This document shows, piece after piece, positions 1-41,446 of a stretch of 41,446 nucleotides of DNA. The DNA is from Parvibaculaceae bacterium (lineage in GTDB: Bacteria; Pseudomonadota; Alphaproteobacteria; Parvibaculales; Parvibaculaceae). A model generated the notes under the pieces. It did no database searches. It saw only the letters and a list, made by a program, of their open reading frames with translations, and had not been told where the DNA came from. The stretch is from the NCBI GenBank assembly GCA_029209985.1, contig JARGNZ010000028.1:1-41446 (forward strand), read 5' to 3'. A program made the translations under genes and the position numbers. Position 1 is the first letter of the stretch; each line of letters starts with the position of its first letter.

Positions 1-56
1 GCCGTTCCTAGAACGGCTGCGACCAAAGCTAAAACAAGCGCGTTGAATAGGCGCAT
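1..56 (-). CDS. Partial CDS, N-terminus of a small membrane or exported protein
   Basis: Only the first 18 codons lie in the window, and the gene runs off the left edge. The translation starts MRLFNALVLALVAAVLG, a hydrophobic stretch that could be a signal peptide or first membrane helix. Its ATG shares one base with the stop of the preceding membrane gene (TGATG), so the two are translationally coupled and belong to the TonB-receptor transcription unit. Small membrane proteins (PepSY or DUF3649 type) often follow siderophore receptors, but too little is visible to name a family. Confidence 0.5.
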   Translation of the reverse strand, partial: MRLFNALVLALVAAVLGT

Positions 57-421
57 CAGCCGCCTCCCTCAATCCACATAAGCTGTATATTTAGGAGGCA
101 GATAACGCCCCCCACAATCGGTGCCCCCCAGCAGAGCCAGCGATATAAAGAGGGGGCACTCTCACGGATGTATAAGGTCGCCAGCCCAATGACGGCCACC
201 GCACACAACCAGAAAGAAACACCCTGTCCCCAACCCATGTTTGTGATTGCCCAATAGAATGAACCCACGAAAAGGAACCAGCTCAAGAAGCGCAGCCCTG
301 TTGCACGCCCTGATTGTCGCACTGGAGATTTCAAACGACTGTGTGTGACACTGCCAGCTTGAAAGCCGATCAGTGCCACACACAGTGTAATCCCTACAGT
401 GCTCAACAATAAGGTTGGCAT
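56..421 (-). CDS. Small four-helix membrane protein of a TonB-receptor operon (DUF3325-like)
   Basis: A 121-residue protein made almost entirely of hydrophobic segments at about 3-23, 46-62, 66-84 and 96-114, with a basic loop after the first helix. Its start overlaps the stop of the TonB-receptor gene by one base (TAATG), which implies coupled translation. The size, helix pattern and position next to a FecA-type receptor resemble the DUF3325-type inner-membrane proteins found in siderophore uptake operons. The family assignment is by resemblance only; no catalytic or binding motif is visible. The inferred role is accessory to iron or siderophore uptake at the inner membrane. Confidence 0.6.
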   Translation of the reverse strand: MPTLLLSTVGITLCVALIGFQAGSVTHSRLKSPVRQSGRATGLRFLSWFLFVGSFYWAITNMGWGQGVSFWLCAVAVIGLATLYIRESAPSLYRWLCWGAPIVGGVICLLNIQLMWIEGGG

Positions 422-2820
422 TAGAAGTTTGCTTGCAATTCAAAGCCAACTGTTCTGCCATCGCCAAGCGTTGCAGATGAGGGGCTTGCGATAGAGGTGA
501 AATAATCTTTGTCAAAAAGATTGTCTGCATAAATGCTCGCAGACCAACTTCCGATGTCATATCCCACGCGCATGTTTGTAATGATGCGGCTTTCCGTCTC
601 AAGCGCTGCTTCGTTGTTGATGCTTCCCAGCGAATAATATGCGCTGGTATAGTTTGCGTTCGCGGAAACAAACAAGCCATTGTCATGCCGATAGACACCC
701 CCAAGGGCGGCTGTAATAGACGGCGCTTCTGGATATTCATTGCCCTCACATGTGCCGCCATTACACGACGCATCTTCGAACTTACCAAACTCAGTTTTTA
801 GCAAGCCAAGGCTCCCAAAGAACTGCCAAGACGCATTGAGTTTATAACGCCCTTCAATTTCTGCCCCGTAAGATGTTGATTCCGCGACATTGAGCGTATT
901 GGTGAGCGGGTTAAGGACAGGATCTAGAATGGCCACCTGCTGATTGGTGTATTCGTTATAAAATACGTTTACACCAAATGTCAGACCATCGAATTGCTCA
1001 TCTCGGTAAGCAGCTTCATATGTCCATTGGAATTCAGGGTCCACTTTGTTGATGGTATTAAGGGTCCCCGCTTGAACTTCTGTAAAGCCTTGGCGATACC
1101 CTTTCGATACGGTCAGGGCGATGGTCTGCGTATCCGTCAGATCAAATGCCACGCCCCCCTTTGGCAAGAAGACATTAAATTCTGCGGTGCCGTCATTATA
1201 GGTCGGGCCGAATGCTGAATTAATATCGATCAAGTTATGCACTTCATCAGATTGATACCGCCCCCCTGCGAGCAGGGAAGCCCAATCATTAAAGCGATAC
1301 CGTACATCGGCATAAACCGCTTTGGTTTCGGTTTCTTTGAGGAAAATACCGTCCTGATAAACCGTGCCATATGCCACAATGCTTGAATCGACCGTTTGTT
1401 GGAAATCACCATAGAACAGGCCAACAACCCCGGATAGGCCATATCCTGTCGAGGTCATTTCCAAATAAACATCTTGTGTGAAGTCTTCATCTTGGCGGCT
1501 ATCATCGCGCTGGAACACAAGAGAAGCTGGCGCGCTTTTAAGGCTCAAGTCTGTGTTGTTGATGGCCGATATTGAATGCACCCTCAACGTGTCGCTCAGA
1601 TCATACGTTACATGCGCTGCGTAATTGTCCACTTTCATCTTACGAAATTCGGTGAAAGAAGCAGCACCGGCATAATTCCGGTCGAAATAATTTGGACCAT
1701 CGACGGTGTTGGTTGCGGGTTGGTCAAACACATGGCTCGCTGAGACCAATACGCTTAGGTCAGGCAGAGCGGATGGCTCAAGCAATACCTTCGCGCGCAA
1801 AGAACGATAACGGTCTTCCCCAAGAGGTTCATTGTCTGCATCTGCAAACGTAATATCTTTTGTATGTTCTTGAAACTCGCCGCTCACACGGAATGCCAGT
1901 TGATCATCGATGATCGGCCCGGAAATAAAGAAGCCGCCTTCTTTCTGATCAAGACTGCCCGCTAAAAGCCGCGCACCTACTTCATATTCATACGTTGGAT
2001 CATTGGTTTCAATCACAACCGCCCCGGCCAATGCATTACGGCCTTGCAGAGTGGATTGTGGCCCTCGCAATACTTCCACTTGTTTGACATCCCACAGACC
2101 GCGTGCCCCCCGTTTGAGGCCCTCTGCTGACTGCGTCACCCCATCCACAATGATGGAAATCAGGCCCGCTGAATTGCCCGGTTGCGTCACACCATCTGAG
2201 TTCAACCCCCGAATTTGGAAGCCATTATTGCCCCCATTTGACGGGTTGGAGCGGACGTTCGCCATGGAAGAGAAGACGTCTTCAATCTCCCCAAATTTAT
2301 AGGTATCGATGTCCTCTTCGGTTGCCACGCCAACGCTGGTGAACGTGTCCAAATAGGACCGTTGCGTATGCTCGCCCGAAATGTAAATCGGTTGGAGTTG
2401 GACCACTCCCTTTTGCGATGCCTGCACATCGGGTGCTTGTAAAATGGACGCGCCCGTTGGGGTCATCTCATACACAAGGTTTGTTCTGGCCAACAGGATG
2501 CGTAGTGCGGCATCCACTGTATAGTCACCCGCGAGGGGGGAGCTCGACAAACCTTGCACGACATCGCTGTGCGCAGAAATCACTGAGTTGGATTGGAGAG
2601 CAAGCTGCACGAGGGCGCTTGATAGGCTTTGCGCCTCAATTTCAAAAGCGTGTGTGCTTGATACGGTGTCCTCAGCCTGCACAGCCATAGGTCCTGCGAT
2701 CACGCCCAACGCGGCATAGAGACTGAAGGAACACACGCCCCTTGATGCCGTTAAGGCCCACTTTGCCACATGCGCTTGTTTGATGGCGTGGCGCGCACCC
2801 CATACTGATCTCTTATTCAT
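421..2820 (-). CDS. TonB-dependent outer-membrane transducer with N-terminal signalling domain (FecA-type)
   Basis: A 799-residue outer-membrane receptor. An unusually long signal peptide of about 49 residues ends at an AVQA-E site. A secretin/TonB short N-terminal (STN) signalling domain follows (about 57-128), then a plug (about 150-275, containing DGVTQ and VEVLRGPQS) and a 22-strand-type barrel ending in a C-terminal Phe. The STN domain marks it as a transducer that signals loading to a FecR-like anti-sigma in the periplasm, and the gene lies directly after such a fecR and an ECF sigma gene. The probable ligand is a ferric siderophore or other iron chelate, but the substrate cannot be read from sequence. 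The final motif GFELQANF is a typical outer-membrane C-terminus. Confidence 0.9.
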   Translation of the reverse strand: MNKRSVWGARHAIKQAHVAKWALTASRGVCSFSLYAALGVIAGPMAVQAEDTVSSTHAFEIEAQSLSSALVQLALQSNSVISAHSDVVQGLSSSPLAGDYTVDAALRILLARTNLVYEMTPTGASILQAPDVQASQKGVVQLQPIYISGEHTQRSYLDTFTSVGVATEEDIDTYKFGEIEDVFSSMANVRSNPSNGGNNGFQIRGLNSDGVTQPGNSAGLISIIVDGVTQSAEGLKRGARGLWDVKQVEVLRGPQSTLQGRNALAGAVVIETNDPTYEYEVGARLLAGSLDQKEGGFFISGPIIDDQLAFRVSGEFQEHTKDITFADADNEPLGEDRYRSLRAKVLLEPSALPDLSVLVSASHVFDQPATNTVDGPNYFDRNYAGAASFTEFRKMKVDNYAAHVTYDLSDTLRVHSISAINNTDLSLKSAPASLVFQRDDSRQDEDFTQDVYLEMTSTGYGLSGVVGLFYGDFQQTVDSSIVAYGTVYQDGIFLKETETKAVYADVRYRFNDWASLLAGGRYQSDEVHNLIDINSAFGPTYNDGTAEFNVFLPKGGVAFDLTDTQTIALTVSKGYRQGFTEVQAGTLNTINKVDPEFQWTYEAAYRDEQFDGLTFGVNVFYNEYTNQQVAILDPVLNPLTNTLNVAESTSYGAEIEGRYKLNASWQFFGSLGLLKTEFGKFEDASCNGGTCEGNEYPEAPSITAALGGVYRHDNGLFVSANANYTSAYYSLGSINNEAALETESRIITNMRVGYDIGSWSASIYADNLFDKDYFTSIASPSSATLGDGRTVGFELQANF

Positions 2821-2889
2821 CCCCGAAAACCCTTTACTACTGCCTGAACTCGCGATGCTAATGCGAAAGATTATTATTCACATTAAGCT

Positions 2890-2914
2890 GACGACATGAG
2901 CGTGGGTTTTGTTC
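2890..2914 (-). promoter_or_regulatory. Candidate ECF sigma promoter of the TonB transducer
   Basis: Read on the minus strand, GAAC (2914-2911) is followed after exactly 17 bases by CGTC (2893-2890). This is the classic -35/-10 arrangement of ECF-type promoters. It lies about 70 bases upstream of the receptor start, where a promoter driven by the adjacent ECF sigma factor is expected. Its activity is inferred. Confidence 0.45.
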
Positions 2915-2967
2915 AGAAATAACTTCTCTTTTGAAATAAACAATATTATCCCATTTATTTCAATGGG

Positions 2968-3954
2968 TTATCCTTTGGATACAATAAGAATCCAAGGTGA
3001 CAGCCGATAAATTTTTGCACCATGAGAGACGGAAATAGCTAACAAAGCCGCTTCGGGATCATCCAATTGATAGACCCCCGTCACAGGTTGACGCCCCAAC
3101 TGCTCTCCGGCGACCAAAATCACACCGGTAAAATAGTCATCCAGATCCGCGACAACTTCCTCCAGCGCGTTGCCTTGGGCAAGCAGCAGATTATTTTGCC
3201 ACGATCCAATTCGGCTCACGTTCCGAATGCCTGATACGGCATCGCTATTTTCAGCAAAAGCGGTCCACTCCCCCGCACCCAAAATGTGAGTCTCTGGATG
3301 GGCGCTCTGCTTTTGCGCCACACGCACTTTACCGTGCCGCACCGCCACTGACGCAGGCCCAGAGCCATGGGCGTTTTTCACCTCAAACGAGGTCCCCAAG
3401 ACGGTGACATCCATCTGCTTGGCCTGCACAATAAAAGGCCGTTGCTTGTTTGCGGTGACATCGAAAAGAGCTTTACCTTTGACCAATTCAACTAAACGCT
3501 GCTCTTTTTCGTACGTTACATTGATTGCAGAATTGGGGGCCAAAGTAACTTCGCTGCCATCTGCTAACGTGACAACCTGCAGCTCCTTGGTGCCCGTCTC
3601 ATAGTCTGCCCAAGTGCCGCCCAATAGGCTGACCCCCACCATAAATGCAAGGCAAGCCGCAATGGCTGACCCGAGGAAAGGCCGTCTACGCGCCACCTCC
3701 GCAGTCTTCAAAACCCCTATCGCTGATCTTTTTTGGCGGGGCGTTTGCCGCGCTGGCTCAAACTCTGGCTCTAAGCGCTTCATCAATTGCGTGAGATGGC
3801 CAACCTCTTCCCAAGCCTGCCTATTTTCTACATCTGCCGCGCGCCACTGCTCAAACCTTCGTTGCAAACGCGCATCCGATGGGTTTTCTTTGAGAGCAAT
3901 ACGCCATTCGCTGGCTGTCGTTGGCTCTGGTCTCTTATCGAGGTCGTTCTGCAT
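2968..3954 (-). CDS. FecR-type transmembrane anti-sigma factor / sigma regulator
   Basis: A 328-residue protein with the standard FecR order. A cytoplasmic DUF4880-type segment (about 14-55, with EWRIALKENPSDARL and FEQWRA) is followed by one membrane helix at about 93-113. A periplasmic FecR domain comes next (about 120-225, containing VTLADGSEVTLAPNS and VLGTSFEV), then a C-terminal DUF4974-like segment (about 255-328). Such proteins hold or activate a partner ECF sigma factor and receive the signal from the STN domain of a TonB receptor. The partner sigma (4081-4668) lies upstream and the receptor (421-2820) downstream, giving the usual sigma-anti-sigma-receptor order. Confidence 0.9.
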   Translation of the reverse strand: MQNDLDKRPEPTTASEWRIALKENPSDARLQRRFEQWRAADVENRQAWEEVGHLTQLMKRLEPEFEPARQTPRQKRSAIGVLKTAEVARRRPFLGSAIAACLAFMVGVSLLGGTWADYETGTKELQVVTLADGSEVTLAPNSAINVTYEKEQRLVELVKGKALFDVTANKQRPFIVQAKQMDVTVLGTSFEVKNAHGSGPASVAVRHGKVRVAQKQSAHPETHILGAGEWTAFAENSDAVSGIRNVSRIGSWQNNLLLAQGNALEEVVADLDDYFTGVILVAGEQLGRQPVTGVYQLDDPEAALLAISVSHGAKIYRLSPWILIVSKG

Positions 3955-4080
3955 CGTGCCTACATCTGTTGGTCGGTTAGGTGAGTAGAGATGAGTAATG
4001 TAAAACCTACTGTCTGAACTGTCTAAAGCATGTGCCTAAACCACATCCCTTCTTAATAGACTGCCCCACAAAGCAGATGT

Positions 4081-4668
4081 TCATTCTTTTTTTGGTGGTG
4101 TAGCTTTTTTGGGTGGTATGGCTTTTTTTGATGATGTGGCTTTTGGGGGCGTTTTGGGGTGGGTTCTGTTCAGCCTCACACGACAATGTTCTAGCCCATC
4201 GGCAACCAGTGAATGCGTAAGCCCCAGCGATATGCCCAAGTGCTCGGCCACGTCTCTCATCGTATCGTCGTGATACCAATACATTTCCACTGCCTTGCGG
4301 GTGCGTTCTGGTAATTCGGCAAGGGCCTGTCGCAGCAAGTGCAGTTCCTCACGCGCGGCCACTTGAGATTCAGGGGAGGGCCGTGTTTCGCGCACGCTTT
4401 CAAGCGACCCCTCATCGGTGTCAATCATACGCGCCTGTTCGCGCTGGGTCTTGCGCTTCATATCAAGGCACAAATTACGCACGATACGCTGTAGGTATGC
4501 GGCAGGCTCTACCAATATCTGCGTTTTAGAGGCTTTGGAAAACCGCAAATAAGCCTCTTGCACCACATCTTCTGCGCTCGACCTGTCCCGCAGAATCTTG
4601 TTGGCATAATTCACCAGGTCACCCCGATGCGCATTATACAGCAACAACATTTTGAACTCAGAAAACAT
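4081..4668 (-). CDS. ECF-family RNA polymerase sigma factor (FecI-like) with a repetitive Lys/Pro tail
   Basis: A 195-residue sigma-70 family protein. Region 2 is at about 10-75 (RDRSSAEDVVQEAYLRF, then YLQRIVRNLCLD). Region 4 is at about 110-165, with ALAELPERTRKAVEMYW and a helix-turn-helix around DVAEHLGISLG. It should direct transcription of the downstream receptor when released by the FecR protein. After the normal end of region 4 (about residue 168) comes an unusual tail built from six-residue units close to KKATPP, encoded by an 18-bp repeat. That tail is not part of the family fold. A Fur-like box lies 65 bases upstream of the start. The start MFSEFKM is the first Met before region 2. 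Confidence 0.9.
   Translation of the reverse strand: MFSEFKMLLLYNAHRGDLVNYANKILRDRSSAEDVVQEAYLRFSKASKTQILVEPAAYLQRIVRNLCLDMKRKTQREQARMIDTDEGSLESVRETRPSPESQVAAREELHLLRQALAELPERTRKAVEMYWYHDDTMRDVAEHLGISLGLTHSLVADGLEHCRVRLNRTHPKTPPKATSSKKAIPPKKATPPKKE
4083..4155 (-). repeat. 18-bp coding tandem repeat with homopolymer A tracts
   Basis: About three imperfect copies of an 18-bp unit at the 3' end of the sigma-factor gene encode successive PKATSS, KKAIPP, KKATPP, KKE units. Each unit carries a run of six or seven A on the coding strand, for example opposite 4087-4093, 4105-4110 and 4123-4129. Runs like these are prone to length change by replication slippage. Confidence 0.75.
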
Positions 4669-4732
4669 GGACAGCCCGATTGATCACCTTGAATAAGCGT
4701 CAATCTAACCGGATTCTCCTTCTATTGCTATC

Positions 4733-4751
4733 CATTCTTATTATCATTAGT
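4733..4751. promoter_or_regulatory. Candidate Fur-like iron box upstream of the ECF sigma gene
   Basis: The 19 bases CATTCTTATTATCATTAGT match the palindromic Fur consensus at 13 of 19 positions, including an unbroken 10-base core (ATTATCATTA). The site lies 65 bases upstream of the sigma-factor ATG, in the only gap that could hold its promoter. It is consistent with iron control of the regulator pair. Many alphaproteobacteria use Irr or RirA instead, so the regulator is uncertain. Confidence 0.45.
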
Positions 4752-4768
4752 TAATCGGTTAATGCCTC

Positions 4769-5563
4769 TTAGAAAAGGACGGTGCCTGCGCAGACATTGA
4801 GGGCTTGGCCTGTTATCCCGCGCGCTTGGTCGGAGGCTAAATACGTTGCCATAGAAGCTATTTCATCCGCATCTAATAAGCGTTTTTGAATATTGGCCGA
4901 TGCGATCGCCTTTTGGCGAAAGTCTTCCCGGCTCATTTTGCTGGCGGGCTGGAATTGATCTGTGATTGCCTCAATCATCGGCGTGTCAACGGAACCGGGA
5001 CAAATGGCATTGGCGGTGATGCCATTCTTTTTCAGCATACCCAGCTCCAGCGCAAGGGCTTTGGTCAGGCCAATGACCCCGTGCTTGGAGGCTGCGTAAT
5101 CACTGTTAAGGGCCGCTGGCTGTTTGCCAGAGATAGACGAGATGGTGATGATGCGCCCTGCATCACGCTCCAGCATGTGCGGCAAAAATGCTTTGATGCA
5201 ATAGAAGGTCCCATTGAGATTAACCTCAATGGTTTGTCGCCATTCTTCAACAGAAGTTTGGCTCAAGAAGGTGCGCGCCCCCATCACCCCTGCACTCGTC
5301 ACAAGCACATCTACTTTGCCAAATTTTTCAATCACCGTCGCGGCCATAGCCTCCACAGCTTCAACGTCTGTAATATCAACGGTAAGAGAGATTGCGCTGC
5401 CGCCAACTGCACGCACTTGGGAAGCAACTGCCTCGGCTTGATCGGCGACGTTGGAGACGACAACAACATGCGCCCCCTCATTGGCAAATTGCAAACACAT
5501 CGCTTGCCCTATGCCCGTGCCCCCGCCGGTCACCACTGCAACTTTATTTTCCATTGTGCTCAC
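4769..5563 (-). CDS. Short-chain dehydrogenase/reductase (classical SDR)
   Basis: A 264-residue classical SDR. The nucleotide-binding motif TGGGTGIG is at 12-19, the usual NAG is replaced by SAG (90-92), Ser143 is present, and the catalytic YAASK has Tyr156 and Lys160. The PG motif follows in ICPGSVDTP. The tail CAGTVLF is like that of 3-hydroxybutyrate-dehydrogenase-type SDRs, but the substrate is unknown. The start is taken as GTG because GGGAGAG lies seven bases before it; an ATG three codons later is the alternative. It is the last gene of a run with the NTF2-like and VOC genes, which suggests a small-molecule catabolic pathway under the TetR regulator at 6718. Confidence 0.88.
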   Translation of the reverse strand: MSTMENKVAVVTGGGTGIGQAMCLQFANEGAHVVVVSNVADQAEAVASQVRAVGGSAISLTVDITDVEAVEAMAATVIEKFGKVDVLVTSAGVMGARTFLSQTSVEEWRQTIEVNLNGTFYCIKAFLPHMLERDAGRIITISSISGKQPAALNSDYAASKHGVIGLTKALALELGMLKKNGITANAICPGSVDTPMIEAITDQFQPASKMSREDFRQKAIASANIQKRLLDADEIASMATYLASDQARGITGQALNVCAGTVLF

Positions 5564-5628
5564 GCAATCTCTCCCTGGCCCTCCCCGGATGGGACCCTTG
5601 TCATCACTTATCGTTATATGTCAGAGCG

Positions 5629-6063
5629 TTAAAGAAGACCGAGTTCTTTAAGCACGGCGGTTTGATCGAAGTAGGGACGCTCACAAATAATTTTGTCGGA
5701 GTTTTCAGCAAACTCAAACGTCGCCGCCATGCGCACACGGAAAGTTTTCCCCGTTGCCTCAACCACTTTGGACCCCAATTTCAGTGGCCCAAGGTGTGTA
5801 CCCGTGAGGAAAAACTCAACGTGGATTGTGTTATTGTCACCTGCACCCAAAGAGATGATTTCGTTGGCTTGATCGGGGAACGGTGTGCGGGATGCATCGA
5901 AGTAACCGCGCACGGCCTCTTCCCCATCAAACACTTGGCCCGTGCCAAACATTTCATAACGCGGATGCTCAAATGTGGCGATCACAGCATCCCAATCACA
6001 GTCACATTCAAGGGCCATGTGGTCCCGCACCGTCTTGAGACGGGCTTGCGTAAGGTCGGTCAT
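5629..6063 (-). CDS. NTF2-like / SnoaL-type cone-fold protein
   Basis: A 144-residue protein with the size and pattern of the SnoaL/NTF2-like family: an N-terminal helix, then WDAVIATFEHPRYEMFGTG, GEEAVRGYFDA, and alternating strands HVEFFLTGTHLG and FRVRMAATFEF. The GTG-x(2)-FDGEEAVRGYF stretch is typical of SnoaL-like polyketide-cyclase or isomerase folds, which use a hydrophobic cone for small ligands. Specific catalytic residues cannot be assigned by eye. AAGGAAAC precedes the ATG. It sits 65 bases before the SDR and 40 bases after the VOC gene, on the same strand, and probably acts in the same pathway. Confidence 0.75.
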   Translation of the reverse strand: MTDLTQARLKTVRDHMALECDCDWDAVIATFEHPRYEMFGTGQVFDGEEAVRGYFDASRTPFPDQANEIISLGAGDNNTIHVEFFLTGTHLGPLKLGSKVVEATGKTFRVRMAATFEFAENSDKIICERPYFDQTAVLKELGLL

Positions 6064-6103
6064 TTTGTTTCCTTTAGGCTTTCATTATTATTCTGCAAGC
6101 GAA

Positions 6104-6631
6104 TTATTTCACAATGCGGATGGGATCTGTGTCATCCCACTCTCTTGAGGCTTGACGGATGTGTTCAAACATCTGTCCTTTAGTGCCGGAAATGTCAGAT
6201 ATTTCTACGATCGTGCCGGGATGACTTTGCGTGTCGAAATAGGCAAACCGGCCTTTCTCTCCGCCGATCTGGCCTTCATGACCGACCTTGTAACCAGCCG
6301 CTATGGCCTTGTCGTACAGCTCTTGATAGTTTTGGGTCCAATAGGCCACATGCTGGAGCCCTTCATGACCCGCATCCAAAAACTCTTTGTAGAGGGAGGG
6401 GGCCTCGTTGGTTTGCTGGATGAGTTCAATTTGCAAGTCACCGGAATTGGCCAGCGCGATGCTCATTTTGACGTCTGAATCTTCTCCTCGGTGTCGAAAA
6501 TAATCTGTCTTCACATTCTCGATGAAATACCACGGCCCCACCCCCATGACCGACACCCAATGCTCCATCGCGGCATGGATGTCGCGCACGACGTATCCGT
6601 TTTGCGTAATTTTACCAAAAATCCGGCTCAT
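6104..6631 (-). CDS. VOC (glyoxalase/dioxygenase superfamily) protein
   Basis: A 175-residue protein from the Met of MSRIFGKITQNGYVV. The opening strand ITQNGYVVRDIHAAMEHWVSV, with its GVGPWY motif, and the second half (GLQHVAYWT, then RFAYFDTQSHPGTIVEI) are the paired beta-alpha-beta-beta-beta modules of the vicinal-oxygen-chelate fold. Candidate metal ligands are His in LQHVAYW and Glu in TIVEI. An upstream Met at 6694 would place 21 extra residues across the operator region, so I prefer the start at 6631. This is the first gene of the operon divergent from the TetR gene. The reaction is unknown; a lyase, isomerase or dioxygenase on a lipid or aromatic substrate is possible. Confidence 0.8.
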   Translation of the reverse strand: MSRIFGKITQNGYVVRDIHAAMEHWVSVMGVGPWYFIENVKTDYFRHRGEDSDVKMSIALANSGDLQIELIQQTNEAPSLYKEFLDAGHEGLQHVAYWTQNYQELYDKAIAAGYKVGHEGQIGGEKGRFAYFDTQSHPGTIVEISDISGTKGQMFEHIRQASREWDDTDPIRIVK

Positions 6632-6651
6632 GAGGGTTCCAGTGCTTTTAA

Positions 6652-6718
6652 TGTTATACCCCATTACATTCGATGAAATTCTCGCACAGGTCAAGATAAA
6701 ATGTTATGGGGTAATACA
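6652..6718. promoter_or_regulatory. Pair of 17-bp palindromic operators between the VOC operon and the TetR gene
   Basis: Two imperfect palindromes of identical design, TGTTATACCCCATTACA (6652-6668) and TGTTATGGGGTAATACA (6702-6718), follow TGTTAT-N5-AWTACA. One is close to the reverse complement of the other (16 of 19 over an extended window). Their centres are 50 bp apart. The second ends on the A of the TetR start codon and covers its GGGG ribosome-binding sequence. The layout fits autoregulation plus control of the divergent operon by the TetR protein. The binding partner is inferred. Confidence 0.65.
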
Positions 6719-7350
6719 TGAGCACCAAACAGCCCCCTAAACAGCCGCCCGCCCGAAAAGGCCCCAACAGCTATCATCACGGCGACCTCCGTGAGGCGCT
6801 GATTGCCACTGCCATGGAAATGGTTGAACAAGAAGGCGCTGAAATTGTCACCTTTAGCGCTCTTGCTAAAAAACTAGGCGTCTCGCAAGCAGCTCCCTAC
6901 CGACACTTCCGGGACCGTGACGCATTGCTCACGATATTGGCGACGAAGGGATTTTTAGCTTTTACAGACACATTCCGCAGCGCTCTTGCGGCTAAAAGTC
7001 GGCGCAGCAAACTCAGGCAACTGGTCCATGCGCATCTTGCCTTTGGGACCAAACGCTCCGGGCTTTACCGGTTGATGTTTGAATCTCACTACCTGCATGA
7101 CGCTGTCATTGGGAGCGATCTACAACAAGCCGTTGATGAGAATTTCAATCTCTTACTACAGACCCTGGGAGCGACGACGGACGCAGACCGGCGCGACCGG
7201 ATTGCGATTAAGCTCACTGTGGCGGTGCACGGTGTTGTGATGTTTGCAGAGCATGGTTTTTTGCCTCCCAAAACGAGGGAGATCAGTCTTGCAGAGCTTG
7301 TGGATGAGTTGGTGCAAGATGCTGAAACAGCCTTTAAGGCAATTTCTTGA
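6718..7350 (+). CDS. TetR/AcrR-family regulator (WHG-type C-terminal domain)
   Basis: A 210-residue regulator. The N-terminal helix-turn-helix is at about 24-75 (YHHGDLREALIATAMEMV, TFSALAKKLGVSQAAPYRHF, then RDRDALL). The ligand domain that follows contains RSGLYRLMFES and FAEHGFLPP, as in the TetR group with a WHG-type C-terminus. The YHHGDLR start is typical of that group. It is divergent from the VOC/NTF2/SDR operon and its start codon overlaps one of two palindromic sites, so it probably represses both itself and that operon. The effector would be a substrate of that operon and is unknown. Confidence 0.9.
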   Translation: MSTKQPPKQPPARKGPNSYHHGDLREALIATAMEMVEQEGAEIVTFSALAKKLGVSQAAPYRHFRDRDALLTILATKGFLAFTDTFRSALAAKSRRSKLRQLVHAHLAFGTKRSGLYRLMFESHYLHDAVIGSDLQQAVDENFNLLLQTLGATTDADRRDRIAIKLTVAVHGVVMFAEHGFLPPKTREISLAELVDELVQDAETAFKAIS

Positions 7351-7354
7351 GCGT

Positions 7355-7418
7355 GCCATTTTAGGCCCCGGCCCAAATGGCAGGTGTTTGCCGATGCGCT
7401 AACGCCTCGGCAAACACC
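7355..7418. terminator. Two hairpins between convergent genes (bidirectional terminator)
   Basis: GCCATTT (7355-7361) pairs with AAATGGC (7375-7381). A stronger 12-bp stem, GGTGTTTGCCGA (7383-7394) with TCGGCAAACACC (7407-7418), follows. They fill the gap between the convergent TetR and DUF1329 genes. U-rich sequence after the second stem (CTTGTTTGTT) supports termination on the plus strand; function on the minus strand is less certain. Confidence 0.6.
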
Positions 7419-7426
7419 CTTGTTTG

Positions 7427-8788
7427 TTATCTGCGACCGTGGCGTCTCAGATAGGCTGGTGAGAACTGATTTCCATTGATCTGAGAACCCAGCGTGTAAT
7501 TGTTTTCATCATCTCCAATGATCAGAGAATCTGCAACATACCGCTGTGCCACCAGGTCATAATAGAATTCAGCTGATCCCACACATGCTGGAAGCTCTGG
7601 CGCAACAAAGAGATGAGACTCTTGTACCCGCCACAGTTCACCGCGTGCGTCATAAAGGTCAGCGGCGACAATCCGCCAGCTATCTTCATCAAGATAGAAA
7701 TCTCGGCGTGTGAAAATATTCCGATAGTCATCGCGCAAGGTGGCTTTGACTTTCCAAACCCGGTGCAATTCATACCGTGTCAATTCTCTTGTTGGATACA
7801 TTTCTCCAACAATGTCATCCACACTCAGAGATTTATTACGAAACTTCCACGCATTGTAAGGAACGTAAATTTCCTGCTTGCCTTGCAGTTCCCAATTGTA
7901 GCGATCCCCTTCCCCATTGAACATGCCGCTCTGATCAAAAGTGGTCAGTCCGTCTTGTCCCGCTGATGGGTTATCATAGGCGATATTGGGAGCCATTTTT
8001 ACACGGCGCAATCCAGGCAGATAAGCCCAGCTGTTTCTTGGCTTGTTGAAAAACTCGTGCACCAAGCCTGTTGTACCGGCTGACTTGGTTGGCAGTTTTG
8101 CGGTATAGACAAACTTAGACAAAAAGCCATCGGCTGCATCAATGGACCCCACATCTGGATCATATATCGGGCTATAGGCTTGCACCTCCCCTTTATAAAT
8201 CTTGTTTGATCCATTTGTCTTTTTGACAGCTGTCGTAATCATATGCCGTGTCGCAACGCCAGAATAGGCGGTGCGATGGTTCATCATGGCTTCCCATCCG
8301 GTTTTTGGTTGCGGGAATAAAACACCGCCAAATCCGGCTTCCACTTTATTATCCGCGTTCATAACAGCCCCAGACAAATTGGCGACTGTTTGCTGATAAT
8401 TCCGCTCCGGCAATGCGCATGTCCGGTGTGTTTTATATACGGGCATTGTATATCCGGGGTATTGCTTCAACAAAGCAACCTGGCCGGGGGTCAATTTATC
8501 TTTATACTGATCAACATTGTCTGCTGAAATTGTAAACAGAGATTTTTCATCAGCAAAAGGGTCCACACGGGCATCACCCGGCTTCCACCCATTGGCAACT
8601 TGCGTCAAGCCCCCTTCCCAAGGGGGAATGGTTCCTTCTGCATTGCCTGCACGAGTTGCCCCAATCGGCGTTTTGTCTGCGCCAAAGCCATTTGCATAAA
8701 CAGCAGGCGCACCTGCGCTGCACAGTCCCACCAGAACTGACACAACAGTCGCTGCACGTTTCATCGAAGAATAGCGTATGTCAAACAT
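7427..8788 (-). CDS. DUF1329 outer-membrane-associated protein
   Basis: A 453-residue exported protein. A signal peptide spans about residues 1-32, ending near VYANG. The family opening GADKTPIGATRAGNAEGTIPPWEGG follows in pieces, with later blocks TGWEAMMNHR, LRRVKMAPN and YRVQ-like repeats (LHRVWKVKATLRDDYRN, RRDFYLDEDSW). These match DUF1329, whose fold relates to LolA/LolB-like lipid carriers. Members usually pair with DUF1302 proteins and often with RND/MMPL exporters in hydrocarbon, steroid or fatty-acid loci. Here the DUF1302 gene lies 38 bases upstream but no RND gene is present. GGAGGAG precedes the ATG by seven bases. The inferred role is handling a hydrophobic compound at the outer membrane. 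Confidence 0.85.
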   Translation of the reverse strand: MFDIRYSSMKRAATVVSVLVGLCSAGAPAVYANGFGADKTPIGATRAGNAEGTIPPWEGGLTQVANGWKPGDARVDPFADEKSLFTISADNVDQYKDKLTPGQVALLKQYPGYTMPVYKTHRTCALPERNYQQTVANLSGAVMNADNKVEAGFGGVLFPQPKTGWEAMMNHRTAYSGVATRHMITTAVKKTNGSNKIYKGEVQAYSPIYDPDVGSIDAADGFLSKFVYTAKLPTKSAGTTGLVHEFFNKPRNSWAYLPGLRRVKMAPNIAYDNPSAGQDGLTTFDQSGMFNGEGDRYNWELQGKQEIYVPYNAWKFRNKSLSVDDIVGEMYPTRELTRYELHRVWKVKATLRDDYRNIFTRRDFYLDEDSWRIVAADLYDARGELWRVQESHLFVAPELPACVGSAEFYYDLVAQRYVADSLIIGDDENNYTLGSQINGNQFSPAYLRRHGRR

Positions 8789-8826
8789 AGTCCGTCTCCT
8801 CCAACGGATCCGTGATCACTAAATGA

Positions 8827-10527
8827 TCAAAACGAATATGTGGTTGTGAATGTGATGTAGTCCCGGTCAGAGTCCCCTGCGGCGACGCCACCCATATTAT
8901 TGGTATAGGAAATTCCAGCGGTTAGATCATTGTCGTAGCTGGCGTTCAATTTAAGCGTCAGCCCTTTACGGCTTTCGGCATAATTGCCTGTCGCAGCTTT
9001 ATCGAGAGATGATCCACGCACATCTTGGGAATAGCTCACACCCGGCGTGAGTGTAATATCAGTGCCAAAAGCATTGCTATAGGTCGCACTTACATCGAGG
9101 TTATAGCCCCACGCAAATGTTTTACCGGTTGTTCCCGCAGGTGCATCACCGTCAAATTTGACCATGCCCACTTCTGTCACAACGTCGACAGAGTCAGCCC
9201 CTAGGAAATCAATCGCGTTTCCAACAAAGGCAGTTCCGGACCCAAGGCTCACTTGGGCATTGGCGATGACGTTGACTTTGTCCATCTCCACAACACCCAG
9301 ATTGCGAGCAGAGCCGAATGTTGGCACAAAGGCCAATGCACCTGCTTCTGCGGCAGCTTCAGTTAAGCCACTTTCCAAGGGTACTGGAAAGTCTGGTTGA
9401 TAGCTTGCTTCAACCCCAACGGCAAAAATACCGACAGGGAAACTCGCGCTGGCTCCATAAAGCTCAATGTCTTCTGGGAAGTAGGCGAAATAGTCATCCA
9501 AAACCAATTCTGCAAACGGAAAAACTCCGATCGGGACAAGCGATGCATCCCCTGCAAAGTAAGGTAATTTCGAATGATAGTTGATGTAGAAAAGGCTGAG
9601 TTCGGTTGAATAGTCTTCAAGATAGTACCGAGCTGCGACCCCAAATTGACCTTGATCATCTGGCGTCTTGTCACCAATTTTACGCACACCTGCGGGCGTG
9701 CTGACAAGAAAAGACGCTGGAAGGCCTGTCCCACCGGGGTCCCCTGCAAGGAAGAAGCCCTGCGCACCGGGACCAAAAATATCTTCTGTCGAGTGAAATT
9801 CACCGACAGGCACCAAACGGCTTTCCCGCCATTTGACCTGATAGTAAGCCTCTAGGCTGAATGCTGGCGTGATGCCCACATTGGCCCATATCATCGGCGA
9901 CGGCAAATAGGCTTCGCGTAGTTCAGCGCCAGGGGTCACCACTTTGATGACATCGAGGGCGTTCGTTTGCGAAATGCCCCCTTGCCGCAGCAAGGCTTCC
10001 CCCCAGTTGACCACTTGATTGCCGACACGGATGGACAAGGGCATGTCTGCCACTTTGAAATCGCCATATACATAAGCATCCAGCAAATCCAAGCCGTAGC
10101 CTGCTTCATCACGGGCCGCGTCACTCAGCTCCGTACGGCGGGTATTGCCTTCATTGGCTGAGATGGCGTCGTAGAAATAACTGAACCGAACAAAGGCCCC
10201 GATATTTCCCGATGACATTTCAATGTCATGGATCGCGCGTACAGATGCTGAATAGATATCACCGCGATCAAAGTTCAGGTTCCCGTCATCCACGTTCTCA
10301 GCACCAAGAGCGGTATTGGTCCCGCCATTTGATGCGGCGATATAGCGGCTATCTTGGCTTGTGGTCCGCACCCCAAACGCAGCGGCGAGCGTTGAGTCGA
10401 CATTTACTGAAACGTCGCCTAGCTGATATTCGACGGCGTTTGCTGATGTTGCAAGCGCACTCGCTATCGCGAGAGAGCTAACAATAGGCACTAGACTTCC
10501 TCTTACCGAATTTCGATTTCCGAACAT
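8827..10527 (-). CDS. DUF1302 outer-membrane barrel-like protein
   Basis: A 566-residue protein. A signal peptide of about 31 residues (SALATSANA-V) is followed by VEYQLGDVSVNVDSTLAAAFGVR. Alternating strands run to a C-terminus of ITFTTTYSF, the terminal Phe pattern of outer-membrane barrels. The block GNQVVNWGEALLRQGGI is diagnostic of the DUF1302 family. DUF1302 and DUF1329 proteins normally occur as a pair and are associated with uptake or export of hydrophobic substrates. GGGAGGAAG precedes the ATG. The gene is followed closely by the DUF1329 gene. It lies 108 bases downstream of the fucosidase gene on the same strand, with a candidate operator but no clear terminator between them. Confidence 0.85.
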   Translation of the reverse strand: MFGNRNSVRGSLVPIVSSLAIASALATSANAVEYQLGDVSVNVDSTLAAAFGVRTTSQDSRYIAASNGGTNTALGAENVDDGNLNFDRGDIYSASVRAIHDIEMSSGNIGAFVRFSYFYDAISANEGNTRRTELSDAARDEAGYGLDLLDAYVYGDFKVADMPLSIRVGNQVVNWGEALLRQGGISQTNALDVIKVVTPGAELREAYLPSPMIWANVGITPAFSLEAYYQVKWRESRLVPVGEFHSTEDIFGPGAQGFFLAGDPGGTGLPASFLVSTPAGVRKIGDKTPDDQGQFGVAARYYLEDYSTELSLFYINYHSKLPYFAGDASLVPIGVFPFAELVLDDYFAYFPEDIELYGASASFPVGIFAVGVEASYQPDFPVPLESGLTEAAAEAGALAFVPTFGSARNLGVVEMDKVNVIANAQVSLGSGTAFVGNAIDFLGADSVDVVTEVGMVKFDGDAPAGTTGKTFAWGYNLDVSATYSNAFGTDITLTPGVSYSQDVRGSSLDKAATGNYAESRKGLTLKLNASYDNDLTAGISYTNNMGGVAAGDSDRDYITFTTTYSF

Positions 10528-10556
10528 TCGACTTCCTCCCTAGATATTGATTATGT

Positions 10557-10582
10557 TTCCAAATCTTATCGCTGGTTTGGAA
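10557..10582. promoter_or_regulatory. Inverted repeat upstream of the DUF1302 gene
   Basis: TTCCAAA (10557-10563) and TTTGGAA (10576-10582) form a perfect 7-bp inverted repeat with a 12-base spacer. It lies 30-55 bases upstream of the DUF1302 start. It may be an operator or part of a promoter; the binding protein is unknown. Confidence 0.3.
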
Positions 10583-10635
10583 CCTCCCAGATTCTCCAGC
10601 GTTCGTTTTTGCGCACCTGTCCCCCTTTGATACTT

Positions 10636-12102
10636 TTAACGATTAAGTTTGAATTTCATGGTGTGGGCTGGCCCTTTGGCAAAGCTCTGAGCCATGCGTA
10701 AGCAGCATGTCTGCCCTTGTTGTTCCAAGACCACTGGCGCGCCGTCCAATGTTGCGCCGTTACCAGCTGGAATGACTGTATCTAATAATTTGATTTCTTC
10801 AGATGCTGGCGTTCCAATCACGATGACATAGAGATCATCACCCTTCACCGTGAAACGTACGTCCAAGCCACAGGCCGTTTCTGTCTCTGGTTTTTGCCAA
10901 GGTCCAGCACCGTAAATGGCCTCGCCGTTAGCTGAAAGCCAGTCACCGAAAAACGCCAGACGCTCCAACTGAGGCTCGGGAATGGATCCATCCACCCCTC
11001 TTGGCCCAACATTAAGCAAAAGATTTCCGTTTTTAGAAACCGCATCGATGAGCCCTAACAGGAGTTCTTCTGGGGCCTCATAGTCGTCGGGCGTATCGTT
11101 TTTATTGAAGCCAAAGGAATGGCTCATGCCGCGCGTGGCTTCCCATTTTTTCTTCTGAATTGTGTCAAAGCGTGTGTATTCCGGCGTTCTGAAATCACTA
11201 TGCGGAATGACCGGCGGGATAATACCGCCTTGCTTGTCTGATTTTTTCAAAGCGCGTTTGATTGCCCAATCCACAATCCGGCGTACAAATTTTCTGCGCA
11301 GCAATTTCATATACCAGCTGGCATGTACCCACCGATCGTTCACAACACCATCAGGGATTTTGTTGTAGAAATCAGCGAACAATTTGAAGAGTGTTTTTTG
11401 ATCGGTTGGCCACGAAATATCATTCCACAGAACAGATGGTTGATACCGTTCCATGAGCTCTCGTACTTGGGCTGTGGCGTATTCTTCGTATTCCCCGTGG
11501 GGCATCGAGCCCATGAAGTCCCCAAATGTTTTGAGAGGTTCCGGGTTAAACGTCCAATCAATACCGCCAGAATAATAAATACCGAAACGCAAGCCTTCTG
11601 CACGCACCGCCTCAGCCAACTCGCCAACAATATCGCGCTGGGTAAACCAATCATCGACATGGGGATTTTTCACATCACTTGGCCATAAGCAAAACCCGTC
11701 ATGGTGCTTGGTGACCAGTACGACATATTGCGCGCCGGACTGCTTGAACTTAGCGGCCCAATCAGCTGGATCCCACTGTTCTAACCCATCAATAAAGGGT
11801 TGCTTGAACGAGCTATAAGGTGCGCCCTTGTGAACCTTTTGATGATGCTCATAAGCAGGTGTGCCGGGCACTTTAATCGCATTTGAATACCATTCAGAAT
11901 ACGGTGTTCGGGCCACAGCGGTATCATATTCATCTCGAAAGGTTTCGTGAATATTGCTGTTGTTTTCTGCATAGGCTGGAATGGCAAACATTCCCCAATG
12001 GATGAAAATGCCAAACTTTGCATCATCAAACCATTGGGGGAGTGGTCGCGCGCTCAAGCTGTCGAGCGTAGGTGCGATAGGGGTCATGCTGACTTGGTTC
12101 AT
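10636..12102 (-). CDS. Alpha-L-fucosidase, GH29, predicted cytoplasmic
   Basis: A 488-residue glycoside hydrolase that releases L-fucose from alpha-linked fucosides by a retaining mechanism. The GH29 hallmarks are in order: KFGIFIHWG (29-37), VTKHHDGFCLW (130-140), and VLWNDISWP (224-232), where Asp228 is the expected nucleophile. A C-terminal beta domain follows. The N-terminus (MNQVSMTPIAPTLDS) has no signal peptide, so the enzyme should be cytoplasmic and needs an imported fucoside. It is the last gene of the fucose operon, one base after the stop of the FAH-type hydrolase. GAGGTATC precedes the ATG. Confidence 0.92.
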   Translation of the reverse strand: MNQVSMTPIAPTLDSLSARPLPQWFDDAKFGIFIHWGMFAIPAYAENNSNIHETFRDEYDTAVARTPYSEWYSNAIKVPGTPAYEHHQKVHKGAPYSSFKQPFIDGLEQWDPADWAAKFKQSGAQYVVLVTKHHDGFCLWPSDVKNPHVDDWFTQRDIVGELAEAVRAEGLRFGIYYSGGIDWTFNPEPLKTFGDFMGSMPHGEYEEYATAQVRELMERYQPSVLWNDISWPTDQKTLFKLFADFYNKIPDGVVNDRWVHASWYMKLLRRKFVRRIVDWAIKRALKKSDKQGGIIPPVIPHSDFRTPEYTRFDTIQKKKWEATRGMSHSFGFNKNDTPDDYEAPEELLLGLIDAVSKNGNLLLNVGPRGVDGSIPEPQLERLAFFGDWLSANGEAIYGAGPWQKPETETACGLDVRFTVKGDDLYVIVIGTPASEEIKLLDTVIPAGNGATLDGAPVVLEQQGQTCCLRMAQSFAKGPAHTMKFKLNR

Positions 12103-12103
12103 T

Positions 12104-12985
12104 CTAAGATACCTCTGCCAATCTTGTTGTTGTCGTTTCTGTTTGCCACGACACGGTCATTTGGTTCTGTTCGCCTAGCCCCTCGATTCCAACGCGCATC
12201 TTTTGCCCGGCCTCTAAATAAGTTGGAGGGTCCATCCCAAGTCCCACACCAGGTGGCGTACCTGTTGAGATCACATCTCCAGCTTGCAAGCTCATGAATT
12301 GTGAGATGTAGCTGACGAGGAAAGGGATTTTATAAATCATTGTGCGGGTGTTGCCGTCTTGCACCCGCTTACCATCTATTTCCAACCAGATATTCAAATT
12401 ATCAGGGTCCGGCACGTCGTCGAGCGTCACGAGATACGGCCCGATCGGACCGAACGTATCTGCACTTTTCCCCTTCACCCATTGGCCAGAGCGTTCCAGC
12501 TGAAATCCACGCTCCGACAAATCATTGATGACGCAATATCCTGCGATGTGGTCAACAGCGTCTTCCACATCGATGTAGGCGCCATCCGTTCCAATCACGA
12601 CGCCCAGTTCGACTTCCCAATCGGTTTTAGTGCCACCGCGTGGAATGATGATGTTGTCATCAGGGCCACAAATTGCGCTGGTTGCCTTGAAAAACAAGAC
12701 CGGTTCTTCGGGCACATCCATGCCGGATTCCGCTGCGTGATCGGCATAGTTCAATCCAACGCAAATGAATTTCCCTACCCGGCCCACGCAAGGACCACGT
12801 CGGGCATCTGCTGGCACCACGGGGCACTCACTCAGATCTGCGGTTTGTAGCCTGGCCAGTTTCGACCGATCCAAGTTTTCACCTGCAACATCCGGTATCA
12901 AATCAGAAATGTCTCTGTGCACGCCGTTTGCATCTACAGCGCCGGGCTTTTCTTGCCCAACAGGACCCCATCTAAAAAACTTCAT
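12104..12985 (-). CDS. FAH-family hydrolase, probable 2,4-diketo-3-deoxy-L-fuconate hydrolase
   Basis: A 293-residue fumarylacetoacetate-hydrolase-family protein. Family landmarks are ICVGLNYADHAAE (74-86), LFFKATSA (97-104, with Lys100), the metal-binding WEVELG (Glu124 and Glu126), and VINDLSERGFQ (Asp155). The C-terminal ISTGTPPGVGLG is also conserved. FAH enzymes cleave C-C bonds of acylpyruvates. In the non-phosphorylating L-fucose pathway the last step splits 2,4-diketo-3-deoxy-L-fuconate into pyruvate and L-lactate. The position next to the 2-keto-3-deoxy-L-fuconate dehydrogenase supports that role over the common annotation as ureidoglycolate lyase. A GGGGGGAG ribosome site precedes the ATG. 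Confidence 0.85.
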   Translation of the reverse strand: MKFFRWGPVGQEKPGAVDANGVHRDISDLIPDVAGENLDRSKLARLQTADLSECPVVPADARRGPCVGRVGKFICVGLNYADHAAESGMDVPEEPVLFFKATSAICGPDDNIIIPRGGTKTDWEVELGVVIGTDGAYIDVEDAVDHIAGYCVINDLSERGFQLERSGQWVKGKSADTFGPIGPYLVTLDDVPDPDNLNIWLEIDGKRVQDGNTRTMIYKIPFLVSYISQFMSLQAGDVISTGTPPGVGLGMDPPTYLEAGQKMRVGIEGLGEQNQMTVSWQTETTTTRLAEVS

Positions 12986-12997
12986 TGCTCCCCCCCT

Positions 12998-13750
<753 letters not shown>

Positions 13751-14089
13751 TCACTCTAAATGAAAAATCTCTTCGAGCCGCGCCCATTGCTCATCAGGTT
13801 TCCGGCTCGCAAAAGGTTCTTGGCAAGGGTCTGTGAGCGCCCACCACTCTTGGGTTTTGGGGTGCTCTTTCATCCGGGCCATATCTGCCTCAAAGTCCGT
13901 GCCGACATATTCCCAACTCGCGAACAGGAGGTTTTCAGGCTCGCGCAAATAAATCGTGTAGGAGCGGATATTGCACTCCGAAATCTTTGCAAGAATTTCG
14001 GGCCATGCATCCGCATGTAGCGCGCGATATTCCGCAATCTTTTCTGGTTTGATGCCGATCACCCAGCCCATGCGTTCCACTTGTCCCAT
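13751..14089 (-). CDS. L-rhamnose/L-fucose mutarotase
   Basis: A 112-residue protein of the RhaM/YiiL mutarotase family. The characteristic EYxxxHxxxWPE is at 20-31 (Tyr21, His25, Trp29). NIRSYTIYLREPENLLFASWEY and the tail (DEQWARLEEIFHLE) are also family features. These enzymes interconvert alpha and beta anomers of deoxyhexoses. In this operon the likely substrate is L-fucose, which would supply the anomer used by the fucose dehydrogenase. It is three bases downstream of the enolase-superfamily gene and six bases upstream of the SDR. AAAGGTGG upstream gives a ribosome site. Confidence 0.88.
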   Translation of the reverse strand: MGQVERMGWVIGIKPEKIAEYRALHADAWPEILAKISECNIRSYTIYLREPENLLFASWEYVGTDFEADMARMKEHPKTQEWWALTDPCQEPFASRKPDEQWARLEEIFHLE

Positions 14090-14092
14090 CTG

Positions 14093-15205
14093 CTATGCCA
14101 CCTTTAAGTTTGGATATGCGCCAATGGCACTTCGTTCGATCGCTTGCCAATCCCACTCAATGCCCAGCCCTGCAGCAGTGGGCGCATGGGCCACTCCCGC
14201 CACAATCTCAAGCGAGCTATGAGTGATGTCATCAAGCTGCGGGATATATTCCAGCCATTTCCCATTCGCGACTGCACACACGAGAGAAACATGCAACTCC
14301 ATCAAGAAGTGAGGAGAGACGGCAACATTGTATGTCTCAGCAAGATGAGCCACTTTTAGCCATGGCGTAATGCCGCCAACGCGGGCCACATCCACTTGCA
14401 CGATAGAGCACGCATCTTGGGCCAAATATTCACGGAATTGCGCAGGAGAATAAAGGGATTCACCCACCGCAATAGGGGTGGATGTATGCGCCGCCAACCA
14501 CGCATGCCCCGCCACATCATCGGCAGGCATGGGCTCTTCCATCCATGCAATCCCCAATGTTTCCAACTGGCGAGCGCGCCGCACACTTTCATCTCTGGTG
14601 AAGGCTTGATTGGCGTCGGTCATGATTTCAAATTCAGACCCCACAGTCTCGCGCACGTGCTCTAGGCGCACCATGTCTTGCGACAAATTGGGCTTCCCAA
14701 TTTTAAGCTTTGCGCCGCTAAAGCCAGCCTCTTTCATTTGCTGAGCATCTTCGGAAATCTCTTCTTTAGAGAGGTGCAGCCAGCCACCTTCCGTTGAATA
14801 AACTGGAATTTCGGTGCGCGCACCGCCCGCCATAACATGCAGCGGCATGTCAGCCGTCACGCAACGCAAGTCCCACAAAGCAGTATCAATTGCAGCAAGG
14901 GCGAGCGAGGTGATGGGACCAACCGTCGTTGCATGGGTCGACATCTTTAAGTCATGCCATATGGCTTCAATGCACCGGGGATCGCGGCCAATGAGTTGAG
15001 GGATCAGGTGGTCACGCAGCAAGGCCATAATAGAGCTGCCGCCGGTTCCGATGGTGTAGCTATAGCCGGTGCCACTTGCCCCATTTGTATCCCAAATGCG
15101 GAGGATGATGGTTTCTTGGCATTCAAAACTTTGTATCGCATCGATGCGAACGGTCTTGGGTGCTAACGGCACAAGATAAAGAGCGACACGGTCAATGCTC
15201 ACCAT
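14093..15205 (-). CDS. Mandelate-racemase-subgroup enolase-superfamily enzyme (sugar-acid dehydratase or racemase)
   Basis: A 370-residue enolase-superfamily protein with the whole catalytic set of mandelate racemase at a constant offset. Lys166 and Lys168 are in KLKIG, Asp197 in TDANQ, and Glu223 in EEP. Glu249 is in GES, Asp272 in QVDVARVGG, His299 in SPHF and Glu319 in WLEY. The first three acids bind Mg; Lys168 and the His299-Asp272 pair are the two general bases. This set occurs in mandelate racemase and in galactarate/talarate-type dehydratases. It differs from the 441-residue FucD at 18144, so the operon has two members of the superfamily. Its substrate is unknown; a second sugar acid such as an L-galactonate or D-arabinonate relative is plausible. 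It overlaps the lactonase gene by seven bases. Confidence 0.88.
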   Translation of the reverse strand: MVSIDRVALYLVPLAPKTVRIDAIQSFECQETIILRIWDTNGASGTGYSYTIGTGGSSIMALLRDHLIPQLIGRDPRCIEAIWHDLKMSTHATTVGPITSLALAAIDTALWDLRCVTADMPLHVMAGGARTEIPVYSTEGGWLHLSKEEISEDAQQMKEAGFSGAKLKIGKPNLSQDMVRLEHVRETVGSEFEIMTDANQAFTRDESVRRARQLETLGIAWMEEPMPADDVAGHAWLAAHTSTPIAVGESLYSPAQFREYLAQDACSIVQVDVARVGGITPWLKVAHLAETYNVAVSPHFLMELHVSLVCAVANGKWLEYIPQLDDITHSSLEIVAGVAHAPTAAGLGIEWDWQAIERSAIGAYPNLKVA

Positions 15206-16095
15206 GAGGGCACCTCGCTGGATTGATTTTTTGAGTGCTGGTTATTTGGAGAAACCGCGATGTCATACTGACGGGCGGCATTGGTTGCCCAAATTTTGGT
15301 GCGGGCGTCTGCGGGTTTATCTTCAAGCCAGCTCTCCATCATATCGATCCACGCGGTGTATTCTCCATTCATATTGAGCACGGGCCAGTCGCTTCCCCAC
15401 ATCAACCGATCTGGCCCAAATCTGGCATAAAGGTGATCAAGATAGGGTTTGATGTCGCCAAGGCCGGCTCCCGGCAATGCTTCAGTGAGCAGACCAGACA
15501 GTTTGCAACTCACATGTTTATTGGCTGCCAGTTGATCGATCATCGGGGCCCAATCGGAAAAGCCACCGTCGCCATTCAGGCCATTGTTAATGGCAGGCTT
15601 GGCTGCATGATCCAGCACGATGGACAACGTGGGGTGAGACTTTACACACTCAAGCAAGGCCTTCCATTGAGGAGGTCGCACGAGGGCTTCAAAGACCAGC
15701 CCCTTTTCACTCAAGCATTCAAAGGCAGGGGTGAGGATCGGCTTTGTCAGCCAATTTGCATCCTCAATATCTTGCACCATCGGGCGCACGCCTTTGAAGA
15801 GGGGATGCGCCCGGAGACGCTCTATCTCTTGAGCAAAGGTGGCGCTCTCCATATCGGCCCAACCGACAACGGCTTTGACAAAATTTGTTTGCGCGGCTTG
15901 CGCCAACAGAATATCTGTTTCTTGCGCATAAGGAGCGGCTTGCACAAGAACGGTTGCCTCAACCTGACACACCGTTAAGGCGGGGGCTAAATCCGTTGGC
16001 TTAAAGTCATGGTTGAGGGCAGCTAGATCGGGCGTGAGCCACTCATAGAAACCATGGCTGCGTGTCCAAAAATGATGGTGGGCGTCAATTCTCAT
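15199..16095 (-). CDS. L-fuconolactonase (amidohydrolase family, COG3618)
   Basis: A 298-residue TIM-barrel amidohydrolase. It opens with RIDAHHHFW (His6 and His8 as the HxH motif), continues with VEATVLVQAAP and VLDHAAKP, and ends with LMWGSDWPVLN, where Asp is the expected catalytic residue. COG3618 members hydrolyse sugar lactones such as L-fucono- and L-rhamnono-lactone. Its place between the fucose dehydrogenase (4-base overlap) and the enolase-superfamily gene makes L-fuconolactone hydrolysis to L-fuconate the best reading. GGAGGCGC lies upstream of the ATG. Confidence 0.87.
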   Translation of the reverse strand: MRIDAHHHFWTRSHGFYEWLTPDLAALNHDFKPTDLAPALTVCQVEATVLVQAAPYAQETDILLAQAAQTNFVKAVVGWADMESATFAQEIERLRAHPLFKGVRPMVQDIEDANWLTKPILTPAFECLSEKGLVFEALVRPPQWKALLECVKSHPTLSIVLDHAAKPAINNGLNGDGGFSDWAPMIDQLAANKHVSCKLSGLLTEALPGAGLGDIKPYLDHLYARFGPDRLMWGSDWPVLNMNGEYTAWIDMMESWLEDKPADARTKIWATNAARQYDIAVSPNNQHSKNQSSEVPSW

Positions 16096-17159
16096 GTCAG
16101 CGCCTCCATGCGACCAGCCGTTGGTACGGGCGCATTTTGGGGCAACAGCCCTTTATGCTTCAAACTTTGCCAGAAGCGCGGATCGATCGGCGTTTTCAGG
16201 TTGCGCACACACGCGTCAATTTCGCTCGGCGATGACAAGCCCACAACTGTGGACACGACATCTTGATGCGCTTTTGGAAACTGAAGTGCGGCCGCTGGTA
16301 ATGACACATGATAGGTGGCGCATTGCTCTTCTATGGCACGCACTTTGTCAGCCAGTGCCATTGGCACCGCCCCATAATTATACTTTGCTTGTGCGCTTAA
16401 TCCTGTGGCCAGAATGCCCGAGTTAAAAACGCCCCCCATGATGAGATCAATGCCACGGGCATGGCAGCGTTCGAAAAAGCCCTTGAGCGGTTCTTGCTCC
16501 AACAAGGTGTAGCGGCCCGCCAATAAAAAGCAGTCCCAATCTACCTGTGACGTGGCCGTGTGTGACTTATCCGCATACGACATAGCCGCGTCGCATACTT
16601 GCCATTCATTCACGCCTAATCCGATGGCTTTTACTGTGCCCGCCGCGCGCAGATCCCGCATGGCTTGCAAGCCCCCGGACATGGCTTCGTTAAAAACTGC
16701 CGTGTGATTGTCGCCGTGGGTTGCTTCCCCAATGTCATGGAGCAACAAACAGTCGATCGTCGTGAGGTTGAGTCTATCTAAGCTTTCTCTGACGCTCTCC
16801 ATCACCCCGTCGTAGGAATAATCGAAGACAGGCTCAAACGGCGCGGCATCAATGAAAAACTCTCGCTGCTCATGCCAACCGACATTATCGACCAGGCGGC
16901 GCCCCACTTTGGTGGATACGAAATAATCGGAACGAGACTTTGTTGCTAAGAATTTCCCCAGCCGGCTTTCGCTCAACCCAAATCCATATAGAGGTGCGGT
17001 ATCAAAATATCGGATGCCCTGTGCCCATGCAGCCTCTAATAACGAGTCTGCCTCGGCATCGGTTAATGCGCCATAGAGATTCCCCAAAGGCGCGCACCCA
17101 AGCCCCAAACTTGGTACCCGTACGCTTATCTCTTTGGATTCTTGCGTCGCTAACACCAC
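16092..17159 (-). CDS. L-fucose dehydrogenase (aldo/keto reductase family)
   Basis: A 355-residue aldo/keto reductase. The catalytic tetrad is visible: Asp53 and Tyr58 (FDTAPLYGFG), Lys84 (STKVGR) and His141 (LLLHD). The length and the segment PLYGFGLSESRLGKFL match the D-threo-aldose/L-fucose 1-dehydrogenase branch, which oxidises L-fucose to its lactone with NAD(P). It is the first gene of the minus-strand fucose operon. The start is read as GTG with GGAG/GGGAG just upstream; no in-frame ATG precedes the conserved region. A direct repeat of TTTTATAT upstream is a possible operator. Confidence 0.88.
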   Translation of the reverse strand: MVLATQESKEISVRVPSLGLGCAPLGNLYGALTDAEADSLLEAAWAQGIRYFDTAPLYGFGLSESRLGKFLATKSRSDYFVSTKVGRRLVDNVGWHEQREFFIDAAPFEPVFDYSYDGVMESVRESLDRLNLTTIDCLLLHDIGEATHGDNHTAVFNEAMSGGLQAMRDLRAAGTVKAIGLGVNEWQVCDAAMSYADKSHTATSQVDWDCFLLAGRYTLLEQEPLKGFFERCHARGIDLIMGGVFNSGILATGLSAQAKYNYGAVPMALADKVRAIEEQCATYHVSLPAAALQFPKAHQDVVSTVVGLSSPSEIDACVRNLKTPIDPRFWQSLKHKGLLPQNAPVPTAGRMEALT

Positions 17160-17189
17160 TCCCGCTCCGTCATCGTTGACCCGCGATAC

Positions 17190-17217
17190 GTTTTATATAC
17201 ACGACTATATTTTATAT
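17190..17217. promoter_or_regulatory. TTTTATAT direct repeats upstream of the fucose operon
   Basis: TTTTATAT occurs at 17191-17198 and again at 17210-17217, 19 bases apart (about two helical turns), within a very AT-rich stretch. The same octamer occurs in the inverted repeat in front of fucD at 18093-18130. The shared motif suggests one regulator, probably the IclR protein encoded between them. Confidence 0.45.
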
Positions 17218-17250
17218 GTAAATCGATCGCCTAGTCAAGATTTCTATTTT

Positions 17251-18060
17251 CTAAGACGTGAGCGCCTGCGCAATTCGGCTAGCGGCAGTATTGAGGTGGT
17301 CTGCGACAGCCTCAGGGGCGATCGGGTTGGTGACGAGTTTTACGTAGGGGACTGTTAAGGCCGCCACCGCGCCGCCATTGTTCGCGCCCAAAATCGGACA
17401 AGAAATATCCCAGACACCGTCCATGATCTTACTGGGTTCAATCAAGCATTTCTCCTGCCTAATTTCGATGAGTTTGGCCTCAACCTCATCCACATTGACC
17501 CACGGATTGTCTTCTTTAATTGCGTTGATGGCGCGCCCTCTGTTCGCCGACGACATGAAGGCCAGCAAACACAAGCCTGAGCCTGTCTCCAACAAAGGTT
17601 GGCGGTAACCCACCCGCACTGTCACGCCCACAGGGTCTGGGCAATCAACCCGCGTAATCACCGCAATCTGGCTTCCTGTGGGAATAGCAAGGTGGCAAGG
17701 GTATCTGGTTTCTTCTGCAAAAACTTCCATCAGCGGGGTCGCGATATAGGCCAATGATTTATATTTTGGACGACGCAGACCCAACTGAAAAAGCTTGTCC
17801 GTCACTTGATATTTATCGGCATCATCTACACGCACCACATAGCCCCGCATTTCAAGCACTGCCAACATGCGAAAAATTTCGCCTTTTGTACGGCCAATCT
17901 TGGAGGCTATTTCAGCCAGCGTATAATCTGTGTCACTGCTGGAGAGAAACTCAATAATGTCGAGCCCTTTTTCCAAGGCGGGCGCTGAATACTTTGGCGC
18001 CGTCTCCACTGCTTTCGCTGCTTTTGGTATTTTGGTTTGCGCTTCTTTGCCGCCCATCAT
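17251..18060 (-). CDS. IclR-family regulator of the fucose genes
   Basis: A 269-residue regulator. The N-terminal winged helix-turn-helix is at about 25-85 (ALEKGLDIIEFLSS, LAEIASKIGRTKGEIFRMLAVLEMRGYV). The effector-binding IclR domain follows (about 100-265, including RVGYRQPLLETGSGLCLLAF and ISCPILGANNGGAVAALTV). The start is placed at the seventh Met-containing codon (MMGGKE), because AAGGA lies six to seven bases before it; a start 18 bases upstream is also open. It lies between the minus-strand fucose operon and plus-strand fucD, with related AT-rich repeats on both sides. Control of both units by L-fucose or a fuconate derivative is inferred. Confidence 0.9.
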   Translation of the reverse strand: MMGGKEAQTKIPKAAKAVETAPKYSAPALEKGLDIIEFLSSSDTDYTLAEIASKIGRTKGEIFRMLAVLEMRGYVVRVDDADKYQVTDKLFQLGLRRPKYKSLAYIATPLMEVFAEETRYPCHLAIPTGSQIAVITRVDCPDPVGVTVRVGYRQPLLETGSGLCLLAFMSSANRGRAINAIKEDNPWVNVDEVEAKLIEIRQEKCLIEPSKIMDGVWDISCPILGANNGGAVAALTVPYVKLVTNPIAPEAVADHLNTAASRIAQALTS

Positions 18061-18092
18061 CGATATTCCTTTTAGCATTTCGCAGTGAAGTG

Positions 18093-18130
18093 TGTTTTAT
18101 ATATGACTTATCAGTTCTTATATAAAAACA
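18093..18130. promoter_or_regulatory. AT-rich inverted repeat between the IclR gene and fucD
   Basis: TGTTTTATATA (18093-18103) and TATATAAAAACA (18119-18130) form an inverted repeat, matched except for one extra A, with a 15-base spacer. It fills most of the 83-bp gap between the divergent IclR and fucD genes. The TTTTATAT core is shared with the repeats at 17190-17217. It is a candidate IclR operator. Confidence 0.5.
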
Positions 18131-18143
18131 TGGGCAATTTGCA

Positions 18144-19469
18144 ATGACGCATATTACCGGGTGGCGAACCTCTGATGTTCGCTTTCCAACTTCAAAACAA
18201 CTGGCAGGCTCGGACGCTATGAATGTCGCGCCGGACTACTCCGCCGCCTATCTGGTTTTGGAAACCGACACTCCTAATGTAGAGGGATTCGGGCTTACCT
18301 TCACCATTGGTCGCGGCAATGAATTGTGCGTGGCGGCAATTAACGCCCTTATGCCCCGGTTGCAGGGCCTATCACTGGCTGAAATTACCGCAGATATGGG
18401 GACTTTTTGGCGATATATGACGTCCGATTCCCAATTACGCTGGGTCGGCCCTGACAAGGGGGTCATTCACCTTGCCACTGGTGCGATTATCAACGCGGTG
18501 TGGGATTTATGGGCACGCTCTGCGGGTAAACCGGTCTGGGAGCTTGTCACCGACATGTCGGCCCAAGAGCTTATCGGCTGCATAGACTTTCGGTATCTTA
18601 CCAATGTACTCACCCCAAACGACGCCTATGAGATGTTGGCGCGCCAAGAAGACAGTAAGCAAGAACGGCGCGCACATCTTCTACGAACGGGGTATCCCGC
18701 CTATACGACCTCTGCAGGGTGGCTTGGCTATAGTGATGACAAATTACGCCACTTGTGTCGCCAAGCCATCGCGGATGGGTGGTCGCACATTAAACTAAAG
18801 GTTGGGCTTGATATCGACGACGACGTTCGGCGTTGCCGCATTGTGCGAGAAGAAGTAGGGCCAGAGTGCACCTTAATGCTCGATGCCAATCAAATGTGGG
18901 AAGTGGAGGAAGCGGTTGATTGGATGCAAGCCCTTGCGCCCTTTAACCCGCGCTTCATTGAAGAACCCACATCACCAGATGATATTTTGGGCCATGGGGA
19001 AATCAAATCACGTATTCACCCCATTCAAGTTGCCACCGGTGAAATGTGCCAAAACCGCGTCATGTTCAAACAGTTTCTACAAGCGGATGCCATTGACGTG
19101 GTGCAAATTGATGCGGCGCGGGTTGGCGGGCTGAACGAAAACCTTGCCATTATGCTGATGGCCGCCAAGTTCAATAAACCTGTCTGCCCTCATGCGGGCG
19201 GCGTAGGGCTTTGCGAATACGTGCAACACCTCTCGATGATCGATTATATTTCCATTTCCGGTACGCTGGAGGGACGGGTTGCAGAGTTTGTTGACCATCT
19301 CCATGAGCATTTTCAGCACCCCTGCCACATGGTCGATGGACATTACACCGCGCCCACGCAGCCGGGGTTTAGCATCGCTCTCAAACCCGACTCTGTGGAT
19401 CGCTTTACATTTCAGCCCCCTGCCCCGCTGGCAACCACCACCCGGACGACATTAGATGCCGCTGTCTAG
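18144..19469 (+). CDS. fucD: L-fuconate dehydratase
   Basis: A 441-residue enolase-superfamily enzyme that dehydrates L-fuconate to 2-keto-3-deoxy-L-fuconate. It has the family length and the signature GWLGYSDDKLR (192-202). Catalytic and metal residues are Lys217 and Lys219 (KLKVG), Asp247 (LDANQ), Glu273 (IEEP), Glu300 (TGE), Asp323 (QIDAARVGG), His350 (CPHAGGVG) and Glu381. These lie one position earlier than in the characterised Xanthomonas FucD. It is transcribed alone, divergent from the IclR gene, and completes the pathway whose other enzymes lie at 10636-17159. No strong ribosome site precedes the ATG. Confidence 0.93.
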   Translation: MTHITGWRTSDVRFPTSKQLAGSDAMNVAPDYSAAYLVLETDTPNVEGFGLTFTIGRGNELCVAAINALMPRLQGLSLAEITADMGTFWRYMTSDSQLRWVGPDKGVIHLATGAIINAVWDLWARSAGKPVWELVTDMSAQELIGCIDFRYLTNVLTPNDAYEMLARQEDSKQERRAHLLRTGYPAYTTSAGWLGYSDDKLRHLCRQAIADGWSHIKLKVGLDIDDDVRRCRIVREEVGPECTLMLDANQMWEVEEAVDWMQALAPFNPRFIEEPTSPDDILGHGEIKSRIHPIQVATGEMCQNRVMFKQFLQADAIDVVQIDAARVGGLNENLAIMLMAAKFNKPVCPHAGGVGLCEYVQHLSMIDYISISGTLEGRVAEFVDHLHEHFQHPCHMVDGHYTAPTQPGFSIALKPDSVDRFTFQPPAPLATTTRTTLDAAV

Positions 19470-19494
19470 GAAGAGCCACTCTCTAGGAATGAGG

Positions 19495-19518
19495 GCGCTT
19501 GTCTTATGGCACAGGCGC
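19495..19518 (+). terminator. Weak hairpin downstream of fucD
   Basis: GCGCTTGT (19495-19502) can pair with ACAGGCGC (19511-19518), with one G-U pair and an 8-base loop, 25 bases after the fucD stop. No U tract follows, so a terminator role is only a possibility. Confidence 0.25.
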
Positions 19519-19644
19519 ACTCACTTTCGCCCTCGACAGAAGGGAAATGGGAGGAGCGCAAATTAAATACCCCTTTAGGTCATGCGGCTATTTTTCGCAG
19601 GCTTCTTACTTGAGATCAATACGATGGTCCGATACTGAATAGGT

Positions 19645-20058
19645 ATGACCAGAAGAACCCCCTTTGGGGTGGGCCTTCACATTGCTTTGGCGGCAATGTT
19701 TTTCCGTGCCCTTTTGCCAAGTGGCTGGATGCCTGCGCCGACCGCGCAAGTAGAAGATGCCCCGTGGCTTTCCTTTGTCATCTGCACATCTGAAGGGCTG
19801 ACGTCGTTTGATGATGGGGCTGCTGATTTTTATCAGGTTTCCCCAGACACGCCCACGCACGATGACACCGTTCACTCTTATACCTCTTGCCCCTATGCAA
19901 CCACCGCTCCTCTGGCCACCTTTGCGGCGGGCGTTGATCTGGCGCTTTACCCCATAGGCTTTCGCCCCACGGTTTTTCATACGGCAGAACGCACACTTTT
20001 TGCTAAAGACCTGTTCCAACGAGAGCGATCTCGCGCCCCTCCCCTCCTTGCAAGCTGA
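19645..20058 (+). CDS. DUF2946-type small protein of a copper locus
   Basis: A 137-residue protein. The N-terminal membrane helix carries the family-like string MFFRALLPSGWMP (18-30). A polar region follows with an isolated Cys (FVICTSEG) and a second Cys in TSCPYATTAP, then a second weak hydrophobic segment. Length, the RALLPSGWMP pattern and the Cys-containing centre fit DUF2946 proteins, which commonly neighbour TonB-dependent copper receptors. Here such a receptor begins 77 bases downstream on the same strand. The function is unknown; a periplasmic or inner-membrane role in copper handling is inferred. No strong ribosome site is visible. Confidence 0.65.
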   Translation: MTRRTPFGVGLHIALAAMFFRALLPSGWMPAPTAQVEDAPWLSFVICTSEGLTSFDDGAADFYQVSPDTPTHDDTVHSYTSCPYATTAPLATFAAGVDLALYPIGFRPTVFHTAERTLFAKDLFQRERSRAPPLLAS

Positions 20059-20134
20059 TCAGACCTCATAAGCGCGGATATCGGTACACCCGGCCCGTGC
20101 ATTTGCTCTATCTGTTTCTAGGAAGGGACTTCCA

Positions 20135-22330
20135 ATGTCTTGCCGTACCCACTCTCGCCATGTCCGCTGCCTGTTGGCAAGCAGCGCGCTCTTGGCCGTT
20201 ACGCTGCCCCTCACACCTTATGTCACAACAGCCTTGGCAGAAGAAAACACAACCGTGCTTCCGACCATCCGCGTCGAAGCCACTGCGTCAGAAGACACTT
20301 CGTCTGAAGGCACCCAAGCGGGCCCCTTTACACCGCTCTCCGCAGCCAGCGTCTCTGCTCAAGAGCTGATGCAAATGCGGACCACGACCAGCGACACCGC
20401 CTCACTGTTTAAGAACGTCCCCGGCTTTAGCCTCGTGAAAGCAGGTGGCGTGTCTAATTTGCCCGTGCTCAACGGCTTTGCCGATGATCGTTTACGGGTG
20501 TTGGTCAATGGCATGGCGCTCAGTTCTGCCTGCCCCAACCATATGAACCCGGCTTTGTCTTACATTGATCCTTCAAACGTAGGGTCTGCGACAGCGATTG
20601 CTGGCATCACCCCGGTCAGCATGGGCGGGGACAGCATCGGCGGCACCATTTCAGTGGATAGCCCGGCTCCCCTCTTTGGCACCTCCGATGAAATTTCGTT
20701 GATGTCTGCCACTGCCTCCACCTTCTATCGGAGCAATGCAGACGCTCTGCGTGGCTCGGTGGCGGCGACCCTTGCCACCAAGAACGTCAGCATTGGATAT
20801 ACTGGTGCTGGTGCCCGCGCCGATCAGTATGAGGGAGGCGGCAACGACGGAGTTGTGCGCTCAAGCGAATATAAATCCTACAATCATGCCCTCACGCTGG
20901 CCGCCCGAGAAGACAATCACCTTGTCGTGCTTGAAGTTGGCCAACAGTACATTCCCTATGAGGGCTATCCCAACCAATATATGGATATGACTGAAAACCG
21001 GTCGATCAACATCAATGGTCGCTACGAAGGCGATTTCGATTGGGGCACGTTCAATGCCCGTGCCTACTGGCAAGGGGTTGAGCATGAGATGAACTTCTTA
21101 GAAGATAAAGGTGGCACGGCCAACGGAGGCATGCCGATGCTGACGTCTGCCGACAATCTTGGATATGCATTTGCAGCCACATTTGATTTGGCCAATGCGG
21201 GCGTTCTACGTGTTGGCAATGAATTGCATGTCGAGCGGTTGGATGATTGGTGGCCACCGGTCACAGGCTCCATGATGATGAGCCCGAACACATTCGTCAG
21301 CATCAATGGGGGCGAGCGCGACAGACTTGGCACCTACGTTGAATGGGATGCCAATTGGAGCGACGCTTGGTCAAGCCAATTGGGCATTCGCAACGATACG
21401 GTTTGGACCGATACGGGAGACGTTCAATCCTATGGATGCGGTATGATGTGTGCCACTGATGATGCCGCCGCAGCAGCGTTCAACGCAGCCGATCATGGCC
21501 GGACCTTTGTCAACTTCGACCTGACTGCCGTGGCAAAGTATGAACCCAACCAAACCATGGCCCTTGAATTTGGTTATGGCCGTAAATCTCGTGCCCCTAA
21601 CATTTATGAGCTTTATGCGTGGGGACGTGGCTCTATGGCGGCACGTATGGTGAACTGGCTTGGTGATGGCAACGGTTATGTTGGCAACCTCGACCTTGAT
21701 GCAGAGGTCGCTCATACGCTCAGCGCCACCTATTCTGTTCACGATGCAGCACGAAGTTGGGATGTCACGGTCACCCCATATTATAGCTATGTAGAAGACT
21801 ATATTGGTGTGCAAGAGCTTGGCACATTCAGTGGTGGTTTTTCCTTGCTGCAATTCGTCAATCACGATGCGGAGCTATACGGCGTCAACCTGTCTGGCCA
21901 TACAGAACTTTGGAACTCCATTGGATCTGGCAAGGGCACACTCTCGGGCACCTTGTCCTATGTGCGCGGACGTGACCTGTCCAATGACGATGACCTCTAT
22001 CACATCATGCCGCTTAATGCCTCTGTCAAGCTGGAAGAAGTTTATCATGACTGGACTGGCTACGCCGAGCTACAGGCCGTTGCCCGTAAATCTAGCGTCA
22101 GCGATGTGCAGCATGAACCTGTGACGCCGTCTTATGCTCTGATTAATCTGGGCGGCTCTTATAGCTGGGACACGGTGCGGGTTGATGTCGGCATCGACAA
22201 CTTGTTTGACACCGCTTACGACGCGCCTTTGGGGGGCGTGTCTTTGGGCGACTACAAAGCAACCGGCGTGCTACGCCCCGTCCCAGGAGAAGGGCGCTCC
22301 TTTAACATTGGCCTCAGCTGGGCGCTCTAA
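20135..22330 (+). CDS. oprC: TonB-dependent copper receptor (OprC/NosA-like)
   Basis: A 731-residue outer-membrane receptor. A signal peptide of about 35 residues (TTALA-EE) leads to a plug at about 70-185 with the TonB-receptor strings DRLRVLVNGM and GGDSIGGTI, then a beta barrel to the C-terminus. The plug contains SACPNHMNP with Cys133 and Met137, and barrel loop 1 contains VEHEMNF with His317 and Met319. These are the CxxxM and HxM copper ligands known in OprC, at nearly the same spacing. Copper uptake is therefore well supported. AGGAAGGGA lies six bases before the ATG. It follows a DUF2946 gene, and a strong terminator ends the unit. Confidence 0.9.
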   Translation: MSCRTHSRHVRCLLASSALLAVTLPLTPYVTTALAEENTTVLPTIRVEATASEDTSSEGTQAGPFTPLSAASVSAQELMQMRTTTSDTASLFKNVPGFSLVKAGGVSNLPVLNGFADDRLRVLVNGMALSSACPNHMNPALSYIDPSNVGSATAIAGITPVSMGGDSIGGTISVDSPAPLFGTSDEISLMSATASTFYRSNADALRGSVAATLATKNVSIGYTGAGARADQYEGGGNDGVVRSSEYKSYNHALTLAAREDNHLVVLEVGQQYIPYEGYPNQYMDMTENRSININGRYEGDFDWGTFNARAYWQGVEHEMNFLEDKGGTANGGMPMLTSADNLGYAFAATFDLANAGVLRVGNELHVERLDDWWPPVTGSMMMSPNTFVSINGGERDRLGTYVEWDANWSDAWSSQLGIRNDTVWTDTGDVQSYGCGMMCATDDAAAAAFNAADHGRTFVNFDLTAVAKYEPNQTMALEFGYGRKSRAPNIYELYAWGRGSMAARMVNWLGDGNGYVGNLDLDAEVAHTLSATYSVHDAARSWDVTVTPYYSYVEDYIGVQELGTFSGGFSLLQFVNHDAELYGVNLSGHTELWNSIGSGKGTLSGTLSYVRGRDLSNDDDLYHIMPLNASVKLEEVYHDWTGYAELQAVARKSSVSDVQHEPVTPSYALINLGGSYSWDTVRVDVGIDNLFDTAYDAPLGGVSLGDYKATGVLRPVPGEGRSFNIGLSWAL

Positions 22331-22356
22331 CGCGCATCAGACAGAGTGTTATTTTG

Positions 22357-22396
22357 AAACAGGCCGATGGGGTGCACTGCCCCATCGGCCTGTTTT
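22357..22396 (+). terminator. Rho-independent terminator after the copper receptor
   Basis: ACAGGCCGATGGGG (22359-22372) pairs perfectly with CCCCATCGGCCTGT (22380-22393) around a 7-base loop, with two more A-T pairs at the base, and runs into TTTT. It lies about 28 bases after the receptor stop. Confidence 0.88.
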
Positions 22397-22556
22397 GTAA
22401 ACGTCAGGCCTCAAGGTTCCCCTCGGGCACCCATAAAAATCTACGCTTCCCTTATCCAAAAGCCGATAATCTCCTTTTCTAACCCCTCATACTTTGCAAA
22501 GGTATTGCCACTCAATTCACCGGGCCGCCGTGCGCCGACTTGAAAGAAAAATACCT

Positions 22557-24416
22557 ATGTCTGACACCTTAAATCAGCCCCCCTTTCGACCGCTCGCTCA
22601 AAAAGGCCCGGATATTGAAGTTACTCGAAAAGACGATGGGACTGTTTATCTCAAGCAACGACACGCGCCGGGGGATAAGCCCCGCTCCGTCCCCCATGCC
22701 CTTGCTACCCGTGCGGCAGAGCACCCAGATCGGATCTTCTTAAAACAAAGAGACCCACAAACAGATCAGTGGATCGAGCTTTCTTACGGACAAACAAAAG
22801 CGCGCGTTGACAGTCTGGCGCAAGCATTTTTGGATCTCGGCGCAGGGCCTGATGCACCCGTCATGATTTTATCAGGCAACTCGATCAAAACTGCGATCGC
22901 CATTCTTGCTGCCCAAACAATAGGGGCTGCTGCTGCGCCCATTTCGGTGCCCTACTCCACCATGTCGTCTGATTTCGGCAAGCTGAAACATTGTTTTAAC
23001 GCGGTGAAACCAGTGGCCGTGTTTGCAGAAAACTTAGACATCTTTAAGCCCGCCCTTGAGGCACTCAAACCACTCGGCGCGTTCTCTGTGATCAGCGACC
23101 AAGGCCCCGGCAATGATGTGTTGGACTTTGATACGCTTGCGGCCACCTCCCCCACCCCAAAAGTTGCCGAGGCGATGGATACGCTCACCGATCAATCGAT
23201 CGGCAAGTATCTCTTCACCTCTGGTTCCACCGGCATGCCCAAGCCCGTGCCCACGACGCAAGGGGCAATGTGCTGGATGATTGCCGGTGTTGAAGGACTG
23301 CGAGATGATGCGCGCGATCCCGACTATGATCCCAATGAAGTGGCGAATGTTTTGGATTGGCTACCGTGGAACCATATTTCAGGGTCCAATGTAAACTTCA
23401 ACACAGCGCTCTGGAATGGCGCGACGTTCTGGATCGATGGCGGCAAACCCACCCCAGAGCTTTTTGGCGAAACCATCCGCAATTTGCGCGAATGCAAGCC
23501 ACTGGGTTTTGGCACGGCCCCCATTGCTTTATCGATGCTTGCGGAGGAAATGGAAAAAGACGACAGCTTGCGCGATGCTGTTTTTGAAAAGCTACGCTCC
23601 ATTGCCTATGGCGGTGCGACGCTTTCAGACGATCTTTATAACCGCCTACAAAGTTTAGCGATTACGGCGACTGGAAAACGCATTCCCATTGTCACCATGT
23701 ATGGGGCCACCGAAACCCAAGGCATTACGGTTGTCCATTGGGAAGTCGACCGCGTTGGCTTGATTGGTCTGCCACTACCCGGCCTCACTCTCAAATTGGC
23801 CCCCACATCTGGCAAACTCGAAGTACGGGTTAAAGGGGCCACGGTCATGCCTGGCTATCACAACATGCCGGATAAAACCGCCGAAGTTTTTGATGACGAA
23901 GGTTTTTACTGCCTTGGGGATGCGGCAACATTTGTCGATGAAAATGATCCGGCACAGGGCATTGTCTTTGATGGGCGTGTGGGCGAAGATTTCAAACTCT
24001 CCACCGGTACCTGGGTGAGTGTTGGGGTGCTGCGCCCAGACGTTGTCGCCGCCTGTAGTCCTTTGGTGTTCGATGCGGTGATCGCGGGGCAAGACAAAAA
24101 CTTTATTGGCGCCCTGTTTTGGCCGTCGCAAGCTGCCATTGCTGAGTACGCGCAAAAACATAACGATGATCTGCCCGCCGCCTTGGGCGCATTGCAAGGC
24201 GATCTTGCGGAGAAAATACGTGCCTTCAATGCAAAGGAAGGAGGCTCTTCGCGGCGTATCAAACGCTTTACAATCATGCTTGAGCCGCCCTCTATTGATG
24301 TCGGGGAAATCACAGACAAAGGCTATGTCAATCAGCGTGCAGTCATTGACAACCGCGCAGAGCTTGTGGCCGCCCTTTATTCTCCAACCCTTTCTGAAGG
24401 CGTTGTCGAAGTTTAG
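22557..24416 (+). CDS. Feruloyl-CoA-synthase-like acyl-CoA ligase (ANL superfamily)
   Basis: A 619-residue adenylate-forming enzyme from the Met of MSDTLNQPPFRP. It would activate a carboxylic acid with ATP to an acyl-AMP and then the CoA thioester. The P-loop-like motif YLFTSGSTGMPKP lies near 216-228. A later block has VTMYGATETQG, and the hinge/C-terminal region has CLGDAATFVD, FDGRVGEDFKL and IKRFTI. The length and organisation resemble feruloyl-CoA synthases more than fatty-acyl ligases, but no neighbouring enoyl-CoA hydratase/aldolase of ferulate catabolism is present, so the substrate is open. An earlier Met 21 codons upstream has a non-conserved extension. A TetR gene follows, and the acyl-CoA dehydrogenase operon faces it. 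Confidence 0.85.
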   Translation: MSDTLNQPPFRPLAQKGPDIEVTRKDDGTVYLKQRHAPGDKPRSVPHALATRAAEHPDRIFLKQRDPQTDQWIELSYGQTKARVDSLAQAFLDLGAGPDAPVMILSGNSIKTAIAILAAQTIGAAAAPISVPYSTMSSDFGKLKHCFNAVKPVAVFAENLDIFKPALEALKPLGAFSVISDQGPGNDVLDFDTLAATSPTPKVAEAMDTLTDQSIGKYLFTSGSTGMPKPVPTTQGAMCWMIAGVEGLRDDARDPDYDPNEVANVLDWLPWNHISGSNVNFNTALWNGATFWIDGGKPTPELFGETIRNLRECKPLGFGTAPIALSMLAEEMEKDDSLRDAVFEKLRSIAYGGATLSDDLYNRLQSLAITATGKRIPIVTMYGATETQGITVVHWEVDRVGLIGLPLPGLTLKLAPTSGKLEVRVKGATVMPGYHNMPDKTAEVFDDEGFYCLGDAATFVDENDPAQGIVFDGRVGEDFKLSTGTWVSVGVLRPDVVAACSPLVFDAVIAGQDKNFIGALFWPSQAAIAEYAQKHNDDLPAALGALQGDLAEKIRAFNAKEGGSSRRIKRFTIMLEPPSIDVGEITDKGYVNQRAVIDNRAELVAALYSPTLSEGVVEV

Positions 24417-24437
24417 AAACTGAAAGCCAAAAAACAC

Positions 24438-24470
24438 ACGCTGTCCGAGAAACCTTTCGGGCAGCGTTTT
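24438..24470 (+). terminator. Rho-independent terminator after the CoA ligase
   Basis: ACGCTGTCCGA (24438-24448) pairs with TCGGGCAGCGT (24457-24467), with one G-U pair and an 8-base loop, and is followed by TTT. It lies 22 bases after the ligase stop. Confidence 0.75.
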
Positions 24471-24502
24471 CGTGTCCCACCTTCTGTTAAGTTTGGCAAA
24501 AA

Positions 24503-24530
24503 TGTTCTGAACAATGTTATGCTCACGTGA
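24503..24530. promoter_or_regulatory. Short palindromes upstream of the TetR gene
   Basis: A perfect 11-bp palindrome TGTTCTGAACA (24503-24513) and the 8-bp palindrome TCACGTGA (24523-24530) lie 28-55 bases before the TetR start. Either could be an autoregulatory operator. No second copy was found near the ligase or the dehydrogenase operon. Confidence 0.3.
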
Positions 24531-24557
24531 CGTGACCACCGTGGGACAAAGCCAAGA

Positions 24558-25280
24558 ATGAGCGATACACCAGACCTAAAACCGACTGCCCGTGATTGGA
24601 TCAAATTAGCTGCACGGCGTTTGGTTGCTGAGCGCGGCGTGGACGGCGTCACAACGCGGGAAATCATCAAGGCGGCTGGACAGAAAAATCAGGGGTCTCT
24701 CAACTACTATTTTGGCACCAAGGAAGAACTTATCCGTGAGATCATCATTGATGGCGCTAAGCTGATTGACGAAAGACGACACGCAGCTCTAAACGAACTA
24801 CGCGCTAACGGTGGTCCAAAGTCGATTGAAGACATTACAGATATTTTAATTTTCCCGGCTGTACGGATTAGCCGGGGGGGAAAATATTTCGAGGACAGCT
24901 ACAGCCGCTTTGCTACTCAAGTACGCGATTATCACCCAGCCCTGTTTGCCGACGCGCTTGCTAACAAATGGAACTCTGGCTATCAGCAATGCCTGATTGA
25001 ACTGCGTAAGATGCTCCCTGACATTCCCCCTCTGATCCTTAATCAGCGGTTTTCTTTTATGGGGGCTTACCTTGGATCTGTTTTATCGACGCGCGAACGG
25101 GTTCTCACAGATGATAGCCGTCCCACAAAACTTTGGGCGTCAGATGGTACGTTGCACCACTTTTCCCAAACCATGGTAGCCATTCTTACCGCGCCTTATC
25201 TGCCCGAACTTTTTAGCGAAGAAGAGCTAGAAGAAGTCACAGCAGAATCCAAACGTATTGCCGAGAAAGCGTCCTCCTAA
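24558..25280 (+). CDS. TetR-family regulator of the acyl-CoA region
   Basis: A 240-residue regulator. The N-terminal DNA-binding domain is at about 10-60 (ARDWIKLAARRLVAERG, VTTREIIKAAGQKNQGSLNYYFGTKEELI). The larger C-terminal effector domain has no motif I can assign. The long first domain with NQGSLNYYFGTKEEL is typical of TetR proteins that control lipid or acyl-CoA genes. It lies downstream of the CoA ligase, beyond a terminator, so it probably has its own promoter. It converges with the acyl-CoA dehydrogenase operon. The regulated genes are inferred from position only. Confidence 0.88.
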   Translation: MSDTPDLKPTARDWIKLAARRLVAERGVDGVTTREIIKAAGQKNQGSLNYYFGTKEELIREIIIDGAKLIDERRHAALNELRANGGPKSIEDITDILIFPAVRISRGGKYFEDSYSRFATQVRDYHPALFADALANKWNSGYQQCLIELRKMLPDIPPLILNQRFSFMGAYLGSVLSTRERVLTDDSRPTKLWASDGTLHHFSQTMVAILTAPYLPELFSEEELEEVTAESKRIAEKASS

Positions 25281-25314
25281 ATCGCGAGCTGCTGCCTTTT
25301 TGGTCTTTGATAAA

Positions 25315-25355
25315 ATGCTGCCCGCGCCTAAATTGAAATTTAACGCGGGCAGCAT
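25315..25355. terminator. Long bidirectional terminator hairpin
   Basis: ATGCTGCCCGCG (25315-25326) pairs perfectly with CGCGGGCAGCAT (25344-25355), and TAAATT/AATTTA can extend the stem inside. On the minus strand it is followed by TTTTAT, so it should end the dehydrogenase operon. It also separates the convergent TetR gene. Confidence 0.85.
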
Positions 25356-25373
25356 GTCTGCTTATATCTATTT

Positions 25374-26588
25374 CTATTCGGTAAATTCCTTAATCTTCAT
25401 CTTACCAAGTTGCGACATGTGCACTTCATCTGGACCATCTGCGATGCGCACAAAGCGATTGAGCATAAAGAAGCCTGCAATTGGCGTATCATCACTCACT
25501 CCCATCCCGCCATGGGCTTGGATTGCACGGTCTGTCACATTCTGCGCCATTTGTGGTGCCACAACTTTAATGGCCGCGATCAAATCACGTGCCTTTGTAT
25601 TGCCAACCGTGTCCATTGCATTTGCCGCTTTGAGAGTTAGCAAGCGCGCTTGCTCGATTTCGCAATATGATTTGGCAATATCTTGACGAATGGAACTACG
25701 TTGTGCCAATTTTCGGCCAAATGTTGTGCGTTCGGTAACGCGTTTGCACATGATCTCTAGGGCGCGTTGGGCTTGCCCAATAGACCGCATACAGTGATGA
25801 ATTCGGCCTGGCCCAAGGCGGCCTTGTGCAATTTCAAATCCACGACCTTCACCCAAAATGATATTCGATTTTGGAATGCGGACATTCTCCAAACGAAGCT
25901 CTGCTTCACCGCCGGGGGAATTCATATTTCCAAATACTGTCTGGTTACGCACGATCGTAATACCGGGCGTATCACGTGGAATGATTACCGTAGATTGTTG
26001 TTTATGGCGCGGGGCGGAAGGGTCCGTTTTACCCATCAATAATAGAAGTTTACAGCGTGGATCCATAATTCCAGAAATCCACCACTTGCGGCCATTGATA
26101 ACATAGTCATCCCCATCGCTACGAATTTCAGTTTCAATGTTTGTCGCATCAGAAGAGGCCACCTGCGGCTCGGTCATTAAATAAGCAGACCGCAGCTCAC
26201 CGTTCATCAGTGGCACCAACCAGTCTTTCTTCTGTTGTTCTGAGCCGAACTTGGCGAGTACTTCCATATTGCCTGTATCAGGTGCCGCGCAATTGAACAG
26301 CTCGGCAGAAAAAGGCACGCGTCCCATAATTTCAGCCAGCGGTGCATATTCTAAATTACTCAGACCGGGGCTTAGGTCGCCGTATTCGACGGGTAAGAAA
26401 AGGTTCCACAACCCTTCTGCTTTAGCCTTTTCTTTTAAGCCATCAATACCTGGCCAATGAGTCCAGAGATTTTCTGGCGCTCGGTTCCAGTCGTGATGCT
26501 CTTTCTCAATAGGATAAACATGCGCGTCCATAAATGCTTCGACCCGCGCGATCATTTCTTTCGTTTTATCGGTATGCTCAAAGTTCAC
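25374..26588 (-). CDS. Acyl-CoA dehydrogenase of the ACAD10/11 type
   Basis: A 404-residue flavoprotein that desaturates an acyl-CoA. Family blocks are AYLMTEPQVASSDATNI, WWISGIMDPRC, FGNMNSPGGEAEL, GRIHHCMRSIGQAQ, RTTFGRKLAQRS and AIQAHGGMGVSDDTP. The C-terminal block reads RIADGPDEVHMSQLG. This ADGPDEVH form, with Asp384 where typical acyl-CoA dehydrogenases have the catalytic Glu of YEGT, marks the ACAD10/11-like branch. That branch is linked to 4-hydroxy-acid breakdown together with a kinase, and an APH-like kinase is encoded in the same operon. The start is GTG with AAGGA upstream; the nearest ATG is out of frame. Confidence 0.9.
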   Translation of the reverse strand: MNFEHTDKTKEMIARVEAFMDAHVYPIEKEHHDWNRAPENLWTHWPGIDGLKEKAKAEGLWNLFLPVEYGDLSPGLSNLEYAPLAEIMGRVPFSAELFNCAAPDTGNMEVLAKFGSEQQKKDWLVPLMNGELRSAYLMTEPQVASSDATNIETEIRSDGDDYVINGRKWWISGIMDPRCKLLLLMGKTDPSAPRHKQQSTVIIPRDTPGITIVRNQTVFGNMNSPGGEAELRLENVRIPKSNIILGEGRGFEIAQGRLGPGRIHHCMRSIGQAQRALEIMCKRVTERTTFGRKLAQRSSIRQDIAKSYCEIEQARLLTLKAANAMDTVGNTKARDLIAAIKVVAPQMAQNVTDRAIQAHGGMGVSDDTPIAGFFMLNRFVRIADGPDEVHMSQLGKMKIKEFTE

Positions 26589-26621
26589 AATGCATCCTTT
26601 TGTTTGGTACTAGAAATTGTC

Positions 26622-27359
26622 TCAAGCAAGCCCCAATCCACCATCGACCATGAGCGTCTGCCCGTTCACATAAGAGGCGGCAGGAGAGGCAAGGAAGAGG
26701 ATAGGTCCGGCCATATCGTCAGGCGTCCCCATGCGTCCGGCCGGAATACGTGCGATCGCTCCCTCACGCCGGCGCTCATTATCTGTTGTTACTTTGGTGA
26801 GTTTTGTTGCCACTAAACCAGGCGCAATGCCGTTCACGCGAATGCCGTCAACGGCCCATGCAGCACCCAATGTTTTGCACAGGCTTACAGCCGCCGCTTT
26901 AGAGGCAGCATAGGCTGGGTTTCCAATGTTGGATTTAAAACCTGAAATTGAGCTAACGATAATGATGGACCCTTTTGCATCGGCAAGAGTGTTCTTAAAT
27001 TTGCGCGAAATATGCATCACGGAGTTGACGTTTACATCCATCACCTCATCCCAGCCTTGGCGTTCAAACTCTGCCCGTCGATACCGTACAGTTCCCTGAC
27101 ACAATACCAACACATCCAACTTGGCGAATGGCGCTTCGTAAGCCTCCACCGCATCAAAGTCCGTTACATTTACGCACGCATAGTGCAGGCCCGCTAAATC
27201 AGACCCTTCTTCATCAGCATAGTCGGCGGCTGTTGGGCGTGTTCCCCAGACATGGACCTCCGCTCCTGCCTCGCGAAACTTGTGTGCCGTGCCATTACCA
27301 ATGCCACTTGACCCTCCCACAACAAGAACCGTCTTTCCTTTAAAATCAAATCCAAGCAT
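26622..27359 (-). CDS. Short-chain dehydrogenase/reductase
   Basis: A 245-residue SDR. VVGGSSGIG (13-21) forms the dinucleotide site, Ser137 lies in VSSISG, and the catalytic pair is Tyr150/Lys154 in YAASK. APGLVATKL and VDGGLGLA follow. The usual NAG is replaced by CQG (87-89), which is a mild departure. It lies between the kinase (12-base gap) and the acyl-CoA dehydrogenase (33-base gap) on the same strand, so it probably oxidises or reduces a hydroxyl or keto group of the same substrate. The exact substrate is unknown. AGAAAGG precedes the ATG. Confidence 0.88.
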   Translation of the reverse strand: MLGFDFKGKTVLVVGGSSGIGNGTAHKFREAGAEVHVWGTRPTAADYADEEGSDLAGLHYACVNVTDFDAVEAYEAPFAKLDVLVLCQGTVRYRRAEFERQGWDEVMDVNVNSVMHISRKFKNTLADAKGSIIIVSSISGFKSNIGNPAYAASKAAAVSLCKTLGAAWAVDGIRVNGIAPGLVATKLTKVTTDNERRREGAIARIPAGRMGTPDDMAGPILFLASPAASYVNGQTLMVDGGLGLA

Positions 27360-27371
27360 TTTGAAACCTTT

Positions 27372-28409
27372 CTAAGCCATCAAAGTTTGGGCGCGTTTGA
27401 AAAGCCCTATTGTGGTTGCGTGCAGTTGGTCGCCAATGTCCTTTGGTGCCTTGCCCACACAGGCACGCGCATAGGTGCCCTCAAGAATGATACCCAACTT
27501 GAAACATGCAAGAACACCGTACCAAGAAATGGCATCTAAGTTCCGTGCACTGCGTTCCGCGTAATGGGAAATCATTTCCTCTATACGGGGGAAGCCCTCC
27601 CATGGAGTGGTGCCAACCGCGCCCAGTCCAGCACCATTCGGGTCTGGCCATGTCGCCATCAACCAGCCTAAGTCCAACAGCGGATCACCAATGGTCGACA
27701 GCTCCCAATCCACAATGGCGGCCAGTTCTGGCGTGTGGGGCTGATACATCACATTGGCGAGGTGGTAATCTCCATGCAGGATACCCGGCTGAAATGTTAC
27801 GGGTACTTGGTCGTTGAGCCATTTGGCCACTCGGTCTACACCGGGCAGGCCTGCTGCCCCCGGCCATGCCTCAAATGCTGCATAGCTATCCAGTTGGCTT
27901 TGCCAGCGGCCAACTTGACGCTCTAAAAATCCGTCTGGTTTACCAAACCCTTCAAGACCAACTTTCCGGTAATCCACTTGACCCAATGCCGCAATGCCCT
28001 CCACCAAGGCCATGCCCATACGGTGGCGCACTTTGGGGTCTGACGCATGAAACTCCGGCAAGCCAGTGGTTGGATTGAACCCGTCAACTGGCTCCATCAA
28101 ATAGAACGCCGCGCCGATGACCGCCTCGTCGCCGCAGGCAGCAATCAATTTTGCATGGGGCACATTTGTGTCGGCGATGGCGGCTAAGACGCGGGCCTCA
28201 CGGCGCATGGTCTCATTAGAATTGGCCCGTAAGTGGCGCGGCGGACGCCGTAATACGACATCCCGATCATTGTGCTGGAAGCGCAGCAAAAAGTTCTGTG
28301 TGCCCCCAACCAATAAGGAAGCCCCTTCAATCGGTGCATTGCCAAAGCCTTGCTCGGCCAGCCATCCACTCAATTTGGTGAGATCGATTACATCATCCCA
28401 GTCTGCCAT
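27372..28409 (-). CDS. APH-like phosphotransferase (ACAD10/11- or LvaA-type acyl-CoA hydroxyl kinase)
   Basis: A 345-residue protein kinase-fold phosphotransferase. The N-terminal lobe has LLVGGTQNFLLRF and DVVLRRPP with a candidate ATP Lys/Arg. The catalytic loop is LHGDYHLANVMY (Asp214, Asn219) and the metal loop is IVDWELSTIGDPLLDLGW (Asp234). The sequence pattern is that of the phosphotransferase domain found at the N-terminus of ACAD10/11 and in LvaA, which phosphorylates 4-hydroxyacyl-CoA, rather than drug-resistance APH enzymes. The start is the Met of MADWDD, with GAGGAATTGC directly before it; a start seven codons earlier lacks a ribosome site. First gene of the operon. Confidence 0.87.
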   Translation of the reverse strand: MADWDDVIDLTKLSGWLAEQGFGNAPIEGASLLVGGTQNFLLRFQHNDRDVVLRRPPRHLRANSNETMRREARVLAAIADTNVPHAKLIAACGDEAVIGAAFYLMEPVDGFNPTTGLPEFHASDPKVRHRMGMALVEGIAALGQVDYRKVGLEGFGKPDGFLERQVGRWQSQLDSYAAFEAWPGAAGLPGVDRVAKWLNDQVPVTFQPGILHGDYHLANVMYQPHTPELAAIVDWELSTIGDPLLDLGWLMATWPDPNGAGLGAVGTTPWEGFPRIEEMISHYAERSARNLDAISWYGVLACFKLGIILEGTYARACVGKAPKDIGDQLHATTIGLFKRAQTLMA

Positions 28410-28423
28410 CGCAATTCCTCGGT

Positions 28424-28450
28424 AGGTCATTTGCTTTAACCGAACGACCT
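28424..28450. promoter_or_regulatory. Inverted repeat in front of the kinase/SDR/ACAD operon
   Basis: AGGTCATT (28424-28431) and AACGACCT (28443-28450) form an inverted repeat matching at seven of eight positions with an 11-base spacer. It lies 15-41 bases upstream of the kinase start, overlapping the likely 5' leader. It is a candidate TetR-type operator; the same sequence was not found at either TetR gene nearby. Confidence 0.4.
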
Positions 28451-28736
28451 ATATCTTGGATCCCTCTATTTTGTCAAGGATTTCTGCGGTTTTTCGCTTG
28501 TCTGTAGCTCTACGTACGAGAGGAATTTGCATAAACTCCCCCATTCCCTTGCGGCGCCATGCCCTTGGGGACAAGCCCAAGTTGACGACATAAAGGCAAA
28601 ATTTAAGGCCTCCCTCGCGTACTTTCTGGGCTCGTTGCGACACATCCCAATGCCGCATCCTCATGCATGTGGTTATTTTTTAAGCAAGCCGCTTTGCCGC
28701 CCCCTCTAAAAACCGCCGCATAGCCGCGCGTTTTAC
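28451..28736. other. Non-coding stretch between divergent operons
   Basis: About 290 bases separate the kinase-operon operator from the guanidine-operon promoter. I see no gene with a ribosome site and no strong hairpin. The 8-bp palindrome CATGCATG occurs near 28662-28669. An NtrC enhancer site would be expected here if the downstream sigma-54-like promoter is real, but none could be recognised with confidence. Confidence 0.5.
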
Positions 28737-28753
28737 TTGGCACGCTTCTTGAT
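28737..28753 (+). promoter_or_regulatory. Candidate sigma-54 (RpoN) promoter of the guanidine operon
   Basis: TTGGCACG at 28737-28744 matches the -24 element fully. TTGAT at 28749-28753 stands at the correct spacing for the -12 element, differing from TTGCW at the C. A start about 12 bases further on falls just before the riboswitch aptamer at 28772. Sigma-54/NtrC control suits a nitrogen-scavenging operon. The imperfect -12 element limits confidence. Confidence 0.45.
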
Positions 28754-28771
28754 ATTACCAGGGTATCAGTA

Positions 28772-28873
28772 GCTAGGGTTCCGGCCGAGACATCGGTGAC
28801 TGGTCCAAGAGCTACAGCCTAACTGGTTACAGTGGTTAGGTACACGGAGGGATAAAAACCCGGGAGGTCTAGC
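28772..28873 (+). promoter_or_regulatory. Guanidine-I (ykkC) riboswitch aptamer
   Basis: The segment carries the conserved elements of the ykkC/guanidine-I aptamer in order. CTAGGGTTCCGG is at the 5' side, with a CCGA/TCGG hairpin and the ACTGGTCCAAGAG block at about 28798-28811. A CCTAAC/GTTAGG stem and the ACACGGAGGGATAAAAACCC block follow, then CGGGAGG. P1 is GCTAG (28772-28776) with CTAGC (28869-28873). It lies 72 bases upstream of a periplasmic binding protein gene that starts a guanidine-type nitrogen operon, exactly the context known for this class. Sequence and context agree, so this is a confident call. Confidence 0.93.
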
Positions 28874-28936
28874 GCGCTTGGCTAAATCCCGCGATATATC
28901 CCGTCGCGAAAGCCAGTCTCCTAGACCAAAAAGGAG
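28866..28936 (+). promoter_or_regulatory. Expression platform of the guanidine-I riboswitch
   Basis: GGTCTAG (28866-28872), which overlaps the 3' strand of P1, can instead pair with CTAGACC (28921-28927). Nested stems TGGCT/AGCCA (28879-28883 with 28911-28915) and CGCGA/TCGCG (28890-28894 with 28904-28908) support one long alternative hairpin. CTCCT (28918-28922) can also pair with the ribosome site AGGAG (28932-28936). These pairings exclude one another, so translational control is likely. No U tract follows. Confidence 0.65.
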
Positions 28937-28945
28937 TACAGGCCT

Positions 28946-30016
28946 ATGAAACGCGTAACTTTGCTTTTTGCTTCACTCATGACATGTCTTAGTTTGACCT
29001 TGGGCGCTGGTGTTGCCAATGCGGAAGAGAAAACTCAATTTAAGCTCGCTTGGTCCATCTATGTTGGATGGATGCCTTGGGGATGGGCTGAAGATCAAGG
29101 CATCGTCGATAAGTGGGCCGATAAATACGGCATTGAAATCGACGTCGTACAATTCAACGACTACATTGAATCCATCAATCAATACACCGCTGGTGGGTTT
29201 GACGCTGTCACAGCCACCAATATGGATGTGTTGGCCATTCCGTCCGTTGGCGGCGTAGATACCACGGCTTTGATCGTTGGTGACTTTTCAAACGGCAATG
29301 ATGCGATCATCCTAAAAGACAATGAGACGTTGGACGCGCTTGCAGGTCAGAACGTCAACCTGGTGGAGCTTTCCGTTTCCCACTACTTGCTCGCCCGCGC
29401 GCTTGAAACTGTTGGTAAATCTGAAAAAGATCTCACAGTTGTCAATACGTCTGATGCAGACATGATTGCAGCCTTCCAATCTGAAGATGTGACGGCGGTT
29501 GCCACCTGGAACCCATTGGTCGCTGAAATTCTCGCCATGCCCGGTGCGCACAAAGTCTTCGATTCATCCGATATTCCCGGTGAAATCATCGACCTAACGG
29601 CTGTGAACACACAAACCCTCAGCGACAACCCTGCGTTTGGTAAAGCGCTCGCGGGCGCTTGGTATGAGACCATGGCGATTATGGCCTCAGACACGCCTGA
29701 AGGGGCAGAAGCACGCGCCGCCATGGGGGCAGCCTCTGGAACAGACCTTGCGGGCTACGACTTCCAACTTGCCTCCACGCAAATGTTCTACGCGCCGGCG
29801 GATGCTGTCGCCTTCACAACCTCCCCAGACATTTCCACAACCATGGACGCTGTGCGGACCTTCTTATTTGACCGTGGCCTGCTTGGCGAGGGCGCGCCCT
29901 CTGTGGATGTTGTCGGGATTGCGTTCCCAGATGGCACCGTACTGGGCGACAAGGGGAACGTAAAAATGCGTTTTAATTCTGAGTACATGAGCATGGCTGC
30001 TGACGGCAGCTTGTAA
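28946..30016 (+). CDS. ABC transporter periplasmic binding protein (NitT/TauT family), probable guanidine binder
   Basis: A 356-residue exported protein. A signal peptide of about 26 residues (GVANA-EE) is followed by FKLAWSIYVGWMPWGWAEDQGI, a typical opening of NitT/TauT-type binding proteins. A two-lobe body has GGFDAVTATNMDVLAIP and TWNPLVAEIL. Homologues in such clusters are commonly labelled urea transporters. The upstream guanidine-I riboswitch and downstream carboxyguanidine deiminase genes make guanidine or a guanidine derivative the better substrate guess. AGGAG lies nine bases before the ATG and may be masked by the riboswitch. It is the first gene of the operon and is 43 bases before the permease. 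Confidence 0.88.
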   Translation: MKRVTLLFASLMTCLSLTLGAGVANAEEKTQFKLAWSIYVGWMPWGWAEDQGIVDKWADKYGIEIDVVQFNDYIESINQYTAGGFDAVTATNMDVLAIPSVGGVDTTALIVGDFSNGNDAIILKDNETLDALAGQNVNLVELSVSHYLLARALETVGKSEKDLTVVNTSDADMIAAFQSEDVTAVATWNPLVAEILAMPGAHKVFDSSDIPGEIIDLTAVNTQTLSDNPAFGKALAGAWYETMAIMASDTPEGAEARAAMGAASGTDLAGYDFQLASTQMFYAPADAVAFTTSPDISTTMDAVRTFLFDRGLLGEGAPSVDVVGIAFPDGTVLGDKGNVKMRFNSEYMSMAADGSL

Positions 30017-30059
30017 AATTGAGATCAGCCGCACCTTTCACGACACCGCGAGACATATT

Positions 30060-30905
30060 ATGCCCGAAGCGACATCGCAAAAAGTGCGACTGATCAACAA
30101 ACGACCCAACCAAGCCGGAGGGCGGCTGCTGATGCTGCTGCCCTTCGCCCTTCTGCTGATCGCTTATGCGGTTGGCTCTGAAATCCGTTTGTCCGACAAT
30201 CCCAACGACAAACTTCTACCAAGCTTCCCCACACTTTATGAAGCTGTGCAACGCATGGCTTTTGAACCAGACAAACGAACAGGCAATTATCTGCTTTGGC
30301 AAGATACTGTCGCCAGTCTGATGCGCCTCAGCATTGGTGTTTTGGTGGCTACCCTCATGGGCAGCATTGTGGGCATTGCTGTGGGGTTGATCCCTTACGT
30401 CAATCGAACAATGTCGGCGTTCATCTCCGTTCTAGCGATGATCCCGCCGCTTGCGGTCTTACCCATTCTCTTCATTACCTTTGGACTTGGAGAGCTGGCT
30501 AAAATCGTGCTGATCGTTTTTGGCATCGCCCCCTTTATGATGCGCGATATCGCGCTCAGGGTTGGCGAATTGCCGTCAGAACAAATTGTAAAGGCGCAAA
30601 CTTTAGGGGCCTCCACGTGGCATATCGCATGGCGCATTGTGCTGCCACAAATGTGGCCACGTATTATTGATGCGTTGCGTTTGTCGCTGGGCACCGCTTG
30701 GCTGTTCCTCATTGCAGCAGAAGCGATTGCCGCACAAAGCGGCCTTGGGTATAGGATTTTCCTTTTACGCAGATACCTCGCGATGGATGTCATCCTGCCT
30801 TATGTCGCGTGGATTACGTTTCTCGCTGTGCTCTTCGACTACACATTGCAAAAATTTCAAATCATCGCATTCCCTTGGTTTGCTGTAGGGAGGTCGTCTG
30901 AATGA
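30060..30905 (+). CDS. ABC transporter permease (NitT/TauT family)
   Basis: A 281-residue inner-membrane protein with about six helices. The first is at about 24-40. Later ones include GVLVATLMGSIVGIAVGLIP in part and MIPPLAVLPILFITFGLG, and the last precedes IAFPWFAVG. The EAA-type coupling loop (EQIVKAQTLGASTWHIAWRIVLP in part, about 178-200) contacts the ATPase. It forms the membrane channel of the importer with the adjacent binding protein and ATPase. Its stop overlaps the ATPase start by four bases (ATGA). Substrate is inferred from the operon, not from the permease itself. Confidence 0.9.
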   Translation: MPEATSQKVRLINKRPNQAGGRLLMLLPFALLLIAYAVGSEIRLSDNPNDKLLPSFPTLYEAVQRMAFEPDKRTGNYLLWQDTVASLMRLSIGVLVATLMGSIVGIAVGLIPYVNRTMSAFISVLAMIPPLAVLPILFITFGLGELAKIVLIVFGIAPFMMRDIALRVGELPSEQIVKAQTLGASTWHIAWRIVLPQMWPRIIDALRLSLGTAWLFLIAAEAIAAQSGLGYRIFLLRRYLAMDVILPYVAWITFLAVLFDYTLQKFQIIAFPWFAVGRSSE

Positions 30906-31684
30906 CCCAAGTCAGCGTTCAAAACCTTTGGATGGAATATGGCGATCAAGTTGTCCTAGAGCAGGTCAATTTTGAGGTCGAAACCCATTCCTTTGTTTCT
31001 ATTGTTGGCCCCTCTGGTTGTGGCAAATCCACTTTATTACGCCTCTTACTCAGTCAGGAACATGCGACCCGAGGGGAGATCTTGGTCGATGGTGCTCCGC
31101 TTCCCCTTAATCCAGATCCTGATCGCGGAGTTGTGTTTCAAAAATATTCTGTCTTCCCGCACCTCACCGCGTTGGAAAATGTGGTGCTTGGACTGGAGCT
31201 TGAGCAAGGTGGCCTCTTTGGTCGGTTACACGGTAAAGCAAAACGCCGCGCTAAAGCAGAAGCCCTGCATCACCTTGAAGGGGTTGGTTTGAAAGACTCT
31301 GCCCACAAATACCCTGCCTCTCTTTCTGGCGGTATGCAGCAGCGTTTGGCCATTGCGCAGGCTCTCATCAAAAAGCCGCGCATCTTGTTACTCGACGAAC
31401 CTTTTGGCGCGCTCGATCCCGGCATTCGTTCTGAAGTGCATGACCTCATGTTGCGCCTGTGGTGGGAAACCAAGATGACCGTCTTCATGGTCACTCACGA
31501 CTTAAAGGAAGCCTTTTATTTGGGCACCCGTGTCATTGCGTTGGATAGAACCCGCAAACGTGAAGAAGAAAAAGAACGCTACGGGGCCTCGATCATTTTT
31601 GACACCCCATCAGAGCCCGCACCGATCATACAAGAATTAGCGGCGGAGGCGGAGACTGATACGGAGACAAATCAGAACACCTAA
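30902..31684 (+). CDS. ABC transporter ATP-binding protein (NitT/TauT family)
   Basis: A 260-residue ABC ATPase. The Walker A is GPSGCGKST (36-44) and the Q-loop VFQKYSVFPH. The signature is LSGGMQQRLAIAQAL, the Walker B ILLLDEPFGALDP and the H-loop VMVTHD. It powers the importer encoded by the two genes before it. The ATG overlaps the permease stop, giving coupled translation. A 112-base gap follows before the deiminase genes, and that gap holds a second riboswitch-like structure. The C-terminal tail beyond residue 235 is acidic and variable. Confidence 0.92.
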   Translation: MTQVSVQNLWMEYGDQVVLEQVNFEVETHSFVSIVGPSGCGKSTLLRLLLSQEHATRGEILVDGAPLPLNPDPDRGVVFQKYSVFPHLTALENVVLGLELEQGGLFGRLHGKAKRRAKAEALHHLEGVGLKDSAHKYPASLSGGMQQRLAIAQALIKKPRILLLDEPFGALDPGIRSEVHDLMLRLWWETKMTVFMVTHDLKEAFYLGTRVIALDRTRKREEEKERYGASIIFDTPSEPAPIIQELAAEAETDTETNQNT

Positions 31685-31692
31685 TCAACAAA

Positions 31693-31752
31693 GCTGGGAC
31701 GACCCGGCGTCTGCTTCTTCAAGCATATTCAATACGGTTCAGGACGACCTGG
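31693..31752 (+). promoter_or_regulatory. Candidate guanidine-II (mini-ykkC) riboswitch inside the operon
   Basis: Two short hairpins both carry the loop ACGA. The first is GCTGGG-ACGA-CCCGGC (31693-31708), six pairs including one G-U. The second is TCAGG-ACGA-CCTGG (31739-31752), five pairs including one G-U. Paired hairpins with ACGR tetraloops closed by G-C pairs are the defining feature of guanidine-II riboswitches. The 30-base linker holds a small GCTT-CTTC-AAGC hairpin. The structure ends 44 bases before the ATG of the first DUF1989 gene. Its place in a guanidine operon strongly supports the call; the long linker is the main doubt. Confidence 0.72.
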
Positions 31753-31796
31753 CATTTTGGCGGACCCTTTCCGCTTCAAACGAGTTGGAGAAACTG

Positions 31797-32546
31797 ATGA
31801 CCAAACACTCTTCATCCCTCAGTGAAGACATTATTCCCGGCGGGGCGCACTGGTCGCTCACAGTCAAAGCGGGCCTTACCCTGCGCCTTACAGATATTGA
31901 AGGAGATGGCAATGTCGGCATGTTGTTCTACAATCCGGCAAACCTGTTGGAACGCTACAACGCCCCCGACACCTTAAAATGCCAACACACCTTCAAACTT
32001 GGCACAGGCACGTGTCTTTATTCAGACATGGGACGCATTTTTTGTTCTGTCATTGGCGGCACAGTTGCATGGCACGACACCGTCTGCGGCACGTCCACCC
32101 GCCAAAGTATTGAAAAAAAATGGCGTCCTGTTTCCTATCAGATGGGCCGGAACGAGCGCACGCAAAATGGCCGCGACAGCTTTCTTGTGGAAGGGGCTAA
32201 ATACGGACTGGGCAAAAGAGATCTTGCCGCAAACGTGAATTGGTTCAGCAAGGTGGCCCCTGATGCCGAGGGCAATCTGGGGTTTGTTTCTGGCAACTCA
32301 AAAGCAGGTGATTATGTTGACCTGCGATTTGAGATGGACACGCTGGTGGTTTTACACAGCTGCCCGCACCCTCTGAACAGCAGCAAAACTTATCCGCGCA
32401 AGCCGATTAAATTGGAACTTCTGGAAGCTGAGCCGGTTTCGATGACGGATATCTGTCGCACCAGTCGGCCCGAAAATATACGCGGTTTTGAAAACACCGA
32501 AACCTATGTACGCCATACAACACCGTCATCTTCAGGAGGTCATTGA
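31797..32546 (+). CDS. Carboxyguanidine deiminase subunit (DUF1989; urea-carboxylase-associated protein 1 type)
   Basis: A 249-residue DUF1989 protein. It has the opening [60 protein letters not shown], and [24 protein letters not shown] with a conserved Cys189. DUF1989 pairs next to urea carboxylase, long called urea-carboxylase-associated proteins, are known to form a carboxyguanidine deiminase that yields allophanate and ammonia. The second subunit follows two bases later. The start is the ATG with GGAG six bases upstream; a TTG four codons earlier is less likely. A guanidine-II-like structure precedes it. Confidence 0.88.
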
Positions 32547-32548
32547 GC

Positions 32549-33193
32549 ATGATTAAGGAAAGCACACTTTCTCCTGAGACAGCGCTTCTACGCGAAGTGG
32601 TTGGCGCGGGTGATTATTGGATGCATGAGGTCAAGCAAGGTCAGACATTGCGCATTTTAGACCTTGAAGGAAATCAAGCAGCCGACACGCTTTTTTATAA
32701 CGCCCATGACACCGCAGAACGCTATAGCGCGATCGACACCATTCGAGAGCAAGGCAATGTCTACCTAACGGCGGGCACAAAGCTTCTCTCGACTGAGGGC
32801 AATGTAATGCTAGAGATCACGGCCGACACGTGTGGACGCCACGACACTTTAGGCGGTGCCTGCGCAACTGAATCCAACACGGTGCGTTATGCGCTGGACA
32901 AAAAGTGTATGCACGCCTGCCGAGATAGTTGGTTATTGGCCGTTGCGGAGAATGAACACTTCGGCATGAGCAAGCGGGACATCACGCACAACATTAATTT
33001 TTTTATGAATGTGCCTGTCACCCCCGACGGCGGTTTGACATTTGAAGACGGCATTAGCGGTGCGGGAAAATATGTCGAGATGCGGGCCGAGATGGACACA
33101 ATCGTGCTTCTCTCAAATTGCCCACAACTCAACAATCCGTGCAATGCCTATAACCCCACTCCGGTTGAAATGCTGGTCTGGGATAAGAATTGA
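32549..33193 (+). CDS. Carboxyguanidine deiminase subunit (DUF1989; urea-carboxylase-associated protein 2 type)
   Basis: A 214-residue DUF1989 protein. Family blocks are [75 protein letters not shown] and [19 protein letters not shown], with Cys191 in the conserved NCPQ motif. With the preceding gene it should form the heteromeric deiminase of the guanidine pathway. The ATG is preceded by a strong AGGAGGT at eight bases, so it is preferred to a TTG six bases earlier that overlaps the previous stop. The carboxylase gene follows after seven bases. Confidence 0.9.
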
Positions 33194-33200
33194 GGGCACC

Positions 33201-36200
33201 ATGTTCAAATCTATTCTCATCGCCAACCGGGGCGAAATAGCCCGACGTGTCATCAAAACTGTGCAGGCTATGGGCTTGCGTGCTGTCGCGATTTATTCAG
33301 AAGCAGACCGCCACGCGCTTCATGTGCATGATGCGGATGATGCTTTCTGTGTCGGGCCTGCCCCGGTTTCAGAAAGCTACCTAAACATTGATGCCATCTT
33401 AAAAATCTGCCTCGACCACAAAATCGATGCCGTGCATCCCGGCTATGGCTTTCTCAGCGAAAATGCCTCCTTTGCTGAAACCCTGAGCGCACATGGGATC
33501 GCTTTTATCGGCCCCTCACCGGCGCAGCTTCGCGATTTCGGCATCAAGCACACCGCACGGGCGCTTGCGCAAGAGGCCAGTGTGCCGCTTTTGCCGGGCA
33601 CCGATTTGCTTGCCGACCTTGAGGACGCGTTAGGCGCTGCGGAGCGCATTGGCTATCCTGTTATGCTAAAAAGTACCGCTGGGGGTGGCGGTATCGGCTT
33701 GCAACTCTGTCAGAACAGCGACGCGCTGCGCCGAGCCTTTGACACTGTGCAACGCCAAGCGCAAGCCAACTTTGGCAACGCGGGTGTTTTTCTGGAAAAA
33801 TTTGTCGCCACCGCACGTCACATTGAAGTGCAAATTTTTGGCGATGGGGCAGGCGGCGTTGTCACCCTTGGAGAACGCGATTGTTCTTTGCAACGACGCA
33901 ATCAAAAAATTGTCGAAGAAACCCCAGCCCCCGGCCTCAGCGCACAACAACAACAGGCGTTGGCTGATGCGGCCCGCCGCCTCGGTGAAAAAGTAAACTA
34001 TGTCTCGGCTGGCACTGTAGAATTTATCTACGATATGTCTGACAATAATTTTTACTTCCTCGAAGTAAATACGCGTCTGCAAGTCGAGCATGGCATCACC
34101 GAAGCTGTCTTTAATGTGGACCTTGTCGAGTGGATGATCCGGCAAGCGGGGGGCACCATGCCCGCGCTCGACACCCTGTCGCTCATACGTTCAGGTGCTG
34201 CGATAGAGGTGCGTATCAATGCAGAAGACCCCGCCCGCGATTTCCTACCAAGTGTTGGCCGCCTCACGGAGGTACGCTTTCCCGACGATGCGCGGGTTGA
34301 TACGTGGATTGAAACAGGCACGCATATCACCTCACACTATGACTCGCTGTTGGGCAAACTCATTGTCACAGGCGCGTCGCGCGCAGAGGCCCTGAGCAAC
34401 CTCCAGCAGGCGCTTAAAGAGACAGCCCTCTACGGCATTGAAAATAATTTAGATTATCTCAGCGTCATCGCCTCCTCTTCTATGTTTGAGACAGCTGCTG
34501 TCAGCACCCATGCGCTGGCGCACTTAGACTACCAACCACACCGCATTGAAGTGCTGTCTCCGGGTGCGCAATCGACGGTACAAGATCTACCGGGCCGCAT
34601 TGGCTATTGGGCTGTTGGCGTGCCCCCGAGCGGTCCCATGGACGCGCTCTCGTTTCAACTTGCAAACCGGCTGGTCGGCAACGCCGCTGAAACCGCAGCC
34701 CTTGAATGCACACTGACCGGGCCTACTCTCAAGTTCTATGCCCCGACGACCATTGCGCTTACCGGCGCTCACATGGGTGCAAAACTGAATGGCACCCCTG
34801 TGGCCCATCACGTTGCCCTCTCAGTTCCTGCGGACAGTATTTTAGAACTTGGCGAGATTGAAGGGGCGGGTAATAGAACCTATTTAGCGGTGCGCCACGG
34901 TATCGACGCCCCTCTTTATCTGGGTAGTCGCTCCACCTTCGTGCTTGGGCAATTTGGCGGGCATGGGACAGGTGCTTTACGTACGGGCAGCGTGCTTCGG
35001 ATAAACCGGGACGGTGCCGTGTCTGCTCCCTTGGATCACATTGCCCCTGACAGCAAGCCCGCCCTCACACGGGAATGGGAATTGGGTGTGCTCTATGGTC
35101 CTCACGGGGCGCCGGACTTTTTCACCGAAAGCGACATCGACACTTTCTTCTCTCACCCCTATGAAGTGCACTTTAACAGCGCACGAACAGGTGTGCGGCT
35201 TGTCGGCCCTAAGCCTGACTGGGCGCGCAAAGATGGGGGAGAAGCAGGTCTTCATCCCTCTAATATCCATGACAACGCCTACGCCGTCGGGACCATCGAT
35301 TTTACCGGCGACATGCCCATCATTTTGGGACCCGATGGTCCAAGCCTTGGCGGCTTCGTCTGCCCGGCCACTTTAGCGGACGCCGAAAAATGGAAAATGG
35401 GACAGCTTCGCCCCGGCGATACCGTGCGCTTCAAACGGCTTACCGTTGCCAACGCATTGGCCTTGCAAACCGCGCAGGCTGATATTCTTGCGGAACCAGA
35501 TCGAGTGCCCCCCACCAGAGGCCTCCTTCGCAGTAAGTTACCAGAAACAGACAGTGCGATACTTGGGCGTGGGATGACGCACGGCATTCAAATTTGTTAC
35601 CGCCGCGCAGGCAGCTCTTCCCTTCTGGTGGAGATGGGCGATCTTGTTTTGGACTTCAAACTTCGTTTCCAAGTCACCGCGCTTATGACATGGCTTGAGG
35701 CGGAGGCACCGGCTGGGATTATTGACCTGACGCCGGGCATTCGCTCTCTCCAGGTTCATTATGACCCCACGGTGCTTTCTACGGATCGATTGCTTGCGCT
35801 GTTAAAAGCAAGCGAAACAGAAATGCCCCGAGCAGAAGATGTGGTCGTGCCAAGCCGTACTGTCCACCTGCCTTTGAGCTGGCGCGATGAGCAAACCGAG
35901 TTGGCAATGCGCAAGTACCAAGAGCTTGTGTATGAAAAAGCCCCCTGGTGTCCGTCTAATGTCGAATTTATTCGGCGCATCAACGGCCTGCCTGATGAGC
36001 AAGCTGTGAAAGACATTATCTTTGATGCCGATTACATGGTTCTAGGGCTGGGTGATGTGTATCTGGGTGCCCCGGTTGCCACACCGCTTGACCCGCGCCA
36101 CCGGCTGGTGACGACGAAATACAATCCTGCCCGCACATGGACCCCAGAAAATGCGGTCGGCATCGGGGGGGCCTATATGTGTGTTTACGGCATGGAGGGC

Positions 36201-36809
36201 CCAGGCGGCTATCAACTCTTTGGACGCACGGTGCAGGTCTGGAGCACATGGCAACAACGAGGAAGTTTTGAACAAGGCACCCCGTGGTTGTTACGTTTTT
36301 TTGATCGCATCAAATTCTTTGAGGTCAGCTCTGAAGAACTTGCCGATGCAAGAGACGCGTTCACGAATGGCAGTTACACAGTGCAGATTGACGAAGGCAC
36401 GTTCACACTCAGTGAGCATGAGGCGCTTCTTAAAGCAGAAGCCCCATCCATTGCCCGTTTCAAAACTCAACAGCAAACGGCCTTTGAAGCAGAACGCACT
36501 CGGTGGCGGGAAAGCGGCTTAGATGCCGAGCTGATCGACGATGTTTTTGAAATCGCAGACAACAGCGTTGATATGCCGGACAACGGATTTGCCGTTGATG
36601 CCTCCCTTCCGGGTAGTGTTTGGAAAATACTCGTTAAACCAGGCGAAACAGTTGAGGCGGGGGCACCTGTCATGATCCTTGAGAGTATGAAAATGGAGCT
36701 TGAAGTCACCACACCCAAAACGGGCATCGTTCACAGTGTTCTTTGTAAACCCGGACAAACCATAGAGGCAGGACAAGCGGTCTTGGTAATGACACATGAT
36801 GAAAATTGA
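33201..36809 (+). CDS. Biotin-dependent urea/guanidine carboxylase
   Basis: A 1202-residue multidomain enzyme. The biotin carboxylase part spans about 1-445 (ILIANRGEIARRVI, KSTAGGGGIGLQL, EVNTRLQVEHGITE). A KipA/AHS2-type carboxyltransferase half starts near 448 (VLSPGAQSTVQDLPG), and an AHS1-type half near 800. A C-terminal biotinyl domain has ESMKMELE with biotinyl Lys1164. This architecture is that of urea carboxylase. Members encoded with DUF1989 pairs and guanidine riboswitches prefer guanidine, forming carboxyguanidine from bicarbonate and ATP. Seven bases follow the deiminase gene, and the 3' end overlaps the allophanate hydrolase by 14 bases. Guanidine preference is inferred from context. 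Confidence 0.92.
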   Translation: MFKSILIANRGEIARRVIKTVQAMGLRAVAIYSEADRHALHVHDADDAFCVGPAPVSESYLNIDAILKICLDHKIDAVHPGYGFLSENASFAETLSAHGIAFIGPSPAQLRDFGIKHTARALAQEASVPLLPGTDLLADLEDALGAAERIGYPVMLKSTAGGGGIGLQLCQNSDALRRAFDTVQRQAQANFGNAGVFLEKFVATARHIEVQIFGDGAGGVVTLGERDCSLQRRNQKIVEETPAPGLSAQQQQALADAARRLGEKVNYVSAGTVEFIYDMSDNNFYFLEVNTRLQVEHGITEAVFNVDLVEWMIRQAGGTMPALDTLSLIRSGAAIEVRINAEDPARDFLPSVGRLTEVRFPDDARVDTWIETGTHITSHYDSLLGKLIVTGASRAEALSNLQQALKETALYGIENNLDYLSVIASSSMFETAAVSTHALAHLDYQPHRIEVLSPGAQSTVQDLPGRIGYWAVGVPPSGPMDALSFQLANRLVGNAAETAALECTLTGPTLKFYAPTTIALTGAHMGAKLNGTPVAHHVALSVPADSILELGEIEGAGNRTYLAVRHGIDAPLYLGSRSTFVLGQFGGHGTGALRTGSVLRINRDGAVSAPLDHIAPDSKPALTREWELGVLYGPHGAPDFFTESDIDTFFSHPYEVHFNSARTGVRLVGPKPDWARKDGGEAGLHPSNIHDNAYAVGTIDFTGDMPIILGPDGPSLGGFVCPATLADAEKWKMGQLRPGDTVRFKRLTVANALALQTAQADILAEPDRVPPTRGLLRSKLPETDSAILGRGMTHGIQICYRRAGSSSLLVEMGDLVLDFKLRFQVTALMTWLEAEAPAGIIDLTPGIRSLQVHYDPTVLSTDRLLALLKASETEMPRAEDVVVPSRTVHLPLSWRDEQTELAMRKYQELVYEKAPWCPSNVEFIRRINGLPDEQAVKDIIFDADYMVLGLGDVYLGAPVATPLDPRHRLVTTKYNPARTWTPENAVGIGGAYMCVYGMEGPGGYQLFGRTVQVWSTWQQRGSFEQGTPWLLRFFDRIKFFEVSSEELADARDAFTNGSYTVQIDEGTFTLSEHEALLKAEAPSIARFKTQQQTAFEAERTRWRESGLDAELIDDVFEIADNSVDMPDNGFAVDASLPGSVWKILVKPGETVEAGAPVMILESMKMELEVTTPKTGIVHSVLCKPGQTIEAGQAVLVMTHDEN

Positions 36810-38577
36810 CTTGCAAATTGACGCACTGGCGCAAGCCTATTTGACGGGCGACCTTACCCCCGCAGATGTGATCAACGATGTATATGACCGCATTGAAGCG
36901 TGTCCTGATCCATCCATTTGGATCAGCCTTCTTCCTCGGGAGGATGCATTAGCCACTGCGGTCTCTCTTGGCGTGCCCCATCCAGACAAGCCGCTCTTTG
37001 GTGTGCCCTTTGCTGTGAAAGACAATATCGATTGCACAGAGACAGCCACAACGGCCGGATGCCCTTCCTTTGCTTATCAGCCAAGAGCAGATGCCACAGT
37101 GGTCGCACGGTTGCGCGCAGCGGGGGCGATTTTGATTGGGAAAACAAATCTGGATCAATTTGCCACCGGCCTTGTGGGCACACGCTCCCCTTACGGCGTG
37201 CCCCGGTCTGCGTTTAACGATGCCTATATTTCTGGTGGCTCCAGCAGCGGTTCTGCTGTTGCTGTTGCCAGAGGGTTGGTGTCTTTTGCCTTAGGCACAG
37301 ACACCGCCGGATCGGGCCGCGTACCGGCTGGATTTAACAACATCGTCGGGTGGAAGCCGACCCGTGGCTTACTGAGCACTTATGGGGTTGTGCCTGCGTG
37401 CCGGTCTTTAGACTGCGTGAGTGTTTTTGCAGGGTCGTGCGGCGCTGCAGCCCTCGTCAAAAAAGTAAGCGCAGGCTTTGATCCAAAAGACCCCTTTTCT
37501 CGCCCCGCTGAAAGCTCTCCCCTTGTGGGCGATACGTTTGCTTTCGGCGTTCTCAATTCTGATAGTCGGATCTTCTTTGGTGATGCTGGGAGCGAGCAGC
37601 TTTATAATCAATCGATTGAGGTCTTGCAGGCGCTGGGCGGCACCCCGGTGGACATTGATTATACCCCCTTCGCTGAAATGGCTGAGCTGTTATATACGGG
37701 ACCTTGGGTGGCGGAACGCTATGCTGCTGTCGGTGATCATGTTACGCTGGCCCATGGTGACATTGATCCGACGGTTGCCCACATTGTTTCCCACGCGAAT
37801 GCACATTCGGCTGTTGATGCTTTTAAGGGGCAATACAGACTTTCTGAACTACAGCGCCTCATCGATCAGACATGGCACCAGATGGATGTTTTCCTTCTGC
37901 CCACCTCGCCCACAACCTATACCGTTGAGGAGATTGCCGCAGACCCCATCACACTTAATTCCCGTTTAGGAACCTACACCAACTTTGTGAACCTTGCAGA
38001 CTGCGCGGCCCTTGCTGTACCGGCTGGCTTTGTGGATGACTTACCGCGTGGTGTCACCCTTGTGGGCCCTGCCTTTACGGATGATGATTTGTTGGCACTG
38101 GGCGATCGACTGCATCGCCAACTTCTTCCCGCCCCTCACATTGGTGCCACTGATACGCCGGTGTGTCCCTCCCCTTCTCTCCCGAAGAGCGGCATTCCCT
38201 TGGCCGTTGTCGGCGCGCACCTCACTGGGCAGCCCCTCAACCACCAGTTAACGGACCTCAATGCCAAGCACGTGGCCACAACGACAACCAGCGATGCCTA
38301 TCGTCTTTATGCCTTGAACAATACAACACCAGCCAAGCCCGGTTTGGCACGGGCGCAAGACGGTGTAAAAATCGCCGTCGAGGTATGGACCTTGAGTGAC
38401 GCTGCATTCGGTCGCTTCTGCGCCATGGTCCCCGCCCCTTTGGGCATCGGCAATGTTGAGCTTGCCGATGGCACATGGGTTAAAGGGTTCATCTGCGAAA
38501 ACATCGCCCTTGGTGATGCCACAGACATCACCACTCATGGTGGTTGGAAAGCTTACCTGGCGCTTGCGAATTCTTAA
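36796..38577 (+). CDS. atzF: Allophanate hydrolase
   Basis: A 593-residue amidase-signature enzyme that hydrolyses allophanate to ammonia and CO2, the last step of guanidine or urea carboxylase pathways. The Ser-cisSer-Lys triad is Lys75 (FAVKDNID), Ser149 (SGGSSSGSA) and Ser173 (TDTAGSGRVPA), with the same spacing as in characterised AtzF. A C-terminal domain of about 130 residues (from PLAVVGAHLTGQPLNHQL) is also typical of the full-length form and may process the intermediate product. The ATG overlaps the carboxylase end; a second ATG follows directly. Last gene of the operon, with a hairpin after it. Confidence 0.94.
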   Translation: MMKIDLQIDALAQAYLTGDLTPADVINDVYDRIEACPDPSIWISLLPREDALATAVSLGVPHPDKPLFGVPFAVKDNIDCTETATTAGCPSFAYQPRADATVVARLRAAGAILIGKTNLDQFATGLVGTRSPYGVPRSAFNDAYISGGSSSGSAVAVARGLVSFALGTDTAGSGRVPAGFNNIVGWKPTRGLLSTYGVVPACRSLDCVSVFAGSCGAAALVKKVSAGFDPKDPFSRPAESSPLVGDTFAFGVLNSDSRIFFGDAGSEQLYNQSIEVLQALGGTPVDIDYTPFAEMAELLYTGPWVAERYAAVGDHVTLAHGDIDPTVAHIVSHANAHSAVDAFKGQYRLSELQRLIDQTWHQMDVFLLPTSPTTYTVEEIAADPITLNSRLGTYTNFVNLADCAALAVPAGFVDDLPRGVTLVGPAFTDDDLLALGDRLHRQLLPAPHIGATDTPVCPSPSLPKSGIPLAVVGAHLTGQPLNHQLTDLNAKHVATTTTSDAYRLYALNNTTPAKPGLARAQDGVKIAVEVWTLSDAAFGRFCAMVPAPLGIGNVELADGTWVKGFICENIALGDATDITTHGGWKAYLALANS

Positions 38578-38599
38578 GCACCTACAAACAAAATGATTC

Positions 38600-38638
38600 A
38601 AGGCATATGGGTGAAGTGACTTTCTCCCCATATGCCTT
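38600..38638. terminator. Hairpin between convergent allophanate hydrolase and nitroreductase genes
   Basis: AAGGCATATGGG (38600-38611) pairs perfectly with CCCATATGCCTT (38627-38638) around a 15-base loop, in the gap between convergent genes. Neither side has a strong U tract (the minus side has TTGAATCATTTTG), so termination may be imperfect. Confidence 0.65.
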
Positions 38639-38665
38639 CACACTTGTGCACACTTTTCTTTCAGC

Positions 38666-39343
38666 CTAGTCGTCAAAGCCGATAAAGACAGCCGCCTCGT
38701 CAACGCTTTTTCGTTCTGAAACCACTGCGTTCGCCGGGAAAGTTTCATCCGGCCAGCCAAGGGCGATTGCTTTCATAATCACTTGATCTTCGGCAATGCC
38801 TGCATGTTCGCGCACGACAGGAGATTGCATAATGCCTTGGCTATTAATCACCGCCCCAAGGCCGCGCGACCAGGCCGCATTCACCAGCGCGGTTGTCACG
38901 GCACCACAATCAAACGCGGTGTCGTCGCTTTCCGCTAGGGAGCGGTCGTATGTCACAATCACACAAACCGGTGCATCAAATTGGCGGAACCCCCGCAACA
39001 CCCAGTCTTGGCGTTTGTCTTTATCATCGCGGGCGATCCCCATAGCCGCAAATAATTGCTTGGCAACGCCGACTTGTCTGTCCCGGTGCTTACCTTCGAA
39101 AGCCTGACCGGTCCGAAATTCACGCGATTGCGGAACTCCTGCCATGGTCCGCTCTGTATTACCGGCGCGAATGCGGTCCAATGGTTCGCCCGAAAGCACG
39201 TAGAAACTCCAAGGCTGAGTGTTCATCGACGAGGGGGCACGCATCGCCAATGTCAAAATTTCTTCTACAAGTGCTTTTGGAACGGGTTCGGGTTTATAGC
39301 CGCGGATACTCCGGCGGCCCAAAATGACGTCATCAAACTGCAT
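38666..39343 (-). CDS. Nitroreductase-family flavoprotein
   Basis: A 225-residue FMN-binding protein. The N-terminal motif is RRSIRGYKPEPVP (10-22), with APSSMNTQPWSFYVL (36-50) for flavin binding. A central region has FDCGAVTTALVNAAWSRGLGAV and the tail is IALGWPDETFPAN. These are standard blocks of the nitroreductase superfamily, dimeric NAD(P)H-dependent enzymes acting on nitro compounds, quinones or enones. Nothing in the sequence fixes the substrate. It is transcribed alone, convergent with the guanidine operon and divergent from the TetR gene at 39606. AGGAAT lies upstream of the ATG. Confidence 0.9.
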   Translation of the reverse strand: MQFDDVILGRRSIRGYKPEPVPKALVEEILTLAMRAPSSMNTQPWSFYVLSGEPLDRIRAGNTERTMAGVPQSREFRTGQAFEGKHRDRQVGVAKQLFAAMGIARDDKDKRQDWVLRGFRQFDAPVCVIVTYDRSLAESDDTAFDCGAVTTALVNAAWSRGLGAVINSQGIMQSPVVREHAGIAEDQVIMKAIALGWPDETFPANAVVSERKSVDEAAVFIGFDD

Positions 39344-39605
39344 CAGATATTCCTAAGATTGTTTGCCTCAGCAAAGCATTTTAATTGATTATATTTGCAG
39401 GACTGTACACATCGCATAGGATAGAGACCACTTCAAAAATCATCTATTGGCCTGTCTTCAGGTATCGGCCCTTTATAAGGCCTGTCTGTATTTGAATTGT
39501 GAGCGGAAAAGTTCTAAAGCTATGCCAAGCTGTCGTGGCTTACCAATGCCACAGCCCATATGATCCTTAAAATAGCGATGCCTCCGGCATATGAAAGTGT
39601 AGTGA

Positions 39606-40268
39606 ATGGTTGAGGGAAAGCCCAAACGTATTCGTCGATCCGCTGATGAATCCCGGCACCATATTCTAGAAGCCGCAGAAAGCGTTTTGCTTGAACAAGG
39701 GCATGGGGCGCTCCACCTTGTGACGATTGCCAAGCAAGCGGGCATGGCTCATTCCACGCTTCTGCACCATTTTGGAGATATCGAATCCCTCAAGCTGGCG
39801 CTTGTCACCCGTGTTCAGAAAATTGTTTTGCGGGAAGTTTTAGAAAAGCTGCAACCGCGCCATGGGGAAGAATTCGACATTAAGGAGCTTGTCTCCTTCG
39901 TATTTGCGCGGATCAGCGACAGCGGGCATGCCCGTCTGTTTGCGTGGCTTGCCGCCTCCAAACCGGACGCCTCGCTCTGGGACTTAGAAGAGGGGCAAGA
40001 GGTGAAGCGCCTGATCGGCGAGCTGAAAAAGACATTGGCACAGCGCATTGAAGAACACCGCGCGGCGACACAATTTATTGCCCCTGAGAACTTTTCAAAG
40101 TCAGAAGAACAAGCCTCCGCGATTCTCGTTTTGGTGATTTCCGCTGTTTTTGGGCATGGCATTGTCGATACATTTTTGCCCGATGCTTTGGGCCTCGATG
40201 GGGACTTTTTTCGCCATCAATTTGTTGATTGGCTCTCAAATACGCTCGCAACAGACGTTAATTCATAA
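39606..40268 (+). CDS. TetR-family regulator next to the COG3687 gene
   Basis: A 220-residue regulator. The DNA-binding domain is at about 12-62 (ADESRHHILEAAESVLLEQG, TIAKQAGMAHSTLLHHFGDIESL). The C-terminal ligand domain is hydrophobic near its end (AILVLVISAVFGHGIVDTFLP). It is 136 bases upstream of the COG3687 gene on the same strand. The gap contains a 6-bp-arm inverted repeat spanning a probable promoter, so repression of that gene is likely. Effector unknown. The 262-bp gap upstream, shared with the divergent nitroreductase gene, has no clear operator; GGCCTGTCT occurs twice there, about 30 bases apart. Confidence 0.88.
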   Translation: MVEGKPKRIRRSADESRHHILEAAESVLLEQGHGALHLVTIAKQAGMAHSTLLHHFGDIESLKLALVTRVQKIVLREVLEKLQPRHGEEFDIKELVSFVFARISDSGHARLFAWLAASKPDASLWDLEEGQEVKRLIGELKKTLAQRIEEHRAATQFIAPENFSKSEEQASAILVLVISAVFGHGIVDTFLPDALGLDGDFFRHQFVDWLSNTLATDVNS

Positions 40269-40332
40269 CATTTTTCAGACAGCAAGGCCGCCCCTCCCTC
40301 AACGCGTGCTTTTTTCAATCGACATTGTTGAC

Positions 40333-40367
40333 GATAGTATTGACATTAATTTCAGTATGACTATCTT
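40333..40367 (+). promoter_or_regulatory. Sigma-70-like promoter overlapped by an inverted repeat
   Basis: TTGACA (40340-40345) and TATCTT (40362-40367) are spaced by 16 bases, about 40 bases upstream of the COG3687 start. GATAGT (40333-40338) and ACTATC (40360-40365) form an inverted repeat bracketing both elements, a layout suited to repression by the adjacent TetR protein. Confidence 0.5.
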
Positions 40368-40404
40368 GAGGGATGCTTCTCTCCTCCCTGTTGAAGGAAA
40401 TCAC

Positions 40405-41247
40405 ATGACGACTTTGAGCACCACGCCAACTGATGTTGACATGACACCGCGCAATATGAGCTTTGATTTAGAACATGCCCTGAAGGGGGATTGGCACAGC
40501 CAAGACCCGTTTAAGACGGCCTTTTTCAACGCCATGTCGATGCTATTCCCCATTGGTGAGAAACATTTCATCGACAGTGTGGCAAAGTTCAAAGATCGCG
40601 TGACAGATGAGAAACTGTTGGCAGAAGTGCGTAAGTTTACGATCCAAGAAGCCATGCACACGCGCGAGCACCGCAAATTCAATCAGCGTCTTTGCCAGTT
40701 GCGCGGCTATGACCTAGACCTCATGGAAGATCGGCTGACGGCGGATCAAGACCGCCTCAAAGAAGAGCTGCCCCCTATTGTGGGTCTCTATACCACGGTT
40801 GCGTATGAGCATTTCACGGCAATTATGGCAGACCGCTTGTTGCGCGACCCACGTATTCTGGAAGGCTCAGATCCTGCCCTTCTGCCCATGTGGCGCTGGC
40901 ATGCCTATGAGGAAACCGAGCACAAAGCCGTTGCCTTTGATGTGCTGACTGTTGCAGGGGGCACCCATGAGGCGCGGAAAAAAACCATGCGCCTTGTCAC
41001 CCTTCGCTTTACGCAACATATGATTTTTAACATCAACCATATGTTGAAGAGTGATGGATATTCCTTCTTCCAACGGCTGAAAATATGGGCCGGTGGCCTC
41101 AAGTGGTTGTTCCAGCGCGATGGCTTTTTACGCAGCCTCAAAAGCGACTTCCTCGACTACTTCAAAGCCGACTTCCACCCATGGCAACACGACAACCGGG
41201 AACTTCTCGTTAGCTTTGAAAAAGAAATCAAAGCTTTGGCGGCATAG
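40405..41247 (+). CDS. COG3687 'predicted metal-dependent hydrolase' with a diiron-like motif
   Basis: A 280-residue protein from MTTLSTTPTDVD. GAAGGAAA precedes the ATG; the longer reading frame upstream is non-conserved and covers the promoter. Recognisable family strings are FPIGEKHFI, IQEAMHTREH, AYEHFTAIMAD and WHAYEETEHKAVAFD. The family (PF10118) is labelled metal-dependent hydrolase. The residues Glu52, Glu82-x-x-His85, Glu135 and Glu170-x-x-His173 reproduce the E, ExxH, E, ExxH pattern of four-helix diiron proteins, so an oxidative role is possible. A TetR regulator precedes it and a strong terminator follows. Such genes are common in lipid- and hydrocarbon-degrading proteobacteria. 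Confidence 0.85.
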   Translation: MTTLSTTPTDVDMTPRNMSFDLEHALKGDWHSQDPFKTAFFNAMSMLFPIGEKHFIDSVAKFKDRVTDEKLLAEVRKFTIQEAMHTREHRKFNQRLCQLRGYDLDLMEDRLTADQDRLKEELPPIVGLYTTVAYEHFTAIMADRLLRDPRILEGSDPALLPMWRWHAYEETEHKAVAFDVLTVAGGTHEARKKTMRLVTLRFTQHMIFNINHMLKSDGYSFFQRLKIWAGGLKWLFQRDGFLRSLKSDFLDYFKADFHPWQHDNRELLVSFEKEIKALAA

Positions 41248-41261
41248 GCTAAGTGCTTTCA

Positions 41262-41302
41262 CATCTAGGCCAAAGGTCCCCTTTTGACTTTTGGCCTAGA
41301 TG
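41262..41302. terminator. Bidirectional terminator hairpin
   Basis: CATCTAGGCCAAA (41262-41274) pairs perfectly with TTTGGCCTAGATG (41290-41302) around a 15-base loop, 15 bases after the COG3687 stop. CTTTCC follows on the plus strand. It separates this gene from the convergent partial gene at the window end. Confidence 0.75.
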
Positions 41303-41372
41303 CTTTCCAAAGAAATATCTTTGCTCAACAGACCTTGTGCTCAGCGATTAGATCCGGTCATGAGCAAATATC

Positions 41373-41446
41373 TCAACTCTCTCTGTTTTTGATACTCGCA
41401 AACGCCTCAAGGGCTCTGGCGCGGGCGAATTTTCGCTCAATGATCG
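41373..41446 (-). CDS. Partial CDS, C-terminus of an unidentified gene
   Basis: Reading in from the right edge on the minus strand, an open frame gives 23 residues, beginning IIERKFARARALEAFAS and ending REST-like before TGA (the last residues read NRES). The helical, charged composition looks like a real protein end, and a terminator lies between it and the convergent neighbour. The family cannot be assigned. Confidence 0.45.
   Translation of the reverse strand, partial: IIERKFARARALEAFASIKNRES

Follow-up and report, generated by a model that had tools for sequence, protein, structure and literature searches.

The window (the whole stretch of DNA analysed here, 41,446 bases) contains on its forward strand a run of genes for guanidine import and catabolism. 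At the head of this run lies a guanidine-I riboswitch aptamer (28762-28868; Rfam RF00442, 86.1 bits, gathering cut-off 63), which the initial annotation had already recognized from a position inside this match, 28772. The aptamer was the sole match over cut-offs in an Rfam search of the window, and a whole-genome Rfam search returned one guanidine-I copy. Between the aptamer and the first gene (28866-28945) no T-run terminator was seen, and a CUCCU shortly upstream can pair with the Shine-Dalgarno (SD) sequence AGGAG, which hints at translational over transcriptional control by this riboswitch. The first three genes encode an ABC transporter: a substrate-binding protein, likely of a guanidine importer (28946-30016; TIGR03427, 542.7 bits, cut-off 333.9), a permease (30060-30905; TauC/NtrB-like families, under their cut-offs) and an ATPase (30902-31684; ABC ATPase families, under equivalog cut-offs). 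After a gap of 112 nt, from the end of the ATPase gene at 31684 to the most likely start codon of cgdA, ATG 31797, follow cgdA (31797-32546; DUF1989, UAAP1, a carboxyguanidine deiminase subunit; TIGR03425, 312.4 bits, cut-off 205.95) and, overlapping it, cgdB (32543-33193; DUF1989, UAAP2; TIGR03424, 345.9 bits, cut-off 284.7). The run continues with the gca open reading frame for a guanidine carboxylase, annotated as urea carboxylase (33042-36809; TIGR02712, 1798 bits, cut-off 1303.85), whose annotated start is provisional, with a profile match from about 33204, and with an allophanate hydrolase gene (36796-38577; TIGR02713, 780.1 bits, cut-off 511.05). On the forward strand of the gap no promoter- or terminator-like site was found, counts being near the shuffle level.

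The gap does contain the two hairpins with ACGA loops that had been noticed at first reading. The first, P1 (31693-31708; GCTGGG-ACGA-CCCGGC, loop 31699-31702), has a stem of 6 bp with one G-U pair, and the second, P2 (31739-31752; TCAGG-ACGA-CCTGG, loop 31744-31747), has a stem of 5 bp with a G-U as the outermost pair. Both were delimited from the sequence, from relatives and from the covariance model described below, and they are separated by a linker of 30 nt (31709-31738). As required for guanidine-II (mini-ykkC) riboswitches, ACGR loops with G-C closing pairs are found in the window, in its relatives and in an alignment of 45 elements. On both strands of the window, P1 and P2 are the only GACGRC hairpins with stems of at least 5 bp, while 200 dinucleotide shuffles of the window yielded no hairpin pair and on average 0.7 single hairpins. 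The first gene after the element, cgdA, provides the guanidine-gene context of Rfam family RF01068.

Covariance models gave a divided answer. The Rfam model RF01068 matched the window element only as a pair of half-hits scoring 11.6 and 10.8 bits, below its gathering cut-off of 32, also when the gap was searched alone; this is the result that the initial annotation had named as counting against its own assignment. In contrast, a covariance model built from 45 aligned paired-hairpin elements (R1), taken from 80 cgdA loci and from the genomes of relatives and excluding the window and its near relatives L003-L005, matched 31693-31753 when the window was searched unfiltered, with 28.3 bits (E 2e-4) against 5.4 bits for the next best match. 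The syntenic relatives L003-L005, likewise outside the model, scored 31.4-37.6 bits. Whole-genome counts with R1 are lower bounds because the fast search scored the window element below its full value. The Rfam miss is apparently due to the linker length of 30 nt: other long-linker guanidine-II copies scored 21.9-24.4 bits or gave split half-hits against the same cut-off of 32. Many alphaproteobacterial operons have the same element in front of cgdA, and some of these copies, such as those of L006 and L018, scored above the cut-off. Since this cut-off belongs to the database and not to biology, a score below it does not exclude membership. The Rfam guanidine-II model thus misses long-linker copies, and surveys built on it will undercount internal and tandem elements. 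One guanidine-II riboswitch over the cut-off was found in the whole genome by Rfam (G000:C49:143109-143157, L001 1501-1549; 33.8 bits). By eye, the gene behind it looks like a PACE-like efflux transporter gene. This copy belongs to the same class and genome as the window element, but it stands alone as the leader of a putative efflux gene and has a 19-nt linker, whereas the window element is internal with a linker of 30 nt.

Conservation was examined in the syntenic relatives, where, as had been anticipated for related genomes, both ACGR loops are preserved. GGGACGRCCC and CAGGACGACCTG are retained in these relatives, where a stem pair has changed from U-G to C-G and a loop base from A to G, the hairpin forms being GCCGGGACGGCCCGGC/T and CCAGGACGACCTGG, at a CgdA identity to the window of 67-68%. 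In three relatives, the alignment places the GGAG that serves as the SD of cgdA (31787-31790) and the ATG exactly at 31787 and 31797, with conserved spacing. In the 45-element alignment 93.9% of the cells pair and 9 of the 12 pairs vary on both sides, with a stem covariation score of 0.600 against 0.145 for shuffled and at most 0.148 for slid alignments, figures that are inflated because the hairpin scan that selected the elements demanded pairing. The location of the elements is free of this inflation: nearly all hairpin pairs on the forward strand of the 80 loci sit in two intergenic gaps of the operon.

The conserved pair of ACGR hairpins, the covariation across related operons and the place before cgdA in them, joined by the match to the independent model R1 and the survey of loci, uphold the guanidine-II identity proposed in the initial annotation. 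We conclude from this comparative evidence that 31693-31753 is very probably a guanidine-II riboswitch between the importer and the catabolic genes of one guanidine-I-headed operon. In line with the earlier reading of two classes in one operon, both lie on the same strand within one co-directional run (guanidine-I, substrate-binding protein, permease, ATPase, guanidine-II, cgdA, cgdB, guanidine carboxylase, allophanate hydrolase).

Other readings of the hairpins were weighed against this conclusion. Decay of an ancestral guanidine-II into a non-functional remnant would fit the lower R1 score of the window element (28.3 bits) relative to L003-L005 and the weak pairing in its linker (-3.3 kcal/mol), but all family-defining loop and closing bases are intact and both stems still pair despite the divergence of CgdA to 68% identity, which makes this reading very unlikely. 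Genes of one operon can be expressed at different levels through stable hairpins between them, and P1 and P2 could in principle act without guanidine, for instance by stabilizing the mRNA or directing its processing at the boundary of its transporter and catabolic portions. We regard this as equally improbable, because the ACGR loops are conserved, beyond what stem stability asks for, in two bacterial classes and at two different junctions of this operon, and because those of the homologous element of Vreelandella boliviensis bind guanidine (PMC12508155). That the gap is instead 5' coding sequence of cgdA, whose frame is open from 31641 and reads both ACGA loops as GAC GAC codons, so that the hairpins would be chance Asp-Asp codon pairs, is hardly credible and was rejected: the open stretch has no ATG, GTG or TTG before 31785, and the three syntenic relatives keep the hairpins, the GGAG and the ATG while carrying stop codons in the upstream cgdA frame and frame-breaking indels in the same stretch, which marks the element as RNA.

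In the guanidine-II family, guanidinium makes P1 and P2 kiss, and the linker carries a putative anti-SD sequence (PMC5486947, PMC9094411). By analogy, two guanidinium ions would bind in the window element upon kissing of its two ACGA loops, and the kissing would stretch or sequester the linker and so free the SD of cgdA. With the SD freed, cgdA would be translated more, as would the overlapping catabolic genes. The linker of the window contains UUCUUCAA, which can pair over 8 bp with UUGGAGAA covering the SD (p about 0.10 against shuffled linkers). Across loci the test for an anti-SD in the linker gave Fisher P-values of 0.04 before cgdA and 0.71 before gca, and a linker anti-SD as a general rule was rejected as not significant. 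Predicted accessibility at two SD bases rose from 0.12 to 0.27 and from 0.30 to 0.65 when the linker was placed in its own hairpin; it also rose with the linker masked. As three alternative folds of the window element lie within 1 kcal/mol of each other, folding picks no switch state, and with the unconvincing anti-SD test over all loci the expression platform of the window element is a putative one.

The hairpin within the linker (31712-31725; TGCTT-CTTC-AAGCA, -3.3 kcal/mol) has counterparts in long-linker relatives. Within the surveyed set, nearly all linkers of at least 24 nt fold one extra hairpin and those of 10-20 nt seldom do. Compared with dinucleotide shuffles, eight long linkers together gave a Fisher P-value of 4e-4, which is optimistic because they are not all phylogenetically independent; single values were weak (p 0.096 for the window), and the long linker of L109 showed no hairpin signal. 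Outside the extra hairpin, 11-16 nt of linker are left in six of the eight long-linker elements, like short linkers. In the guanidine-II riboswitch of G. violaceus a 14-nt linker must span 49 Å in the kissed state (PMC5486947), and a looped-out hairpin could accordingly leave the kissing geometry unchanged. We found no published description of an extra hairpin in long guanidine-II linkers. The published linker range of RF01068 is 7-40 nt (PMC7544219; structures in PMC5486947), so that the window element resembles this family in its two G+C-rich stems, its ACGR tetraloops and its linker length, and differs from it in the score below the Rfam cut-off and the third hairpin within the linker.

The initial annotation knew of no described operon with a guanidine-I head and an internal guanidine-II, but such operons are already published (PMC12508155, PMC12186494) and are common in our survey. 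In the gca operon of V. boliviensis, guanidine-I lies in the 5' UTR and guanidine-II between cgdB and gca, both were studied by in-line probing, and the apparent KD values for guanidine were 44 μM (guanidine-I) and 93 μM (guanidine-II) (Sinn et al. 2025, PMC12508155). This operon shares with that of the window the ABC importer, cgdA and cgdB, gca, allophanate hydrolase, the 5' guanidine-I and an internal guanidine-II, but it additionally has mgdH and mgdL. Moreover, guanidine-II gates gca onward in V. boliviensis, whereas the window copy, with its 30-nt linker and extra hairpin unlike the V. boliviensis element, lies ahead of cgdA, where the whole set of catabolic genes would be under its control; the cgdB-gca position, which it does not occupy, is not required of the wider dual-class kind. 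In Raoultella, Erwinia and Klebsiella the importer and carboxyguanidine deaminase are under guanidine-I and the carboxylase and hydrolase under guanidine-II (reviewed in PMC12186494). There, as in the window, the importer genes are under guanidine-I and the carboxylase under guanidine-II, but the deaminase is grouped with the importer, whereas in the window it is downstream of guanidine-II. For a guanidine-II before cgdA in alphaproteobacteria we found no published description in the part of the literature covered, and an earlier one is possible. The window operon is a further example of the published two-switch layout, which is widespread in the surveyed loci, and it adds an alphaproteobacterial case in which the switch boundary parts import from catabolism. 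Whether the operon as a whole is made, or to what extent, would be decided by the leading guanidine-I, while catabolism alone would come under a second, cooperative control through guanidine-II. The ordered induction put forward in the initial annotation, with import first and catabolism second, is a hypothesis.

A survey of other genomes, proposed in the initial annotation, did find both classes together, in 45 of 98 loci, a count to be read with many of the other loci ending short of the expected guanidine-I place; guanidine-I was called by sequence pattern, with Rfam confirmation for some loci. Guanidine-II lies directly before cgdA in 37 of the 98 loci, the window included (L095, with its element 1.9 kb upstream, was left out), and between cgdB and gca in 40. 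On the CgdA tree the guanidine-II site is strongly clustered, with 16 changes against 43.9 for shuffled sites and none of 200 shuffles as low. The cgdB-gca site is that of gammaproteobacteria and the pre-cgdA site mainly that of alphaproteobacteria, which include the clade of the window and L003-L005 (support 100/93) as well as another, distant CgdA clade. Sinn et al. (PMC12508155) leave for later the question of why a single operon senses the same ligand with two unrelated RNAs, and the two natural positions make it testable. Separately, two guanidine-I aptamers were observed in one operon at L037 (4472-4573 and 9717-9812, Rfam-confirmed) and at L054 (sequence pattern only), the first before the importer and the second directly before cgdA, where others have guanidine-II.

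Six leaders carry guanidine-I and guanidine-II directly in tandem, all before cgdA, with a long-linker guanidine-II about 70 nt after guanidine-I. They belong to Azospirillum (L028, 9703-9963; L029; L034; L035) and to the window's own family (L013, 1061-1323; L014). The guanidine-I of all four tandems tested (L013, L014, L028 and L035) was over the Rfam cut-off, and in L013, L014 and L035 the guanidine-II was under it, at 22-24 bits. Such sub-cut-off scores could be why a 2022 survey of tandem riboswitches saw no tandem arrangements for any guanidine class (PMC9481103). A strict tandem guanidine-I/guanidine-II pattern had no match in 385 genomes of the class, and the arrangement is thus rare or confined to few lineages. 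Where the flanks of the Azospirillum tandem loci are complete, the importer genes are found downstream, and a window-type order that lost its importer block would become such a tandem.

Taken jointly, these data are compatible with a reading that we offer tentatively, holding it slightly more doubtful than probable. The place of the internal guanidine-II would differ by bacterial class: in gammaproteobacteria it would lie before gca, and in alphaproteobacteria before cgdA, with the importer alone under guanidine-I and all catabolism under double control. Elements with long linkers would form a three-hairpin subtype whose linker hairpin carries or masks the anti-SD, and relocation of the importer genes would bring both classes together in a single leader, as a mixed-class tandem riboswitch for one ligand. 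Further ACGR hairpin pairs were seen on the minus strand, opposite to and upstream of the guanidine-I leader, in L023 (6681) and L078 (6572), and these are possibly the guanidine-II of a divergent gene.
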